From Cyclobacteriaceae bacterium (GTDB taxonomy: Bacteria > Bacteroidota > Bacteroidia > Cytophagales > Cyclobacteriaceae), in NCBI GenBank assembly GCA_019638285.1, contig JAHBUB010000013.1, positions 22,406 through 86,405 on the forward strand: a stretch of 64,000 nt of DNA, given 5' to 3'. Positions 1 through 64,000 of this stretch are shown piece by piece. The translations under genes and the position numbers were made by a program. Under the pieces are notes generated by a model. The model saw nothing but the letters and a program-made list of their open reading frames with translations. It was not told the DNA's origin and made no database searches. The number at the start of each line of letters is the position of its first letter. Positions within the stretch are counted from its first letter, which is position 1.

Positions 1-5
1 TTGGA

Positions 6-773
6 ATGCTCGTGATCATTCTTTGGCTCAATAAAAGTCGTTTCAAAAAAAAGCAAGAGCTTTTGGAGAAGGAATTAGAAATTCAATTGCAAGAAGCATC
101 CATTCAGGCGGCCCTATCATCTCAGGAATTGGAACGGAAACGATTTGCACAGGATCTGCATGATGGAATGGGACAGCTGATTTCTTCTTTGAGGTTGCTG
201 TTGGGGAATATTAACTCTAATTCTTCCATGGAATCGAGAATAGAGGTTGTGTCGAAATCAGAAAAGGTTATCGATGAGATGCAAAAGGAAATCAGAGGAA
301 TTGCTTTTAATCTGATGCCACAAACTTTAATTCAATATGGATTGGTTCCCGCCTTAAAAGAAATGGCACTCCGAATCACGTCTTCAGGTCAAGTTAACGT
401 TTCGGTGATTTCATTTGATATACCAAAAAGATTGCCAGAAATACAGGAAATTTCTCTTTACCGTATTATACAGGAGTGGGTCAACAATGTTTTGAAATAT
501 GGGCAAGCACCAAAAATAGAGATACAATTGGTGGGCCATGAAAACGAGTTAAGTATTACTATTGAGGATACGGGCAAGGGGTTCGACACTGGCGTATTGG
601 AACTGGGCAGCGGAAATGGATGGCGGAACATCTTGTCAAGAGTAAAGTTGATTCATGGCGAACTGGAAATTGATTCTCATCCTAACCGATCGGGCACCAC
701 ACTTATCATTAGGGTTCCATTAGAAGGTGTCCCGGAAGAGCAACAGGCAGAAAAACTGAAAAATACCCTATAG
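6..773 (+). CDS. NarL-family sensor histidine kinase, C-terminal part (partial)
   Basis: This is the cytoplasmic end of a sensor kinase that would autophosphorylate and pass phosphate to the response regulator just downstream. Residues 2-8 are hydrophobic and look like the end of a membrane helix, followed by a charged coiled coil (about 10-45). A HisKA_3 dimerisation segment follows, with the phospho-acceptor His52 in AQDLHDGMGQ. The ATPase domain shows the N box at Asn160-Asn161 and the DTGKGF box at 188-193. The glycine-rich lid reads GNGWRNIL, slightly off the usual GxGLxNI. The frame is open to the window edge, so the sensor domain lies outside the window and the apparent start is probably internal. 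The family call is firm; the stimulus is unknown. Confidence 0.9.
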   Translation: MLVIILWLNKSRFKKKQELLEKELEIQLQEASIQAALSSQELERKRFAQDLHDGMGQLISSLRLLLGNINSNSSMESRIEVVSKSEKVIDEMQKEIRGIAFNLMPQTLIQYGLVPALKEMALRITSSGQVNVSVISFDIPKRLPEIQEISLYRIIQEWVNNVLKYGQAPKIEIQLVGHENELSITIEDTGKGFDTGVLELGSGNGWRNILSRVKLIHGELEIDSHPNRSGTTLIIRVPLEGVPEEQQAEKLKNTL

Positions 774-866
774 CACGGATGGTTTTACCTTTAGCAGGAA
801 TGTATTCTTGCTCCTATGCACAAGGCAGGTATCTTTGATTTTTGGCGAAAACGTAGAGGGTTAAGA

Positions 867-1481
867 ATGAAGGTACTTCTGGTCGATGATCATGTAATTT
901 TAAGTGACGGGGTAAAAAGCCTGTTGGAAAATGAGGATTATGAAGTTGTATTTCAGGCAGACAGCGCTGAACGCGCTTTGGAATTTCTGAAAGGAAACGA
1001 AGCTGACCTGTTGATTACCGATTTTAATATGCCAGGCATGGATGGGCTTTCGCTGATCCATTTGGTGAAAAGGATCAATCAAAACATAAAAATTATAGTA
1101 TTGAGTATGCATGATGAAGTGCACCTGGTGAAGGAAATACTTAAAGCGGGGGTGAATGGTTATGTACTTAAGAAGGATACACGGAACGAATTGTTGCAGG
1201 CCATTCGTGAAGTTCAGGTTGGGAAAGTTTTTCTCAGTAACGATATCAATAAAATGTTAATCGTTAACCTTCAAAATCCAGATGAAGGCAAATTATTGAC
1301 TGATCGTGAGCGAGAAATTTTAAAATTAATTGCCAGAGAGTTTACAAATAAACAGATTGCAGAAGAACTGTTCATCAGTGAAAGAACAGTAGAGACTCAT
1401 CGAAAGAATATTTTTAAAAAGACGGGAACGAACTCATTGGTCGGTCTGATCAAGTTTGCCTACGCCAACAACCTCATCTAA
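867..1481 (+). CDS. NarL/FixJ-type response regulator
   Basis: This 204-residue DNA-binding response regulator is the likely partner of the kinase 93 bp upstream. The receiver domain shows the acidic pocket Asp7-Asp8, phospho-acceptor Asp52 (in LLITDFNMPGMDG) and Lys102. Residues about 140-204 form a LuxR-type helix-turn-helix beginning LTDREREILKLIA. The frame is open from 816, but the ATG at 867 was chosen because the protein then begins with the canonical MKVLLVDDH. An AGAGGG sequence also lies 6 bases upstream of that ATG. Target genes cannot be read from the sequence. Confidence 0.93.
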   Translation: MKVLLVDDHVILSDGVKSLLENEDYEVVFQADSAERALEFLKGNEADLLITDFNMPGMDGLSLIHLVKRINQNIKIIVLSMHDEVHLVKEILKAGVNGYVLKKDTRNELLQAIREVQVGKVFLSNDINKMLIVNLQNPDEGKLLTDREREILKLIAREFTNKQIAEELFISERTVETHRKNIFKKTGTNSLVGLIKFAYANNLI

Positions 1482-1580
1482 TTCTTGCGGGTTCACGGTA
1501 TACTGAAATGCCGGAAGTAGGGTATAAGAATCCCTAAACCCATTGCCCACCTTTATACTTTGAAATCAAAACTAATCTTT

Positions 1581-2639
1581 ATGGAACAGAATAGAATAGT
1601 ACAAAAAATAGTGATCATATTATTTGCTTTTGGAATATCTATGAGTGTTAATGCTCAAATGATTACAGACAAGCAGATTGATGTTAACCAGATGAATTCG
1701 AAAGACCTTAATGAGGCACCCAAGAAGGTGTTTATTAAAAATTTCAAAGTGTATTACCAAATGATTGCTGAAGCAGAGAAAACCATTCAGGGCGGACGTC
1801 AGTTTGGTGGAGGTACTTATACGGGTGATGCTACTGCTCGATTAGTAGTGGGTGTAGAAGGAATAGAACCAGAAGACCTTCAGCAATTGACGAATAGCCT
1901 ATACAATGACTACGTGACTAAATTGAAAAATCTTGGATTGGAAGTGTACAGCTCCAAAGATTATCCAAATCTGGAATCTTTTGCTGATGATGAATTGTTG
2001 GACGGCCCAAGGATTAACGAGGAGCAAATAGAAGGAAGCTTAATGGTGGTGCCAGATGGATTTTCTTACTATGTAAAAAAGGTGACCAAAAAAGGAAAGG
2101 AAAAAGGTGGGTTCATTTCTAACTTGGGTGGTTCTGGAGTCTCTGAATTTACTTCGTCCATTAATCACAAAGGGCTTCCAAAGGTTTCACAGGAATTAGA
2201 CGATATGATTGTCGTAGATGTTGCTGTAAATGTTCCCAGCATGTATATGGATCAGAAGGCCGCATTAGGCTCCGTGAAAATTAAAGGAGGTTCTGATTTA
2301 AGGCTGGAAAATGCAAGGGCTACTTATGGATCTGGTAAGCTAAATAAACCAGGTGCTGCCACACCTGATAAATACATTGAGATGATGCTGAAAGAGCCAA
2401 TAAAAATTAAGGGTGTTTTTGCTGAACAAGAATTTAAATCTCAGGCAAAGAGACAAACTACTTCTGTTCCGTCTTACTCTTCATATTTTTCTGTAGGAAA
2501 TTCAAAAATGGAGTTAAGTAATACAATTAAGTGCAATTCTGAAGACTATACCCGCGAGGTAGGCAAGGCAGTGACTGAATTTTTAGACTTATCGATTGAT
2601 AAATTAAAAATTGGTATGAGTGGAGAAAAGGTGAAATAA
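1581..2639 (+). CDS. exported protein of unknown function
   Basis: I do not recognise this family. The 352-residue product begins with a clear signal peptide (hydrophobic core about 9-20, cleavage probably after VNAQ near residue 26). It has no later membrane segment, so it should be periplasmic or attached to the outer membrane from inside. The mature part is hydrophilic, with glycine-rich patches (GGRQFGGGTYTG) and a Lys/Gly-rich loop. A TTG start at 1560 is possible, but the ATG at 1581 puts a normal signal peptide at the N-terminus. It follows the two-component pair by 99 bp and ends at a good terminator, so it may be a target of that system; this is inference from position only. Confidence 0.75.
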   Translation: MEQNRIVQKIVIILFAFGISMSVNAQMITDKQIDVNQMNSKDLNEAPKKVFIKNFKVYYQMIAEAEKTIQGGRQFGGGTYTGDATARLVVGVEGIEPEDLQQLTNSLYNDYVTKLKNLGLEVYSSKDYPNLESFADDELLDGPRINEEQIEGSLMVVPDGFSYYVKKVTKKGKEKGGFISNLGGSGVSEFTSSINHKGLPKVSQELDDMIVVDVAVNVPSMYMDQKAALGSVKIKGGSDLRLENARATYGSGKLNKPGAATPDKYIEMMLKEPIKIKGVFAEQEFKSQAKRQTTSVPSYSSYFSVGNSKMELSNTIKCNSEDYTREVGKAVTEFLDLSIDKLKIGMSGEKVK

Positions 2640-2659
2640 TAGTTGGCGCTATAAGTGAA

Positions 2660-2691
2660 AAATGCCCATCAGCGTAACTTGATGGGTATTT
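2660..2691 (+). terminator. Rho-independent terminator
   Basis: A 12-bp stem (AAATGCCCATCA with TGATGGGTATTT, one G-U pair) and an 8-base loop are followed by a run of T. It sits 20 bp after the stop of the upstream exported-protein gene and closes that transcription unit. Confidence 0.85.
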
Positions 2692-2780
2692 TTTTAAGGT
2701 TCAAGGTCACTGTTGTACGCTTTCATAGAAATGAAGAAGTCAGAGGCTTTGATCATAGTTAAGCCCTCTTATTCGCTCTA

Positions 2781-4031
2781 CTACACCAAATACTCAAACA
2801 AATTTTCGTTCTCGTTGATGAGTGTATAGTTGATTTTTTCTGAATTCATTTTATTTACCAGCGCATGGAAATCTGCTTCGTCTTTCACTTCAATACCAAT
2901 TAAAGCCGGCCCCGTTTCCTTGTTGTGTTTTTTAATGAATTCAAAGCGAACGATATCATCATCGGAGCCTAAAATATGATTTACAAATTCCTTCAACGCC
3001 CCCGGACGTTGTGCGAAACGAATAATGAAATAGTGTTTTAATCCTTCGTATAACAGCGACCGCTCTTTGATTTCCTGCATGCGATCAATGTCGTTATTGC
3101 CCCCGCTGATCACACAAACTACGGTTTTACCTTTTAGATGATTGGCATACTGCTCCAGCGCTGCAATGCTGAGTGCTCCTGCAGGCTCGGCTACAATGGC
3201 ATCTTCCGTATAAAGTTGAATAATTGTAGAGCTTACTTTTCCTTCGGGCACCAAGAGCATTTCATGGATTGTGTCTTTACACAACTCAAAAGTAATATCA
3301 CCTACTTTCTTTACAGATGCACCATCCACAAAACTTTGAATTTTGTCTAACACTACCGGATGACCCGCATTCAATGCTTCGGTCATCGATGGCGCTCCAT
3401 GTGGCTCTACACCAATGATTTTTGTTTGAGGAGAAAAGGTTTTAAAATAACTGGATACACCAGCACATAAACCACCACCGCCAATTGGCACAAAAATAAA
3501 ATCAATATTTTTTTGATCAGCCAGAATTTCTTTTGCTACAGTTCCCTGACCTTCAATTATTTTTAAATGATCGAAAGGTGGAATGAATTCCATTCTATGA
3601 TTTTTGGCATGAAGCAAGGCATGGTATTGGCACTCATCAAAAGTATCTCCAATCAAAATGATTTCAACATTCTCACCACCGAACATTTTTACCTGATTGA
3701 TCTTTTGCTTAGGGGTAATAGAAGGCATGTAAATTATCCCTTGAATCCCTAATTCACGACAAGAAAAGGCAACACCTTGTGCGTGGTTGCCCGCACTTGC
3801 ACAGACAACACCATTCTTTCGCTGGTCTTGAGAAAGACTTTGAATGAGATTATAGGCACCCCGAATTTTATAAGAGCGTACATTTTGTAAATCTTCTCGT
3901 TTCAAATACAGATCACATCCGTATTTTTCAGATAGCTTACGGTGGTACTGCAGTGGAGTTTTGATCACTACCTTTTGTAGTACCTCCGCAGCTGCGTTAA
4001 TATCTAGTTGATTTAGGCCTATGTTTATCAT
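2781..4031 (-). CDS. ilvA: threonine dehydratase (biosynthetic)
   Basis: This PLP enzyme deaminates threonine to 2-oxobutanoate, the first committed step to isoleucine. The fold-type II catalytic domain carries the PLP lysine Lys55 in RSYKIRGAYN and the phosphate-binding loop GGGGLC near residue 185. A single C-terminal ACT-like regulatory domain (about 325-416) suggests feedback control by isoleucine. At 416 residues it matches the shorter, one-regulatory-domain form rather than the roughly 514-residue E. coli enzyme. It is the last gene of the ilvE-D-B-N-C-A series. The gap to ilvC is 82 bp and filled with small inverted repeats, so its expression may be partly uncoupled. Confidence 0.95.
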   Translation of the reverse strand: MINIGLNQLDINAAAEVLQKVVIKTPLQYHRKLSEKYGCDLYLKREDLQNVRSYKIRGAYNLIQSLSQDQRKNGVVCASAGNHAQGVAFSCRELGIQGIIYMPSITPKQKINQVKMFGGENVEIILIGDTFDECQYHALLHAKNHRMEFIPPFDHLKIIEGQGTVAKEILADQKNIDFIFVPIGGGGLCAGVSSYFKTFSPQTKIIGVEPHGAPSMTEALNAGHPVVLDKIQSFVDGASVKKVGDITFELCKDTIHEMLLVPEGKVSSTIIQLYTEDAIVAEPAGALSIAALEQYANHLKGKTVVCVISGGNNDIDRMQEIKERSLLYEGLKHYFIIRFAQRPGALKEFVNHILGSDDDIVRFEFIKKHNKETGPALIGIEVKDEADFHALVNKMNSEKINYTLINENENLFEYLV

Positions 4032-4068
4032 TATTCAAGGAGTTGACAGTTGAAACCTGGTCAATTGA

Positions 4069-4110
4069 CAAATAACTGAGTGTCAATTGTTTATTGTCAA
4101 CTGTTATTTG
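4069..4110. repeat. inverted repeat between ilvC and ilvA
   Basis: CAAATAAC (4069-4076) is the exact reverse complement of GTTATTTG (4103-4110). The spacer and left flank hold four TTGACA/TGTCAA-like words. On the minus strand this could form a hairpin between ilvC and ilvA. It lacks a T run, so I read it as an RNA-processing or stability element at best. Confidence 0.35.
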
Positions 4111-4113
4111 ATT

Positions 4114-5184
4114 TTAATCCAGCATACTCGCTTCCACTGTTGCCTTTTCTGGCCTCAACTGACGTACGGCAGCTCCTGCCTGCCACAACTCACTTTCACG
4201 CAATTCCTTCAGTTCTTCTCCAAGTTTTTCACGGTAGTCGGGCTGGCTACATTTATCAATAGTGCGTTGTGCTTCTGCTCCACTCTCTACACTATCATAT
4301 AGTTCTTTGAACACAGGAAGGGTTGCTGCTTTGAATTTTTTCTTCCAGTCCAAGGCGCCTCGTTGTGCAGTGGTAGAACAATTGGCGTACATCCAATCCA
4401 TTCCGTTTTCTGCCACGAGTGGCATAAGGCTTTGCGTAAGTTCTTCTACCGTTTCGTTGAATGCTTCAGACGGAGAATGTCCCTTGGACCGAAGTACTTC
4501 ATATTGCGCTTCAAAAATTCCTGCAATAGCGCCCATGAGCGTGCCTCGCTCTCCGGTCAAATCAGAATATACTTCTTTCTTGAAATCTGTTTTGAACAAA
4601 TAGCCGGAGCCCACGCCTATTCCTAAGGCAATTGCTCTTTCCTCAGCTTTTCCTGTAGCATTCTGAAAAACAGCATAACTGGAGTTGATTCCTTTTCCTT
4701 GTTGAAATAATCTTCTTACAGAAGTCCCAGAACCTTTTGGCGCAGCCAACACTACATCAATGTCAGCAGGTGGAACGATTCCTGTTTTCTCTTTAAAGGT
4801 AATTCCAAATCCATGGGAGAAATACAATGTTTTTCCCGCGGTGAGGTGTGGTTTTATTGTTGGCCACAACGTAATTTGACCTGCATCAGAAAGTAAATAT
4901 TCAATTACTGTACCTTGTCGCACGGCTTCTTCAATTTCAAAAAGTGTTTCCCCTGGTACCCAACCGTGTGAAACTGCCTTGTCCCATGTTTTAGATCCTT
5001 TTCTCTGTCCTACAATTACATTGAATCCGTTATCACGTAAGTTCAAGGCCTGTGCTGGTCCTTGTACACCATATCCAATTATTGCAATTGTTTCATCTTT
5101 CAATACATCCAATGCCTTTTCCATGGGAAACTCTTCGCGGGTAACTACTTCTTCTAATGTTCCACCAAAATTAATTTGTGCCAT
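4114..5184 (-). CDS. ilvC: ketol-acid reductoisomerase
   Basis: This NADPH-dependent Mg enzyme converts acetolactate and acetohydroxybutyrate to the dihydroxy acids in valine, leucine and isoleucine synthesis. The Rossmann motif is GYGVQG at residues 37-42, followed by VGQRKGSKTW, the loop that binds the 2'-phosphate of NADPH. The helical C-terminal domain carries the acidic metal-binding residues, for example in SDLTGERGTLMGA. It is a short, class I-like enzyme of 356 residues. The gene lies 34 bp downstream of ilvN in the operon. An older gene-finder might call one of the several opposite-strand frames here, but none has family support. Confidence 0.96.
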   Translation of the reverse strand: MAQINFGGTLEEVVTREEFPMEKALDVLKDETIAIIGYGVQGPAQALNLRDNGFNVIVGQRKGSKTWDKAVSHGWVPGETLFEIEEAVRQGTVIEYLLSDAGQITLWPTIKPHLTAGKTLYFSHGFGITFKEKTGIVPPADIDVVLAAPKGSGTSVRRLFQQGKGINSSYAVFQNATGKAEERAIALGIGVGSGYLFKTDFKKEVYSDLTGERGTLMGAIAGIFEAQYEVLRSKGHSPSEAFNETVEELTQSLMPLVAENGMDWMYANCSTTAQRGALDWKKKFKAATLPVFKELYDSVESGAEAQRTIDKCSQPDYREKLGEELKELRESELWQAGAAVRQLRPEKATVEASMLD

Positions 5185-5218
5185 AATTCTATCTTTAAAA
5201 GTTTGGTTTACTGTTTAA

Positions 5219-5518
5219 TTAACTAACTACTACTTCTTTATTATTTCTGTTATTTATTTCATCGAATACGTCACTACCAGGGTAGTAGTTGGCATAATCT
5301 ACTTCAATCAATTTTTCTAATTGATGTTTTACTTTTTCCATCATTTCTGAGGTAGTATAGATCAGTAGTAGTGCACCTCCTTTACGAAAATCATCACTGA
5401 TTTCATGTGCAATTAATTTTTTAATGCGTACCCGTCTTCTGTTGAGCACATTGACAATCCTGTTCAGTATTGAGAAATTATTTTCTGCTGATAATTCAAG
5501 TGTATATTCTTGTTTCAT
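5219..5518 (-). CDS. ilvN: acetolactate synthase small (regulatory) subunit
   Basis: This is the regulatory partner of the acetolactate synthase encoded immediately upstream; in this family the ACT domain mediates valine feedback. The 99-residue product is essentially one ACT domain (YTLELSAENNFSILNRIVNVLNRR) plus a short tail, much shorter than the roughly 160-residue IlvH type. The ATG at 5518 was preferred, 7 bases after the ilvB stop; a TTG at 5533 would add five residues and overlap ilvB. Immediate adjacency to ilvB supports coupled translation and a stoichiometric complex. Confidence 0.88.
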   Translation of the reverse strand: MKQEYTLELSAENNFSILNRIVNVLNRRRVRIKKLIAHEISDDFRKGGALLLIYTTSEMMEKVKHQLEKLIEVDYANYYPGSDVFDEINNRNNKEVVVS

Positions 5519-5525
5519 GGTTTTA

Positions 5526-7271
5526 TTATTCAACTTTTTCTAATAAAATGTCAGCTACTCCAGCTCCGGTCGGTATCATGGGAAATACGTTTTCTTCCTT
5601 GCCCACTACTACTTCCAGAAAATATGCGGATTCAGATTCAAGCATTTCTTTTAGTGAGGAAACAAGTTCACTGCGGTCGCTTACTTTCTTTGCTGGAATG
5701 TCGTAGGCTTGTGCCAATTTGATAAAATCAGGATTTGTCATTTCTGTACAGGAGTACCGCTTCTCATGAAATAACTCTTGCCATTGGCGAACCATTCCCA
5801 AAAAGCAATTATTGAGTACGAGTACTTTTACGGGGATTTTATATTGCATAATAGTTCCTAATTCCTGGGGCGTCATTTGAAATCCTCCATCTCCAATTAC
5901 AGCTATTACCTGTTGGTTTGGTTTTGCCAGCTTGGCACCCATTGCTGCGGGTAACGCAAATCCCATGGTGCCCGCTCCCCCTGAAGTAACATTGGTTCTG
6001 GGGTCTTTGTAAGCATAATAGCGTGCGGCAACCATTTGATGTTGACCAACATCCGTCACTAAGATTGCTTTTCCGTTTGTCAAAGATGAAAGATGATTGA
6101 TTACCTCTGCCATTTTTAATTCACCACTAGGATTAAACTCTCTGCTAATTACCTTTTCATGTTCCTTATAACTTAAAGCCTCAAAACTTTTGATCCATGA
6201 ATTATGATTACCGGCTTTACAAAGTTTTGTTAACTCTGTCAGTGCTTCTTTGGCATCGGCATGTATGCCCACATCGGCCTTAATGATTTTATTAATTTCA
6301 GCTCTTTCAATTTCAATGTGGACTACTTTAGCCTGAGTAGCATATTTGGCTACGTTTCCAGTAACACGGTCATCAAAGCGCATGCCTACGGCAATTAATA
6401 CATCACATTCATTGGTATTAACATTCGGGCCATAGTTGCCGTGCATGCCTAGAAACCCGACATAATTAGGATGATCCGTTGGGAAAGCCCCCAGTCCCAG
6501 TAGGGTACATGCCACGGGAATTCCAGTTTTCTCTGAAAAAGCAACTAATTCATCAGTCGCTGTTGCAAGTAGTACACCTTGACCCACCAACAGATAGGGC
6601 CTTTTTGCAAGATTTATAAGATCAGCAGCATCTTCCACTTGCGAAAACTGCAAAACAGGTTTGGGCTTATACGTTCTTATCTGTTCACATTTTTTATACT
6701 CAAACTGATCAATCAACTCATTTTGTGCATTCTTTGTGATGTCAATCAGCACGGGGCCTGGTCTGCCAGAGCGTGCGATAAAAAATGCTTTTGCAACGGA
6801 TTCGGCAATATCTTTTCCTTCGGTGATTTGTACATTCCATTTGGTGACCGGGTTAGTGGTATTGATCACATCAATTTCTTGAAAGGCATCTGTACCCAAT
6901 AAGTGAGCGAATACCTGTCCGGTAATGCAAACGATAGGGGTTGAATCTATTAATGCATCTGCTAATCCAGTGATGAGATTGGTGGCCCCTGGTCCAGAAG
7001 TGGCAAGGGCCACACCGACTTCACCAGAAACCCGTGCATAACCTTGTGCTGCATGAACAGCTCCTTGTTCGTGGCGAACCAGAATGTGTTTTAATTTATC
7101 TGCATATTGATATAGTGAATCATACACTGGCATGATAGCACCACCCGGGTAGCCAAATAAAGTATTGACTCCCTCGCCAATCAGGCATTGAAGTAAGGCT
7201 TCAGATCCTGAAATCTTTTGTTGAGTTAATGTTTGATTCTCTTTTTTAGTCTTCGTCAGTAACGCATCCAT
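5526..7271 (-). CDS. ilvB: acetolactate synthase large (catalytic) subunit
   Basis: This TPP- and FAD-dependent enzyme condenses pyruvate with pyruvate or 2-oxobutanoate. Three TPP-enzyme domains are visible. The N-terminal domain has the catalytic glutamate Glu68 in [16 protein letters not shown], the central domain binds FAD, and the C-terminal domain has GDGGFQM and the [12 protein letters not shown] motif for Mg-TPP. The length of 581 residues is typical. The start overlaps the end of ilvD by 26 bp, which argues for translational coupling within the operon. Confidence 0.96.
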
Positions 7272-8925
7272 CAGCAGCAGTTTTTACTTGTTTTGCATAT
7301 TTATAAAGTACTCCATTTTTTACCCGTAGTTCAGGCTTTTTGAAAGTGGACTTTCTAATCACTAAAGCTTTTTCATCCACTAATAAATTCAGTTGATGTT
7401 TTTTTACATCGATTTCAATCCAATCGCCATCTTCAACCAATGATAACAAGCCACCCTCAAACGCTTCTGGCGTGATATGGCCCACCACAAATCCATGTGT
7501 GCCCCCGGAGAATCTCCCGTCTGTGATCAATGCTACATTTTTTCCTAAACCTGCGCCCATAATAGCACTTGTAGGTTTTAACATTTCAGGCATACCCGGT
7601 GCTCCTTTTGGCCCTACGTATCGGATTACTACCACATCGCCCTCTTTAACTTTACCAGAGGTGATGCCTTTGATCAGTTCAAATTCACCATTAAACACAC
7701 GTGCAGTTCCTTTAAATTTCTCACCTTCTTTTCCGGTAATCTTGGCTACAGAACCCTTTTCAGCAAGGTTGCCATACAAGATTTGAATATGTCCTGATTT
7801 TTTAATTGGCTTTTCAAGCGGAACGATAATACTCTGCTTTTCAAAGTCAATGGCCATCACGTCTTTTAAATTTTCAGCGATTGTTTTGCCAGTGACGGTG
7901 AGGCAATCGCCATGAAGGAGGCCTTTGTCAAGAAGATATTTCATCACCATAGGAGTACCGCCTATTTTGTGAAGATCTTCCATTAAATACTTTCCGCTTG
8001 GTTTGAGATCGGCAATCAGTGGTGTGCTATCTGAGATGCGCTGAAAGTCTTCCTGAGTTACTTTTAACCCAACTGATCTCGCCATAGCGATTAAATGCAA
8101 CACCGCATTGGTAGAACCACCCAATGCCATTACTATTGTCATTGCATTTTCGAAACCCTTCATCGTCATGATATCGCGGGGCTTGATGTCTTTTTCCAAT
8201 AAAAGAAGAATGGCTTCACTGGCAGCTTTACATTCAGCAGATTTCTCTTTACTTAGTGCTGGATTTGATGAAGAGTACGGAAGTGACATACCCAATGCCT
8301 CAATGGCGGAGGCCATTGTGTTGGCGGTGTACATACCACCACATGCACCAGCACCGGGACAAGCATTTTGAATAATGCCCTTGAAGTCATCATCAGAAAG
8401 TTTGTTGGCCATTTTTTCTCCTAATGCCTCGAATGCGGAAACAATATTCAATGACTTTCCTTTCCAGTGACCACCGGCAATCGTTCCGCCATACAGCATG
8501 ATGGCCGGACGGTTCAATCGACCCATAGCAATCAGGGAGCCAGGCATGTTTTTATCACAACCCACAACAGCAATCAACCCATCATAGTATTGTGCATTAC
8601 AAACTGTCTCGATGGAGTCAGCAATTACTTCGCGACTTACTAAAGAATAACGCATTCCTTCCGTACCATTAGAGATGCCGTCACTTACACCTATGGTATG
8701 GAAAACCAACCCCACCAATTCCTGATCCCATACGGCTTGCTTTACTTCTTGCGCCAAAGCATTAAGATGCATGTTACAAGTATTACCATCAAAACCAGTA
8801 CTTACTATTCCCACTTGAGCCTTTTTTAGATCATGCTCAGTTAAGCCAATGCCGTACAACATTGCTTGCGCTGCTGGTAGGGTCGGGTCTTGTGTGATCG
8901 TCTTACTATATTTATTAAGTTCCAT
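7246..8925 (-). CDS. ilvD: dihydroxy-acid dehydratase
   Basis: This Fe-S enzyme dehydrates the 2,3-dihydroxy acids to the 2-oxo acids of valine and isoleucine. Cysteines expected to bind the cluster occur in [18 protein letters not shown] and [17 protein letters not shown]. The catalytic serine region [14 protein letters not shown] is present near the C-terminus. The 559-residue length is typical. It lies 43 bp downstream of ilvE and overlaps ilvB by 26 bp. Being an Fe-S enzyme, it is the step in this pathway most exposed to nitrosative damage, the stress handled by the 23-30 kb block. Confidence 0.96.
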
Positions 8926-8968
8926 TTTTCTTTTGATTCAAGGTTTAAAGCTTATGCGATTTTCAACT

Positions 8969-9856
8969 TTAAACGATTACGTAACTGTAGCTCTTGTCCA
9001 AAACCAGGCATTGATAGGCTTCCTGAACAATAGCACCTAAGGATTCTTTCCATGGCTTATTAAATTTTTGTCCCTCGATGGATTCAATCCCAATGACTTC
9101 TGCTGCAGTACCACAGAAGAATGCACTGTCAGCTTCAAATAGATCTTCCGGCTTGAAATGTTTTTCTACTACCTTTAAATCCAACTCAGCACAAATTTCC
9201 AATACGGTTTGCCGTGTAATGCCGGGAAGAATACTTCCACGTGGTGGAGTGTAGAGCACGCCTCCTTTCTCATAGAAAAAATTTGCTCCTGGACCTTCCG
9301 CAACAAACCCATCAATGTCCAAGAGAAGTCCCTCATCAAAACCACGTTGCTTGGCTTCTGTGGTAGCCAAAATTGAGTTCACATAATGACCACATGCCTT
9401 TGCTTCTACTTTAAAGGATTTTGGATTGGGCCTTTGATATGAAGAAATGCAAACCTTGAGTAATTGATCTCCCAGGTATTTGTCCCATTTCCAGGTGGCA
9501 ATCATCAGAGACACTTCATGCGGGCTGGTGAGTGACATATTGGGACTGCAAAAAACCAATGGACGTATGTAGGCATTGCTTTGATTATTTCTTGCAAGCA
9601 CTTCGTAAGTGGCTTGTGTGAGTTCTTCCGGATCATAGTTGAGCGGTATGCCTATCAGTGAGGCGCTACGGATTAATCGCTCATAGTGTTCATGAGCTTT
9701 AAAAATTTTCACACCATTTACAGTTTGATAAGCGCGTATTCCTTCGAATACGCCATATCCATAGTGAAGTGTTTGACTGAAGAGGTCGGTCTTTGCGTCT
9801 GCTGCTTTTACGAATTTTCCATTTAGGAAAAGGGTCGTGTCGTTAGTGTAGTACAT
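8969..9856 (-). CDS. ilvE: branched-chain amino-acid aminotransferase
   Basis: This fold-type IV PLP aminotransferase catalyses the last step of valine, leucine and isoleucine synthesis. The PLP lysine is Lys153 in VEAKACGHYVNS, followed by the family pattern EAKQRGFDEGLLLD and EGPGANFF. At 295 residues it is full length. It is the first structural gene of the operon, and its start lies about 44 bases downstream of the attenuator hairpin. Its expression should therefore depend directly on read-through. Confidence 0.95.
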   Translation of the reverse strand: MYYTNDTTLFLNGKFVKAADAKTDLFSQTLHYGYGVFEGIRAYQTVNGVKIFKAHEHYERLIRSASLIGIPLNYDPEELTQATYEVLARNNQSNAYIRPLVFCSPNMSLTSPHEVSLMIATWKWDKYLGDQLLKVCISSYQRPNPKSFKVEAKACGHYVNSILATTEAKQRGFDEGLLLDIDGFVAEGPGANFFYEKGGVLYTPPRGSILPGITRQTVLEICAELDLKVVEKHFKPEDLFEADSAFFCGTAAEVIGIESIEGQKFNKPWKESLGAIVQEAYQCLVLDKSYSYVIV

Positions 9857-9899
9857 ACTTTAGAACAATCGTTAGTTTGTTAGTGCCCATATAAAACAA

Positions 9900-9935
9900 A
9901 ACCGCCCCATCCCGATGTATCGGGATGGGGCGGTT
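9900..9935 (-). terminator. attenuator hairpin of the ilv operon
   Basis: A perfect 17-bp inverted repeat with a two-base centre (ATCCCGAT..ATCGGGAT core, very G+C-rich) is followed on the minus strand by TTTGTTTTAT. It lies between the leader peptide and ilvE, where it would stop transcription of the whole operon. The sequence shows the stem and U tract directly. The regulated role is inferred from the competing segment at 9967-9980 and from the leader codons. Confidence 0.9.
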
Positions 9936-9953
9936 GAAATTTTTCAGTTTCTT

Positions 9954-10073
9954 CTAAATTATTAGACCACCATCATCCCGGTTTGGGAGAATAATAATGC
10001 TAATAATGACCAGCACACCCGTGATCGAATTGATCAGGGAGTTAGTTATTTCGTATCGCTGCGTTGTGTTCAT
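9954..10073 (-). CDS. ilv operon leader peptide (39 codons)
   Basis: A short frame starts with ATG at 10073 and ends with TAG at 9954. Residues 20-29 read VLVIISIIIL, so nine of ten are branched-chain residues; 16 of 39 overall are Ile, Leu or Val. It ends 18 bases before a strong terminator hairpin ahead of ilvE. This is the arrangement of the E. coli ilvL leader, in which ribosome stalling at Ile, Leu or Val codons prevents termination. The product itself is probably non-functional; the act of translating it is the sensor. It is too short for ordinary gene calling. Confidence 0.85.
   Translation of the reverse strand: MNTTQRYEITNSLINSITGVLVIISIIILPNRDDGGLII
9967..9980 (-). promoter_or_regulatory. 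antiterminator arm of the ilv attenuator
   Basis: On the minus strand this segment (CGGGATGATGGTGG, leader codons Arg32 to Gly36) can pair with the upstream arm of the terminator, CCGCCCCATCCCG. The first 7 bp (CGGGATG) match perfectly, followed by a nearly complete second block. It lies just 3' of the Ile/Leu codon run. A ribosome stalled there leaves it free to pair and block the terminator, while one that reaches the stop would cover it. Confidence 0.75.
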
Positions 10074-10139
10074 CTTCACTTTTTGCTTGTGCTGTGGTAC
10101 AAGGATGGAAATTTTTTCTCTGAGATTCAACAAACAATC

Positions 10140-10169
10140 GAAAAATAATTTAAGCGGAAGGGTAACAAA
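10140..10169 (-). promoter_or_regulatory. possible primary promoter of the ilv operon
   Basis: On the minus strand, TTTG (10169-10166) is followed 18 bases later by TATTTTTC (10147-10140). This is one base from the Bacteroidota -7 consensus TAnnTTTG and near its usual -33 spacing. Transcription would begin about 60 bases before the leader ATG. Only the consensus supports this. Confidence 0.35.
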
Positions 10170-10335
10170 CGTTAGGTAAGGATAAGCAGATGTTGAGAAG
10201 TTTGGATTTTCTAAAGGGTTATTTTTTTGAAATATTCTATTTCTTAATGATTGGAATTGGGCATTTTTTGAGGGAAAAAATGGTATTCGAGTATCCTTAC
10301 ATTGCTAATTCAAAAAATATTGCCCACATTTGTAA

Positions 10336-10351
10336 TGTGTTACGTTACACA
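10336..10351. promoter_or_regulatory. imperfect palindrome, candidate HigA operator
   Basis: TGTGTTACGTTACACA is palindromic except for one mismatched pair (TGTGT..ACGT..ACACA). It lies 71 bp before higB. Antitoxins of this family autoregulate by binding palindromes in their own promoter, so it is a reasonable but unproven operator. Confidence 0.4.
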
Positions 10352-10422
10352 GAACGTTGATTAAAAGGTAAGGCCAGCTAACCAAGATAGCAGGCGATAT
10401 TAAATCCCACGATCATGAAATT

Positions 10423-10704
10423 ATGATTGAATCGTTTAAGCATAAGGGGCTCAAGGAGCTCTTTATTGATGGAAAGACCAAAAAACTTCCACAGGAACGC
10501 CTCAGAAAGATTAAAATGATACTGGCTATTATTGATGCGGCCGTATCGCTGGAAGATTTGAATGTTCCGGCTTTTAGATTACATAAACTTAAAGCACCGC
10601 CTTATCAAGGTTATTGGTCAATTGATGTTTCTGGTAATTACAGGATTATCTTTGAGTTCACGGATGGTAAGGCGACAAGTATTGATTACTTAGACACCCA
10701 TTAA
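10423..10704 (+). CDS. higB: HigB-type toxin (RelE/ParE superfamily mRNA interferase)
   Basis: This 93-residue toxin belongs to the HigB plasmid-maintenance killer group. Recognisable family features are the start MIESFKHKGLKELF, the FRLHKLKAPPYQGYWSIDV segment, and NYRIIFEFTDGKATSIDYLDTH at the end. HigB toxins cleave mRNA on the ribosome. The toxin gene precedes the antitoxin gene, which is the characteristic order of hig loci, with the toxin stop codon directly followed by the antitoxin ATG. Neighbouring genes are unrelated, suggesting an insertion between ilv and dinB, though no transfer scars are visible. Confidence 0.9.
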   Translation: MIESFKHKGLKELFIDGKTKKLPQERLRKIKMILAIIDAAVSLEDLNVPAFRLHKLKAPPYQGYWSIDVSGNYRIIFEFTDGKATSIDYLDTH

Positions 10705-11004
10705 ATGAAAAAATTTATTCAACATAATCCCCCGCACCCAGGAGAGATTTTGTTAGAATTCTATCTTGATCCTCTTGGCTTAACTGTTACAGAAGCCAGT
10801 GATAAGCTACTTATCACTCGGCCTAATTTGTCTACCATTGTTAATAAAAGAGCAGGGATCTCCCCACTTATGGCTCTTAAACTTGCCCGTGCTTTTAAAA
10901 CCACTCCTCACTACTGGATGAATTTACAGGCAAATTATGACCTATGGCATGCTATGAATAACAATAAAAGCGTGACCGATCGGGTGGAACAACTTGTAAA
11001 ATAG
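10705..11004 (+). CDS. higA: HigA-type antitoxin (XRE family)
   Basis: The 99-residue partner of HigB is expected to bind and neutralise the toxin and repress the operon. It starts with the family signature HNPPHPGEILLEFYLDPLGLTV. A helix-turn-helix at about 28-60 (TEASDKLLITRPNLSTIVNKRAGISPLMALKLARAF) is followed by a short C-terminal arm with YWMNLQANYDLW. The ATG abuts the toxin stop, so the two are co-translated. Confidence 0.9.
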   Translation: MKKFIQHNPPHPGEILLEFYLDPLGLTVTEASDKLLITRPNLSTIVNKRAGISPLMALKLARAFKTTPHYWMNLQANYDLWHAMNNNKSVTDRVEQLVK

Positions 11005-11072
11005 TTTCAGCTTTAAAAGAATTAATACACTTACTATCAGATAGTTAACTGAATTTGCGAATCCTCCAATCA

Positions 11073-11088
11073 TTTAGTAAATACTAAA
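11073..11088. promoter_or_regulatory. palindrome before dinB, candidate damage-response operator
   Basis: TTTAGTAAATACTAAA has 7-bp arms around a two-base centre. The left half, ATTTAGTAA, is repeated at 11091-11099. The palindrome ends 20 bp before dinB. DinB/DnaE2-like cassettes are normally under a LexA-type repressor, so this is the obvious candidate operator. No lexA-like gene is present in the window. Confidence 0.55.
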
Positions 11089-11108
11089 ATATTTAGTAAT
11101 ATTGCTTA

Positions 11109-12296
11109 ATGGATACCCGCAATGTCATACACATGGATTTGGATGCCTTCTTTGTGGCAGTAGAATGTAAGCTGCACAAGGAGCTCAAAAACAGACCTTT
11201 AATAATAGGGGGAAGCAGTGGACGTGGGGTAGTGGCGGCTTGTAGTTATGAAGCTCGAACATTTGGTGTGCATTCTGCCATGCCCATGTATCTGGCACTG
11301 CAATTGTGTCCTGATGCCAAGGTGATCTCTGGAGATATGGAGGCTTACAGCAAGCACTCTCACCTGGTTACTGAAATCATTGCTAATTCTGCTCCTGCTT
11401 TTGAGAAAGCCTCTATCGATGAATTTTATATCGATGCCTCGGGCATGGATCGCTACTTCGGGGCTTTCAAGTGGGCGGTGGAATTGCGTAAAAAGGTGAT
11501 AAAGGATAGCGGTCTCACTATTTCTATGGGTATGTCAGTGAATAAACTGGTGTCCAAGGTGGCTACAGGAGAGTTTAAACCCAATGCGGAGAAGCATATT
11601 CCGGCAGGAGAAGAGAGGGATTTTTTGGCGCCTTTGTCGGTAGAGAAAATTCCTATGATAGGAAAACAGACCGCTTCTTTCCTTTATGACATGGGCGTGA
11701 GAAAAGTGGCCACCTTGCGGGAGATGCCTTTGAAATTTTTGGTGAGTGCTTTTGGTAAAAATGGCATCAGCCTTTGGAACAAAGCGCATGGCATCGATAA
11801 CTCCCCGATTGTTTCCTACAGCGAGCAAAAATCGGTTTCTACAGAAAGCACTTTTGATCAGGACTCTATTGACGTGAAAGGGATCAAATCCATTTTAATT
11901 GCCATGATTGAGAAGGTGGCGTTTACTCTTCGCGAGCAAAAAAAACTTACTTCTTGTGTGACGGTAAAAATTCGCTATGCCAATTTTGATACGGAAACAA
12001 AACAAGTGCATATTCCCTATACATCTTCTGACCACATATTACTTCGGGTTGTATTAGAATTGTTTGAGCGACTTTATAATAGAAGAATGCTCATCCGGTT
12101 GGTAGGGGTTCGCCTAAGCAGCTTGGTGTATGGCAGTCACCAGATCAGTTTGTTTGATGACACAGAAGAGAGCATCAGCCTTTATGAAGCGATGGACCGA
12201 ATGAAACACAAACATGGAGTAGATAAATTGGTTCGCGCCACCACACTGAATGTGAATAAACGGGTGAGAATGGAAATGAATGCGTTCAAAGGGTAA
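11109..12296 (+). CDS. dinB: Y-family DNA polymerase (DinB/Pol IV type)
   Basis: This translesion polymerase inserts nucleotides opposite damaged bases. Metal-binding residues are visible at Asp10 (HMDLDAFFVAVE) and Asp104-Glu105 (ASIDEFYID). The thumb region (GIGKQT-like, here MIGKQTASFL) and little-finger domain follow. A C-terminal QISLF (345-349) fits the sliding-clamp-binding motif. At 395 residues it is a complete protein. It is followed after 74 bp by a DnaE-type polymerase, making a two-gene mutagenesis cassette. Steric-gate residues follow the DinB pattern (FF after DLDA), so DinB is preferred over UmuC or ImuB. Confidence 0.93.
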   Translation: MDTRNVIHMDLDAFFVAVECKLHKELKNRPLIIGGSSGRGVVAACSYEARTFGVHSAMPMYLALQLCPDAKVISGDMEAYSKHSHLVTEIIANSAPAFEKASIDEFYIDASGMDRYFGAFKWAVELRKKVIKDSGLTISMGMSVNKLVSKVATGEFKPNAEKHIPAGEERDFLAPLSVEKIPMIGKQTASFLYDMGVRKVATLREMPLKFLVSAFGKNGISLWNKAHGIDNSPIVSYSEQKSVSTESTFDQDSIDVKGIKSILIAMIEKVAFTLREQKKLTSCVTVKIRYANFDTETKQVHIPYTSSDHILLRVVLELFERLYNRRMLIRLVGVRLSSLVYGSHQISLFDDTEESISLYEAMDRMKHKHGVDKLVRATTLNVNKRVRMEMNAFKG

Positions 12297-12370
12297 TTAT
12301 AATGTGATGATGAGTTGATGTGATAATTAGTTGATTGTCCTCTCCAACACCACATCAGCTAATTAAAAAT

Positions 12371-15300
12371 ATGTTTCTCAATTGTCATACCGCTTTCAGT
12401 TTTAAATACGGCACCTTACAGGTGGAGGATCTTTTTAACGAAGCAAAGCGATGTGGTGTGCACAAACTGATTCTGACGGAGATCAACAACACCGCTTCCT
12501 ACATAGAGATGTTGAGGCTTTGCGTGGAGAAAACTCCTGTTAACGGGAGTATGCTTACTGCTTTTGGTAAGGAAGCGTACGAACTGGAGATAGCGGTGGG
12601 GGTAGAATTCAGAAGCGAGGATCAATTGCTTTTCATTGCTATTGCACAGAACAATGATGGGTTTGAGGAGATCAACAGGTTCTTGTCCCATCACAACTTA
12701 AATAATAAAGCCTTACCGAATCGCGCTCCTGTATTTGGAAACGTTTTTGTAATCTATCCATTTGGGCTATTGGAACCTGGCCTTCTTCGCCCGCACGAAT
12801 TTCTGGGTGTTCGTATTCATCAACTCAATCATTTGAGGGTTTATACTTCTTACAAAACACACAAGGAAAAATTTGTGATTCATCATCCCGTCACTTTTGC
12901 CAATAAAATTCATTTTAACGTTCATCGGCTGTTGAGGGCCATTGATAAGAATACACTGCTCAGTAAACTAGCAGAGGAACAACAAGCATTACCCGATGAA
13001 ATCATGATGCCAGAAGAAAAACTGGCAGAGGTGTTTTCCGACTATCCAGGCCTGATTGAAAACACGCAGCAGTTGATGAATAGGTGTTCAATCGACTTTG
13101 AGCTGAAAAGGGATAAAAATAAAAAAACATTAACCGGAAGTGAAGAAAGTGATTGGGACTTGTTGGTAACAAAAGCATGGGAAGGATTTCAAAAACGATA
13201 TGATGTAAGTCAACAGGATCTAAGAGAACGTTTCCAAAGAGAGCTCAATATTATTAAGAGTAAGGGGTTTTGTGCTTATTACCTTATTGTCTATAACTTG
13301 CTTCAGTTTGCCAGGCAGCGGGGTTTTGATTATGTGGGGCGGGGGAGCGGAGCCAATAGCGTGGTGGCTTACTGTCTGGAGATTACCAATGTAGATCCCA
13401 TTGAGCTGGATTTATATTTCGAAAGATTTTTAAACGCTGAACGCTCCACGCCACCCGACTTTGATATTGATTTTTCGTGGGACAACAGGGATGCTATCTA
13501 TAATTATATCTTTTCGAAATACGGAAGTGATCATGTTTGTTTGTTGGGGACACACGTCACTTATCAAAAACGATCGGTGTTGCGCGAACTGGGGAAAGTA
13601 TTTGGTTTGCCCAAAGAAGAGATTGACGCTATCGTAGAAGAACCGGATCGACATAAAAACCGGGATCATATTACGGAGCTGATCTTTAAATATGCAGAGT
13701 ATATTAAGGACCTGCCTGCTAATATCTCAATTCATGCTGGCGGTGTATTGATTACTGAAAAACCAATTTATGCGTATACCGCTATCCAGTTTCCACCCAA
13801 AGGTTATCCTGTCTCTCATTTTGAAATGCACAATGCCGAAGACATGGGCATTTTTAAGTTTGATATTTTAAGCCAGCGCGGGTTAGGTCACTTGAAAGAA
13901 ACGGTAAAACATGTAAAACGCAATCGGGGAATAGATGTGAACATTCACCGGTTTCATGATTTTAAGAAAGATGAAAAAATAAAAAAATTATTGCGCGACA
14001 GCAAAGCGATGGGTTGCTTTTATGTGGAGTCACCCGCCATGCGCATGTTGTTAGGCAAGTTACGTTGTGAAGACTATCTCACACTGGTAGCGGCCAGTTC
14101 TATTATTCGTCCGGGCGTGGCGCGATCGGGAATGATGCGCACCTATATCGAGCGGTTTCATTTGGTAAGCAACGGGGGTAAGTATGAGGTCATTCATGAG
14201 AAGATAAATGAGCTCATGAAGGAAACGTATGGTGTGATGGTGTATCAGGAGGATGTAATTAAAGTGGCGCATCATTTTGCTAACATGACTTTGACGGAAG
14301 CGGATGTATTGCGCAGGGGAATGTCAGGTAAATTTCGCTCGAGGGAAGAGTTTCAACGGATAGAGGAAAGTTTTTTTACAAATTGTAAAAAATTGGGATA
14401 TGAGCAACATGTGATCGATCGGGTGTGGTATGAGATAGAAAGCTTTTCAGGCTATTCTTTTTCTAAAGGACACTCTGCCAGCTATGCAGTGGAGAGTTAT
14501 CAGAGTTTGTTTTTAAAAGCACATTACCCGCTGGAGTTCATGGTGGGGGTAATTAACAATTTTGGGGGCTTTTACCGCACCGAATTCTATTTTCATGAGG
14601 CGCGTATGAGTGGAGCGAAAATCAATGCGCCTTGTGTGAACCATAGCGATCACCTCACTACTATATATGGTGATGAAATATTTATGGGATTCATTCATTT
14701 AAAAAGCCTGGAGAATAAAGTCGCCAAACTGGTACCGGGGGAGCGGCAACGCAATGGTGATTACACCAGTTTGGATAATTTTTTAAAACGAATACCTATA
14801 AGTTTGGAGCAAGTACGCATTCTCATTCGATTGGGGGCATTCCGGTTTACCAACAAAACAAAACAGCGGCTGTTGTGGGAGGCGATGCTTTATTTGAGTA
14901 ATCAGAATGCAAACAAAAGAAAAGTACAATCGACTGCATTGTTTAATACAGAGCCCAAAGAGTATCCACTGCCTGTATTGAACCGCCTGCCGCTGGAAGA
15001 TGCGTTTGATGAAATTGAGTTGCTGGGGTTTCCGCTATGCGATCCGTTTCTTCTGTTGGACACACCAAAACGAGGTGACACTGTTGCAAAAGAATTGATG
15101 CAAAAGATTGGTAAGACAGTGACGATTGTGGGCTATGTAGTGACTACCAAAAATACAAGTACGCTAAAGGGTGAACCTATGCACTTCGGCACTTTTTATG
15201 ATAAAGATGGAGAAGTGTTTGATACGGTTCATTTCCCGAATATCACAAAAATGTATCCGTTTCGAGGTCGCGGTTTTTATGGAATGCAAGGAAAGGTGGT

Positions 15301-15409
15301 AGAGGATTTTGGGATTGCCTCCATTGAGGTAGACTACATGAAAAAGTTACCCATGGTAAGTAAGAGGATTGAGCAGACGAAGGAGTTTGTGGAATTTGGT
15401 AATCGGTAG
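12371..15409 (+). CDS. second DNA polymerase III alpha subunit (DnaE2-like)
   Basis: This C-family polymerase of 1012 residues is shorter than the main replicative DnaE (about 1160-1200). It is probably the specialised copy that extends past lesions after DinB. The PHP domain begins NCHTAFSFKYG, where replicative enzymes usually have HxHS-type metal ligands. The three palm aspartates are visible at 363, 365 and 367 in PPDFDIDFSW. A helix-hairpin-helix region and an OB-fold (TIVGYVVTTKNT onward) follow. The ATG at 12371 was chosen over an upstream TTG because the PHP domain begins immediately after it. The housekeeping dnaE is not in this window, so the subfamily assignment rests on context. 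Confidence 0.88.
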   Translation: MFLNCHTAFSFKYGTLQVEDLFNEAKRCGVHKLILTEINNTASYIEMLRLCVEKTPVNGSMLTAFGKEAYELEIAVGVEFRSEDQLLFIAIAQNNDGFEEINRFLSHHNLNNKALPNRAPVFGNVFVIYPFGLLEPGLLRPHEFLGVRIHQLNHLRVYTSYKTHKEKFVIHHPVTFANKIHFNVHRLLRAIDKNTLLSKLAEEQQALPDEIMMPEEKLAEVFSDYPGLIENTQQLMNRCSIDFELKRDKNKKTLTGSEESDWDLLVTKAWEGFQKRYDVSQQDLRERFQRELNIIKSKGFCAYYLIVYNLLQFARQRGFDYVGRGSGANSVVAYCLEITNVDPIELDLYFERFLNAERSTPPDFDIDFSWDNRDAIYNYIFSKYGSDHVCLLGTHVTYQKRSVLRELGKVFGLPKEEIDAIVEEPDRHKNRDHITELIFKYAEYIKDLPANISIHAGGVLITEKPIYAYTAIQFPPKGYPVSHFEMHNAEDMGIFKFDILSQRGLGHLKETVKHVKRNRGIDVNIHRFHDFKKDEKIKKLLRDSKAMGCFYVESPAMRMLLGKLRCEDYLTLVAASSIIRPGVARSGMMRTYIERFHLVSNGGKYEVIHEKINELMKETYGVMVYQEDVIKVAHHFANMTLTEADVLRRGMSGKFRSREEFQRIEESFFTNCKKLGYEQHVIDRVWYEIESFSGYSFSKGHSASYAVESYQSLFLKAHYPLEFMVGVINNFGGFYRTEFYFHEARMSGAKINAPCVNHSDHLTTIYGDEIFMGFIHLKSLENKVAKLVPGERQRNGDYTSLDNFLKRIPISLEQVRILIRLGAFRFTNKTKQRLLWEAMLYLSNQNANKRKVQSTALFNTEPKEYPLPVLNRLPLEDAFDEIELLGFPLCDPFLLLDTPKRGDTVAKELMQKIGKTVTIVGYVVTTKNTSTLKGEPMHFGTFYDKDGEVFDTVHFPNITKMYPFRGRGFYGMQGKVVEDFGIASIEVDYMKKLPMVSKRIEQTKEFVEFGNR

Positions 15410-15418
15410 GCGTACAGG

Positions 15419-16837
15419 TTACCGAGTACTGATCAAAGACAGACTAACCACATTTTCCACATGAATCGTATGCGGAAACATATCTACTGGCTGAACAACG
15501 TTGATCTCGTATTTTTCTGATAGTATTTTGAGGTCGCGGGCCTGCGTAGCGGGGTTGCAGCTGACATAAACAATCCGTTGTGGCTCTGCCTTTAATATCA
15601 TTTTACAAACATCTTCATGCATACCTGCTCTCGGTGGATCGGTAATAATTACATCGGGCCTTCCATATGTATTTAAGAAGGAATCATTAAGTAAATCTTT
15701 TATGTCTCCCGCAAAAAACTCGGTATTGGTAATTCCATTGATTTGTGAATTTACTTTGGCGTCTTCAATGGCATCGACTACATATTCCAACCCAATTACT
15801 TTTTTGGCATTGGCTGCTACAAAATTGGCGATCGTACCCGTGCCAGTATAAAGATCGTAAACAAGTTCATCGCCTTTTAGATCAGCCAGTTGCCAAGCGA
15901 TTTTGTATAGTTCATGTGCCTGATCAGAATTGGTCTGATAGAAAGATTTTGGACCCACCCTAAACTGAAGTTCTCCATTGCCATTTGGTCTTGGCATTAG
16001 TTCAGTGATATAGGGATTGCCTTTCCATGTAATTACATCTAAATCATTGAAAGTGTCATTTCTTTTGTTATTGATGATATAGTTGATAGAGGTGAGTTGC
16101 GGAAATTTATCGGATAGCATTTGAAGAAGCGACTCAATCCATTCCATGTTATTTTGTGTCACCTGTAAAATAACCATTGCTTCACCGGAAGTGGAGGTGC
16201 GAATGGTTACTGTCCTCAAAAAACCTTCCTGACTCCTCAAATCGAAGAAGGGAATTTTCATTTTGAGGGCTGTTTTTTTTAATGCAAGCCGAATACCATT
16301 GGATGGATCAGGTTGTAGATGACATTCTATTACATCAAAAACCTTATCAAACATTTTTGGGATATGAAAACCCAGGGCAGGTCCTTTTACTTTATCACTT
16401 TGTAGGTCTTCCCACGGGAGCCATTCACTGTGTGTAAAAGTAAAGTCAAGTTTGTTGCGATATAATTTTGTTTTGGCTGAGCCGAGAATGGGTCTGATGT
16501 TTGGAATATTTAAATCTCCAATTCGTTCTAGATTATCCTGAACTTGTTTTTGTTTATAAAATAATTGTGTCTCGTAGTTGATATGCTGCCAGGTACATCC
16601 ACCACAGGTGCCAAAATGAGAACAAAAGGGTTGAATGCGCTGATTAGATTCCTTAACTACCTGGGTTACCCGGGCCTCTATAAAGCTTTTTTTCTTATGA
16701 GTAATAGTCGCGTTTACCACATCTCCAGGGGCACCTCCTGTTAGAAATATCACCAACCCGTCTATTTTGGCAATGCATTTCCCTTCCGCAGCCATGGTTT
16801 CTATGTATACGTTTTCCAGTAAGTCCCCTTTCTTCAT
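15419..16837 (-). CDS. rlmD: 23S rRNA uracil-C5 methyltransferase (RlmD/RumA family)
   Basis: This SAM-dependent enzyme makes 5-methyluridine in 23S rRNA. An N-terminal TRAM RNA-binding domain (about 1-60) precedes the Fe-S cysteines Cys72, Cys78 and Cys81 (FCSHFGTCGGC); a fourth lies near 168 (ECHLQPD). The SAM motif YDLYTGTGTIANFVA and the catalytic Cys427 in VYVSCNPATQARDL complete the family signature. The gene converges on the polymerase gene with a 9-bp gap. Which uridine it modifies cannot be told from sequence. Confidence 0.92.
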   Translation of the reverse strand: MKKGDLLENVYIETMAAEGKCIAKIDGLVIFLTGGAPGDVVNATITHKKKSFIEARVTQVVKESNQRIQPFCSHFGTCGGCTWQHINYETQLFYKQKQVQDNLERIGDLNIPNIRPILGSAKTKLYRNKLDFTFTHSEWLPWEDLQSDKVKGPALGFHIPKMFDKVFDVIECHLQPDPSNGIRLALKKTALKMKIPFFDLRSQEGFLRTVTIRTSTSGEAMVILQVTQNNMEWIESLLQMLSDKFPQLTSINYIINNKRNDTFNDLDVITWKGNPYITELMPRPNGNGELQFRVGPKSFYQTNSDQAHELYKIAWQLADLKGDELVYDLYTGTGTIANFVAANAKKVIGLEYVVDAIEDAKVNSQINGITNTEFFAGDIKDLLNDSFLNTYGRPDVIITDPPRAGMHEDVCKMILKAEPQRIVYVSCNPATQARDLKILSEKYEINVVQPVDMFPHTIHVENVVSLSLISTR

Positions 16838-16948
16838 ATGGGTGCGAAAATACTATGAAATAGCAAGTATCCCGAATAATTCAAAATACACTATTATGGG
16901 GGTTTCTTGCCCCAGGTGCAATCCTTATATTTCGAATTGGTATCAGCT

Positions 16949-19657
16949 ATGAGGAGATTTTTTATTGTTTTACTGTGTCTATGCGGTCTACAGGCTAATG
17001 CATCTCATATTGTTGGAGGTGAATTTGAATTACTCCATATCAGTGGTTCAACCTATAGACTCAATCTCATCATTTACTTCGATAAAATCAACGGAGCTGT
17101 AGGAGCGAAAGACCCTTCGGCAACAGCCTCTATTTTTCGTAAGAGTACGAATACCTTTATCTCCAGTGTGGTCTTACTATTGAGCAGCGAGAGCAATGTG
17201 GCCTATACGCAACTGGAGTGCTCCAGCGGAGAAATAATTACCGATAGACTTGTTTATACCACTACACTCAACTTAAGTCCTTCTCTGTTTAATGAACCGG
17301 AGGGATATTACGTAACCTGGGAAAGGTGTTGCAGGAATTACGCTATCACTAATATTTATAGCGATGACCCGGATCCACAAAATGGAGGAATATCGGCTGG
17401 ACAAACTTTTTTATTGGAGTTTCCTCCAGTGGTGAAAGATGGCAAGCCCTTTCTCAATTCTTCCCCCAGATTATTTCCTCCGCTCAATGATTATGCCTGT
17501 CCGGGAAGGCCCTATTATGTCGACTTTGCCGGTATTGATGACGATGGGGATTCGCTCGTGTATACCCTCACCACTCCCCTCAATACACACGAATCCACAG
17601 CCCTCCCGAAAATTTTACCCAAGCCCTACCCATTGGTGCAATGGCGTCCCGGTTTTGATATTGACCACGTAATAGGCGGAGATCCTGATCTCAAAATAAG
17701 CAAGAAGGGGCTACTCACGACTACCCCCGCGATTCAGGGATTATTTGTATTTGCAGTTAAGATAGAGGAGTATAGAAATAAGGAACTGATAGGTATATCA
17801 CGAAGAGATTTTCAAATGCTAGTGGTGGATGGTTGTGCGGATGCAGTGCCGCCAAAGATCACAGGACCTACCAATGTGACGTTGACCGCAGCAGATATGG
17901 GGCAGGACAGGTGCATTACAGTAACCGTGTCTGACGAAGATTCTGAAAAATTGGCACATAACTTTACTGAGAACATCCGCATACGTGCTGTGGGTATTAA
18001 TTTTAACAATAAGAACTTAACAGAAATCTTACCAGCAGAGGTGACTGCTACACTGACTCATGGCCGTACAAAGGACTTTACTATTTGTTTCCCAGTTTGC
18101 CCATTCTTTATTGGTGGACCTTATGAAGTGGGTATCATTGCGATGGATGATGCCTGTAGTCTTCCGCTACTGGATACGCTAAAAGTGACGGTTAACGTGA
18201 CGCCTCCACCCAATACCGATCCTTATTTTGACGATGCCACCCCCGTATTTTTAACGTTGCAAGAGGGCCAGAGTACTAAAGACCCATTGCTAAATCCACC
18301 ATTACCTCCGGGGTTACTTGAGTTTGAAATAAGAGATGATGAGGCCGATGAAATGCTTGTGTCAGTACTCACAGATGGTTTTATTTTGGAGGATGCCGGG
18401 TTTACATTTTCAATGAGCCAGGTGCCTGGTTCAGGGTTGGTTCAGGGAAAGCTTGAGTGGGATGCATTTTGTGATATTTATGATTTTACTAAGAGAACGA
18501 GTTTTAAAGTTACTATTCAGGTGGATGATTTGGATGAGTGTGGCTTGAATGAACCGATTAAGCTTGACTATAACTTTACTATTAATTTGCCGCACAACGG
18601 TCCTCCTATTATAGATACTAATCTCACTCCAGCCTTAAATGAAAGAGTGGTATCCGGTATTCAGCGTAGAATTTATGAGAATTTAAATTTTATTGTTACA
18701 GCGAAAGATCCGAACGCTTCCGATTATCTGGTACTTGATTTGTTGGGAAGCAACCAATTAAGTGCAGATTCCCTGCGAGGACTGGGAATCATTTTTACAA
18801 AAACGGAAGGTGTTTCACCCATCCAATCTCAATTCAACTGGAACCTGAACTGCGATAAACTGGACTTGGATAAACAGGATAGTTTTGATCTTCAGTTTCT
18901 GGTGGTGGATAGTTTAAATAAATGCAGAATTTACCAGGCAGACACGGTGGAGGTAGAGGTAAAGGTTTTACCTCCTCTTAATGCAATGCCATTGCTTACT
19001 GTCAATAATCTAAATTCAGATATGAAAATGGTTAATAATCAAATACAGGCGATTCGCGGCAATCAGATTGTACTCGGGTTGAAGGGCACGGATGCTGATA
19101 ATTTGCCACAGGATTTTATTAAGTTAGAAATGATTAAGGCCGAGGGAAATGTGGTTCCGAAGGGTTATGTTTTTGATACAGCGGAGGGCAAAGGATCTGT
19201 TTCGAGTACCTTCAGTTGGAACCCGGATTGTTCCATTTTTGAAAATGGGATATTCGAGAATGACTACACCTTTACTTTTCGTGTGAAAGACGACCGCTGT
19301 TTCAATGCAAAGGCTGATACAGTAGCAGTAAATATAAAAATCAAAGATATAGATGGAGGCGACAATGGCTTTACTCCTATCAACTACTTTTCACCCAATG
19401 ATGATGGCGTGAATGATTATTACGCCATGGAGATCAAAAATCCGAAAACGGGTGATATAGAGAATATTCTACCATTGGATAATTGTGTTTCGGAATTTCA
19501 GGCCATCCGAATTTATAATCGGTGGGGCAAGGAGGTTTTTGAGAGTACAGATAGAAATTTCAAATGGTTTGGAAAAGGAGAGGCAGCCGGTATTTATTAC
19601 TATCTAATCAAATATTCTAATAAAGAATATAAGGGCCCTCTTTCAATTCGTTATTGA
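16949..19657 (+). CDS. type IX-secreted surface protein with CHU_C C-terminal domain
   Basis: This large exported protein of 902 residues starts with a signal peptide (MRRFFIVLLCLCGLQANA) and the motif SHIVGGEFEL, common in Cytophagales surface proteins. The middle contains repeated immunoglobulin- or cadherin-like segments rich in acidic turns and cysteines (D-x-C motifs around NWNLNCDKLD and WNPDCSIF). The end is a gliding-motility-associated CHU_C domain: FSPNDDGVNDYY, then IYNRWGKEVFES and GIYYYLIKY. This domain directs proteins to type IX secretion in Bacteroidota. The frame is open from 16907, but the ATG at 16949 gives the signal peptide. The ligand or substrate is unknown; a structural or adhesive role is likely. 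Confidence 0.85.
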   Translation: MRRFFIVLLCLCGLQANASHIVGGEFELLHISGSTYRLNLIIYFDKINGAVGAKDPSATASIFRKSTNTFISSVVLLLSSESNVAYTQLECSSGEIITDRLVYTTTLNLSPSLFNEPEGYYVTWERCCRNYAITNIYSDDPDPQNGGISAGQTFLLEFPPVVKDGKPFLNSSPRLFPPLNDYACPGRPYYVDFAGIDDDGDSLVYTLTTPLNTHESTALPKILPKPYPLVQWRPGFDIDHVIGGDPDLKISKKGLLTTTPAIQGLFVFAVKIEEYRNKELIGISRRDFQMLVVDGCADAVPPKITGPTNVTLTAADMGQDRCITVTVSDEDSEKLAHNFTENIRIRAVGINFNNKNLTEILPAEVTATLTHGRTKDFTICFPVCPFFIGGPYEVGIIAMDDACSLPLLDTLKVTVNVTPPPNTDPYFDDATPVFLTLQEGQSTKDPLLNPPLPPGLLEFEIRDDEADEMLVSVLTDGFILEDAGFTFSMSQVPGSGLVQGKLEWDAFCDIYDFTKRTSFKVTIQVDDLDECGLNEPIKLDYNFTINLPHNGPPIIDTNLTPALNERVVSGIQRRIYENLNFIVTAKDPNASDYLVLDLLGSNQLSADSLRGLGIIFTKTEGVSPIQSQFNWNLNCDKLDLDKQDSFDLQFLVVDSLNKCRIYQADTVEVEVKVLPPLNAMPLLTVNNLNSDMKMVNNQIQAIRGNQIVLGLKGTDADNLPQDFIKLEMIKAEGNVVPKGYVFDTAEGKGSVSSTFSWNPDCSIFENGIFENDYTFTFRVKDDRCFNAKADTVAVNIKIKDIDGGDNGFTPINYFSPNDDGVNDYYAMEIKNPKTGDIENILPLDNCVSEFQAIRIYNRWGKEVFESTDRNFKWFGKGEAAGIYYYLIKYSNKEYKGPLSIRY

Positions 19658-19658
19658 G

Positions 19659-20393
19659 CTATAACTCAATCATTAATATTTGATCTTCCTTCACATACAC
19701 GTCCTGATTCATCCATTTCGTATGAATCCACACATCCTTTTTGCCCATGATATTTAACAGATGACCTTCATCTATGATTCCAACTACTGAAGCTCCTGCA
19801 GATGGGCCACTCATAAGATAGGTTGAGTTATGATGTACAATGCCCGAATGGGTAGTTTGACTAAGATTAACTTGAAAAAAGAGTAAACCAAGAAATACTA
19901 CTATAGAAATAGCCACAGGCATTCTATTCATCTCTTTTCTTCTCAAATAAATTAATAGGGCAACTAAAAGAATGATAATGGTGAGCAATAATTTGGAAAT
20001 AACGCCATAGTATTTTTTGAATAAGAGGGATATCTGCTGCGATTGACTCGATTCGTAACCTTGAAGGCGGTGTTTCTTAGCCAATTCTTCCATTTTGGAT
20101 TTGGCCAAGGCATCATCCGAAGCCAAGTGATATAGATTGAGGAAATACAAGGCTTCACTAATCTTTCCCAGTCCCTCTTGAATAAAGGCCATTTTAAGCA
20201 GCATGGACTCCGAGTATTCGTGCTTCTTTAATACCTCTTTATAGAGTTCAAGCGATTGTGTGTATTGTTTGGCAGTGAAAAGTGAATCTGCTTTTGTAAT
20301 CAGGCTGGCAGTTGACTGGGACAATGCGAGAATAGGGATAAGAAATAGTATAAGAATCAGAATATTTGAAATCGTCTTTTGCTTATTTTTCAT
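19659..20393 (-). CDS. BatE-like TPR and SH3 membrane protein
   Basis: A signal-like hydrophobic start (about 10-25, ending ALSQS) is followed by two or three TPR units (about 30-105). Two membrane helices come next (about 130-150 and 158-176), then an SH3-like end (about 190-244) containing SGPSAGASVVGIIDEGHLL. This order resembles BatE of the Bacteroidota aerotolerance (Bat) operons, but no batA-D genes are adjacent. The gene converges on the CHU_C protein with almost no gap. Function is unproven; a scaffold sensing envelope state is a fair guess. Confidence 0.6.
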   Translation of the reverse strand: MKNKQKTISNILILILFLIPILALSQSTASLITKADSLFTAKQYTQSLELYKEVLKKHEYSESMLLKMAFIQEGLGKISEALYFLNLYHLASDDALAKSKMEELAKKHRLQGYESSQSQQISLLFKKYYGVISKLLLTIIILLVALLIYLRRKEMNRMPVAISIVVFLGLLFFQVNLSQTTHSGIVHHNSTYLMSGPSAGASVVGIIDEGHLLNIMGKKDVWIHTKWMNQDVYVKEDQILMIEL

Positions 20394-20450
20394 AACCTGT
20401 TACCTTTGTGCCCTCAAATCAGGGGAGCCTCAAATTTAGGCAAGATTGAT

Positions 20451-20465
20451 AAGATTCCGTAGCTC
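20451..20465 (+). repeat. partial copy of the tRNA-Lys 5' end
   Basis: AAGATTCCGTAGCTC here is repeated exactly at 20505-20519, where it forms the 5' end of the tRNA-Lys gene. The copies are 54 bp apart. The first continues into unrelated sequence, so it is a tRNA fragment and not a second gene. Confidence 0.8.
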
Positions 20466-20506
20466 TCCCGAAGGGCTGTCGTGATGAGAGAAAGATTTCG
20501 GGAAAA

Positions 20507-20579
20507 GATTCCGTAGCTCAGCTGGTAGAGCATAACACTTTTAATGTTAGGGTCCTGGGTTCGAATCCCAGCGGGATCA
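20507..20579 (+). tRNA. tRNA-Lys (anticodon TTT)
   Basis: A 73-base cloverleaf: acceptor GATTCCG pairs with CGGGATC (one G-U), followed by discriminator A. The D arm is GCTCAGCTGGTAGAGC. The anticodon loop CTTTTAA gives anticodon TTT, and the T arm is CTGGGTTCGAATCCCAG. CCA is not encoded. A terminator follows 25 bp later. Confidence 0.96.
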
Positions 20580-20603
20580 CACGCTTGATAAGCAGGTTGA
20601 ATC

Positions 20604-20640
20604 AAACCCTCGAAACGCAACGTTTTGAGGGTTTTTTGTT
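20604..20640 (+). terminator. terminator after tRNA-Lys
   Basis: AAACCCTCGAAAC and GTTTTGAGGGTTT form a 13-bp stem with one G-U pair and a 5-base loop. The 3' arm runs straight into a T-rich tract. It fits transcription ending after the tRNA. Confidence 0.85.
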
Positions 20641-20860
20641 TTATGCCTATCCAGATCATTTTTATTTGTCCATCTTTTCCGTCTCCGTTGACGTGTAAGG
20701 ATTAAACGAGTCAAACTCCAAGAACGATGTATTGATCATGTTACTGGTGATTTTCTCCCCCTCGCAAACTCATTGACACCTTGTAAATAGGCAATACCAT
20801 TATCAAGAACAATGAAAACATTTGGTCTACCCAACAATTAAACTGTATGTAAAGACATCC

Positions 20861-23137
20861 TTAGAAAGAGAATTTTACTCCTGTTTTGATGAATGTAGGA
20901 TCTCCTGGAGTAAATGTAAGTTCAGAAATACCTGCTGTTTCCCCTGGTAGCCGGGTGAGTGTATCAAATTGAGCTTCGTTCCAGTTACGGTTTAGAAGAT
21001 TCGTAGCAGATAAGCTCCATTCAAACCGTGATTTGGAATAAGTGACTACGGCATCAAGGAGAAAGTACCCTTTGGCAGTGACAGAGTTGTCTTCATCGGC
21101 AGGTCGGTCGGAGACCAATCGATAGCGAAGGCTGGCATGAAGTCCATTCTTTAATGAAAGAGTTATGCCAGCGATACTGGTGAGGGTGGGAGCCAATGGA
21201 ATATAATTCTCACCTTCGGGATCATTGATGGATCGTCCATGGGAATAGTTGCCATCGAAATCCAAAAATAAATGATTTAGTGGCTGGTAACGCAATGAAA
21301 AATCAACGCCATAGCGCTGCGTTTCACCACTTGGCTCTACAACTGCCTCGTCCCCTACATAAACGAACTCCTGCTCCATGTATAATTGCCATACGGCAAA
21401 ATTGATAAGAAGATTTTTTATTGGTTTGACAAATAAGCCAACATCTGTTCCAAAGGCCCTTGGTAGAATTTGGTTTCCTTGTTGTGCTACCACTACACGA
21501 GCATCATTGGAATGAAAACCAAATCCAGACTTAATATAGAATTGAAGATCGTTGCTGGTATTATAAAATAGATTCAGTTTCGGATTGACAATAGAAGCCG
21601 TTTGTGATTGTCGATTGTATAAACTGTCGAGCTTGTTAGCATATTGAAAAGAAAAAGCATCAATCCTTACACCAGCATTTAGTATAAGTTTAGGTGATAA
21701 ATTGAATTTCAAGTCAGCATAAGTGCTCGCATTGATTTGGTCTACTTCACCCAGTGCAATTGGATTAATAAATTTGTACCTGGCTTTAACGTGCGACAAT
21801 TCATTGTTATTAATGTCATCATACCGAAGGCCCACACCAAATTCAGACTGGATAACTTTATTGCCTATGTGGAATTCTTTCTGATAGGAGCCATTGTATC
21901 CGTAAATGATTCGCTTCTCTTTTTGCTTGATCTCGTCTCCATTGATGGAGTCATTTAATAGATAAGTGAAATTTGAGTACAATTCAAAATTGTAACTACT
22001 CAGGTAGAACTGATTCTTAAAACTAGATCCATCTTCAAGAAATTTAACAAGTGAAAAATTGGCATTACTTCTTCCTGTATAACCTCCTTCCGTGTTATCA
22101 AGCGCACCAAAACGGCTGATCAAACCCGAGGAAACAGCCCGTTCTGGAACTTGTCCGGAAGCATCCCATTCGCTTTTAAAAGTTGATACAGATGCAGTAA
22201 AGAATTTATCCGATCCGATTTGACCATTGAATTTTCCAAACAAGTTGATGCGATTGAAATTTTGAGGACTTACAAATGGTCCATTTGTATACTGGTATTC
22301 GGTGGCCAAATAAGCATTCTGATTTTTAGGAGAGTCACTGAGAAGGTCAAACAAACCTACTAAACGGTATGTGTCAAATCGTCCAGCCTCCAGCTTCACA
22401 CTACTTCTATCAAGAGAATTCTTTGTTTGAAAATTTGCGTATCCTGCGGTATTAAAATCTCCAATGGATGAATAATAGGGACCTTTATTGAAATTGACAA
22501 AGTCAATGATCTCGGGTGTGAGAAAATGAAGGTCTGCATACCCTTGCCCATGCGCATGGGAAACCATATTGACGGGCATTCCGTCTACGGCAAGACTCAG
22601 GTCTGTTCCATGATCAATATCAAAACCCCTCAGAAATATCTGTTCTGCCTTTCCGCCACCAGCGTGTTGAGAGGTGACCACACCAGGGATCATGCGCAAT
22701 ATCTCCTGAGATGATTTAACTGGTCGCAAGGCTATGTCTATTTTTGAAATATTAGTCATAGTGGTTTCTGTGGTAGCTGCACCACTCACAATGATTTCGT
22801 TCAGATTCAATGTAGAGTGGGCCATCAAAACCTTCACATCTACAGTTTCATTTTCACGGAGTCCAACGGTTATCTCCTGAGGAGCATATCCAATGTAGGT
22901 CACTCGAAGGGTATACGTACCTGTAGTAAGATTGTCAAACTTAAAATTACCCAATTGGTCTGTTGATGTAATCTGTTGATTGCCATTCAACACAACCGAT
23001 GCACCATATAGTGAGGTGTGTGAGAGAGAGTCTGAGACATTGCCTTTGATAAGCGCCCCATGTGCGCTGGCATGCAGAAGGGAGCCCAAAATAAGAAAGA
23101 AAAATAGACAGTTTTTTTGAAATAAAACTTTTGCCAT
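20861..23137 (-). CDS. TonB-dependent outer-membrane receptor
   Basis: This 758-residue outer-membrane transporter has a signal peptide, then a carboxypeptidase-regulatory-like domain (about 32-110, with GASVVLNGNQQ and GYAPQEITVGL). A plug domain follows (RMIPGVVTSQHAGGGKAEQIFLRGFDIDHGT) and then a beta-barrel ending in an aromatic residue (GVKFSF). The frame is open to 23209, but the ATG at 23137 starts a standard signal peptide. The plug contains a His-rich stretch (DIDHGTDLSLAVDGMPVNMVSHAHGQGYAD split by other residues), which may hint at metal traffic. There is no SusD partner beside it, so a siderophore, metal or vitamin ligand is more likely than a glycan. Confidence 0.9.
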   Translation of the reverse strand: MAKVLFQKNCLFFFLILGSLLHASAHGALIKGNVSDSLSHTSLYGASVVLNGNQQITSTDQLGNFKFDNLTTGTYTLRVTYIGYAPQEITVGLRENETVDVKVLMAHSTLNLNEIIVSGAATTETTMTNISKIDIALRPVKSSQEILRMIPGVVTSQHAGGGKAEQIFLRGFDIDHGTDLSLAVDGMPVNMVSHAHGQGYADLHFLTPEIIDFVNFNKGPYYSSIGDFNTAGYANFQTKNSLDRSSVKLEAGRFDTYRLVGLFDLLSDSPKNQNAYLATEYQYTNGPFVSPQNFNRINLFGKFNGQIGSDKFFTASVSTFKSEWDASGQVPERAVSSGLISRFGALDNTEGGYTGRSNANFSLVKFLEDGSSFKNQFYLSSYNFELYSNFTYLLNDSINGDEIKQKEKRIIYGYNGSYQKEFHIGNKVIQSEFGVGLRYDDINNNELSHVKARYKFINPIALGEVDQINASTYADLKFNLSPKLILNAGVRIDAFSFQYANKLDSLYNRQSQTASIVNPKLNLFYNTSNDLQFYIKSGFGFHSNDARVVVAQQGNQILPRAFGTDVGLFVKPIKNLLINFAVWQLYMEQEFVYVGDEAVVEPSGETQRYGVDFSLRYQPLNHLFLDFDGNYSHGRSINDPEGENYIPLAPTLTSIAGITLSLKNGLHASLRYRLVSDRPADEDNSVTAKGYFLLDAVVTYSKSRFEWSLSATNLLNRNWNEAQFDTLTRLPGETAGISELTFTPGDPTFIKTGVKFSF

Positions 23138-23252
23138 GAAACATGTAATTGTAAGAATAAAAGTATCAAATGATTTTGGTTTGATAAACCCGTTTGCATA
23201 AAAGCACAATTCTTATTTATTTCGAAATCGAAAACTATAGATCAATGAATAC

Positions 23253-23447
23253 TCAACGATCCTTATTAATATCAGCAGCAGGATCCTCGTTGTAGTTTTG
23301 ATACGAGGGGTGTTTGTAGTTAACCTTGACAGAATATCTTTGAAAAATACGTTTCCAATTCTTCACTAACGAATAGTGGTGAATCTCCTCTATTAAGTTA
23401 AATGTAATCTGTTGGCGGAAACACCTAAATGAATGCTTGAGCAGCAT
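23253..23447 (-). CDS. possible small protein, unrecognised
   Basis: This 64-codon frame is the only plausible coding sequence in the roughly 430-bp gap between the TonB receptor start and the Rrf2 gene. The product is hydrophilic and basic with no signal peptide or membrane segment, and I recognise no family. Codons resemble those of neighbours, but the size makes chance occurrence quite possible. The rest of this gap shows only the Rrf2 operator described separately. Confidence 0.22.
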   Translation of the reverse strand: MLLKHSFRCFRQQITFNLIEEIHHYSLVKNWKRIFQRYSVKVNYKHPSYQNYNEDPAADINKDR

Positions 23448-23497
23448 ATATAATGGTATACTGGAGTAGAGATCATTTTGAGTATCCTTTTAAATAA

Positions 23498-23531
23498 TTT
23501 TTAAATCGGATGTTATTGTCCGATTTAAAAA
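23498..23531. promoter_or_regulatory. Rrf2 operator (autoregulatory), perfect inverted repeat
   Basis: TTTTTAAATCGGA and TCCGATTTAAAAA are exact 13-bp inverted repeats separated by TGTTATTG. The site ends 32 bp before the Rrf2 gene, overlapping where its promoter should be. A related sequence stands before the haem-copper gene, which makes a binding site for this regulator likely. Confidence 0.75.
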
Positions 23532-23563
23532 ATCTATCTATTTTGCGGGAATAAAGACAAATT

Positions 23564-23998
23564 ATGTTTTCTAAGTCCTGCGAATATGGAATAAGAGCAA
23601 CCGCATTTATAGCAGTTCAGGCAACTATGAGTAAGCGAGCTTGTTTAAAGGACATTGCGAAGGCCATTGATTCACCCGTAGCATTTACAGCCAAGATTCT
23701 CCAGCAGTTGGCGAGGACAGGAATTATTCACTCTGTACAAGGTGCGGCAGGAGGGTTTGAAATGGATGAATCCAGAATACATAAAATTATGTTGAGTCAG
23801 ATTGTGGCGGCCATTGATGGCGATAATATATACAAAGGTTGTGGACTTGGGCTAGGGACTTGCAATGCCAGCAAACCATGCCCCGTTCATGATAAGTTTG
23901 TTATCATCAGGGAGGAGTTAAAAGATATGTTGGAGGGCACTTCTGTTCAAGACCTTACGTTGGGTTTAAGAAATGGACTTACCTATTTAAAACGGTAA
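23564..23998 (+). CDS. Rrf2-family transcriptional regulator with Fe-S cysteines
   Basis: This 144-residue winged-helix regulator (SKSCEYGIRATAFIA start; recognition helix region TAKILQQLARTGII, then GAAGGFEM) belongs to the IscR/NsrR family. Cys93, Cys100 and Cys106 (GCGLGLGTCNASKPC) sit where family members hold an Fe-S cluster. Together with the RIC protein, hemerythrin and haem-copper genes downstream, this suggests an NsrR-like nitric-oxide sensor or an Fe-S/oxygen sensor. A perfect palindrome lies before the gene and a half-conserved copy before the next gene. NsrR is the best guess but the symbol is withheld. Confidence 0.88.
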   Translation: MFSKSCEYGIRATAFIAVQATMSKRACLKDIAKAIDSPVAFTAKILQQLARTGIIHSVQGAAGGFEMDESRIHKIMLSQIVAAIDGDNIYKGCGLGLGTCNASKPCPVHDKFVIIREELKDMLEGTSVQDLTLGLRNGLTYLKR

Positions 23999-24011
23999 AA
24001 AAATTAAATAC

Positions 24012-24038
24012 AAATCGGATGTTTTTATCCTGCTTAAA
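24012..24038. promoter_or_regulatory. second Rrf2 operator, before the cbb3-like gene
   Basis: AAATCGGATGTTTTTATCC matches AAATCGGATGTTATTGTCC in the autoregulatory site at all but two positions. The right half then degenerates (TGCTTAAA instead of GATTTAAA). It lies in the 41-bp gap between the Rrf2 gene and the oxidase-like gene. It covers a spurious upstream ATG at 24019, which helps place the true start at 24040. Confidence 0.65.
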
Positions 24039-24039
24039 A

Positions 24040-25845
24040 ATGAATAGTAGAAAGTTTAGTTATCTCTTTGTCATGATGGCAATGCTATTGCCAAACTTGG
24101 TATTTGCACAATCTGCTCCTAACCCTGAAAATTGGCTCACCAGTCCTGGGATAATTGGAACATTTTTTCTTATTGCAATTGTATTGATCATTGCTATTGT
24201 CATTGCATTATTTCGAGCCAGTTCATATATCGGAACTGTAAAGGCAAAAAAATTGAATGCGGAAAAAATGGCCTTCAATGAGGATCTGATAGGGCTGAGC
24301 GAGTCAGAGATAGACGAAATACTGTTGAAGCGTAAGCAGGCATTAAAGTTTAAATTGGCAGGAGAGGAGTTGGGTAGTGCAGAACAAGCTTTGGATGAGA
24401 AAGGATTGGTCTCTAAAGTGAGTCACGATCCTGGGGCTCCACTCGTGGATGAAAAAAGAAAATCACCTCTTATTTTTGAGACACCGCCTGACCTGAAGAA
24501 GATTATTATTTTTTACTTGGGGGCATCCGTATTCTGGTTGGTCTTTGGTACACTGGTGGGGCAGTATGTCGGAATGAAGTTTGTTTGGCCTGATATGGAT
24601 CACGTGGCCTGGTTATCTTTTGGCCGTTTAAGGCCTGTGCATACCAATACAGTTTTTTGGGGTTGGGCCTCCATGGCAATGATTGGGTTGGGCTATTTTG
24701 TAATAGCCAGAACATCTAACACTACAATTCACAGTTATAAGTGGGCGTGGACTGCCTGGTGGTTTCTGAATTTATCCGTCTTGATGGGAAACTATTTTCT
24801 TATGATTGGAATCAACAATGGAGGAGGTGAATACCGTGAATATATTTGGCCAATTACTTTAATTTTTGCGCTTGGCTTAGTGATTACATTCTTCAATTAT
24901 TACAAGACGGTAGCCAATCGAAAGATATCTGAAATCTACATATCCAATTGGTATATTCTTGCCGCACTTATTTGGACTATAGTACTCGTTACTATTGGCT
25001 ACATACCGACTTATCAGGATGGTTTAGGGGAAACTGTTATTCAGGGATATTATATGCATCAGGGCGTGGGCATGTGGTTTATGACATTTACATTGGGTTT
25101 AACTTATTATTATCTTCCCTCTTCGTTAAACAAACCAATCTATTCTTATTCATTGGGTGTTTTGGCATTCTGGACACAGATGTTGTTTTATACAATGATA
25201 GGATCGCACCACTTTGTGTTTAGCCCACTGCCTTGGTGGTTGCAAACAGTTGCCATTGTCTTTAGTGCAGGTATGTTTATCCCGGTGGTAGCAGGCACTA
25301 CAAACTTTTTGATGACGATGAAGGGAAGTTGGAATCACATTTCGAAAAGCTATGTTTTACCTTTTTTCCTTGTGGGTGTAGTGTTCTACTTTGTGGGCTC
25401 TACCCAAGGGAGCCTTCAGGCATTCCGATTTACCAACTATGTATGGCACTTCACCGATTTTAATGTGGCGCACTCTCACATGACTATGTATGGTATCATT
25501 TCTTTTTTATTATGGGCTAGTATTTATGCGATTCTTCCAAAAATTACGGGCAAAGAGCCAAAACAACTTTTTGTAGGAGTGCATTTTTGGATGGCTTTCA
25601 TTGGATTGTTTGCCTATATGATTTCAATGATGGCAGGGGGAACTCTGAGAGGTTTGAGTTGGATTGAAGGGAATTATTTTATTCAATCCGTTGTGCTTAT
25701 GAAACCATATTGGGTGTGGCGCGCCATTGGCGGGTCGCTTATGTTTCTTTCACATCTCATGTTTGCGTACAATTTCTACGTGATGACAAGAAGGCCGCTC
25801 GTTCTTGCAGATCAAACTAAAAAATTAGATACTATAACAGCTTAA
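24040..25845 (+). CDS. cbb3-like haem-copper reductase catalytic subunit
   Basis: This 601-residue membrane protein is homologous to CcoN. Expected ligands are His201 (low-spin haem), His340 and His390-His391 (CuB), and His478 and His480 (haems, in NVAHSHMTMYG). Tyr384 aligns with the tyrosine that cross-links to a CuB histidine in cbb3 oxidases, which favours oxygen reduction over pure NO reductase. Unusually, the core is preceded by a signal-like peptide (ending VFAQ), an extra membrane helix (about 37-60) and about 90 charged residues before the first canonical helix. The Rrf2 operator and downstream RIC and hemerythrin genes suggest induction under NO or low oxygen. An NO-reducing function is possible; ccoN is the safe homology statement. 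Confidence 0.85.
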   Translation: MNSRKFSYLFVMMAMLLPNLVFAQSAPNPENWLTSPGIIGTFFLIAIVLIIAIVIALFRASSYIGTVKAKKLNAEKMAFNEDLIGLSESEIDEILLKRKQALKFKLAGEELGSAEQALDEKGLVSKVSHDPGAPLVDEKRKSPLIFETPPDLKKIIIFYLGASVFWLVFGTLVGQYVGMKFVWPDMDHVAWLSFGRLRPVHTNTVFWGWASMAMIGLGYFVIARTSNTTIHSYKWAWTAWWFLNLSVLMGNYFLMIGINNGGGEYREYIWPITLIFALGLVITFFNYYKTVANRKISEIYISNWYILAALIWTIVLVTIGYIPTYQDGLGETVIQGYYMHQGVGMWFMTFTLGLTYYYLPSSLNKPIYSYSLGVLAFWTQMLFYTMIGSHHFVFSPLPWWLQTVAIVFSAGMFIPVVAGTTNFLMTMKGSWNHISKSYVLPFFLVGVVFYFVGSTQGSLQAFRFTNYVWHFTDFNVAHSHMTMYGIISFLLWASIYAILPKITGKEPKQLFVGVHFWMAFIGLFAYMISMMAGGTLRGLSWIEGNYFIQSVVLMKPYWVWRAIGGSLMFLSHLMFAYNFYVMTRRPLVLADQTKKLDTITA

Positions 25846-25857
25846 AATAATTTACGC

Positions 25858-26856
25858 ATGTTCAATTTGCATAAAAACCATCGAAACTTAGTTGCAATTT
25901 CATTTGTCGTATTTGTGCTGTTAAGCCTTTTTATTGCTGTTATGCCGGCTTATCAATTGCAAGAAGTGTCCCCCTTGCCCGATCAGCCTGAGTTAACTAC
26001 CAGTGAGCTCAATGGATTGCATATTTTTATAAGTGAAGGGTGTGTGGCCTGTCACACACAACAAGTTAGAAACATTGAAATGGATAAAATGTGGGGAAGC
26101 CGCCCTTCTATTCCTTCAGATTATTACTATAGTAAACAACGATTGGATGTTTGGAGGCAATCACCTTCTCTTCTAGGAAGCGAACGAACTGGACCTGATC
26201 TAACAAATGTTGGTGTAAGGCAGCCCGCTGATCAATGGCATTTGTTACACTTATATAACCCGCGAAGTGTGGTAGATGAGTCCATTATGCCTGCCTACCC
26301 CTGGTTGTTTGAGGGGAAAGAGAACCCAGGTCAAAAGGATGTAGTGGTTCCTGTTCCGGCTAAATTTTTAAAGTCAGATAAGACTAAAATTATTGCTACA
26401 AAAGAAGCCATGGACTTAGTTGCTTACCTGCAGTCATTGAAGCAAGCACCAATGCCTTCAACTTCAACTTCAGAGTTTATACCTTCTACAAAAAAGAAAG
26501 AGGTTGCTGCGCTAGGTGAAAAGTCAATGTTGCCAGACGGTGAACAGCTATATATGCAGACTTGTGTAGCCTGCCATCAGGCTAACGGTCAGGGACTAGT
26601 GGGAGCATTCCCTCCACTGGCGGGCAGCAAAATTGTAAATGACGAAAATCCTGAGATGATGATACAAATAATTCTTATGGGTTATGATGCAAGGGAGGAA
26701 TATGCCGTGATGGTGGGCTTTGCGGATCAGCTCACAGACGAAGAGATAGCAGCAATCGCCAACCATGAGCGAACCAGTTGGGGGAACAACGCACCCAAAA
26801 TTACTGTTGAAGAAGTAACCAAAATAAGAAGCTATACCTTATCACTAAATAAATAG
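25858..26856 (+). CDS. membrane-anchored di-haem cytochrome c (CcoO-like plus class I domain)
   Basis: One N-terminal membrane anchor (about 12-30) is followed by a CcoO-like domain with haem site CVACH at 62-66. A probable distal Met144 lies in ESIMPAYPW. A second, class I cytochrome domain has CVACH at 236-240. The protein looks like a CcoO unit fused to one haem domain of the CcoP type, which would bring electrons to the catalytic subunit encoded 12 bp upstream. No separate ccoP is present, so the fusion probably replaces it. A Ser/Thr/Pro-rich linker (about 198-215) joins the domains. Confidence 0.88.
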   Translation: MFNLHKNHRNLVAISFVVFVLLSLFIAVMPAYQLQEVSPLPDQPELTTSELNGLHIFISEGCVACHTQQVRNIEMDKMWGSRPSIPSDYYYSKQRLDVWRQSPSLLGSERTGPDLTNVGVRQPADQWHLLHLYNPRSVVDESIMPAYPWLFEGKENPGQKDVVVPVPAKFLKSDKTKIIATKEAMDLVAYLQSLKQAPMPSTSTSEFIPSTKKKEVAALGEKSMLPDGEQLYMQTCVACHQANGQGLVGAFPPLAGSKIVNDENPEMMIQIILMGYDAREEYAVMVGFADQLTDEEIAAIANHERTSWGNNAPKITVEEVTKIRSYTLSLNK

Positions 26857-26860
26857 AACA

Positions 26861-27091
26861 ATGGAAAAAGAGAATTACTTACCCACTTTAATAACTGCTA
26901 CCCCTATGGAGGGACGTGAATTGGCCATTAAGCTTTCCCGAAAGTCTATTGCAGCAATTCAAACAGATCCAGAGATAAGGAAGAAACTCAGAGCAGACTA
27001 TGCAAATGATACCAAACAGCTCATTGCTTCTGCGGAGGTGATTGCAATAGAATTTCAAACCATTGCAGCGGCAAACAATTATTGGAGATGA
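26861..27091 (+). CDS. small hydrophilic protein of the cytochrome cluster
   Basis: I do not recognise this 76-residue protein. It has no signal peptide, cysteines or membrane helix and is predicted mostly helical and soluble. It sits 4 bp after the di-haem cytochrome gene and its stop overlaps the next start (ATGA). It is therefore almost certainly translated as part of the operon. It occupies the position of ccoQ but does not resemble that membrane peptide; an assembly or accessory factor is a guess. Confidence 0.65.
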   Translation: MEKENYLPTLITATPMEGRELAIKLSRKSIAAIQTDPEIRKKLRADYANDTKQLIASAEVIAIEFQTIAAANNYWR

Positions 27092-27369
27092 GTAAGAGAA
27101 ATTGGATAAAATCATTTTTTGTTTTATTGGCCACAGTTCTGATTCCGGGTAATGCGTTTGCATGTGAATTATGCAAGAAAAATCAACCTAAAGTATTGGA
27201 AGGCATTACCCATGGACCTGGGCCACAGGGTGATATGGACTATATCATCATCGGAGTGGCTATTGTAATAGTGGGTATCACTTTGTTCTTGAGTTTAAAA
27301 TTTTTAATTAAACCAGACGAGGGCAACCCTGATCATATTAAAAATATTGTATTAGATACAAATACGTGA
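27088..27369 (+). CDS. small membrane protein with CxxC motif, cytochrome cluster
   Basis: The 93-residue product has a signal peptide or N-terminal anchor ending near NAFAC, then CELCKKNQP. A glycine/proline linker follows, then a second membrane helix (about 47-68) and a short polar tail. The CxxC just outside the membrane could carry a disulphide or metal, for example in copper delivery to the haem-copper centre; this is inference. The ATG at 27088 overlaps the upstream stop, which fixes the start. It is not recognised as a named family. Confidence 0.65.
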   Translation: MSKRNWIKSFFVLLATVLIPGNAFACELCKKNQPKVLEGITHGPGPQGDMDYIIIGVAIVIVGITLFLSLKFLIKPDEGNPDHIKNIVLDTNT

Positions 27370-27373
27370 GTGC

Positions 27374-27796
27374 ATGGAAGATAATCGAATCATAAAGGTG
27401 TTTATGGATGAGGAAACGAGGCCATTTGCAGAATTTTCTCCACCTGTAAAATTTATTCTGGACACCACCAAGATTCCGGATGGCAAGCATCAACTCAAAA
27501 TTGTAGCTAAGTCTTCAGGCGGCCTTGAAGGCGTAAAGACCATTCCTTTCGAGGTTCGCAATGGTCCCGCAATTTCTGTGGTTGGGTTGAAAAGAAATGA
27601 AATTGTGGAAGATCAAATTCCTATTACTATCAATGCCTATGGTAGCGAGGGTAATGATGTTTTTGTAGTGAAGGGTTCCGAAACGCCCAAGGGGATTCCA
27701 GCGTGGGTGTGGGCCCTAGTTATCGCCTTTGTGGGCTTTGCGTTGTTCTACATTATCATGTATTGGAGTCCTGAATTTTACAAATCATTTGTTTGA
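27374..27796 (+). CDS. Ig-like domain protein with C-terminal membrane anchor
   Basis: This 140-residue protein lacks a signal peptide. Residues about 15-100 show the alternating beta pattern of an immunoglobulin-like fold (FILDTTKIPDGKHQLKIVA..., then ...PFEVRNGP). A membrane helix at about 110-132 (WVWALVIAFVGFALFYII) ends in a short tail. By position it is an accessory subunit of the oxidase-like complex and is loosely comparable to FixH/CcoH proteins. Sequence similarity to those is not evident by eye. Confidence 0.6.
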   Translation: MEDNRIIKVFMDEETRPFAEFSPPVKFILDTTKIPDGKHQLKIVAKSSGGLEGVKTIPFEVRNGPAISVVGLKRNEIVEDQIPITINAYGSEGNDVFVVKGSETPKGIPAWVWALVIAFVGFALFYIIMYWSPEFYKSFV

Positions 27797-27807
27797 AAAA
27801 ACGAACT

Positions 27808-27870
27808 ATGGAATCAATAAGAACACCTCATATTGAAACGCCATTTAGAGGAGCTTTCTCTAATGTATAG
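27808..27870 (+). CDS. possible 20-residue peptide
   Basis: A short frame (ATG to TAG, ending FRGAFSNV) lies in the 110-bp gap between the cytochrome cluster and the RIC gene. A GGAGGAGG-like sequence just after it would serve the next gene. It could be a micro-protein, a leader, or a relic of a lost gene. No family or duplicate supports it. Confidence 0.2.
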   Translation: MESIRTPHIETPFRGAFSNV

Positions 27871-27906
27871 GAGGAGGCGAATTAATCATCATAAAAATAA
27901 TTGATT

Positions 27907-28647
27907 ATGAAAAATATATCAGAGAGAACAATTGGTGAGATCGTAGCGGAAGATTACCGTGCTGCTCAAGTATTTAAAAATCATCGAATAGATTTTTGCT
28001 GCAATGGAAACAGAAGTGTAGCAGAGGCTTGCAAGGATAAAAATGTAGAACTGAATAAACTTGTTGAGGAGATTGAATCGGTGCAAAAGGATAGACCAGG
28101 CAATACCACCGATTTCAAATCCTGGCCATTAGATTTATTGGCGGATTATATTGAGAAGACACACCACCGGTATGTGGAAGAAAAGCTACCTATACTCAAG
28201 CAGTACCTTAAAAAACTTTGCGAGGTACATGGCAATAATCATCCTGAATTATTTGAGATTTATGATGAGTTTAGTGCATCTGCCGGAGAGTTGGCTGCTC
28301 ATATGAAAAAGGAAGAGTTTATTTTGTTTCCCTATATTCGTAAGATGGTAAAAGTTAAGAGTAGTAAAACTGCTCTGGCGGCACCCAATTTTGGTACGGT
28401 GAAAAATCCTGTGCAAATGATGATGGATGAACACACAACAGAAGGTGATCGTTTTGAGAAAATATCTAAACTAAGCAATAACTATACGCCACCTGCTGAT
28501 GGATGCAACACCTACAAAGTGACCTATGCTTTGTTGAATGAATTCGAAGAGGATTTGCACCTACATATTCACTTGGAAAACAACATCTTGTTTCCCAAGG
28601 CCATTGAGATGGAAAAGGAACTATCACCTCAAGCACAACATTCGTAA
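27907..28647 (+). CDS. iron-sulfur cluster repair di-iron protein (RIC; ScdA/YtfE/DnrN family)
   Basis: This protein repairs Fe-S clusters damaged by nitric oxide and peroxide. The N-terminal ScdA domain (about 1-55) contains RIDFCCNGNRSVAEAC. The C-terminal hemerythrin-like domain (about 75-235) supplies the di-iron ligands in EKTHHRYV, HMKKEE, DEHTTEGDR and HLHIHLENNILFP. The 246-residue length is typical. The ATG at 27907 was chosen over a TTG two codons earlier. It follows the Rrf2-controlled cytochrome genes, strongly suggesting one nitrosative-stress regulon. Confidence 0.93.
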   Translation: MKNISERTIGEIVAEDYRAAQVFKNHRIDFCCNGNRSVAEACKDKNVELNKLVEEIESVQKDRPGNTTDFKSWPLDLLADYIEKTHHRYVEEKLPILKQYLKKLCEVHGNNHPELFEIYDEFSASAGELAAHMKKEEFILFPYIRKMVKVKSSKTALAAPNFGTVKNPVQMMMDEHTTEGDRFEKISKLSNNYTPPADGCNTYKVTYALLNEFEEDLHLHIHLENNILFPKAIEMEKELSPQAQHS

Positions 28648-28649
28648 GA

Positions 28650-28982
28650 ATGAAAACTAAAGTTAAGCCTGGATCTATGGAGTGGACGGCTAGTAATGTA
28701 AAGGGATTTTGTGGAAAACAGCTGCTCGGTATGGACAATGGTTCCGTGAAGTTGGTTCGAGTAGAACCACAATCCGACTACCCTTTGAACAGGCATCCTG
28801 ATAAAACAGAATACGCTTATGTAGTAGATGGCAATCTGGAGTTTACCATTGATAATGAGGCTTACCATGGCGCACCTGGTGATTTTTTTATTTTTCTGGC
28901 TATGATCATGTATGCTATCCACAACAGGACAAATGAACCAGGAACCCTTTTAGTAGGTGCAATTATAGAGACTAAGCAATGA
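28650..28982 (+). CDS. cupin-domain protein
   Basis: This is a single small cupin barrel of 110 residues. Motif 1 is PDKTEYAYVVDGNLEFTI and motif 2 is NRTNEPGTLLVGAI; a metal-site Glu and His are only partly conserved. It starts 2 bp after the RIC stop and its own stop overlaps the next start, so it is operonic. Role unknown; such proteins can be sensors or small oxygenases. Confidence 0.75.
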   Translation: MKTKVKPGSMEWTASNVKGFCGKQLLGMDNGSVKLVRVEPQSDYPLNRHPDKTEYAYVVDGNLEFTIDNEAYHGAPGDFFIFLAMIMYAIHNRTNEPGTLLVGAIIETKQ

Positions 28983-29305
28983 AGCACTTTGAAAATTTGC
29001 CGCAAGTGTTAAGCGCCCTTACAGAAAGGGGATATACTTCGGATTTTTCAGTGCATGCCAGTAAGGATTGTTTAGTGTGTAAAATGACAACCCGCCATCT
29101 TTTACATGACGAGTTTGAAGTTGATGAAGTCTACCACATTATTGGGACAACAAATACAGACGAAGAAACAGTAGTATTCGCACTTTCATCAAAGAAATAC
29201 AATATAAAGGGAGTTATGGTGAACGCGTTTGGAGAATTCAGCGAGAAGTCCAAATTGAAAATTATTGAAAAACTTAAAACGAACTTGAAAAACCAATGGA
29301 GCTGA
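28979..29305 (+). CDS. small conserved Bacteroidota protein, function unknown
   Basis: This 108-residue soluble protein belongs to a family I recall from Bacteroidota that is often mislabelled phosphoribosylpyrophosphate synthetase. The pattern is ALTERGYTSDF, then DCLVCKMTTRHL, DEFEVDEVYHIIG and VMVNAFGEF. The CxxC-like DCLVC may bind metal. It has no PRPP synthetase active site. The ATG overlaps the cupin stop, and its end overlaps the start of the following pseudogene by 10 bp. Confidence 0.7.
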   Translation: MKHFENLPQVLSALTERGYTSDFSVHASKDCLVCKMTTRHLLHDEFEVDEVYHIIGTTNTDEETVVFALSSKKYNIKGVMVNAFGEFSEKSKLKIIEKLKTNLKNQWS

Positions 29306-29592
29306 TCGAACGATTGGTGACGTATTTTAAGCAACCGGAGGAAGAAACGAAGAACAAAGCTCCGAAAGGAGTTTGTCCGGCTTGCTGGGGACGTCAGGAG
29401 TACGGTCATAAGTAAAGGGGGGGTTATAAAGACAAAAAAATTGATGTTAACAACCATCAGGCTAGTTATATGTTCATTAAGGATTTTGTGGTTCAACATA
29501 TAGATGGGATTAGATTAAAGAAGGGGGAGATTCATGAGTGCCCTAATTACGGTGACCCTCAGGACCACTCAAGAAAGGATACGGATGGATAA
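29296..29592 (+). pseudogene. small CxxC protein gene interrupted by an in-frame stop
   Basis: The frame starts at ATG 29296 and reads 39 codons, including GVCPACWGRQEYGHK, before TAA at 29413-29415. Without changing frame it then continues with YKDKKIDVNNHQASYMF and IKDFVVQHIDGIRLKKGE, a pattern I know from a small Bacteroidota zinc-ribbon-like family. The second CxxC pair is also damaged, reading CPNYG where CPxC is expected. Two lesions favour genuine decay over a single read error, although the seven-G run just after the stop could be an assembly problem. The original role is unknown. Confidence 0.7.
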
Positions 29593-30055
29593 AGCGCTGC
29601 CAATTAAAAGAATTGATGCCCTTCAACCATTAAGCCATGATCATCATCATGGACTATTGCTGTCATGGAAGATAAGAACAGGATTTAAAAAAGGAATTGA
29701 TCCTGCTCGGATAAAAAAATATGCAGATTGGGTTTTCACTGAGCAATTGCTGCCTCATTTTGAGATAGAGGAGGAATATGTTTTTCCAGTATTGGGTGAA
29801 CACAATGATCTTGCAAAGAGGGCACTTGCCGAGCATCGAAAACTCAAAAGATTATTTCTTTCAAAAATAGACATTGCGAAAAATCTTGTTTTGATTGAAG
29901 AGAAGTTGGAGAGTCATATTCGCTTTGAAGAACGAGTTTTGTTTAATGAAGTACAACAAGTAGCCTCCACTGAAGAGTTGAATCGTATTGCATCAGTGCA
30001 CACACCTTCTGCTGGCCTTGCAGATGAGAAATGGAAGGACGAGTTTTGGAAATGA
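29585..30055 (+). CDS. hemerythrin-like domain protein
   Basis: This 156-residue helical protein carries spaced His/Glu ligands for a di-iron site: LSHDHHHGLLL, LLPHFEIEEEYVFP, AEHRKL and HIRFEERVLFNE. Such proteins bind oxygen or NO or buffer iron. The frame is open upstream to 29534, but the ATG at 29585 gives a protein starting directly with the fold and overlaps the preceding broken gene by 8 bp. It closes the Rrf2/RIC block. Confidence 0.85.
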   Translation: MDKALPIKRIDALQPLSHDHHHGLLLSWKIRTGFKKGIDPARIKKYADWVFTEQLLPHFEIEEEYVFPVLGEHNDLAKRALAEHRKLKRLFLSKIDIAKNLVLIEEKLESHIRFEERVLFNEVQQVASTEELNRIASVHTPSAGLADEKWKDEFWK

Positions 30056-30100
30056 GGACTTCAGTCAGGTAAACCATAGACTTGATTATAAAGTAAAATT

Positions 30101-30132
30101 GAATAACCATTGTGTAAACACAACGGTTATTC
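30101..30132 (-). terminator. terminator of the HtrA gene (possibly bidirectional)
   Basis: GAATAACCATTGTG and CACAACGGTTATTC form a 14-bp stem with one mismatch around a four-base loop. On the minus strand it is followed by AATTTTACTTT. It lies between the converging hemerythrin and htrA genes. Confidence 0.7.
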
Positions 30133-30157
30133 AACCCTGATACATTGTCTTAGATTA

Positions 30158-31645
30158 TTAGGACAAAGAAAATCCGTAAAACACTTTTTGATTTGGATTT
30201 TGAGGGTAGATGCCTTGAATCAAAACACCTTCATTGGACCTTTTCAATTCTGCAATTAGATCATCTACATTGGATATCGCTTTATTATTTACCGAAGTAA
30301 TAATGAACCCTTCCTGGATGTCGGTTTGTTGAGTAAGTTTTCCCAAGTTAAGATGAATAACCTTCACCCCACCTTTACCTTCGAGTCCCAATTTAGCTTT
30401 TTCACCTTTTGAAAGGTTTTCAAATTCAGCCCCTAGCCCTTTCAAGATATCATCTTTATAGGCCTTGGTGATCTCAGTGTTACCGGAGTTGTTTTTCAAA
30501 TCTACATTGATTGTTTTTTCCTTTCCTTGACGAAATATGGTTAGATTGATTTTGTCTCCGGGTTTATGGCGTGCAATTCCTTCTTGCAGCTGTGAGGAAC
30601 TTTTGATTGCATTTTCATCCAACTTGGTAATAACATCTCCTGGCTTAATGCCCGCAGTATTTGCGGCACCCTCTTCCATCACGCTGTCAACATAGATACC
30701 TTCATTAATCGATATATTTTTTTCTTTCGCGAGTTTGCTGTCAAGATTATGGATCATCACCCCGAGATAAGCTCTTTGCACCTTTCCGTAATTAATAAGA
30801 TCGTCTATCACCTTTTTCATCAAATTGGAGGGGACAGCAAATCCATATCCTGCATAAACACCAGTAGGCGTAGCGATGGCGGTATTTATTCCAATAAGGT
30901 TTCCATTAAGATCTACCAATGCACCCCCGCTGTTACCTGGATTAATTGCTGCATCTGTTTGTATAAAGGATTCAATAGCAGACCTGTCTTCATAGATATT
31001 AATATTGCGACCTTTGGCACTCACAATTCCAGCGGTTACGGTAGATTCGAGATTGAAAGGATTGCCAACGGCCAGTACCCATTCCCCTACTTTAGCTGCA
31101 TCGGAATCACCAATAGGCATCGATGGAAGATCTTTAGCATCAATTCGAATCAAAGCCATATCTGTATTGGGATCGGTGCCTACCACTTCTGCATTAAAGG
31201 TGCGATTGTCATTAAGAGTAACCTCTATTTTTGAGGCCTCCGCCACAACATGATTATTGGTAACGATGTATCCATCTGGACGAATGATGACTCCTGAGCC
31301 ACTGGCAACCTCCGGTTCAGGCTTTTGTTGCAGATTATTTCCAAGATTGCCACCAAAGAAATCTCTGAAGGATTCTGGAATTTGTAATTGCTGCATAGAG
31401 GGTGTTTCTTTCACTGTTGACCTGATATGGACTACACTTGGAATTGTTTTCTCTGCAGCACTTGTAAAATCAAAGTCCATGGGAGCCCTAAAAGCATTTG
31501 CATTGTAGCTGGCTTGAACAGCATTGTGGGTAGGTGTATCCACATAACGTATTTGACTACCAGGCTCGTCTATTGCTCTCCAAATGCCGATTGATAATAC
31601 GCCACCGATTAGGGCGGCACTAATTAGTTTCAGTACATTTTTCAT
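30158..31645 (-). CDS. degP: HtrA/DegP-type periplasmic serine protease
   Basis: This 495-residue envelope protease/chaperone degrades misfolded periplasmic proteins. An N-terminal membrane segment or signal (about 7-23) is followed by the trypsin-like domain. Its triad is His132 (NNHVVAEA), Asp162 (DPNTDMALIRID) and Ser239 (NPGNSGGAL). Two PDZ domains follow (about 290-380 and 410-490), the first with YLGVMIHN and GDVITKLDENAI. Its upstream region, shared with the divergent PepSY-like gene, carries an ECF-promoter-like element. This matches the usual sigma-E-type control of htrA. Confidence 0.95.
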   Translation of the reverse strand: MKNVLKLISAALIGGVLSIGIWRAIDEPGSQIRYVDTPTHNAVQASYNANAFRAPMDFDFTSAAEKTIPSVVHIRSTVKETPSMQQLQIPESFRDFFGGNLGNNLQQKPEPEVASGSGVIIRPDGYIVTNNHVVAEASKIEVTLNDNRTFNAEVVGTDPNTDMALIRIDAKDLPSMPIGDSDAAKVGEWVLAVGNPFNLESTVTAGIVSAKGRNINIYEDRSAIESFIQTDAAINPGNSGGALVDLNGNLIGINTAIATPTGVYAGYGFAVPSNLMKKVIDDLINYGKVQRAYLGVMIHNLDSKLAKEKNISINEGIYVDSVMEEGAANTAGIKPGDVITKLDENAIKSSSQLQEGIARHKPGDKINLTIFRQGKEKTINVDLKNNSGNTEITKAYKDDILKGLGAEFENLSKGEKAKLGLEGKGGVKVIHLNLGKLTQQTDIQEGFIITSVNNKAISNVDDLIAELKRSNEGVLIQGIYPQNPNQKVFYGFSLS

Positions 31646-31678
31646 ATTGTTTAGCTTATTTAGTTAGCTTTTTTAATT

Positions 31679-31705
31679 AGATGTCTGAAAACGTGGATTG
31701 TCACT
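31679..31705 (-). promoter_or_regulatory. possible ECF-type promoter of the HtrA gene
   Basis: On the minus strand AGTGAC is followed 14 bases later by GACATC, resembling TGTGAC-N12..17-(G)ATCATC found before three other genes nearby. It is the weakest member of the set, with one mismatch in each block. Confidence 0.35.
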
Positions 31706-31752
31706 ATTATGCCCGTTGTTTTTCTCTTTTTCGTCTATAAATTAGAATGAAG

Positions 31753-31790
31753 TGTGACCTTTTGTAAAAGGATCATCCAAAGGCGAAAAA
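31753..31790 (+). promoter_or_regulatory. ECF-type promoter element, copy A
   Basis: TGTGAC, then a T-rich spacer, then GATCATCCAAAGG and AAAAA, stands 45 bp before an exported PepSY-like gene. The same order of words occurs before its paralogue at 34622. This is conserved beyond what two unrelated intergenic regions should share. Confidence 0.6.
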
Positions 31791-31797
31791 ACAACAA

Positions 31798-32337
31798 ATG
31801 AAAAAATCCCTAACATCCACAGCACTTGCCCTTCTGATAGTGACAGGTGGATATGCACAGAGTGCGCAAATAAAAATAAGGATAAAGGAGAATGAGGTAC
31901 CCGCAGTGGTAGTTCAGTCATTTAAGCAAAATTTCAAAGATGACCATTCTGAAGGATGGGCAATTGTTCCTGTGGCTATTCTTGATGATGAATATATTGT
32001 TTCCGAGCATAATAATTTGATTGGTGAAAAACCTATATTTTATGTGGTGAAGATTAAGGGGCAACAAGTAAGGGGTGAAGCGGTTTATGACCATGATGGT
32101 AGTTTGAAATATTCAAAGGAGGTAATTAAAGACACGGCTTTGCCTATGGCAGTAAGAGATGCCATTGCTAAAAAATATCCAGGTTATACCTTTCTAAAAG
32201 ATCAAGAGACTGTGAAAGACGGAAAATTCAAATTTATTCATTACAGGGTCTTAATTGAAAATGACAAGGAAAAGATTGCCTTAGCTGTAGATAGCAGTGG
32301 AGAGATATTACGAGAGAAAAGAGTAAGGTCTATATAG
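31798..32337 (+). CDS. exported PepSY/BLIP-like protein, paralogue 1
   Basis: The 179-residue product has a signal peptide (MKKSLTSTALALLIVTGGYAQ) and two repeats of a PepSY/BLIP-like alpha-beta unit. The pattern is helix, then a strand pair with Y-D-x-x-G-x-L/I; compare AVYDHDGSLKYSKE and AVDSSGEILREK. KKYPGYTF is the typical helix end. A similar protein is encoded at 34670. Proteins of this fold often inhibit or chaperone periplasmic enzymes, but no partner can be named. It is divergent from htrA and shares a putative envelope-stress promoter. Confidence 0.75.
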   Translation: MKKSLTSTALALLIVTGGYAQSAQIKIRIKENEVPAVVVQSFKQNFKDDHSEGWAIVPVAILDDEYIVSEHNNLIGEKPIFYVVKIKGQQVRGEAVYDHDGSLKYSKEVIKDTALPMAVRDAIAKKYPGYTFLKDQETVKDGKFKFIHYRVLIENDKEKIALAVDSSGEILREKRVRSI

Positions 32338-32408
32338 GTATTGAGTTGTAATACCTAAAGGTCCCAAAATAAAGAGTACCTTATTGATTCATTTATAGAT
32401 ATTTTATT

Positions 32409-33266
32409 ATGTGTCGGTTTATTGCATACCAGGGTACTCCTGAGGTGATGGGTTCGATGCTTTTTGCTCCAGTGAATTCAATCATCAAACAAAGTTATGC
32501 CGCTACTGAGATTGAAGAACCCCTGAATGGAGATGGTTTCGGTGTGGGTTGGTTTGTACCGGATATTGACCACTTACCAGGCGTTTTTGTGTCTATCTCT
32601 CCGGCATGGAATAACAGAAACCTTCAATACATTTCTCAAAAAATAAGATCGAATTGTATGGTAGCCCATGTAAGAGCGGCTAGCGTAGGAGCAGTCTCAG
32701 AAGCCAATTGCCATCCTTTTCACTACGATCGTTATCTGATGATGCATAATGGAGGCATAGAGCACTTTGAATTAATTAAACGAAGTATTGTGGACAGGCT
32801 ATCAACAGAAATGTATGCATGGATTCAGGGACAAACGGACTCAGAACACTTTTTTGCACTTTTTTTGGATAAGTTGAAGAAGCAATCGCCTCAACCATCC
32901 ACTGAAGAAATTGCGAGTTGCCTTGAACTTACTTTTGCAGAGATCCTTCAACTTATGAATGAGTTTGGTATCTCCGACCCCGCTTATTTCAACCTGGTGG
33001 TTGTCGATGGCAAAAAGATGGTGGGAAGCAGATTTGTAAGCCACAAAGGCATTAAGCCCCTCTCGTTACATCATTCTGAATGCGGAAAATTTATATGTGA
33101 AAATGGGGTGACGTTTCTTTTAAGAGATAGCTCCAATGAAAGAGGTGTTATATTGGCTTCAGAAAAACTTACCAAAGAACAAAGCGATTGGAAAATGGTA
33201 CCAGAACATCACTTCGTTTTAGTGGAAGAAAACCTTAATGTTCACTTTAGGGTTATAAAGGCATAA
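32409..33266 (+). CDS. class II glutamine amidotransferase (YafJ/EgtC-like)
   Basis: This is an N-terminal-nucleophile hydrolase of 285 residues whose catalytic cysteine is Cys2 after removal of Met1 (MCRFIAYQG). GDGFGVGWF and AHVRAASVGAVSEANCHPF with LMMHNGGIEHF complete the glutaminase site. It has no second synthase domain, so it acts alone or with an unknown partner. EgtC-type gamma-glutamyl hydrolase activity is one possibility, but no ergothioneine genes are nearby. Confidence 0.87.
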   Translation: MCRFIAYQGTPEVMGSMLFAPVNSIIKQSYAATEIEEPLNGDGFGVGWFVPDIDHLPGVFVSISPAWNNRNLQYISQKIRSNCMVAHVRAASVGAVSEANCHPFHYDRYLMMHNGGIEHFELIKRSIVDRLSTEMYAWIQGQTDSEHFFALFLDKLKKQSPQPSTEEIASCLELTFAEILQLMNEFGISDPAYFNLVVVDGKKMVGSRFVSHKGIKPLSLHHSECGKFICENGVTFLLRDSSNERGVILASEKLTKEQSDWKMVPEHHFVLVEENLNVHFRVIKA

Positions 33267-33318
33267 AGGGATTGGCCAACTATGAATGACATGAAAAATC
33301 ACACTTTATAGAAAAGCT

Positions 33319-33582
33319 ATGAGTATAGTATCAGAAAATATAATACCTGGTGGCTATGGGAGAATATTTGGTACAGATGCTACCACCAAAACAGAATTGA
33401 ATAGAATAGCTGAGGCATTAAGAAGGGTTAATGGTGTGAAAGACGTGATTGTGGATTATGAAATCTTTCCACACGAGTTTACCATTCACTCTAATACGGT
33501 GGTTAAGATCGAAGAGATTCAAAATGCTGCTATTCAACAAGGTTTTCACGTAATACCTAAGAGCCTTTTTAAATTACTCTGA
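33319..33582 (+). CDS. HMA-like small protein without the metal cysteines
   Basis: This 87-residue protein has the beta-alpha-beta-beta-alpha-beta pattern of heavy-metal-associated domains (LNRIAEALRRVNGVKDVIVDYE, then VVKIEEIQNAAIQQGFHV). The CxxC metal site is missing; GTDATTKTE stands in that loop. It may therefore be a structural relative and not a metallochaperone. It lies between the amidotransferase and the broken MtfA-like gene. Confidence 0.65.
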   Translation: MSIVSENIIPGGYGRIFGTDATTKTELNRIAEALRRVNGVKDVIVDYEIFPHEFTIHSNTVVKIEEIQNAAIQQGFHVIPKSLFKLL

Positions 33583-33596
33583 TTCCAGATATATAA

Positions 33597-34407
33597 ATGA
33601 TAGGCTTTGCATCTATTTTTTGTGCTGTAGCGGGGTTGATTATTATATTCTTTTATTGGCTTTGGAAACGAAGAAAGAATAGAAAAAACGAAGTCAATCG
33701 TTTTCCCGAATCATGGAAGGTCATTCTTAAGAAACGAGTATCATTTTATGATCAATTACTGGAAAAAGACAGGCAACTGTTTGAGAATAGGATAGGTCGT
33801 TTTCTTACTTCTAAACATATTGAAGCCATTGATACAGAAATAGATGATGCTATCAAGCTGATGGTGGCCTCCAGTGCTATTATCCCAACCTTTGCTTTTT
33901 CGGAATATAATTATCCTAACGTACAGACGGTATTAATCTATCCTAATAGTTTTGATGAACAGTTTCAAACTCAACGATTTGATGGACATCAGGAATTCAT
34001 TACAGGGATGGTGGGCAATCGATTTATGAACGGCACTGTTATTTTATCCAAGCCTGATTTAGTAAAGGCATTTGATGGGGTGAAGCATAATGAGAATGTT
34101 GGCATCCATGAATTTGTCCATTTGTTGGATAAAGAGGATGGAGCAATTGATGGTGTTCCAGAATTGCTATTGCAACACAGATATGTGGGAGCATGGCTAC
34201 ATGAAATAAAAAATGAAATGGCAAGAATCAGAAAGGGTGATTCAGACATCAATCCTTATGCACTTACTAACAATGCAGAGTTTTTGGCAGTGGGTTAGCG
34301 AATATTTTTTTTCAAACCCTCAATCCTTTCAAGGGAAACATCCGAAACTCTTCAAGCTTCTCTCGTCAGTGTATAATACAGATAAGTATAACACAACGGT
34401 TGAATAA
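33597..34407 (+). pseudogene. mtfA: MtfA-type zinc peptidase, frameshifted near the C-terminus
   Basis: The N-terminal frame encodes a membrane helix (about 5-22) and an MtfA-like peptidase with HEFVHLLDKEDG (HExxH zinc site) and the third ligand in NNAEFLAV. The frame then stops at 34296-34298. Reading +1 from there gives VSEYFFSNPQSFQGKHPKLF and KLLSSVYN, the normal end of the family. One extra G in GTGGGTTAG (34292-34294) explains the break. The truncated product keeps its zinc ligands but loses about 35 residues. A real slip mutation or an assembly error is equally possible. Confidence 0.8.
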
Positions 34408-34421
34408 AAAAATCCTCAATT

Positions 34422-34586
34422 TTACTTAACATTTAACTGGCTGCGTTGTAAAGTAGGCACCCTGCTTTCATCATGCCGCAGCAGCCAACCAGATGATTCA
34501 TTCTGCCACTTCCTAAACGCCTGATACAGGTGCTTTTGTGTTTTTTTTAGATGAATATAGTTACATGATGCTAAGTTGGAAAGCAT
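34422..34586 (-). CDS. possible 54-residue protein in a G+C-richer islet
   Basis: A complete frame, ATG at 34586 to TAA at 34422, encodes a basic, Trp/Arg-rich peptide (YQAFRKWQNESSGWLLRHDE). It lies in the 262-bp gap between the broken mtfA gene and the second PepSY-like gene. The DNA here is richer in G+C than its surroundings. It can also fold: TGGCTGCG with CGCAGC-A-GCCA encloses an inner hairpin AAAGTAGG/CCTGCTTT. It could be a small gene, a structured RNA or a mobile-element relic. No family recognised. Confidence 0.3.
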   Translation of the reverse strand: MLSNLASCNYIHLKKTQKHLYQAFRKWQNESSGWLLRHDESRVPTLQRSQLNVK

Positions 34587-34621
34587 TCATTTTCTAGAGA
34601 TTCAAAAAAGACTTTTCCGAA

Positions 34622-34659
34622 TGTGACTTTTGTAATTTTTGATCATCAAATGGACAAAA
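34622..34659 (+). promoter_or_regulatory. ECF-type promoter element, copy B
   Basis: TGTGAC, TTTTGTAA, GATCATCAAATGG and AAAAAA follow in the same order as at 31753, 48 bp before the paralogous PepSY-like gene. The shared words extend over about 36 bp. Conservation between copies A and B is the main support. Confidence 0.6.
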
Positions 34660-34669
34660 AAATACTACT

Positions 34670-35215
34670 ATGAAAAAATTAATTTTAGTTATTTTATTTG
34701 CCCTGTCAGGGATGGTGATGGTGCAAGCGCAAAGCGAGACATTGATTTTAAAGCCAGTTAAAAAAGGAGAAGAACCCAAAGCGGTAATGGATGCGATCAA
34801 AAAAGATTTTCCAAAGGCCATAGTTGGAGATTTAACATTTTTACCTGCTAAGCTTTATGGCGAACAGTGGTCTGCTGACTTTGAGAGCAATATGAATAGT
34901 GCTCCAGATTTATACAGAGTAAAGCTTAAAGAGGGCACCGCAACCTATAATGCGATTTATGATAAATCCGGAAATGTCATTTCCTCAATGACCATCATTA
35001 AGATGGCGCAATTACCAAAGGAAATCACCAAAGGGATAGCCACAAAATATCCAGGATGGAAGATCGTAAATGATGTAGAAAAGATTACGTACCGCAAAGG
35101 TGCTGCAAAAGAGGCATTTCGAGTTCAGATTCAGGAGAATAAATTACATAGAAGCTTACTTCTGAATGGTTCTGGGAATATTCTTAAAGACAAATTGATG
35201 AATCACACAGTCTGA
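34670..35215 (+). CDS. exported PepSY/BLIP-like protein, paralogue 2
   Basis: This 181-residue protein has a signal peptide (ending VQAQ) and the same two-unit layout as the protein at 31798: AIYDKSGNVISSMT, ATKYPGWKIV and LLLNGSGNILKDK. The two are diverged but keep length and order, so they are old paralogues. Each has its own copy of the upstream TGTGAC..GATCATC element. A good terminator follows. Periplasmic location is likely; the biochemical role is unknown. Confidence 0.72.
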   Translation: MKKLILVILFALSGMVMVQAQSETLILKPVKKGEEPKAVMDAIKKDFPKAIVGDLTFLPAKLYGEQWSADFESNMNSAPDLYRVKLKEGTATYNAIYDKSGNVISSMTIIKMAQLPKEITKGIATKYPGWKIVNDVEKITYRKGAAKEAFRVQIQENKLHRSLLLNGSGNILKDKLMNHTV

Positions 35216-35240
35216 TGGAATGCGATTAGAATGAATATAG

Positions 35241-35269
35241 GCCACTCTGAATTTTAGAGTGGCTTTTTT
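35241..35269 (+). terminator. Rho-independent terminator
   Basis: GCCACTCT and AGAGTGGC form an 8-bp stem with a 7-base loop followed by TTTTTT, 26 bp after the PepSY-like gene. Confidence 0.85.
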
Positions 35270-35326
35270 ATGATCACAATGTTGCTGGTATTGGCAATGA
35301 TTATTTATAAGACAAAAACGGATGGA

Positions 35327-35899
35327 TCAGCTCATGGCCAATGCCAAAGGAAATGATTGATTCAATTTTTCTTTTGATCTTTTTAATCTCATTTTAATGG
35401 CGCTTGAAGAAATTTGATATATTTTCTGCAATGTTTTGATAGACTCACCTTTATAATATTTCTGTATTAGTAATTCCCTTTCTTCCGCAGGTAAATGATT
35501 AATCAGGCCAAACATAATATCGTTTGCCTCTGTCTGATCTATTGATTCATTGATGTACTCAGTCTGATTGTCTGGTTCCTTACTCAAGATGAAATTATCA
35601 ACATATACGATGTTCTTACTTCTTTTCCGTAAAGCCTGCAGGCAGCAACGATGTGTAATGATGTATAACCATGTCGAAAAAGTAGAATCTCCTCTAAAAT
35701 ACTTCAAACCATCAAAAGCTTTCAATATGGCCTCCTGAGCTAAATCAAAAGCCTCGTCATCGTCTTTAACCATTGATACACACTTGTTAAAGGCCACATG
35801 ATAATAACGACTGTACAACTCACCTTGGGCCTCGTGGTCGTTTTGAAGAATCTTTTCAATCAATTCTTCATCTGATTTTTTATCAAAATTTTTCATCAC
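35327..35899 (-). CDS. ECF-type RNA polymerase sigma factor
   Basis: This 190-residue sigma factor has region 2 (YYHVAFNKCVSMVKDDDEAFDLAQEAILKAFDGL and FSTWLYIITHRCCLQALRKR) and region 4 (LPAEERELLIQKYYKGESIKTLQKIYQISSSAIKMRLKRSKEKL). There is no adjacent anti-sigma gene; a NarL regulator lies 135 bp upstream on the same strand. A TGTGAC..ATCATC element precedes three or four genes within 6 kb, including htrA, making those its plausible regulon. That link is inference. Confidence 0.92.
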   Translation of the reverse strand: MMKNFDKKSDEELIEKILQNDHEAQGELYSRYYHVAFNKCVSMVKDDDEAFDLAQEAILKAFDGLKYFRGDSTFSTWLYIITHRCCLQALRKRSKNIVYVDNFILSKEPDNQTEYINESIDQTEANDIMFGLINHLPAEERELLIQKYYKGESIKTLQKIYQISSSAIKMRLKRSKEKLNQSFPLALAMS

Positions 35900-36034
35900 T
35901 TTAATTTATTATAAAATTGCACAGTAAAAATGCGCGTTCTAAAGTTCTTGGGTAAGAGCTAAAAATGGTATTTTATAAAATGAGCTTTAGCCGTATTACC
36001 GTAGGCAATAAGTAGTAGGGGTACGTAATACTAC

Positions 36035-36679
36035 CTAGAGAAGTCCATTCTCCATGGCGTATTTGACGAGGCCAGCTGTATTCCTGGCCTGAATCTTTTC
36101 CATAATATTTCTGCGATGGGTGTCTACGGTTCGAACACTGATAAAGAGTTTTTCAGCGATTTTCTGGTTGGACAATTCTTGCGCAATTAGTCCGATCACT
36201 TCCTTTTCTCTGTCGGTGAGTACGGACTCTGACGTAACTGTTGATTTTTTTCGTGAATTATTCAGCACTCTTATTAGGGCAGCCGAGACGCCTTGACTAA
36301 AATATTTTTCACCTTTTACAACGGCAAAGATGGATGCTACCAACTCTTCCCTGCTACAATTTTTGATTAGATAGCCATTGGCACCGGCATCAAGCATGGC
36401 AAGAATCAGGTCGTGTTCCTCATGTTGAGTTAGCGCTAGGATACTGATATCAGGATAGAGTTGCTTGATCTCCCTTGTTAAAACGACACCATTAGAGTTT
36501 CCCAGGTCGATATCCATTAGTATCACGTCCACCACTTGCTTCTTTAAAATGGTGTGAAGATGATGCGCGTCATCTGCTTCAGTCACTATTTCAATTTCAG
36601 GTTCATTTTCCAATAAGGCTTTAATGCCTATTCTCAATATCCTGTGATCATCAGCAATCACGACTTTTATTTTTTCCAT
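36035..36679 (-). CDS. NarL/FixJ-type response regulator
   Basis: This 214-residue regulator has phospho-acceptor Asp56 (VILMDIDLGNSNG), acidic pocket Asp10-Asp11, and a C-terminal LuxR helix-turn-helix (LTDREKEVIGLIAQELSNQKIAEKLFISVRTVDTHRRNI). No HisKA_3 kinase is beside it. The nearby CHASE3 kinase is of HisKA type and on the other strand, so pairing is uncertain. It is divergent from a lipoprotein gene and upstream of the ECF sigma gene, possibly controlling one of them. Confidence 0.92.
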   Translation of the reverse strand: MEKIKVVIADDHRILRIGIKALLENEPEIEIVTEADDAHHLHTILKKQVVDVILMDIDLGNSNGVVLTREIKQLYPDISILALTQHEEHDLILAMLDAGANGYLIKNCSREELVASIFAVVKGEKYFSQGVSAALIRVLNNSRKKSTVTSESVLTDREKEVIGLIAQELSNQKIAEKLFISVRTVDTHRRNIMEKIQARNTAGLVKYAMENGLL

Positions 36680-36829
36680 AACTGAAGAGCATTCACCGAT
36701 TCAATTTAAGTCCAATTTGCGACTTTTTTATGCCAATGCATTTTGAAGGACTCCTAAATTGGGAATGTATATAGAAAAGTGAACCGCATAAACAAAAAAT
36801 CGAGTTGTGAAGCTATAAATAAGACTTGG

Positions 36830-36866
36830 TGTGACTTAAATGCACTTTTTGCATCAAAAGGAAAAA
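36830..36866 (+). promoter_or_regulatory. ECF-type promoter element, copy C
   Basis: TGTGACTT, a spacer ending CTTTTTG, then CATCAAAAGGAAAAAA is aligned with copy B (TTTTTGATCATCAAATGG). The element runs up to the ATG at 36867. This makes the apparent upstream ATG at 36840 an unlikely start. Confidence 0.45.
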
Positions 36867-37544
36867 ATGAACATGAAACTAAGAACTATTTCTATTTGGG
36901 CTCTTGCACTTGCAGGAGGCTTGCAGTCTTGTCAGACAAAAGAAAGTAAACAAGATGATACCAACTCCGATGCTGTGGCTACTGTTGTCTCCACAGATGT
37001 TGAGCCTGATCAATCATTTGAAAATGCACTGGTGTATTTTGCACAGGAAAAATATGATAGTAGCGCAAATAGTGTAGAACACGCTGCTAGCTTCATGGAA
37101 CAAATGTCCAATTCACTTCCTGAGAAGAGGGATGAAGCAATTGATTCTTGTGTTGCAGACCTCCGCGACCTGGCTACATCGATAGCTACCGATCATGTAT
37201 ATGGAATCGGAGAACTCAATTATTATTTCGGAAAAACTGGACGGGCATTGGCTGGTTACACAATGACTATTACCGATGAGAAATTCACTAGCCTTACTCC
37301 AAAAGAGGCGGGATTATTCTTTCAAGCAGCAATAGATAAGATGGAAAAAAGCGCGCGCTATCACCAGCGGGAACTAAGTATTGAAGAGAGTGGCCTACTT
37401 GAAAGAGCGAAAAATATGCGGGATAGACTTGAAAAAGGGGAAGCAATTGATAAGGCAGAAACCTTGAAAATGATTTCAGAATTAAGGGCGCAACTGGATA
37501 AATGGGAACTGGAATTCAAAGCAAAGCATGATGCACAGAAATGA
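36867..37544 (+). CDS. lipoprotein, function unknown
   Basis: A 225-residue protein with a lipoprotein signal: hydrophobic core (TISIWALALAGG), lipobox LQSC, then an Asp/Ser/Lys-rich linker. The mature part is helical and acidic with long amphipathic stretches (KYDSSANSVEHAASFMEQMSN; LERAKNMRDRLEKGEAI). This resembles periplasmic helical-bundle proteins that bind or respond to stress, but I recognise no named family. The ATG at 36867 has AAGGA just upstream. It carries the third copy of the ECF-like element. Confidence 0.7.
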   Translation: MNMKLRTISIWALALAGGLQSCQTKESKQDDTNSDAVATVVSTDVEPDQSFENALVYFAQEKYDSSANSVEHAASFMEQMSNSLPEKRDEAIDSCVADLRDLATSIATDHVYGIGELNYYFGKTGRALAGYTMTITDEKFTSLTPKEAGLFFQAAIDKMEKSARYHQRELSIEESGLLERAKNMRDRLEKGEAIDKAETLKMISELRAQLDKWELEFKAKHDAQK

Positions 37545-37671
37545 ATAAGTATCCAGGCGTACTAATTAATGTTTCCTGAAAGTATGATTGATGTGAAATT
37601 AGAAGACACATAGCGCTTGCGGAAACACGGTTATTGCCTTACATTGATAGTCTGGCAAAGGATCAAGTGCT

Positions 37672-39105
37672 ATGATTAATAAATTTAAACTTGTTTATTT
37701 CTTACTGACCCTTTCTATCATACTGACCGTGCTTAGTGGCATAATTACCTATTACAACGGTTTGCAAAATAAGGAAGTGGTGAATGCCATTATTCACGCC
37801 TACAATGTAATTCACCAAAGTGAAAAAACAGTATCGGCCTTGAGAGATATGGAGACAGGGCAACGTGGGTTCTCAATTTCTAATGACAGCAGTTATCTTG
37901 AGACTTATTTAGTAGGAAAGGCCAATATAAAATTTTACCTCGATACGCTCACGTCACTGGTGGGTGATGATCCCCGACAACTTTTGTTGCTTGAAAATCA
38001 CATCAAACCATCGGCCGCCCTTAAGGAAGCAATTACAGATACTACCATATCTCTTTTTAAAAATCATGGGTTACAATCAGCAATTCATATTATCTCAAAT
38101 AAAGAAGGGAAGGCAGTAATGGATACGATCCGATTATTGATGGCAGATGTAGCGCAATTAGAAGGATCCCTTTTGAATACGCGCACCCTAAGATGGAATA
38201 ACATTAAATATTGGGAGGATGCCATTCGATTCTCAAGCTTTGGTCTTATTGGGCTCACCTCATTTATCGCATTGATAAGCCTGAAAAGAAAGAATGAACA
38301 GAATCGGAACCTTCTTAATTCTTTAAAGGGAATGAACGAAGATCTGGAAAACAAAGTCGTGCAACGAACGAAAGAGCTTCAGAGTGAGAGGGATAAAATC
38401 ACGAAATTAAATGAAGAGCTAAAGGCGCTTAATCAAGAAAAGGATCACTTTATTGGTGTAGCCTCTCATGATCTGAAGGCTCCGATCATTGGGATTCAAA
38501 GGATGGTGGAGGTAATCCGATTACAAAGAGAAAATCCAATAAAGACACTTGAATACATTTCCTACATTGATGAATCTTGTCAGAGTTTGCAGCGCCTCAT
38601 TACCAATTTATTAGATATTAATAAGATAGAACAAGGGTTATTTGTTATTGAAAAAGAGACAATTGAGATTAAACCATTTATCGCAAAACTACTTAAGCCA
38701 TTTGAGACGTTGGCAGAGCTTAAGAAAATAAAAATTGAAGTGGCCTGTGAAATAGAGAAGGCAAACTCAGATGAAGATGTGTTGAAGCGAATACTTGATA
38801 ATCTGGTATCCAATGCAATAAAATTCTCACGACCCAATAGCAAAATCGTATTGAAACTTTCTGAAGGCGATGGAAAGTTGATAGTGGAAATAAAGGACCA
38901 AGGTATAGGCATAAGGGATGATGAATTGGCTCTTGTTTTTAGAAAATTTTCAAAATTGAGCAACAAACCAACGGGTGGTGAGGGATCAACAGGTTTGGGT
39001 CTTGCAATCGCAAAGGAGTTGGTGGAACAATTGGAAGGAGAAATCTCTATTGCAAGTGAACAAAATGTGGGGACGACAGTGACACTTACATTTTCTAATG
39101 GATAA
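37672..39105 (+). CDS. CHASE3-domain sensor histidine kinase
   Basis: A membrane kinase of 477 residues: TM1 at about 8-28, periplasmic CHASE3 domain (about 35-180, with SALRDMETGQRGFSIS), TM2 at 187-205, coiled coil (about 210-255). HisKA follows with phospho-acceptor His266 (VASHDLKAPIIG), then an ATPase domain with N box (LDNLVSNAIKFS), DQGIGI and GLGLAIAKE. No regulator is adjacent, so it is an orphan or signals to the NarL regulators nearby. The stimulus is unknown. Confidence 0.92.
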   Translation: MINKFKLVYFLLTLSIILTVLSGIITYYNGLQNKEVVNAIIHAYNVIHQSEKTVSALRDMETGQRGFSISNDSSYLETYLVGKANIKFYLDTLTSLVGDDPRQLLLLENHIKPSAALKEAITDTTISLFKNHGLQSAIHIISNKEGKAVMDTIRLLMADVAQLEGSLLNTRTLRWNNIKYWEDAIRFSSFGLIGLTSFIALISLKRKNEQNRNLLNSLKGMNEDLENKVVQRTKELQSERDKITKLNEELKALNQEKDHFIGVASHDLKAPIIGIQRMVEVIRLQRENPIKTLEYISYIDESCQSLQRLITNLLDINKIEQGLFVIEKETIEIKPFIAKLLKPFETLAELKKIKIEVACEIEKANSDEDVLKRILDNLVSNAIKFSRPNSKIVLKLSEGDGKLIVEIKDQGIGIRDDELALVFRKFSKLSNKPTGGEGSTGLGLAIAKELVEQLEGEISIASEQNVGTTVTLTFSNG

Positions 39106-39268
39106 GCACATTCTCTTGTCGAAGCAGAAGATTACTCATTCCAGATGAAAGGGATGCAATATTGTGAGTATCACTCCATACAGGTTGCTAAAAATAATTC
39201 TGTGGACAGCCTGAGAAATGAGTAAAATTAATAGGCGCTAGTTTCGAGTTGTAATTTCTGGTTCAGTA

Positions 39269-39673
39269 TTAATGCAATGTGTTGCCACTCTTAAATAATA
39301 CTTTACTCACTGAATATTTTCCACCACCTGTAAGCATAAGACAAAGGCCAACCGTCAGGTATAGGAGTGCTTTCTCTTTGGTGCCGAATGGATCTTCTGC
39401 GTGCCTGATGAAAGCAGCCGTTGCCATGGTACATACGATGAAAAAGGCAGCCGGCCTTGTAAATAGACCTAATGCAATTAACAATCCACCCAGAAATTCC
39501 GATAAACCCGCCATCCAGCCGAAAAAGGAAGGCATTGGGAAACCGAGCTTTTCAACGCCACTGATGAATCCTTCTGAAGGGGGCATTTTTCCCAATCCAT
39601 GACCAAACGCGATAAACAAACCAGTGCCTATCCTTAATATTAATAATCCTAAATCAGTGTATAACCTATTCAT
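39269..39673 (-). CDS. DoxX-family membrane protein
   Basis: This 134-residue protein has four membrane helices (LLILRIGTGLFIAFGHGL; GWMAGLSEFLGGLLIALGLF; PAAFFIVCTMATAAFI; LLYLTVGLCLMLTGGG) and the family's conserved Arg and Gly residues. DoxX proteins are linked to redox or thiosulphate metabolism and envelope stress; the role here is unknown. It stands alone. Confidence 0.87.
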   Translation of the reverse strand: MNRLYTDLGLLILRIGTGLFIAFGHGLGKMPPSEGFISGVEKLGFPMPSFFGWMAGLSEFLGGLLIALGLFTRPAAFFIVCTMATAAFIRHAEDPFGTKEKALLYLTVGLCLMLTGGGKYSVSKVLFKSGNTLH

Positions 39674-39783
39674 TGGGTTTGTTGATGTTTAACTAATCTT
39701 CAAAATTAGAAAATAGACACTTCACGTAAGAATGCTTTTTGTGTAGGCGGTGCTATATACTCTTGAGTTAATGGGGTTGCTGC

Positions 39784-41421
39784 CTATTTAACCAAATTCC
39801 TATTTTTAAGCTCCTGGGCAAGCTTAACGGCTTCATAAAGGTTGATCAATCCACCTGTGCTACTTAACTGACTAAATTCTACTTCACCCTTTCCTCCAGG
39901 AGCATTAATTTTAAGATTGTCAAATTTTCGTGTGGATTGACGGATGATTTCCTTTACTTCCAGCGCGGTAAACTCAGGAAAATAAGACATGATAACAGCA
40001 GCCACTCCCGCAGTCACTGGACTCGCCATGCTGGTGCCATCCAAATCTTTGTATTGGTTGTTGGGGAGTGTAGAATAAATTTCTACACCGGGCGCAAAGA
40101 GATCAACAGACTTTTTTCCGTAGTTGGAAAAGCTTCCTACAAGATCTTTATCAGCTCCCCATGAGGATGCGCCTACTTCAATCCAGTTCTTGGCCTCCGA
40201 CCCATCTGCATAGTAGCGTGTTGGATAATTTTTTTCTACATCAATATTTTCTGATTCATTGCCAGCTGCATGGACCAGAAGTACTCCCTTCTGCATTGCA
40301 TACTTTACGGCCTTGTCCACCGCTTCTTTTCTTGGGGAGATAGATTTCCCAAAGCTCATATTAATAATTTGTGCACCATTGTCCACCGCGTATAAGATGG
40401 CATTAGCTACGTCTTTGTCGCGTTCATCTCCATTAGGGACTGCACGCACCGACATGATCTTTACATTATCGGCAATTCCTTTTATACCTATGTCGTTTTT
40501 TCTATTTGCTGCAATAATGCCAGCTACATGTGTACCATGCATTGGATCAGGACCTTTGACATCATTATTGCCATACCCTTTTTCGTACGGATCGTTGTAA
40601 TTATCGCCTACGATGTGCCGTGGATCAAAATTCTCATTGTAACCATAGTTCACCACCTCTTTAAAATGATCTGCAGCTTCTTTGAGTTCGGAAAGAAAAT
40701 CTTCCATGCTATTTTCGGAGCCGATATTTCTGTAGATGTTAAGCACAAAGCCTTTTGCGAAAAGCAGGTTGGGTTCGGAGGACTCAAAACCCTGAACCAA
40801 CTCCTGAGTGAGTGTGTCGACCATAAGAAGTGCCTTGAGTGTATCTACACTTTGACTTATATTATTGTAGAGGTTACTATAAAGCTCATATTGTTCTTTA
40901 TTTTTTACTACTAATTTTTCAAATTTTTCCTTCGACTTTATATATTCTGCGTAAGCAGCTTTATCTTTTTTACTAATTTTTTTCTCATCGACTCCTTCAA
41001 ATTGTTTTTTTAGTTTCACATAGGCTCTGGTAAATTCATCCGTATCCTGGTTGACATTGCCTTCGTTTCCACCGATAAAATTCCAGCCATGTACATCATC
41101 GATATAGCCATTATTATCATCGTCAATTCCATTATCCGGAATTTCACCATCATTGGTCCAAATCACACTGTCCAAATCTTCATGATCAATATCAATACCT
41201 GAATCGATTATGGCTACAATTACGGTTCGTGAAGGTTGGTTTTTCAACAGGGTCTGATAAGCCTTTTCAGCACTAATGCCCTGTACCTGATCTGTTTCAG
41301 GATCTTTTAAGTGCCAGCCTTTTGGCACAGGACCATTTTCTAACCGTTGTGAATGGGCTTGAAGGGTGATTGAAACCCAGATTATTGGTAAGAAAAGGTA
41401 TTTTATCACTCGATTTATCAT
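39784..41421 (-). CDS. exported subtilisin-like serine protease (S8)
   Basis: This 545-residue protease has a signal peptide (ending QAHSQ) and the triad Asp73 (AIIDSGIDIDH), His295 (HGTHVAG) and Ser464 (DGTSMASPVTAG), with oxyanion Asn388. Unusually, about 150 residues of Lys/Glu-rich, helical insertion (about 130-280) separate the Asp and His motifs. Ca-like acidic loops (NGIDDDNNGYIDDVHGW) precede it. There is no C-terminal sorting domain, so it may remain periplasmic or cell-associated. Full length and intact. Confidence 0.92.
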   Translation of the reverse strand: MINRVIKYLFLPIIWVSITLQAHSQRLENGPVPKGWHLKDPETDQVQGISAEKAYQTLLKNQPSRTVIVAIIDSGIDIDHEDLDSVIWTNDGEIPDNGIDDDNNGYIDDVHGWNFIGGNEGNVNQDTDEFTRAYVKLKKQFEGVDEKKISKKDKAAYAEYIKSKEKFEKLVVKNKEQYELYSNLYNNISQSVDTLKALLMVDTLTQELVQGFESSEPNLLFAKGFVLNIYRNIGSENSMEDFLSELKEAADHFKEVVNYGYNENFDPRHIVGDNYNDPYEKGYGNNDVKGPDPMHGTHVAGIIAANRKNDIGIKGIADNVKIMSVRAVPNGDERDKDVANAILYAVDNGAQIINMSFGKSISPRKEAVDKAVKYAMQKGVLLVHAAGNESENIDVEKNYPTRYYADGSEAKNWIEVGASSWGADKDLVGSFSNYGKKSVDLFAPGVEIYSTLPNNQYKDLDGTSMASPVTAGVAAVIMSYFPEFTALEVKEIIRQSTRKFDNLKINAPGGKGEVEFSQLSSTGGLINLYEAVKLAQELKNRNLVK

Positions 41422-41616
41422 GAACTAACTTTGTTTAAATATACTGTGAAAGTGCTAATAGGATGCCAATTATTAGATTTTTGGACTCCTTTTACTTTTT
41501 GAGCGAGGCATTTCTTACAAAAAATATAAAGATATTACCCCTGTTGTCTGTCTCCATTGATTGCGGAACTTCATTCCAACATTTTTTGGAACTTTGTTGC
41601 AATAAACAAAACGGCT

Positions 41617-41760
41617 ATGTTCCATATATTCTTTTTGTCTGTTGTGCTTTTCTTTGTAATGTTTTTTTCTTTGGCTGCGAGGTATATCAGGCAATTTGAT
41701 GATCAGCCTGCCGAGAACGATAGGTGGATCTGGTATAACGTATCCATTGATAGGGATTGA
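41617..41760 (+). CDS. possible 47-residue membrane peptide
   Basis: This short frame codes for one membrane helix (FFLSVVLFFVMFFSLAARY) followed by a polar tail with DDQPAENDRWIW. The regular hydrophobic-then-polar design and the DDQPAEND tail look protein-like, but no family is known to me. The rest of the 506-bp interval 41422-41927 between the protease start and the first tRNA-Leu shows nothing else I can interpret. Confidence 0.35.
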   Translation: MFHIFFLSVVLFFVMFFSLAARYIRQFDDQPAENDRWIWYNVSIDRD

Positions 41761-41927
41761 GGGGTTTGCCAAGACAATTGTATTCCTAATTTATTGATTT
41801 TTAGCGTGTTTTGAAGAAAGAGATCCGAATACTGTCCTTTGGTTGAGCACCTTCGCCCAGACATTGACGGGACAGAATCTGTGATATTAGGAAACTGAAT
41901 TCAATTTCACTCTGGGGCTAAAGAGAG

Positions 41928-42009
41928 TGCCGAAGGCGGGACTCGAACCCGCATAGCTTGCGCCACACGCCTCTGAAACGTGCGTGTCTACCAGTTTCAC
42001 CACTTCGGC
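41928..42009 (-). tRNA. tRNA-Leu (anticodon CAG)
   Basis: An 82-base class II tRNA on the minus strand: acceptor GCCGAAG/CTTCGGC with discriminator A. The anticodon stem CACGT/GCGTG carries loop TTCAGAG (anticodon CAG). A long variable arm (TGGCGCAAGCTA) and T arm GCGGGTTCGAGTCCCGC complete it. CCA is not encoded. Confidence 0.95.
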
Positions 42010-42022
42010 CTATTGTATCAAG

Positions 42023-42111
42023 TACTGGATTCGAATGCCAACCCTTGGTCGAGCATTGTCGTTCCCTTGAGGAACACTGCCAGCATTAGCTACATCTATA
42101 TAAATCCAGTA
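42023..42111. repeat. tRNA-like fragment and inverted repeat between the tRNA-Leu genes
   Basis: TACTGGATT (42023-42031) and AATCCAGTA (42103-42111) are perfect inverted repeats enclosing a small GTTCC/GGAAC hairpin. The left copy continues as CTGGATTCGAA, identical to the T-arm side of the neighbouring tRNA-Leu(GAG). This suggests a decayed tRNA piece in the spacer of the tRNA-Leu pair. Confidence 0.4.
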
Positions 42112-42116
42112 ATTGG

Positions 42117-42199
42117 TGCCCAGGACTGGATTCGAACCAGCACACCTTAACGGCACTACCCCCTCAAAGTAGCGTGTCTACCAATTTCACCACCTGGGC
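42117..42199 (-). tRNA. tRNA-Leu (anticodon GAG)
   Basis: An 83-base class II tRNA on the minus strand: acceptor GCCCAGG/CCTGGGC with discriminator A. Stem CTACT/GGTAG has loop TTGAGGG (anticodon GAG). The long variable arm is TGCCGTTAAGGTG and the T arm CTGGTTCGAATCCAG. It lies 107 bp upstream of tRNA-Leu(CAG) in the same orientation, probably in one transcript. Confidence 0.95.
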
Positions 42200-42275
42200 A
42201 TTTTATGTTACAAGGGAATTTGCCGCGTTTGGCAAGGTGGCAAAAGTATAAAGGATTTAAAACTTTAACAATGTA

Positions 42276-42725
42276 TCAACCCTCCTGTTTTTTCTTTCCC
42301 AATTTCTTTGTGAGGTATGCCTGTACCTGCTGATAATTGGAATATTCCCTCAGCCCCAAATTCAATTTGAAATTGTCATCAAAATGGATTTCCAGTTCCT
42401 TAAAGGTAGAGCTTTTGCCAGTCTTTACGATGGACTCTCTCCATCGTGTTACCTGGGTCAATGGATAATGCTTCCTGCTATTTCTAACTGAGTAGTTAAT
42501 GCTAATCTTTTCGTTACCCAATTCGATTACTTTGTAATTGATGAAAACGCGATAAGTAAGGAATAGTGAAAGTGGGGTAAGTACAATTAGTATCAGATAA
42601 GTATACCATTCTGGTTGCTGATCAGAAAGTAAATCAATCAGGCTCATGCCGATTAATACAAATGAGATGACTATGAATAGCCCAAATGAAAAAAGAGTAC
42701 TGGTAAGCGGTTTTGATACTGTCAA
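42276..42725 (-). CDS. small membrane protein with PH-like domain
   Basis: The 149-residue protein has two N-terminal membrane helices (about 10-32 and 38-60). A C-terminal beta-rich part follows (VIELGNEKISINYSVRNSRKHYPLTQVTRWRES), which resembles bacterial PH-like membrane domains. Not recognised more precisely. It lies just upstream of the tRNA-Leu pair on the same strand, but a shared transcript cannot be shown. Confidence 0.6.
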   Translation of the reverse strand: MTVSKPLTSTLFSFGLFIVISFVLIGMSLIDLLSDQQPEWYTYLILIVLTPLSLFLTYRVFINYKVIELGNEKISINYSVRNSRKHYPLTQVTRWRESIVKTGKSSTFKELEIHFDDNFKLNLGLREYSNYQQVQAYLTKKLGKKKQEG

Positions 42726-42808
42726 AATATTATGTGTTTGAGAAACAACAAAGGTAAAACTTAAACTCGTTATGTGCTTCAGTAGTATTTCAATTTGCCA
42801 ATAAAAAA

Positions 42809-42846
42809 AGAGGGCTGGCGCTTTCCAGGCAACGTCAGCCCTCTTT
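42809..42846 (-). terminator. terminator downstream of the Asp-box repeat protein
   Basis: AGAGGGCTGGCG and CGTCAGCCCTCTT form an 11-12-bp stem with one G-U pair. On the minus strand the stem runs into TTTTTTT. It lies 50 bp after the stop of the large Asp-box protein gene. Confidence 0.85.
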
Positions 42847-42895
42847 AATTTAACCTGTTAGCTCAGTAGGCCACGGTTAGTTCACTCGACAATAT

Positions 42896-45800
42896 TTAAT
42901 CTTCCCAAAGTGAAATTTGAGTACGCTTCACTTTATCACTAAATGGAGTCAACTCTTTCGTCTTAAAGTCAGCAATTGTTTTGGAATAATCAGACACTTT
43001 GATTTCTAATTTTTTCAACAGTATCATTTCAGATTCCCCCGGAGGAACCATAGGACTTAAAAAATAAAATCCCAATGACTGTAATTGTGCTTTTAAATCA
43101 TCTGTATCTCCAAGAGTTCCACTTACAGGCTTAGGTACACCTGCTGTAGCAATTTCATCAACTCTTTTTTTCAATTCAGTTGCCCCTTTTATTAAATCTT
43201 TAGATATATCGTCCTTGCGATCTTTCAGGAAGGTGGTAAGCTTGGTTAGTGAGGTTTCCATTTTCAGGAGTGACTCATAGTCTTTTCTGAAAGTGGTGAT
43301 CATTTTCATAAAGGTCTCTTTTCTTTCGAGATTGGTTTTGAATTGATCCATCGTAATTTGCATGCCTGGATCAGCAAGTATCTTTAAGGCCTGTGTAACA
43401 GAATCCTTACCCACCTTAACAGTCACGGTATACATTCCGGGAAGTGCCTCCACACCCTGAGAAAAGAATGCGGCAAATGGATCCATGGTACCTGGATAAC
43501 GGCTTGCTTCTTTTTTAAGATCCCATGCTATACGATTCACACCGGGTTGCGCACTTGCCTTTAATGACCTGAATATTTTCCCTTCACTATCTTTAATATT
43601 GATGGTCACCGAATCTTTCCCCACTTTATTTTTAGACCAATAACTGATCAATGCTCCTGTTGGCCTGTTCTCACCTGAAAATCCATCATCAGCCCCAAAG
43701 AATGTGGGCATTCCAATTACAGCCTGATATGCATCTGGCATAGTAAATAGATGTACCATTTTGTTCGTCACGCTTTTGTCCATGGCCATATCTCTTAAAG
43801 GTCGTATGTCATCCAATATGTATAGTGATCTTCCGAATGTGGCTACTGCAAGATCGTGTTCTCTTGGGTGAATAATCATATCCATCGTAGAGGCTGTTGG
43901 AAAATCTGATTTCCATTTGGTCCAGGTTACTCCGGCATCTATACTTACATACAATCCAAACTCGGTACCCAGGAATAACAAGTTGGGAGTTTTTGGATCT
44001 TGTGCAATGCTGAGTGCATATCCCCACACGCTGTCTTCATCAACCAAACGTGTCCATGTTTTTCCATAGTTGGTGGTTTTGAATACATAAGGTGTCCAGT
44101 TATTCCTGCGGTGATCATCGAATACAACGAATGCCTCACCCTTGTTATGGAGCGAAGCTTTTATTTGTGGCACCCAGGTTCCTGCAGGCACGCCTTTAAT
44201 ATTGACTACCATATTTGTCCAGGTAGCACCACCATCTCTCGTCAATTGAACATTGCCGTCATCTGTACCAACCCAGATAACACCCTTCTCGAGTGGGCTT
44301 GGTTCAATTACAATGATGGTAGTAAAGTTCTCAGCGGAAGAGTTGTCTATGGTTAAGCCTCCTGACTGACCCTGCTTTTGTTTTTCGGGGTCGTTGGTTG
44401 TTAAATCAGGAGAAATGGTTTTCCAGGCAAGGCCTTTGTTGGTACTCTTGTGGACAAACTGACTTCCTATGTATAGGGTACTGTTGTCAAATGGATCCTG
44501 TGCGATTGCCGTATTCCAGTTGAAACGTAATTTTGTATCTCCTTCAATCTGAGGCTTGATCGATTTGATCATGCCAGTCTTTTTATCGTAACGCATGAAG
44601 CTACCTCCTTGGGATAGTGAATAGCCATAGCGTGAATCGTCAAGATCGGGAAGAACATCAAACCCGTCCCCAAATCCTATGCTAGCAAAATCGGTGTTCT
44701 GAATTTTTCCAAAAATTTGCCATTTGTATGCTGGCCCAGACCATGTTCCATTGTCCTGAAGACCTCCCATTACATTGTAGGGAATTTCATTGTCTACGTT
44801 GATATGGTAAAATTGGCCCAGCGGAAGGTTATGATGGAACCTCCAGTTTTTTCCGCGATCCATGCTGGCGTAAAGACCACCATCGTTGCCATCCAGGATG
44901 TGATTTGGATTTTTTGGATTGATCCAAAACGCATGATGATCGCTGTGAACGCCAAGCGGCCCCATGAGATCAGTAAAATTCTTACCTCCATCCTCACTCA
45001 CGGTGATATTCGTAAATACATTGTAAACCCTGTTCTCATTGGTTGGGTCTACCCTTAAGTCGGAATAATAAAATGGACGATCGCCTACATTCTTATCGGC
45101 AGTCATTTTCCAATTGTTGCCGCCATCATTGGATCTGTATAATGCAGTGGCTTTACTTTCTATGAGTGCATACACCACGTCAGGATTACTTTTTGCAAAG
45201 GCAACTCCTATACGCCCCAATTCCCCTTTTGGTAAACCATTTTTCTCATCTTTCTTTACCCAGTTTTTTCCACCATCAATAGTTATATACAAACCTGAAC
45301 CCGGTCCGCCAGAATTCATAAACCAGGGCCATCTTTGGTATTCCCACATGGCCACAATGATTTTATTGGGATTTGAGGGATCCATCACCATATCAGCGAC
45401 ACCGGTAGAGTTATTGACAAATAAAATTTTGTTCCATGTTTTTCCGCCATCTGTTGTTTTATAAACACCTCTATCGGCTGTGGGGCTCCAGGCTGTACCG
45501 ATTGCGCCAATGTAAACAACATCCGGATTGGTGGGGTCAATGATTACCCTATGGATGTTGCGGGTGTTGTCAAGCCCCAAATGTTCCCATGTTGCCCCTC
45601 CATCAATAGACTTGTACACCCCGTTTCCACTACTCTGACTGTTCCTGGGATTTCCTTCACCAGTACCAACATAGAGGATACTGGGATTTTTTTGGTAAAC
45701 CGTGACATCACCGATGGAGTGAACCTTCTGACCTTCAAAGATGGGCTTGAAATTGATTCCGCCATTTTCAGATTTCCAGAGTCCACCGGATGCCGAGCCC

Positions 45801-45991
45801 ACAAATATTTGTGAAGGATCATCATCCAGTACTTCAATGGCCGTGACACGTCCGCTCATTCCGGCCGGTCCAATGCTTCTAAATTTTAAACCCCCGAGTT
45901 TATCCATATCCAGTTTTTGACCCAGCAGTAGCGTGGTTGTGAAAAACAGGAGCAGGGGCAACACTATCTTGCTGTAGTTGTTCTTATTCAT
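42896..45991 (-). CDS. large exported VPS10/sortilin-type Asp-box repeat protein
   Basis: This 1031-residue exported protein has a signal peptide ending TLLLGQ and about ten Asp-box (BNR) turns of the form S/T-x-D-x-G-x-x-W. Examples are SIDGGATWEHL, TTDGGKTWNKI, TIDGGKNWVKK, TRDGGATWTNM and SIDAGVTWTKW. They form a beta-propeller over about residues 30-700, and a helical C-terminal part (about 870-1010) follows. Proteins of this type are often labelled glycosyl hydrolase, but the active-site residues of sialidases are not evident. It is 12 bp downstream of an M20 peptidase gene, suggesting joint peptide processing. Confidence 0.82.
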   Translation of the reverse strand: MNKNNYSKIVLPLLLFFTTTLLLGQKLDMDKLGGLKFRSIGPAGMSGRVTAIEVLDDDPSQIFVGSASGGLWKSENGGINFKPIFEGQKVHSIGDVTVYQKNPSILYVGTGEGNPRNSQSSGNGVYKSIDGGATWEHLGLDNTRNIHRVIIDPTNPDVVYIGAIGTAWSPTADRGVYKTTDGGKTWNKILFVNNSTGVADMVMDPSNPNKIIVAMWEYQRWPWFMNSGGPGSGLYITIDGGKNWVKKDEKNGLPKGELGRIGVAFAKSNPDVVYALIESKATALYRSNDGGNNWKMTADKNVGDRPFYYSDLRVDPTNENRVYNVFTNITVSEDGGKNFTDLMGPLGVHSDHHAFWINPKNPNHILDGNDGGLYASMDRGKNWRFHHNLPLGQFYHINVDNEIPYNVMGGLQDNGTWSGPAYKWQIFGKIQNTDFASIGFGDGFDVLPDLDDSRYGYSLSQGGSFMRYDKKTGMIKSIKPQIEGDTKLRFNWNTAIAQDPFDNSTLYIGSQFVHKSTNKGLAWKTISPDLTTNDPEKQKQGQSGGLTIDNSSAENFTTIIVIEPSPLEKGVIWVGTDDGNVQLTRDGGATWTNMVVNIKGVPAGTWVPQIKASLHNKGEAFVVFDDHRRNNWTPYVFKTTNYGKTWTRLVDEDSVWGYALSIAQDPKTPNLLFLGTEFGLYVSIDAGVTWTKWKSDFPTASTMDMIIHPREHDLAVATFGRSLYILDDIRPLRDMAMDKSVTNKMVHLFTMPDAYQAVIGMPTFFGADDGFSGENRPTGALISYWSKNKVGKDSVTINIKDSEGKIFRSLKASAQPGVNRIAWDLKKEASRYPGTMDPFAAFFSQGVEALPGMYTVTVKVGKDSVTQALKILADPGMQITMDQFKTNLERKETFMKMITTFRKDYESLLKMETSLTKLTTFLKDRKDDISKDLIKGATELKKRVDEIATAGVPKPVSGTLGDTDDLKAQLQSLGFYFLSPMVPPGESEMILLKKLEIKVSDYSKTIADFKTKELTPFSDKVKRTQISLWED

Positions 45992-46003
45992 GATTAATTG
46001 ATT

Positions 46004-47449
46004 TTAATTATTATATGTGTTCGCGTTTTTAATAAGCTGATGCACGAATTGAACGCACTCTTTTAAATAATCTGTCTTGATACGTTCATTTATACCGTGC
46101 GCTCCACCTTCATCTACTTTTGAAAAATGCCATGGATAGAACCGATAGACATTATCAGATATAGCGTAAAAATGTTTTGAATCTGTTCCGCCACCAATTA
46201 ATCCGGGAACAACCACTGCTTCTGGATAAAGTTGTTTGATTGTTTTCTCAATTATCCGGAATCCCTCCACATCCACCTCTGATACTGGTGAGGGCTCATT
46301 GATATCGCTTACCACCTTAATGGTAATTTGATCGTTATCCACCACATCGATAATATGTTGCTTAACCGTCTCGGATGTTTCTCCTGGTAAAATTCTGAAG
46401 TTAACAGTGGCTTTTGCTACTGTCGGAATTACATTGTCCTTTATGCCGCTATTGAAAATAGTTGGTGCGGTGGTGGTTCGGGCTGTAAATCCTTCAAGGA
46501 TCAAATTTTTGAATAACCAGGGGTTGGAAAAAACCAATTTCATACCAAATGGTAATTCAGGCCCGAGGTATGCTATTTGTTGATCAAGCGGACTTACCAT
46601 TTTAAAATCCAGTTGATTTTGCTCAAGGTCATATATGGCCTTGGCCAACATGCCTATGGTGTTCTTAGCAGGGGGATTGGATGAATGCCCACCACCAGTT
46701 TCAATAGCCAACTCATAAGAGACGAATCCTTTTTCTGCTACATTCACCATTGCCATGGGCTTTGACAACCCAGGCACCAGACCTTCTACAATTAGGCCAC
46801 CTTCGTCAATGGTAAACAAGGCCTGAACATTTTGTGAAGCCAGGTATTTTGAAATCTCCAGTGCTCCATCATGTCCACCTAATTCTTCGTCATGTCCAAA
46901 TGCAAGATAAATGGTGCGTGACGGTTTATAGCCTTCTGCAATTAATCTTTCCACCGCTTCCATAATCCCAATCAGGCTGGATTTATCATCTAAACTTCCC
47001 CGTCCCCAAAGGACTCCTTCTTTTATGGCCCCGGAGAAAGGAGGTTCTTGCCACTTATCTTTGGTGGGCTCATCGATAGGCACCACGTCTTGATGTGACA
47101 TAAGGATAATGGGTTTTAGTTTTGGATCCGTTCCTTCCCACGTATAAAGCAGGCTGTACTTATTTATAATCTTCCTGTTTAGCACTGAATCGATTAAGGG
47201 ATAAGTCTCCTGCAAAAAATTTCTAAACCTGATAAAGACAGCTGAATCTGGCTCAGTTTCCAGGTTATAGGAAATGGTAGGAATTTGTACGGCTTTAGAA
47301 AAATTATCCAATACTTCATCTCCCACAACAATGGGTGTGACGGGGTCAACCTTAATTTGTTTTGACGAGGAGGTGACCGTATTGAACAACAATACAACTA
47401 CCAGGATGAGAAAGAGACCCAGAATCGAGAGTAAAATTTTCTTTATCAT
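46004..47449 (-). CDS. M20-family zinc carboxypeptidase (PM20D1-like)
   Basis: This 481-residue metallopeptidase has an N-terminal signal anchor (MIKKILLSILGLFLILVVVLLF). Metal ligands are visible in ILMSHQDVVPI, GRGSLDDKSSL, DEELGGHDGA and, near the end, GGGTDSKHF. The central dimerisation domain contains GGGHSSNPPAKNTIG. The frame is open to 47524, but the ATG at 47449 gives a standard membrane start. It is upstream of the Asp-box protein in the same operon. The substrate is unknown; the family includes N-acyl amino-acid hydrolases. Confidence 0.9.
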   Translation of the reverse strand: MIKKILLSILGLFLILVVVLLFNTVTSSSKQIKVDPVTPIVVGDEVLDNFSKAVQIPTISYNLETEPDSAVFIRFRNFLQETYPLIDSVLNRKIINKYSLLYTWEGTDPKLKPIILMSHQDVVPIDEPTKDKWQEPPFSGAIKEGVLWGRGSLDDKSSLIGIMEAVERLIAEGYKPSRTIYLAFGHDEELGGHDGALEISKYLASQNVQALFTIDEGGLIVEGLVPGLSKPMAMVNVAEKGFVSYELAIETGGGHSSNPPAKNTIGMLAKAIYDLEQNQLDFKMVSPLDQQIAYLGPELPFGMKLVFSNPWLFKNLILEGFTARTTTAPTIFNSGIKDNVIPTVAKATVNFRILPGETSETVKQHIIDVVDNDQITIKVVSDINEPSPVSEVDVEGFRIIEKTIKQLYPEAVVVPGLIGGGTDSKHFYAISDNVYRFYPWHFSKVDEGGAHGINERIKTDYLKECVQFVHQLIKNANTYNN

Positions 47450-47726
47450 AAGGCTTAACGGTTGACTTTTTCTTTGTGATGCTTCTTGATTTTGATTGAC
47501 GAATGAAAATAAGAAAAAAACCATTTCTCTATAGGGATTTAGGCAAAATGCTTGATTTTCGTCTATTACATAATAATGTAGAGTTGGTTAAATTAATGAC
47601 AGTTCTTGTAGGTGAGAATTATATTCCCTGTTTTAAATTTTATGTAGTTTTTACCCCTTAATGGCTTGGGATGTCATGCTTAATTTATCCACATTGGATA
47701 GTTATTGAAAGGAGGTAGCGAATACG

Positions 47727-47834
47727 ATGAAAGTTGTTACTTTAGTTGAAGCCAGTATTGTGCAGTTCAGAACTTTTCAATTGGCATTACAGTTCTCAAA
47801 CAAAATCATTCTTCATGCCACCAGTTGTAGATAA
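47727..47834 (+). CDS. possible 35-codon upstream frame overlapping the crp gene
   Basis: An ATG at 47727 preceded by AAAGGAGG opens a 35-codon frame that ends 20 bp inside the Crp/Fnr gene in another frame. Strong Shine-Dalgarno sequences are unusual in Bacteroidota, which draws attention. It could be a leader frame affecting translation of the regulator. The rest of the 365-bp interval 47450-47814 shows nothing else I can name. Confidence 0.25.
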   Translation: MKVVTLVEASIVQFRTFQLALQFSNKIILHATSCR

Positions 47835-48441
47835 TCCATTAATCAGTAAGAACCTTTTAGAGAAGCTTAAAAATGAGGGGACGTTAAGGATATTTGAGCC
47901 CGATTCAGTTATCATTGATGAAAATGACTATATAAAGAGCGTCCCCATTGTATTGTCGGGATCTATCAAGGTGCTTAAGATTGACGAAGAGGGTAAGGAG
48001 GTTTTGTTGTATTACATCAAGCCCGGTGAAAGCTGTGTGATGTCTTTTCTTGGTGCCACTTGCAACCAAACAAGTAAAATCAAGGCCATTGTAGAAGAGA
48101 AAGCAGAAATATTGATGTTGCCTGTTCATAAATCGTTTGAACTCATAAAGGACAACCCCGCTTGGCTTGAATTTATTTTTCAATTGTATAACAGACGATT
48201 TGAAGAACTGCTGGAGGTAGTCAATTCAGTAGTTTTTCAACATGTGGATGATCGGTTGTGGGATTTACTTAAAAAGAAAGTGAAAATGCTAAAGACGCAT
48301 GAGTTAACCATTACACATCAGCAACTGGCAGATGAATTAGGGACAGCCAGAGAAGTGGTTTCCCGATTGTTGAAACAATTGGAAAAAAATGATCAAGTCA
48401 AACTTTCCAGAAATAAAGTTGTAGTACTTGCAGTGGTGTGA
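47815..48441 (+). CDS. Crp/Fnr-family transcriptional regulator
   Basis: This 208-residue regulator has an N-terminal cyclic-nucleotide-type effector barrel (SVPIVLSGSIKVLKIDEEGKEVLLYYIKPGESC) and a C-terminal winged helix (LTITHQQLADELGTAREVVSRLLKQLE). It lacks an Fnr-type cluster of N-terminal cysteines, although two Cys occur in SCVMSFLGATC; these may be redox-active. The ATG at 47815 was chosen because the barrel begins soon after. An ideal TGTGA-N6-TCACA site lies 234 bp downstream, before the peroxiredoxin gene. Confidence 0.9.
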   Translation: MPPVVDNPLISKNLLEKLKNEGTLRIFEPDSVIIDENDYIKSVPIVLSGSIKVLKIDEEGKEVLLYYIKPGESCVMSFLGATCNQTSKIKAIVEEKAEILMLPVHKSFELIKDNPAWLEFIFQLYNRRFEELLEVVNSVVFQHVDDRLWDLLKKKVKMLKTHELTITHQQLADELGTAREVVSRLLKQLEKNDQVKLSRNKVVVLAVV

Positions 48442-48674
48442 CCTAATACTTGGTTATAAAGGATAATAAGAACTTCTACTCCTGCGAATAATCAGTTGTC
48501 TATAGCTCAACTTTGATGGATTGTTACAAGAGCTTGCCCCTGGCTTCTCTTTGCACAGATTGGTGGGGGAAAAATTGCCCCACTATGCGTTTTTCAAGCC
48601 TCTAACTCTGTATAAGCGTATATTTTACTTTATATGTGCACGTATTAATCTCATTTAAATAATTTTTCGCCCGA

Positions 48675-48690
48675 TGTGATAATAATCACA
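48675..48690. promoter_or_regulatory. Crp/Fnr-type binding site before peroxiredoxin
   Basis: TGTGATAATAATCACA is a perfect palindromic match to TGTGA-N6-TCACA. It lies 70 bp before the peroxiredoxin gene and after the crp-like gene, within a 318-bp intergenic region. The only other feature of that region is a small GTGGGG/CCCCAC hairpin near 48565-48585. Confidence 0.7.
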
Positions 48691-48759
48691 AACATTGATT
48701 GAATTGCTTCGGTTATTTGTAGTAGAATAAAAAAGGCAACACTTTCTAAACACACAAAA

Positions 48760-49407
48760 ATGGAAATGATTGAAACGACACAGATGCCACGAATAGGTGA
48801 TAAAGCCCCTGATTTTGAGGCGACAACAACTATAGGCCAAATTAAATTTTCTGAATATATTAAGAATAGTTGGACACTGCTGTTTTCTCACCCTGCTGAC
48901 TTTACGCCAGTATGCACTACTGAGATGTCGGGATTTGCGACTGAGCAAAAATATTTTGAGGATAAGAACACTAAACTGATTGGTTTAAGTATCGACAGTA
49001 TTCACTCGCACATTGCTTGGGTAAATAATGTGAGAGAAAAAACCGGAGTATATATGAGATTCCCCATCATTGCAGATATTGACATGAAGGTGGCAAAGTT
49101 ATATGGGATGCTTCAGCCTGGAGAAAGTGAGACTGCCGCAGTGCGTGCAGTTTTCTTCATCGATCCTCAAGGAAAAATTCGCCTTATTATGTATTACCCA
49201 CTTAATGTAGGGCGTAATATGGATGAAATCAAACGTGCTTTGGAAGCACTACAAACTTCAGATAAACACAAGGTTTCCATGCCATTGAATTGGAGACCTG
49301 GAGATAAAGTAATTGCGCCCCCACCAAAAACTCTGGATGCACTTGATGAACGATTGGAAAGTAAACTTGAAATGGTTGATTTCTACTTAGCTAAAAAATC
49401 ACTATAG
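48760..49407 (+). CDS. 1-Cys peroxiredoxin (Prx6 type)
   Basis: This thiol peroxidase reduces hydrogen peroxide and organic peroxides. The peroxidatic Cys52 lies in PADFTPVCTTEM, and the extended C-terminal domain (about 165-215) with NWRPGDKVIAPPP marks the Prx6/1-Cys class. No resolving cysteine is apparent. The length of 215 residues is typical. It has its own promoter region with a Crp-type site and ends at a terminator, so it is monocistronic. Confidence 0.94.
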   Translation: MEMIETTQMPRIGDKAPDFEATTTIGQIKFSEYIKNSWTLLFSHPADFTPVCTTEMSGFATEQKYFEDKNTKLIGLSIDSIHSHIAWVNNVREKTGVYMRFPIIADIDMKVAKLYGMLQPGESETAAVRAVFFIDPQGKIRLIMYYPLNVGRNMDEIKRALEALQTSDKHKVSMPLNWRPGDKVIAPPPKTLDALDERLESKLEMVDFYLAKKSL

Positions 49408-49455
49408 CTAAAACATGAACTGGTTTTAAAGAAGTTGTGAGATATTGATTGATTG

Positions 49456-49484
49456 GCACTTCCGATATGGTTATCGGAATGTGC
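49456..49484. terminator. strong hairpin after peroxiredoxin
   Basis: GCACTTCCGATA and TATCGGAA-T-GTGC pair with a one-base bulge around a four-base loop. It has no T run of its own and stands just before the terminator at 49493. It may act in mRNA stability or for the convergent gene. Confidence 0.5.
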
Positions 49485-49492
49485 TTGGGTTT

Positions 49493-49525
49493 AACAGGTA
49501 GTCTGAAAAGGCTGCCTGTTTTTTT
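49493..49525 (+). terminator. terminator of the peroxiredoxin gene
   Basis: AACAGGTAG and CTGCCTGTT form a nearly perfect 9-bp stem followed immediately by TTTTT. The T run touches the stop codon of the convergent transporter gene. Confidence 0.8.
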
Positions 49526-50432
49526 ATGAGCTCTTATTGTTTTTGCCTAGCAACACCAACAGAACACCTCCTACAATTATTGCAGAACTGACAATTTGTA
49601 CCATCAAAACTTGCTCATTAAGAATTAGGGCTGCAAAAAGTGCGCTGAATATAGGAAGCGTATTGTAAATGGTTGCAGCTTTTGTAGAACCTATTTCCAC
49701 GATTGACTTATTCCATAAGTAATATGAAATTATGGATGGGCCAACACCTATATAAATAAATTGAAAAGTAGAGGAGGTTGAGAATCTTAACGATGCGTCT
49801 GAGTTCATTAATTCTATTATAAAAAATGGCGTTAACATTAAAATACCCAATATGAACGTGGCCGATACAAATGAAAGATTACCTATGGCAGGATTTTTTT
49901 TTCTTAGCAGTGAGGAGTAGAAGGCAAAAATGCTGGCAGCTCCTGCCATTAATAAATCCCCTTTGTTAAATTCCAGTTCAAGAATTTTTTCGGGGCTTCC
50001 CTTTGAAAGCAATGCCAGTAAACCGACAATAAGAACTACGAATCCAATAGCTTGGTTCAGTGTAATGGTTTCCCTATAAAAAAACCAATTGAACAGAACT
50101 ACGTATATGGGAGCGGTAATTGCAAAGAGCGATAAATTAAATGCGGAAGTAGTGTGGGCAGCAAGATATATTAATGTATTAAATACCGTAACACCTGTAA
50201 ATGACAACACAATCATGAGTCGCCATTGGGCCATTAACATGGTGAAGTCTCGCTTTAAATGGGGGAGTGCAATAGGAAGAATGACTACGGTAGCAATAAG
50301 CCATCTAAAGAATGAAATCGATACAGGAGAATAGGTGGCGTTTAAATCACGAGCTACGATGAAATTACCTGACCATACAATGGTTGCCAACAGAGCAAGT
50401 AAGTATCCGGTTTGTACTGTGGAATTCCTCAT
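49524..50432 (-). CDS. EamA/DMT-family transporter
   Basis: This 302-residue inner-membrane protein has ten predicted helices in two EamA repeats. Typical repeat motifs are WSGNFIVARDL in the first and SYYLWNKSIVEIGSTKAATI in the second. The family exports amino acids, purines or other small metabolites; the substrate cannot be told here. It stands alone, convergent with peroxiredoxin. Confidence 0.9.
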   Translation of the reverse strand: MRNSTVQTGYLLALLATIVWSGNFIVARDLNATYSPVSISFFRWLIATVVILPIALPHLKRDFTMLMAQWRLMIVLSFTGVTVFNTLIYLAAHTTSAFNLSLFAITAPIYVVLFNWFFYRETITLNQAIGFVVLIVGLLALLSKGSPEKILELEFNKGDLLMAGAASIFAFYSSLLRKKNPAIGNLSFVSATFILGILMLTPFFIIELMNSDASLRFSTSSTFQFIYIGVGPSIISYYLWNKSIVEIGSTKAATIYNTLPIFSALFAALILNEQVLMVQIVSSAIIVGGVLLVLLGKNNKSS

Positions 50433-50640
50433 GGATTAAGTTCTGCATCAAAGATGATCAATTTTAGAAGTAACTGAAATTGTGCGAACTAAAAACAAAA
50501 ACCCAATTATTAGAATACGGAAGGTGAGCTAAAAAGAATAACTTATCCCCTCAGCCTGGTATTACCCCCTTGTATTCTTTTACAAGGAAGTAATTTTTTG
50601 CATCTTGCGCGCGAAATTAACTGACAAGTGTCCGATTGCT

Positions 50641-51129
50641 ATGGCATTATTAGAAAAACAATTATATGTGAAGAAGTCTACCTTGCCTGGAGCAGGGAAG
50701 GGATTGTTCACAAAGAAGAAAATTGAAAAAGGAACTCGGATCGTTGAGTACAAGGGTGAGATACTAACCTGGAAAGAGGTTAAGGAGTTGGCAGATGACC
50801 GTAATGGATACGTTTTCCATATTAATAATAAACGATGTATTGATGCCTGGAATTATAAAAAGGCATTTGGACGATATGCCAATGATGCAAGAGGGATTGG
50901 CCGCATTAAAGGATTAAAAACCAACGCAGAGTATGTAATTAGTGATGATAAGCAAAAATGCTTTATCGAAGCCACTAGAGATATACCTGCCTGGTCAGAG
51001 ATTTTTGTAGAGTATGGAGCAGATTATTGGAAAGTGATGCGTGAGAATCTCAAAATTGATCAGGAATGGGAGAAGAAGAATGGAAAGAAAGCAAAGTTGC
51101 CTCACCACAAGGCAACTAAGCGAAAGTAG
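50641..51129 (+). CDS. SET-domain protein (putative lysine methyltransferase)
   Basis: This 162-residue protein is a bare SET domain. Hallmarks are KSTLPGAGKGLFTKKKIEKGT, GRYANDARG (in place of the usual NH-S pattern) and a C-terminal EIFVEYGADYW (E-x-x-x-x-Y). It would use SAM to methylate lysine on a protein. The ATG at 50641 was chosen; an upstream frame from 50605 adds 12 unlikely residues. The very basic tail (KKNGKKAKLPHHKATKRK) may contact nucleic acid or be self-methylated. The target is unknown. Confidence 0.85.
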   Translation: MALLEKQLYVKKSTLPGAGKGLFTKKKIEKGTRIVEYKGEILTWKEVKELADDRNGYVFHINNKRCIDAWNYKKAFGRYANDARGIGRIKGLKTNAEYVISDDKQKCFIEATRDIPAWSEIFVEYGADYWKVMRENLKIDQEWEKKNGKKAKLPHHKATKRK

Positions 51130-51135
51130 TATAAA

Positions 51136-51588
51136 CTAATTTTTACTGGCCTCCTCTTTGGCTTGTTCCAATGCATTAATCATTGTCTGATTCACTTCCT
51201 TGATTTTCTCTATTTCAGATTCCAAGTAGGCACGAGCTTGCTCTTCATCTGTTGAATCAGGTAGAGGATTAAATTGATGCATCCAGCCCATCATTGCGTT
51301 GTTAGCAGAGTCAAGTACCAGAATTATATGTTCAAGAGCTTCTTTTCTTTCCTTTACTAGGTCTGGCGAATTGGCAATTTTCTCCTGAAGCTGAGATTTA
51401 ATCTTATAAATATCTTCCATTTTGGGCATTGCCTCGTCATGGAGGTTCATTACCTGATCATAAAGTGCCTGGTTGGGATTGTCATTCCCCTCCGCATCAT
51501 TCCCCTCCGCATCACCCTGATTAGAAGGTTTTCCACAGGCCGCAAGCACTACTAAAAACAGGATTAAAAGCTTGTAAGTCAGTTTCAT
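51136..51588 (-). CDS. small helical lipoprotein, function unknown
   Basis: A 150-residue protein with a lipoprotein signal (ILFLVVLAAC) is followed by a short tandem repeat (DAEGN twice) and long amphipathic helices rich in Glu and Lys. It contains NNAMMGWMHQFNPLPD. The ATG at 51588 fits the signal; the upstream extension does not. It converges on the SET gene with a 6-bp gap. Family not recognised beyond similarity to small Bacteroidota viral-A-type or periplasmic helical proteins. Confidence 0.7.
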   Translation of the reverse strand: MKLTYKLLILFLVVLAACGKPSNQGDAEGNDAEGNDNPNQALYDQVMNLHDEAMPKMEDIYKIKSQLQEKIANSPDLVKERKEALEHIILVLDSANNAMMGWMHQFNPLPDSTDEEQARAYLESEIEKIKEVNQTMINALEQAKEEASKN

Positions 51589-51749
51589 GGGTAAAATTTT
51601 ATTTGCACAAAGGTACGGGTTTTTGAGCCCTTTCATGCTATTTGTTAAAAGCAAACGGTAGTTAGGTTTGAAGATTTTTGTAAAAAATGTATGATCGGTG
51701 ATTGTTCTAAGTAAATATTTTGCTTTCTTAGCGCTTCAATTACGAACAA

Positions 51750-51830
51750 GTGAGCAACAAGCGATTTTACTTTTACTTTTTTATCTATCAAACCCACACG
51801 GGACTTGATCGAGAATCGCTTTGTTATTAA
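51750..51830 (+). CDS. Phe/Tyr operon leader peptide (26 codons)
   Basis: A GTG-initiated frame encodes a 26-residue peptide whose residues 6-13 are FYFYFFIY, so seven of eight are aromatic. No other start exists after the preceding in-frame stop. It ends 22 bases before a strong terminator hairpin in front of pheA. Stalling at Phe or Tyr codons would sense both end products of the operon, which carries pheA and tyrA. It is analogous to E. coli pheL but with Tyr included. Confidence 0.85.
   Translation: MSNKRFYFYFFIYQTHTGLDRESLCY
51798..51806 (+). promoter_or_regulatory. antiterminator arm of the Phe/Tyr attenuator
   Basis: ACGGGACTT (leader codons 17-19) contains CGGGACTT, exactly complementary to AAGTCCCG in the left arm of the terminator (51854-51861). 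It lies just 3' of the aromatic codon run. It is free when a ribosome stalls there and covered when translation completes. Confidence 0.78.
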
Positions 51831-51852
51831 AAAATAAACAGAGAATATTCAG

Positions 51853-51886
51853 AAAGTCCCGGAAAACCGGGACTTTTTGTTTTTAT
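51853..51886 (+). terminator. attenuator hairpin of the Phe/Tyr operon
   Basis: AAAGTCCCGG and CCGGGACTTT form a perfect 10-bp stem with an AAAA loop, followed by TTGTTTTTAT. It stands 12 bp before pheA. With the leader and the competing arm it forms a complete attenuator. Confidence 0.92.
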
Positions 51887-51897
51887 AGACTTTTGAG

Positions 51898-52737
51898 ATG
51901 AACACAAAGAAAAAAAAGAAAGTTGCGATACAAGGAATAGCCACTAGTTTTCACGAAGTAGCGGCCATGCAGCATTTTGGTCAGGAGATAGAAACCATTG
52001 AGTGTCTTTCCTTTCATAATTTATGCGAAACATTAAAAAGCGGCCATGCAGACTTTGGGGTAATGGCAATTGAAAACTCGATAGCTGGTGGTATTCTTCC
52101 CAATTACTTCCTGTTGCAACAATATCACTTCACCATCCTTGGTGAAGTATACCTTCCTATCCGAATGCACTTGCTGGCACTTCCGGGCGTAACCTTATCT
52201 GACATTTTAGTAATCGAATCGCATCCGATGGCGATCCGGCAGTGTTCAGATTACTTACAGCAATTGCCAAATGTGCAGATACGCGAAAGTGATGACACGG
52301 CATGGTCAGCAAAAAAGATTTGGGAAGATAAATTGACCGATACTGCGGCCATCGCCAACGAACAGGCTGCCAAAAAATACGGGCTGTCTATTCTCGAAAG
52401 AAGGATAGAGACGCATAAGAAAAACTTTACCCGGTTTCTTATTCTCGCAAAAAGAAATGGTGAGCAGAAGGGGGGTAACAAAGCATCCATTTCATTTGAG
52501 GTGGCCAATGAAGTAGGTAGTCTTGCAGATGCATTAATGACATTCAAGAGTCAGAAGATCAATCTGTCAAAGATTCAATCGGTGCCTATTATTGGCAAAC
52601 CATCGGAATACACGATCCATGTTGACGTGGAGTGGAGTAGAAGAAAAGATTACGATGAGGCCATTCAGCATTTGATACGACAAGTAAGAAACCTGAATAT
52701 CTTGGGGGAATATAAAAAAGCAGAAATAAAGTTTTAA
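51898..52737 (+). CDS. pheA: prephenate dehydratase
   Basis: This enzyme converts prephenate to phenylpyruvate. The catalytic domain (about 1-185) shows AIENSIAGGILPNYFLL and the ESHPMAIRQC segment. DTAAIANEQAAKKYGL and THKKNFTRFLIL carry the conserved catalytic Thr region. A C-terminal ACT domain (about 200-279) has SISFEVANEVGSLADAL and the ESxP-like QSVPIIGKPSEYTIHVDV, for feedback by phenylalanine. No chorismate mutase is fused here; that activity is at the end of the operon. The ATG is 12 bp after the attenuator hairpin. Confidence 0.94.
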   Translation: MNTKKKKKVAIQGIATSFHEVAAMQHFGQEIETIECLSFHNLCETLKSGHADFGVMAIENSIAGGILPNYFLLQQYHFTILGEVYLPIRMHLLALPGVTLSDILVIESHPMAIRQCSDYLQQLPNVQIRESDDTAWSAKKIWEDKLTDTAAIANEQAAKKYGLSILERRIETHKKNFTRFLILAKRNGEQKGGNKASISFEVANEVGSLADALMTFKSQKINLSKIQSVPIIGKPSEYTIHVDVEWSRRKDYDEAIQHLIRQVRNLNILGEYKKAEIKF

Positions 52738-52741
52738 TGAG

Positions 52742-53941
52742 ATGATCGAATTAGCGAGACGTATTGAAAAAGTGGAGGAGTATTACTTTTCAAAAAAATT
52801 GCAAGAGGTAAGAAGCTTAGATAGTCAGGCGTTTCCGGTTATTAATTTGGGAATAGGGAGTCCTGATTTGCCTCCCGCTCAAAGTGTTATCGAAGCTTTA
52901 CAAGACACTGCGCAACTACCGGGAAGTCATGGCTATCAGAGCTACAAGGGAATTCCTAATTTTAGAAAAAATATTGCAAATTTTTATAATAGGATTTATG
53001 GAGTTTCTCTTGATTCAGAGAAGATGATTTTACCATTGATGGGATCGAAAGAAGGGATCATGCATATTTCAATGGCATTTGTAAATGAAGGAGATGAGGT
53101 GCTGATCCCTGACCCTGGGTATCCAACTTATGCTTCCGTGTCGCAATTGGTGGGTGCAAAAGTAAGTACATACAAATTAGATGAAGAGGCTGATTGGCAG
53201 ATTGATTTTGAGGAATTGGAAAAGAGAGATCTTTCAAAAGTAAAGATCATGTGGATCAATTCCCCCCATATGCCCACAGGGAGTGTATTGCCTATTGGTG
53301 ATATGAAACGATTGGTACAGTTGGCTCGAGCAAACAATTTTTTATTAGTCAATGACAATCCCTATAGTCTTATTCTTAATGATTCTCCTCAAAGTATTTT
53401 TTCAATTGATGGAGCAGAGGAAGTCGCGTTGGAGTTAAACTCATTAAGTAAATCACATAACATGCCGGGGTGGAGAATAGGTTGGTTGATAGGAAGCGCG
53501 CATCATGTGGATGCCGTACTTCGTGTAAAGAGCAATATGGACTCGGGAATGTTTTTGGGAATTCAACAGGCAGCTGTGCAAGCTCTTCAGCAACCCGATA
53601 GTTGGTTTGAGGAGTTGAACAGTTTGTATCGCCAGAGAAGGGCAAAGGCATTTGAGATTATGGAGCTACTGTCTTGTTTCTATTCATCTCATCAGGCTGG
53701 TCTATTTGTTTGGGCGAAAGTACCAGACACGGTTGAGTCCGTGGAGAAGTGGATAGACACTATCTTATATAAGACAAAAGTGTTTATAACTCCTGGGTTT
53801 ATTTTTGGAGAGAGTGGGCAACGATTTATAAGAATTTCATTGTGTGCGTCTATTGAGAAACTACAGGAAGCTTTTGATCGCATTAATGCATTCATGGCTC
53901 ATAATTTTGAAGAGGTGGAATTGACTAAAAAAGCAGGGTGA
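52742..53941 (+). CDS. class I/II aminotransferase (aromatic)
   Basis: This PLP aminotransferase of 399 residues has the lysine Lys237 in NSLSKSHNMPGWRIGW and the PDPGYPTY motif. By position between pheA and tyrA it should transaminate phenylpyruvate and 4-hydroxyphenylpyruvate to Phe and Tyr. The family also includes diaminopimelate aminotransferase, and sequence alone does not exclude broader use. It is 4 bp after pheA and its TGA overlaps the tyrA start. Confidence 0.9.
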   Translation: MIELARRIEKVEEYYFSKKLQEVRSLDSQAFPVINLGIGSPDLPPAQSVIEALQDTAQLPGSHGYQSYKGIPNFRKNIANFYNRIYGVSLDSEKMILPLMGSKEGIMHISMAFVNEGDEVLIPDPGYPTYASVSQLVGAKVSTYKLDEEADWQIDFEELEKRDLSKVKIMWINSPHMPTGSVLPIGDMKRLVQLARANNFLLVNDNPYSLILNDSPQSIFSIDGAEEVALELNSLSKSHNMPGWRIGWLIGSAHHVDAVLRVKSNMDSGMFLGIQQAAVQALQQPDSWFEELNSLYRQRRAKAFEIMELLSCFYSSHQAGLFVWAKVPDTVESVEKWIDTILYKTKVFITPGFIFGESGQRFIRISLCASIEKLQEAFDRINAFMAHNFEEVELTKKAG

Positions 53942-54837
53942 TGAAAGTAACAATAATAGGATTGGGATTGATCGGTGGCTCTATCGCGATTGACTTAAGA
54001 AAAAAGGGAGTTGCGACCCAATTGATTGGAGTTGATCAAAATGAGGATCATGTAAGTGAGGCCCTTCGATTGGGAATAGTAGATGAAGTTAAAGGTATAA
54101 AAGAGGCAGTGGAGAATACCGACTTGATCATATTGTCAATACCAGTAAATGCAATGATAGGCATGATTGGAGATTTACTGAGTAGAGTGAATCCGGGGGT
54201 TACCATTATTGATATGGGATCAACGAAGTCTGCGATATGTAACGCAATAAGAACACACAAGAATCGAAGCCAATTTGTAGCGGCACATCCAATTGCCGGA
54301 ACAGAAAATTCAGGCCCAGGTGCAGCTTTGTTGGGATTGTTTAATAATAAGACCATGATTGTTTGCGAAAAGGAATGTTCTTCTGACAATGCGCTTAGTG
54401 TGGCAGATAAGGTATTTAAGGCGCTGAGTGTAAAAACAATTTTTATGAAGCCACTCGATCATGATAGGCATGTGGCATATGTTTCACATCTGTCGCACGT
54501 GAGCTCATTTCTTTTGGGTAAAACAGTAATGGATATTGAAAAGGATGAAAAAAATATTTTTGATCTGGCGGGAAGTGGTTTCGCTTCCACGGTTCGGTTG
54601 GCCAAAAGCTCACCCGACATGTGGGCTCCTATATTTGAGCAAAATGCGGAATACCTAAGCCAGGCATTGCAAGAATACATTATGCATTTACAGCGCTTTC
54701 ATTATTATTTAATGAAAAAGGACTCCAAAGAAATACACCACATTATGACAGAGGCCAATGAAATCAGAAGAGTGCTAAGTGGCATAGAATTGAAAAACGA
54801 AAAAGAAAATAAAGTTGAATTATTAATTGAGGAATAA
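53941..54837 (+). CDS. tyrA: prephenate dehydrogenase
   Basis: This NAD(P)-dependent enzyme oxidises prephenate to 4-hydroxyphenylpyruvate. The Rossmann motif IGLGLIGGSIA opens the protein, and VDQNEDH ends the second strand. The catalytic-site pattern AHPIAGTENSGPGAA is clear, and DHDRHVAYVSHLSHVSSF follows. The helical C-terminal domain completes 298 residues. The ATG at 53941 overlaps the preceding stop by one base, and the gene overlaps nothing downstream. Confidence 0.94.
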   Translation: MKVTIIGLGLIGGSIAIDLRKKGVATQLIGVDQNEDHVSEALRLGIVDEVKGIKEAVENTDLIILSIPVNAMIGMIGDLLSRVNPGVTIIDMGSTKSAICNAIRTHKNRSQFVAAHPIAGTENSGPGAALLGLFNNKTMIVCEKECSSDNALSVADKVFKALSVKTIFMKPLDHDRHVAYVSHLSHVSSFLLGKTVMDIEKDEKNIFDLAGSGFASTVRLAKSSPDMWAPIFEQNAEYLSQALQEYIMHLQRFHYYLMKKDSKEIHHIMTEANEIRRVLSGIELKNEKENKVELLIEE

Positions 54838-54838
54838 C

Positions 54839-55939
54839 ATGAAAAAGGAATTGCAATTAGAAGAAATGAGTAGCTGGATCAGTGCAGAAAGACCATTGGT
54901 AATAAGTGGGCCTTGCAGTGCAGAAAGTGAAAATCAGATGGTGGGCACTGCAAAATTGCTGGCTGCGACTGGTAGAGTGAATGTATTGCGCGCAGGAATT
55001 TGGAAGCCACGCACACGACCCGGACAATATGAAGGTGCAGGAAGCGAAGGATTAAAATGGTTGATGAAAGCAAAAGCTGAAACGGGTTTGCCTGTAGCTA
55101 CCGAGGTGGCCAATGCTTCCCATGTAGAGCAATGCCTTAAAGCAGGTGTAGATATTTTATGGGTAGGAGCACGCACAACGGTAAATCCATTTTCTGTACA
55201 AGACGTAGCGGATGCCCTCAAAGGAGTAGATATTCCTGTGTTGGTAAAAAATCCAGTGAACCCTGATCTCGAATTATGGATAGGTGCTTTGGAACGACTC
55301 AATCGTGCAGGCATTACAAAACTAGCGGCCATTCATCGTGGGTTTTCTTCTTTTGAAAAGAGCCCCTTTCGCAATGCACCGATGTGGGATATTGCCATTG
55401 AATTAAAAACTAGATTTCCTGAACTGGCTATCATTTGCGATCCCAGTCATATTGGAGGACAGCGCGAACTGATTCAATTCATTGCTCAAAAAGCACTTGA
55501 TCTGGATATGGCCGGATTGATGATTGAAAGTCACATTGAGCCTTCAGTAGCATTGAGCGATGCAAAACAACAGGTAACACCATCTGCACTCGCTAAAATA
55601 CTTGAGGATTTAGTCGTTCGAACCTCCTCAACAGCAAATAAGGAGTTCAAAAATACTCTTACCATTTTGCGAGAGCAAATAGATGGATTGGATGATCAAA
55701 TTATGCAAACGATGGCTGCTCGAATGAAAATTTCAGAACAAATTGGTAACTACAAGCGAGATAATAAAGTCACTATTTTACAAGTGAATCGGTGGGAGGA
55801 AATTATTGAAACGCGAATTGCACAGGGTAATGCCATGGGACTTGGCGATGATTTTATAACAAACCTTCTCAAGTTGATCCACAATGAGTCAATTCTGGTG
55901 CAGCAGAGTGTGATGAATAAGGTGGTGGAAAAGGCATAA
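54839..55939 (+). CDS. bifunctional DAHP synthase and chorismate mutase
   Basis: This two-domain enzyme makes 3-deoxy-D-arabino-heptulosonate 7-phosphate and interconverts chorismate to prephenate. Residues about 1-260 form a type I-beta DAHP synthase: GPCSAES, AGIWKPRTRPGQYEGAG, GARTTVNPF, KNPVNPD, CDPSHIGGQ and IESHIEPS. Residues about 275-366 form an AroQ chorismate mutase (LREQIDGLDDQIMQTMAARMKISEQIGNYKRDN). The fusion places the entry step and the branch-point step in one protein in the Phe/Tyr operon. The ATG at 54839 overlaps the end of neither neighbour; the upstream gap is one base. Confidence 0.94.
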   Translation: MKKELQLEEMSSWISAERPLVISGPCSAESENQMVGTAKLLAATGRVNVLRAGIWKPRTRPGQYEGAGSEGLKWLMKAKAETGLPVATEVANASHVEQCLKAGVDILWVGARTTVNPFSVQDVADALKGVDIPVLVKNPVNPDLELWIGALERLNRAGITKLAAIHRGFSSFEKSPFRNAPMWDIAIELKTRFPELAIICDPSHIGGQRELIQFIAQKALDLDMAGLMIESHIEPSVALSDAKQQVTPSALAKILEDLVVRTSSTANKEFKNTLTILREQIDGLDDQIMQTMAARMKISEQIGNYKRDNKVTILQVNRWEEIIETRIAQGNAMGLGDDFITNLLKLIHNESILVQQSVMNKVVEKA

Positions 55940-56038
55940 TGGTTTAATGATATTTTCCATGAGAATCAACAAGGAATGATTTCACTGTTTTTGTTTTATC
56001 AAAATCGTTGAACAGCGGTTGGAGATTTTCCCAGAATG

Positions 56039-56664
56039 CTATTGTGGCGGATTATAATCATCAACAAGTTTTTTGATTGCCGCTTCATTGGGGAGTCGGT
56101 CTGGAAAGATATGGACGGGTATTTTAACCTGTCCATTATTGTAGGCCTCTACGGCCAGTATGTATAATTCTTTAATCTTATCGTCTGAAATGGGTATACA
56201 TCCTATGGTCACACAATTACCATGAATGTAGATTGATTCGCCAGGCTGTGCGGGATCACTGAGGATTTTATCCGATGGATTGGGGTAATTACTGCCTAAG
56301 GATAAATGAAAATTGCTGACCGGATTAAAATGATTGATGTAATAAATTCCCTCCGGAATTTGTCTGTCACCTTCTTTTCTTTTGGGTCCTAAGATGCCGG
56401 AGCTGGCGCAGAATGGATAAGTACAAACTGGGTTCCGCCTCTTTCTTTTGCCCATACTTCCAACTCCTGAGTGTTTTTAAAGACCCTTAGGTAAAGATTA
56501 AATCCAGAATAGGTAAGGTTTTTGTCTGAAAAGTATCCCTTCACCACCCATTCCATTTCATAATATGCGGCTTTTACCCTTGCATAGTGCAATTGATTTT
56601 CTTTGAAATCGGAGGGTGACAAGCTTACCGAGATCCATAAAAACACTATGAGAAGTAGTTGCAT
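56039..56664 (-). pseudogene. L,D-transpeptidase (YafK/ErfK type), frameshifted
   Basis: The first frame (start 56664) encodes a signal peptide and the N-terminal half to WAKERGGTQFVLI, then runs out at 56389. A second frame supplies CTYPFCASSGILGPKRKEGD, RQIPEGIYYINHFNP and the catalytic HGNCVTIGCIPI motif with its cysteine, to 56039. Family members have these in one chain, so a base was gained or lost, or a few were deleted, near 56415-56430. The repeat CTTATC around the junction would allow a short slippage deletion. If read through, the enzyme would cross-link or modify peptidoglycan. Confidence 0.8.
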
Positions 56665-56785
56665 AGCCTAGGATTTTTTAAAGTATAAATTCACTGGGTA
56701 TTAAAGGGACACTTTTCATCATTGATTTTTTAATGTGATGGATTTTTTGATTGATCCTAAGTGATTTTGGGGTAATTTACAGTTT

Positions 56786-58891
56786 GTGAAAAAGCTGACT
56801 TTAACTCTTTTAACACTATTCATCTTTTGGGGTGGTGCTAGGGGACAATCTTCATTAAAAGCGGATAGCGCTGGCCTTTGGAAGAAAATCACCACCCTAG
56901 AGAATCGAATTTGGGCCGACTTTCCTAAAACGTTTAGGGAGGCACAGTCCGTTCTGGATGAGGCAAGGAATTCGGATTGTTATGGTTGCGAAGGTAGGGC
57001 GCTTATGATGCTGGGTAAGTTTTATTGGGCCAACGGACAATACAATCAAGGATTAGAGCTTTTTCATCAGTCGATTGCAATTGCACAATCAATTAATGAC
57101 TATGATACATGGGCGATGGCTACCGATCTTATTGCCAACACCTATTACTATCAGGCCTATTATGACTCAGCAGAGCATTATTTTCAAAACGCCTACCAGA
57201 TTGCTGAAAAGGTGAATAACCTCGAGGGAATGGCCTTAATTCTACACAATACATCTTTGATGTATCATAGGAAGGGTGATTTTAAAAAAACCATCGAATA
57301 CATTTTTAAAGGAGAACAAATTCGGAACAGAATTCCTCAAAGTGAACGCCAAATTGAGGCATTGGGTGCGATGGGTTCATTAATGATTGACAGTATCTAT
57401 TACAAGGAAGCGATTAATGATGAATTAAAAAGGCTTGATCATTTTACGACCATAAAAGACAGTATGTCAATTTATAATTCCTACTTCAACATTGCAAAAG
57501 CCTACAGGCAATTGTTGGATCACAAAAAAGCCGCAAGTTTTTTTGTAAAAGCATGTGAAATGATGGAGAGCGTAGGATTAGTTCCAGATTGGAATATGGT
57601 AGCAAAAGATTATAGCGATGCAAATATGAAAGACTCTGCATTATATTACCACTACCTTTCCAAAAAAAATACCAAAAATGCAACTGCGCCTAATGTTTCT
57701 TATACTTATGAATTGCTAGGGGAAACACACCTTCATTTTAATCAATTAGATTCTGCTCTTTACTATTATAACAAGGCATTGAAAATGAGTTATGCCATGA
57801 ATAACAGAATTACTTTTACGGGGATACATCGTAGATTGGTAAGAGTACACACCCTTCTTGGTAATTATGAAATGGCAGAGTATCATTTAAGCAAGGGCCT
57901 GAAATTGGCAAAGGAAGTAGCACTTATCCATGAAAAGAATTTATTCAATGAAGGAAAGTTTTTGTACGAAACAAAGGGTGATTATAAAAGAGCGCTTTAC
58001 TATTCAGAAAAGTTTAAAGACTATCTAGATAGCATTAATCGACAGGAGGTGGCAGTCAATCTTACCCATCTGCAAGCGGAGTTTAAAACTGCCAAAAAGG
58101 AATCCGAATTAAAAGAGGTAACGCAGAATTATCAGCTCAATGAGGAAAAGATTAAAACGAGAAATTTGCAAATAGGTTTATCTCTGATTTCGCTCGTTCT
58201 CTTCGGATCTTTTGGTGGCTTTTATTTTACAAGATTCAGACGGAAGAAGAAAATGTCAGAAGTGCTGGAAAAACAAAATAAAGAGAAAGAAGCCCTGCTC
58301 CATGAAATTCATCATAGGGTCAAGAACAACTTACAAATTATAAGCAGCCTTATCAACATTAAATCAAGGACGGCCGGTAAAGAAACTGCCGAGTTATTAG
58401 GCGATCTTAACAATAGAATTTACTCACTTGGCCTGATCCATGAGATGTTATATAAGTCCGATCATCTTGGTGCGGTAGACTTAAAAGCATATCTCACTGA
58501 ACAAAGTCGACTGACTTTGACTTCGCTTGAGCTGAAAAGAGGTTCGGTGGAGTTACAAATGGATTTGGATGAAATTGAAACTAATTTTGATGTCGCCATT
58601 GCACTTGGCCTGATCAGCAATGAATTGATTACAAATGCCATGAAATACGCCTTTTCGGAGGCACAAATGACAAAAATCATTTATTTGACCTTGCGCAGAA
58701 CCACGGATCAACTTCATTTTACTATTGCTGATAATGGATGTTCCGAAACCAACCCGGAAATCAAGAAATCCTTTGGCCTGAGATTTGTTGATCAATTGGT
58801 TAGGTCTAAATTGAATGGCGAAATGAATATTACTTATGATAATGGGCTTCAGATAGAAATGATTTTGCAACCGAAGGTTTCAAAGCAATGA
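56786..58891 (+). CDS. TPR-containing sensor histidine kinase (HisKA_2 type)
   Basis: This 701-residue protein starts at GTG with a signal peptide (ending GGARGQ). At least six TPR-like repeats follow (about 45-420). A membrane helix lies at about 465-485, then the kinase core with phospho-acceptor region LLHEIHHRVKNNLQIIS (His near 509) and an ATPase N box (LISNELITNAMKYAF). This type commonly works with LytTR regulators, one of which starts inside its stop codon region (ATGA overlap at 58888). The input is probably a periplasmic protein interaction. Confidence 0.9.
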   Translation: MKKLTLTLLTLFIFWGGARGQSSLKADSAGLWKKITTLENRIWADFPKTFREAQSVLDEARNSDCYGCEGRALMMLGKFYWANGQYNQGLELFHQSIAIAQSINDYDTWAMATDLIANTYYYQAYYDSAEHYFQNAYQIAEKVNNLEGMALILHNTSLMYHRKGDFKKTIEYIFKGEQIRNRIPQSERQIEALGAMGSLMIDSIYYKEAINDELKRLDHFTTIKDSMSIYNSYFNIAKAYRQLLDHKKAASFFVKACEMMESVGLVPDWNMVAKDYSDANMKDSALYYHYLSKKNTKNATAPNVSYTYELLGETHLHFNQLDSALYYYNKALKMSYAMNNRITFTGIHRRLVRVHTLLGNYEMAEYHLSKGLKLAKEVALIHEKNLFNEGKFLYETKGDYKRALYYSEKFKDYLDSINRQEVAVNLTHLQAEFKTAKKESELKEVTQNYQLNEEKIKTRNLQIGLSLISLVLFGSFGGFYFTRFRRKKKMSEVLEKQNKEKEALLHEIHHRVKNNLQIISSLINIKSRTAGKETAELLGDLNNRIYSLGLIHEMLYKSDHLGAVDLKAYLTEQSRLTLTSLELKRGSVELQMDLDEIETNFDVAIALGLISNELITNAMKYAFSEAQMTKIIYLTLRRTTDQLHFTIADNGCSETNPEIKKSFGLRFVDQLVRSKLNGEMNITYDNGLQIEMILQPKVSKQ

Positions 58892-59637
58892 ATAGAATAA
58901 AATTGGTGATTCTGGAAGATGAATTTATAGTCGCAGAGGACATTAAGTCTCATCTGACAGAAAATGGATATGAAGTAATAGGTGTTTTTGATAATGCGGA
59001 AGAGGCAGAACCTTATATTTTAAATAACCTACCTGATTTACTTTTAGCGGATATTAACCTGACGGGAACCATGACAGGAATAGATTTGGTAAAAGAGATA
59101 AAACGATCTTTGACACTGCCAGTAGTCTATATTACCGCTAACTCAGACGCTCAAACCTATCAGAAAGCAAAAGTTACGAGCCCCAATGCATTTTTGATAA
59201 AGCCTTTTACACCGGCAAACCTACTGACCTCCATTGATTTAGCACTCTATAATTTCTCTAAAGAGGAAACCCCATTGCAAATTGAAAAACCCAATGAGGT
59301 ATCGATTGATTTTGAGGCACTTATTCATCAATGCCTTTTCATTAAAAATAAAGGTGTTCATAAGAAGATATGCCCGAATGAAATTCTATTTGTAGAAGCT
59401 GCAGGAAGTTATGTTAATATACAAACATCAGAAGAGCGATTTACGCTCACTCAGAACCTTAGTAATTTTTTGAAAAAAAATCCAATAAAGAACATTTTGC
59501 GTGTACATCGATCCTATCTTATTAATGTAGCTAAGGTTGATTCATTTGATGATTCGTACTTATTCATTGGTGAACATAAGCTTCCAATAAGTGAAAGCTA
59601 TAAAGAAGAGTTTATGTCCAGAATTCATTGTTTGTAA
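58888..59637 (+). CDS. LytTR-family response regulator
   Basis: This 249-residue regulator has a receiver domain with acidic residues near Glu10-Asp11, phospho-acceptor Asp55 (LLLADINLTG) and Lys in FLIKPFTPANL. A LytTR DNA-binding domain occupies about 150-249 (ILFVEAAGSYVNI, then LRVHRSYLINVAKVDSF). Its start overlaps the kinase stop, so the two form a two-component pair. Direct repeats suited to LytTR binding occur downstream before two other genes. Confidence 0.93.
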   Translation: MNRIKLVILEDEFIVAEDIKSHLTENGYEVIGVFDNAEEAEPYILNNLPDLLLADINLTGTMTGIDLVKEIKRSLTLPVVYITANSDAQTYQKAKVTSPNAFLIKPFTPANLLTSIDLALYNFSKEETPLQIEKPNEVSIDFEALIHQCLFIKNKGVHKKICPNEILFVEAAGSYVNIQTSEERFTLTQNLSNFLKKNPIKNILRVHRSYLINVAKVDSFDDSYLFIGEHKLPISESYKEEFMSRIHCL

Positions 59638-59655
59638 ACCTTCCCTCCATAAGGC

Positions 59656-59683
59656 CCACAAAAAAATTCACCCATTCTACAAA
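59656..59683 (+). promoter_or_regulatory. LytTR-type direct repeats before the LytTR-only gene
   Basis: CCACAAAAA (59656) and CTACAAAGT (59677) are direct repeats exactly 21 bp apart, about two helical turns, the usual spacing for LytTR dimers. They stand about 165 bp before the LytTR-only gene. The same pair occurs with the same spacing before the lipoprotein gene at 60300. Confidence 0.5.
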
Positions 59684-59848
59684 GTAATAGCATCAACTGA
59701 TGGATTCTGAGTTTGTTATGAATACACAATTTCTAACTTTCGTGTGTTGATGGCAGGCTATAGATATATAAATTCAATTAGAAATGAATAGGTATCCAGC
59801 CAGCTTTCGGATGTCAAATTGGGATCCTTGATTTTTTTGTGTCAATTA

Positions 59849-60169
59849 ATGAAGCGCATGGAAGCTGTTTATATAAGAATTGAAAAAAAGCATTTAAAAA
59901 TCCCTTTGGATGAAATTCTTTATCTAGAGGCAGCAGGAAGTTATTTGAAATTGATTACTGCAAAAGAAGAATTTTCACTTTCCCAAAACTTAAGCCATTT
60001 CGTAAGGAAGAACGAAATACCCATATTGATCAGGGTACATCGTTCTTATATTATCAACCTCAATAAAATTGATTCCTTTGACAAAGAAAGTGTTTACATA
60101 AAAAAGAATAAAATTCCGATCAGTGGTGGCTACAGAGAGGAATTCTTATCCCGAATTCATTGCCTTTGA
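59849..60169 (+). CDS. stand-alone LytTR DNA-binding domain protein
   Basis: A 106-residue protein is just a LytTR domain, closely similar to the C-terminal half of the regulator encoded upstream. Shared words are EAAGSY, QNLS, RVHRSY, DSFD and SRIHCL. It has no receiver domain and so is not phosphorylated. It could compete for, or jointly occupy, the same DNA sites. The ATG at 59849 was chosen over a TTG at 59819 because the domain begins soon after. Confidence 0.85.
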   Translation: MKRMEAVYIRIEKKHLKIPLDEILYLEAAGSYLKLITAKEEFSLSQNLSHFVRKNEIPILIRVHRSYIINLNKIDSFDKESVYIKKNKIPISGGYREEFLSRIHCL

Positions 60170-60207
60170 GAGGCAGGCAATAGTCTTTGTATAATATATT
60201 GCACTGT

Positions 60208-60235
60208 TCGCAAAGTATCTGACCCAACCCACAAA
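60208..60235 (+). promoter_or_regulatory. LytTR-type direct repeats before the PKD lipoprotein gene
   Basis: TCGCAAAGT (60208) and CCACAAAAA (60229) are spaced exactly 21 bp, matching the pair at 59656-59683 in reversed order. They lie about 70-90 bp before the ATG at 60300, a suitable activator position. Confidence 0.5.
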
Positions 60236-60299
60236 AACAGCCTTTTTCGGGAAGTCTTTATCCCTCAAATTGAGGCGTTAACCATAAAGACTTAAGATC

Positions 60300-62369
60300 A
60301 TGAAAAGGATTATCATCACATCTTGTATAGTATTTTTTGCAGCCGCCATGCTATCCTCCTGTTCTGAGGACGACAATCAAGGGCCTCAGGGGCCAGCTGA
60401 GACACCTTTAAAGGCTGAGGCTGGACCAGATCAAACCGTGGCACCATTTACGGTAGTTACTCTGGACGGATCGGCCTCGACAGGCCCGGCATCGGCAATT
60501 AGTTATGAATGGATTATTACTGCTAATCCGGGCAATATAAACCTAAGCAGTGATGGGTCGCAGCAGTCAAAAGCCACCTTTGAACCCAAAGTGAATGGAA
60601 TCTACTCCTTTACACTTCGCATTACAAGTGGAGGTAAATTCTCTGAAGATCAAGTAACTGTGACTGTGACGGGGGCACTCACGCTGGGAGGGACATTAAC
60701 AGAAACAACCACCCTGGTTGATATTGAGCAGGATGCCAGCATGCCAGATTACATTCTTAGCAGCGATCTGATCATACCAGAAAATGTCACATTAAACTTT
60801 GGTTTTTCTGGGTCACCATCCATTACTATAAAAGTAACCAACAACAGTGGTATCACTGTTAAGGCTGGGGGTAAGCTTAACGTTAACAGTGGATATAATC
60901 ATACGATAACGGCTGATACCGGTTGGAAGGGAATTTTGGTAGATGGAGGAGCAATTTATGTGGATAAGTCACTTAAAATAGACAAAGCGGGAGCTTCATT
61001 ATTCGATGGACAGACCGAGGCTGCAGCGATTACGTTTACAGGGGCTTCACCACAATTATTAAAAATGCAAGCCGTTAATTTCACAAACTCTCCCGCCCGG
61101 GATATACTGGCAACCACCTGGGTAAGTGGAGCTAACGACATTATCTCTTCAACTGCATTTTCCAATGCGGTACCGATAAAAGCACCTATCGCTTTTGTCA
61201 ATAAGATTGGGGATTACAACCAATTTGGTACTTATGATTATATACATCTTGTTCCGAGTGGTGCAGGTACCGTTGATGCCCTTCCAAGTGGTCAATATAT
61301 GTTTGATTACGGTCTCAAATATTTTATTGATGGAGACTTTACTGCTGGTTCTGCGATAACCATATCCGGTGCTACTATTTTGATGAAGGAGGGTACAGGT
61401 ATTCTGCCTCAACAAAATTTGACAATTAGTGGGTCTACAAATAATAGAGCTATAATCAAAGGTGTAAATGGAACCAATTGGAAAGGAATTGCCTTTGCAG
61501 CATCAGGGCAATTGTTAATTAGCCATGCCACCATTGAAAACGCTGGAAGTGATGTGTTCTCTACGGGATTCTTCACATCCTCTTTTAAAGCGGCAGTATA
61601 TTTTAGTTTTGGCAATGACTCTTATTTAAATGATGTAACCATTACGAACAGTGGAGGTTATGGCGTGTACAATGACAGTCCCTCAAATAATGTTGAAATT
61701 CAAAACAGCACTTTTACCGGCACCACATTATCAGCTTTAAGTGCTCAAGTGGATAGGATTCATACGAGCGTTTTAGGTACAGAGAACAACTTTACCATGC
61801 CTGCAGGGATTGCCGCAGTGGAAGTTCGCGTGCCTAACTCTAGTGTAACACCGAGTGGTACATGGCAAGCCTTGGGTGGGTCTAATTACTACCTCTTTAC
61901 TGGCAATAGTAATCCTACTTTTGCCAGTGGAACATGGACATTAAAACCGGGAGTAAATCTTAAATTCAAGTCGGGTAAAGCTTTATATCTTCAAGCGGGG
62001 AATTTTACAGCAACAGGCACGGCTTTAGCGCCAATCACTTTTAATAGTGAAGCAGGCACTGCAGGAACATGGGCTGGCATTATGGCGCAGACCAAGGTGA
62101 CTATGCAATTTTGCGAAATAAATAATGGGGGTCAGATAAAGTTATATAAGACAATGATGACGCAGGCAACTGACTTGGCCAATATTGTTTTTGATTATGC
62201 TTCGGGAGCGAATACGCATGTTTTCAAAAACAATACGGTTTCAGGCAGTGGCGGTTATGGTGTGTCGGTAGAAGCTACAAGACAGAATCCTGATGTGTTG
62301 AACGTGGCCAATAACAATACTATTGATCCCAGCCCATCTAATGCAAGTGGTGCTGTAAAAATTAATTAG
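60300..62369 (+). CDS. lipoprotein with PKD-like domain and beta-helix-like repeats
   Basis: This 689-residue protein has a lipoprotein signal (AMLSSC) and an acidic start. A PKD-like domain (about 38-125, with AGPDQTVAPFTVVTLDGSAS) is followed by a long, Gly/Asn/Thr-rich region. Its turns recall right-handed beta-helix proteins (ISHATIENAG, LNDVTITNSGGYGVYN, MQFCEINNGGQIKLY). It is surface or periplasm associated; the binding target is unknown. A LytTR-like operator lies upstream and the gene ends 2 bp before the next, so both are probably induced by the upstream kinase system. Confidence 0.78.
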   Translation: MKRIIITSCIVFFAAAMLSSCSEDDNQGPQGPAETPLKAEAGPDQTVAPFTVVTLDGSASTGPASAISYEWIITANPGNINLSSDGSQQSKATFEPKVNGIYSFTLRITSGGKFSEDQVTVTVTGALTLGGTLTETTTLVDIEQDASMPDYILSSDLIIPENVTLNFGFSGSPSITIKVTNNSGITVKAGGKLNVNSGYNHTITADTGWKGILVDGGAIYVDKSLKIDKAGASLFDGQTEAAAITFTGASPQLLKMQAVNFTNSPARDILATTWVSGANDIISSTAFSNAVPIKAPIAFVNKIGDYNQFGTYDYIHLVPSGAGTVDALPSGQYMFDYGLKYFIDGDFTAGSAITISGATILMKEGTGILPQQNLTISGSTNNRAIIKGVNGTNWKGIAFAASGQLLISHATIENAGSDVFSTGFFTSSFKAAVYFSFGNDSYLNDVTITNSGGYGVYNDSPSNNVEIQNSTFTGTTLSALSAQVDRIHTSVLGTENNFTMPAGIAAVEVRVPNSSVTPSGTWQALGGSNYYLFTGNSNPTFASGTWTLKPGVNLKFKSGKALYLQAGNFTATGTALAPITFNSEAGTAGTWAGIMAQTKVTMQFCEINNGGQIKLYKTMMTQATDLANIVFDYASGANTHVFKNNTVSGSGGYGVSVEATRQNPDVLNVANNNTIDPSPSNASGAVKIN

Positions 62370-62371
62370 TC

Positions 62372-63970
62372 ATGAAAAATATAATTCTATTTCTGTGCTT
62401 GGCTTGTAGTTCGGCTGCGATAGGCCAACAGTATTCTAGTGTTTTGGATCTGGGAAAGATGAAGCCAGGCAAAATGATCTTTGTCGAAGGGACAACTGCG
62501 GATGTTGACATTCAATACCAAATGCCGGAGTTATTTAAAAATCCACAAAATAAGTTTACCATTTCAATGCTGGGCGGAGAGCCCTATACGCATTCAGGTG
62601 GCATTGAAGCTTTTTCGGTGGATGGCAACATTTGGGCATTGAGAAATGTACCTGTAAAAACAGAAGGCTATGCAGCGGGGGCAAAGCAGTTTGTGATCTT
62701 GACCAGGCAAGGGGCTATTGAACAATACTCATACGTTTTTTATGGCAAGCCCAGTGATGAGCCAAATATGGCTTACACTGATCTCTTTAAAAATAGATTG
62801 CGCATCATCAATCGTAAAGTATCTACCAACGAATTTGTGGAAGGGGCTTTATCGGATGAGCAAATAAAGGCGTGGATAGCAGACTCGCCTGAAGCAATGG
62901 AAGATTTAAAGAAGGCCGAGGAGCAGGCAGCCGAGGCAAAAAGAACGCAAGAATCTAAAAATACGGAGAGTACCACAAAGACAGCTGCTCCTAAAGGGAA
63001 ACTAAGTCTGCTTGACAGATTGGAAAATGCATCTGTCAAGGATTCAGAGCAAAAACAGGAGGCTGCTTTGGAGATAGATTTATACCGAATACTTAATAAT
63101 TACAATGCTTATTATGAAGAACAAAATCATGGAAAAATTAAGTACTATTTTGCCTCGGCTCCTTCAACCATACCCTTACCTGCACTGGCCAAGCCTGTAA
63201 AAACCCGCGCAGAGCTGGTGGCTGAAAATGAAGCAAGGAAAGATGTCATGTTTGCTGGTCGCTCCGCCACCCCTTCGACAGAATTTGCATCCGCGAAGGA
63301 CAATGTGCCTGTAAAAAAGGAAACGTTTGCTTCCAAGATGAGTCGCATCAAATCCGATGGTAACAAGATAGGAGTGTTGCTAGTACTCAAACCAGTGATG
63401 GTTCCTAAAACTGAGGCCTCTGGTGGCATGATGATGAACCAAGCTTTACCAAGTAATTCCATAGCCATTGAAGGAGAGTATTTGGACGAAACATTGCGTG
63501 CATCAGGAACGGAATTCGCGGCTGAGCTTAATGCCGCATTGGGGACTTCAGATATTGAATTGATTGACATCAAGGATGTCCCTTATCGCGACACAAAACT
63601 AGGTCGGATTGACGATTGGTGGGCCAGTAAATACAAAGTAGTGTTTATCTATACGGTTGATCCGCGTCTGAACCCCACGCATGAAGAAATCGGTGGCAAG
63701 AATAAGTTTATGGTTACGCTCAATATGGTCACCTCCTTGCTGGCCATGGAGTATATTGGTGGCCCCGGTGCAACCAAACAAAAAATAGAAGCCCAGGTTT
63801 TGAACATGGGAAGCTTCGTTACTCCTTCCTATGCACAAGATGAAGACATGACGGACGTGGAGGAGATCTATAGAAAAACGCTTGAGAAATTGGGATCACC
63901 AATTATGGAAAAGATGAAAATAGAGCGAGCGGATGCTGTTACTAAACTCGTTGAAAAGCGATTGAAATAA
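62372..63970 (+). CDS. exported protein of unknown function
   Basis: This 532-residue product has a signal peptide (ending AIGQQ). An N-terminal beta-rich part (about 20-160) is followed by an Ala/Glu/Lys-rich, probably coiled segment (about 170-220). The rest is a mixed alpha-beta part ending in basic helices (MEKMKIERADAVTKLVEKRLK). No known family is recognised. It begins 2 bp after the PKD lipoprotein stop, making the two a translation unit that may form one complex. The window ends 30 bp later with no further feature visible. Confidence 0.65.
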   Translation: MKNIILFLCLACSSAAIGQQYSSVLDLGKMKPGKMIFVEGTTADVDIQYQMPELFKNPQNKFTISMLGGEPYTHSGGIEAFSVDGNIWALRNVPVKTEGYAAGAKQFVILTRQGAIEQYSYVFYGKPSDEPNMAYTDLFKNRLRIINRKVSTNEFVEGALSDEQIKAWIADSPEAMEDLKKAEEQAAEAKRTQESKNTESTTKTAAPKGKLSLLDRLENASVKDSEQKQEAALEIDLYRILNNYNAYYEEQNHGKIKYYFASAPSTIPLPALAKPVKTRAELVAENEARKDVMFAGRSATPSTEFASAKDNVPVKKETFASKMSRIKSDGNKIGVLLVLKPVMVPKTEASGGMMMNQALPSNSIAIEGEYLDETLRASGTEFAAELNAALGTSDIELIDIKDVPYRDTKLGRIDDWWASKYKVVFIYTVDPRLNPTHEEIGGKNKFMVTLNMVTSLLAMEYIGGPGATKQKIEAQVLNMGSFVTPSYAQDEDMTDVEEIYRKTLEKLGSPIMEKMKIERADAVTKLVEKRLK

Positions 63971-64000
63971 TTTCTCTAAGCAATTAAAGATTCTTCACTC

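Follow-up and report, generated by a model that had tools for sequence, protein, structure and literature searches.

The trp and his leader-peptide attenuators, trpL and hisL, and the enterobacterial pheL attenuator, whose leader codons are for Phe alone, are the described systems closest to the element analyzed here. According to the accessible text of a study from 2010, such systems had been shown just in Proteobacteria and Actinobacteria before the Firmicutes case that it presented (PMC2965389). In the available part of a more closely related source, Flavobacterium psychrophilum and further members of the Flavobacteriaceae are reported to have structured, conserved 5' elements ahead of pheA and of hisG, the amino-acid operons of flavobacteria are credited with strong clues for leader-peptide attenuation, and Bacteroidota translation is stated to start without Shine-Dalgarno sites (PMC9723704). 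As far as that part of the source goes, the attenuation idea has thus already been published for this phylum. The accessible text of PMC7366714 mentions small frames resembling leaders in Bacteroides, and the available portion of a work on Bacteroidota his genes raises attenuation for enterobacteria only (PMC8305728). Among the listings and passages that our literature search covered, mostly of openly accessible papers, no description of this element in Cytophagales was found.

Anatomy of the leader region and its operon

The element lies ahead of pheA in the window, that is, the whole stretch of 64,000 nucleotides that was analyzed (Table 1). Domain and family matches confirmed the four downstream genes as prephenate dehydratase, aminotransferase, prephenate dehydrogenase, and DAHP synthase with chorismate mutase, which bears out an earlier sequence-only reading of an operon that makes both Phe and Tyr. 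By the program-listed starts, the genes are spaced by a 4 bp gap and subsequently by overlaps. The gene order pheA, aminotransferase, tyrA, DAHP synthase recurs in 69 of 80 related loci, DAHP synthase comes first in two, and a DAHP synthase match is absent in nine, several of these on short contigs. A small SET-domain protein frame (PF00856) occupies positions 50605-51129 of the window on the + strand and was matched in 33 of the 80 related loci.

The sequence-only reading had proposed a GTG-started frame of 26 codons containing FYFYFFIY, and this frame is present as described. Its GTG start is backed by homology, as one relative (L044) has ATG at the same position followed by five identical codons and another (L034) has GTG too. 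Across 79 elements, which comprise the relatives' leaders, the window, and loci L007, L008, and L020, the start codon is ATG in 76, GTG in 2 (the window and L034), and TTG in 1. A second aromatic leader copy was sought in the same genome with an F/Y codon pattern, which tolerates a single non-aromatic codon in one set position and would miss other arrangements; four matches were obtained, and the three besides the known leader lacked a leader with terminator.

The exact complementarity claimed between codons 17-19 and the left arm of the terminator was confirmed, CGGGACTT being the reverse complement of AAGTCCCG (51854-51861), and when the 40 nt that follow the aromatic codons were shuffled 2000 times, 25 shuffles equalled the real arm match. 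A terminator with a U tract does precede pheA, and its stem comprises 13 pairs, including one G-U, around an AAAA loop and followed by TTTTTATA, rather than the 10 bp first read. Likewise, the 12 bp originally given as the distance to pheA is approximately the distance counted from where the U tract stops, whereas 18 bp separate the end of the stem from the pheA ATG (51898). A short frame rich in end-product codons and, behind it, an intrinsic terminator ahead of the first gene are thus both present. When positions 51730-51897 were folded, 1 of 200 shuffles did equally well or better (z -4.18).

Upstream of the leader, a candidate -7 box agrees with the Bacteroidota consensus at 4/6 positions, a weak match; this promoter box, TAnnTTTG, is named in the available part of PMC9723704. 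A 6/6 box within 60 nt was found in 13 of the 79 elements against 3.4 expected from shuffles, not always at the same place as in the window. Of CTTTG/CTTAG-like pentamers in the element set, 49 of 99 end 16-20 nt before the leader start, a pattern picked out by eye and counted without a shuffle control. We infer a promoter near 51724-51731 and translation of the leader.

Table 1. Features of the element and of the operon behind it (window coordinates)
Feature	Position	Strand	Details and basis
Candidate -7 promoter box TTTCTTAG	51724..51731	+	18 nt 5' of leader start; weak match to Bacteroidota TAnnTTTG
Leader peptide frame	51750..51830	+	GTG start, 26 codons; translation VSNKRFYFYFFIYQTHTGLDRESLCY, then stop; leader present in 75 of 79 relatives
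Stem P1, 5' arm	51759..51768	+	Protector (1:2); covariation, pairing score versus shuffled and swapped
Control codons 6-13	51765..51788	+	FYFYFFIY (TTT TAC TTT TAC TTT TTT ATC TAT)
Hairpin P2	51788..51808	+	TCAA.CCC / GGG..TTGA; would hide region 2 without a ribosome; folding
Region 2, antiterminator strand	51799..51806	+	CGGGACTT; within codons 17-19
Stem P1, 3' arm	51812..51821	+	
Terminator hairpin	51850..51879	+	Region 3, 51850-51862; region 4, 51867-51879; 51854-51861 pairs with region 2
U tract	51880..51886	+	
pheA, prephenate dehydratase	51898..52737	+	PF00800, 3.9e-55
Class I/II aminotransferase	52742..53941	+	Domain matches
tyrA, prephenate dehydrogenase	53938..54837	+	NF006307, over its cut-off
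DAHP synthase fused to chorismate mutase	54827..55939	+	PF00793 and PF01817; program-listed start

Conservation and constraint among relatives

PheA relatives were taken from a scan of species genomes, the best 80 of 127 being kept, and the upstream regions of 79 were compared after one locus whose contig begins inside pheA (L108) was dropped. The closest named relatives are Cytophagales, an order of the class Bacteroidia. An F/Y-rich frame with a terminator 5' of pheA was present in 75 of the 79. Among the four misses, L094 has the hairpin, and its aromatic frame is disrupted at about 4857-4905, where a homopolymer is one T shorter than in the close relative L092; this may be a sequencing error. 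Upstream of pheA in L106, neither leader nor hairpin was seen. In the two Algoriphagus loci, L110 and L111, a leader with IYFTFFYFYFR and a terminator stands at about 1360-1520 before another gene, not pheA. In both loci this gene is a DAHP synthase-chorismate mutase that heads a rearranged aromatic operon. The L110 operon runs from DAHP synthase-chorismate mutase (identified by Pfam) through 3-dehydroquinate synthase, EPSP synthase (aroA), and pheA to an aminotransferase and a tyrA-like frame, the last two named from their position and the start of their sequence. The leader therefore tracks the head of the operon. Relatives that keep the hairpin and lack aromatic codons, an observation that the sequence-only reading had set against itself, did not clearly turn up among the 79.

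The same test for a leader with terminator was applied throughout the 80 loci and the window, to 699 regions of 400 bases, each lying 5' of a frame no shorter than 150 codons. It was passed by 77 regions, 73 of which were assigned to pheA automatically; the remainder were a pheA region with an alternative start (L091), the two Algoriphagus operon heads, and a minus-strand match in L049 that looks like chance.

Taking the longest aromatic cluster of each leader as its run, we obtained 612 codons from 75 distinct leaders, with 321 for Phe, 250 for Tyr, 20 for Trp, and 21 for others; TTA and TTG were absent. Third bases in these runs were T in 407 codons, C in 183, G in 20 (all TGG), and A in 2. 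Phe and Tyr occur together in all 75 distinct leaders, and Trp occurs in 20 of them (21 of the 79 elements). The order of residues in the run is variable (FYFYFFIY, FYFSFYFY, FYFWFYFY, FFYFYYYFF, among others), as are the flanking residues, and it is the content that is kept. Region 2 begins 8-11 nt past the last aromatic codon in 77 of the 79 elements (5 nt in one and 7 nt in another), and the front edge of a ribosome holding that codon in its A site falls at about this place. Relative to the leader frame, the GGG of region 2 is found in every one of the three phases (56, 14, and 9 elements), and in L055 and L061 the leader tail is read in a different frame from that of their relatives. Since the aromatic run stays in frame with both synonymous third bases while region 2, kept as RNA, lies in three phases, peptide and RNA are constrained separately.

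Pairing was assessed in an alignment of 74 sequences, with L007 and the near-duplicates L057, L068, L084, and L105 left out of the 79 elements. In this alignment, P1 and the terminator covary: 87.6% of their cells are paired against 79.8% when shuffled, 14 pairs changed on both sides against 11.2, and the cells with such double changes number 151, compared with 59.7 ± 6.6 in shuffles, none of 500 being as high. Sliding this structure by one column lowers pairing to 60%, a comparison that favors the structure because it was derived from the window. Covariation support for the other two helices is weaker. For the 2:3 helix, 92.2% of cells are paired against 89.9% and 11 cells changed on both sides against 3.5 (1 of 500 shuffles as high), with no excess of pairs changed on both sides (2 versus 2.5 in shuffles). 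For P2, there are 20 cells with changes on both sides, compared with 10.3 in shuffles, and here too the pairs of this kind are not in excess (2 versus 3.3). Scored sequence by sequence, the 2:3 helix reached 20.7, compared with 11.4 after letter shuffling and 19.2 (maximum 19.6) after swapping between species. P1 was scored in this way too, because MAFFT misaligns it in clades with another leader start; its mean of 19.0 compares with 12.9 when shuffled and 15.3 (maximum 16.1) when swapped.

Beyond these relatives, a leader was found near pheA in 12 of 29 best-match loci of the order, namely, 7/7 in the bacterium's own family and 5/22 in other families; directly before pheA, the element is absent in the other 17. 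Twenty further stretches were chosen among the matches without loci, 15 of them belonging to the own family and 5 to other families, and a leader was present in one only, L151 of another family, within about 520 bases. None of the 15 own-family stretches had a leader directly upstream of pheA (0/15). In 12 of these 15, aroA lies directly 5' of pheA, as in Algoriphagus, so pheA is not the operon head there and the leader would be expected further upstream. Judging from these loci, more distant members of the order are mostly without the element directly before pheA. Four loci of another family of the order (L010, L011, L014, and L015) have very short aromatic leaders of 11 residues (MLFAFYYFYQS and similar), with the terminator 29-31 bp 5' of pheA. 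Across the class, 57 of 197 genomes gave a prephenate dehydratase match. The class sample consisted of 29 loci and 20 of the 27 matches without loci, and among its 46 regions outside the order, 25 have an aromatic leader and a terminator before pheA, compared with 0 in 10 shuffles per batch.

Predicted switch and competing explanations

These observations support the interpretation as a leader attenuator, and the sequence-level predictions that followed from it held. We consider, with a probability of about 0.93, that the element is a ribosome-mediated transcription attenuator sensing the supply of charged tRNA-Phe and tRNA-Tyr. When charged tRNA-Phe or tRNA-Tyr is scarce, the leading ribosome would stall on one of codons 6-13, disrupting P1 and P2 and leaving region 2 exposed; free region 2 would then pair with region 3, the terminator would be blocked, and the operon would be transcribed. 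When both tRNAs are well charged, the ribosome would instead cover region 2 and allow the 13-pair terminator to form ahead of pheA. If the leader were untranslated, P1 and P2 would mask region 2, and the terminator would be expected to form as well. The analysis shows the anatomy, its conservation, its covariation, and the predicted switch; termination itself and its response to amino acids we infer.

Folding with a stalled ribosome is consistent with such a switch, on the assumption that the ribosome's front edge is 12 nt away from where the A-site codon begins. For RNA from the ribosome edge to region 3, all eight antiterminator pairs are predicted with the A site on codons 4-13, six remain at codon 14, and from codon 15 on there are none, so that the structure flips as Tyr13 is left. 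By this behavior, stalling at any Phe codon (6, 8, 10, 11) or any Tyr codon (7, 9, 13) would open the switch, which would make it an OR gate. Prediction and conservation together thus point to an exclusive antiterminator that is free when the ribosome sits on the control codons. For the full RNA, the equilibrium prediction prefers the terminator at every ribosome position tried, as expected if the switch is decided by timing. Without a ribosome, the whole RNA is predicted to form P1, P2, and the terminator. As long as region 4 has yet to be transcribed, however, the fold predicted to be most stable in the ribosome-free state is the antiterminator (-23.1 kcal/mol, against -17.3 for P1/P2), and the untranslated state would consequently rely on P1 and P2 folding first.

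It is important to consider other readings of the same anatomy. The hairpin could be a constitutive, condition-independent terminator before pheA, or it could close a transcript coming from upstream, next to a T-rich frame without meaning; with its U tract, it is indeed a strong intrinsic terminator on its own (-20.3 kcal/mol). However, 75 of 79 relatives keep the aromatic frame together with its distance from region 2 and the alternative pairing, and when the 368 bases ahead of pheA were dinucleotide-shuffled 500 times, an aromatic leader with terminator arose once. Moreover, the nearest upstream gene on the same strand stops at 51129, with an opposite-strand frame in between. We regard this explanation as very improbable. 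Equally slim are the chances that the nascent leader peptide arrests the ribosome in response to a small molecule or antibiotic, rather than uncharged tRNA doing so. A short leader with alternative hairpins would look the same in that case, but what is kept here is aromatic content and not residue order, flanking residues vary, and the regulated genes produce Phe and Tyr. Direct binding of tRNA or of an aromatic compound, by a T-box or a riboswitch, would also go with a structured 5' region and a terminator ahead of an amino-acid operon, but it is scarcely credible, as no such family is among the 17 Rfam matches of the stretch at E values up to 10, three tRNAs are all that reaches gathering score in the window, and the 1:2, 2:3, and 3:4 pairings account for the structure.

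Other amino-acid leaders and known systems

The suggestion that attenuation is a general strategy in this genome, made together with a proposal to scan for similar frames, found confirmation in trpE, hisG, and ilv leaders, each with a terminator. The trpE leader MRSNNNIAWWWHFRKSGIGCTCYS, with WWW, lies on contig C17 (L113, about 749-880); in the family, a Trp leader with terminator was scored in 29 of 30 trpE regions (24 of 30 when three Trp in six were demanded), against 0-1 in 8 shuffles. The hisG leader MTQNLNNHGHHHHHISHIWSGWPMF, with HGHHHHHISH, lies on contig C23 (reverse complement of L112, about 1192-1319), and 9 of 30 family hisG regions scored for a His leader, two of these doubtful by eye, against 0 in shuffles. 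In a simple search, the region-2 pairing of the his and trp leaders amounted to just 5-6 bp. Within the window itself, at about 10073-9900 on the minus strand, an Ile/Leu/Val-rich leader MNTTQRYEITNSLINSITGVLVIISIIILPNRDDGGLII (LVIISIIIL) with a 16-pair terminator precedes a class IV aminotransferase and then ilvD; its antiterminator complementarity of 7 bp begins 6 nt past the last control codon, and it is presumably the other attenuator that the sequence-only reading had noted. For thr, no terminator was found upstream of two homoserine dehydrogenase loci, where neither gene need be the operon head.

We lean slightly toward the broader view that attenuation of phe/tyr, trp, his, and ilv genes is an old and widespread trait of the bacterium's class and that the Phe/Tyr leader acts as an OR gate responding to either shortage, and to Trp in some lineages. 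If this is true, leaders without Shine-Dalgarno sites would imply quick ribosome loading on very short 5' ends and ribosomes that keep up with RNA polymerase in Bacteroidota. The conserved, covarying Cytophagales element and its trp, his, and ilv counterparts would offer a ready test of transcription-translation coupling in this phylum, and the alignment could seed RNA family models to annotate such elements.

Among the Rfam matches of the stretch, RF01859, Phe_leader, ranks first; it aligns over its full length, and its 36.3 bits (E 1.1e-4) fall short of the 55 bits set as gathering threshold. Of 20 sources searched, 4 gave sub-cut-off scores of 35.1-39.5 bits for the same family, although the leader was found by scan in 18 of the 20, and 13 further loci matched no Rfam family at gathering score. 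The terminator by itself may contribute part of the Phe_leader score, since the rimP leader scores in this stretch as well (E 0.0042 on the minus strand and 0.026 on the plus strand). Given the sub-threshold score, we file the element as a leader-peptide attenuator and not as a member of RF01859.

Compared with known systems, the trpL and hisL attenuators have counterparts in the same genome, namely, the WWW leader of trpE and the HHHHH leader of hisG with their terminators, and the Phe/Tyr element differs from them in its amino acids. The Flavobacteriaceae sit in another order than the window bacterium. Their pheA element, as described in the available part of its source, belongs to the same phylum and precedes the same downstream genes, a likeness at the level of description. 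With the enterobacterial pheL attenuator, the element shares a product-rich leader peptide, an alternative antiterminator and terminator, and a prephenate dehydratase gene downstream, without any claim of close sequence relation. In contrast to pheL, its control codons are for Phe and Tyr together (with Trp in some elements), its region 2 lies inside the leader frame, and it stands before a four-gene phe/tyr/DAHP operon.
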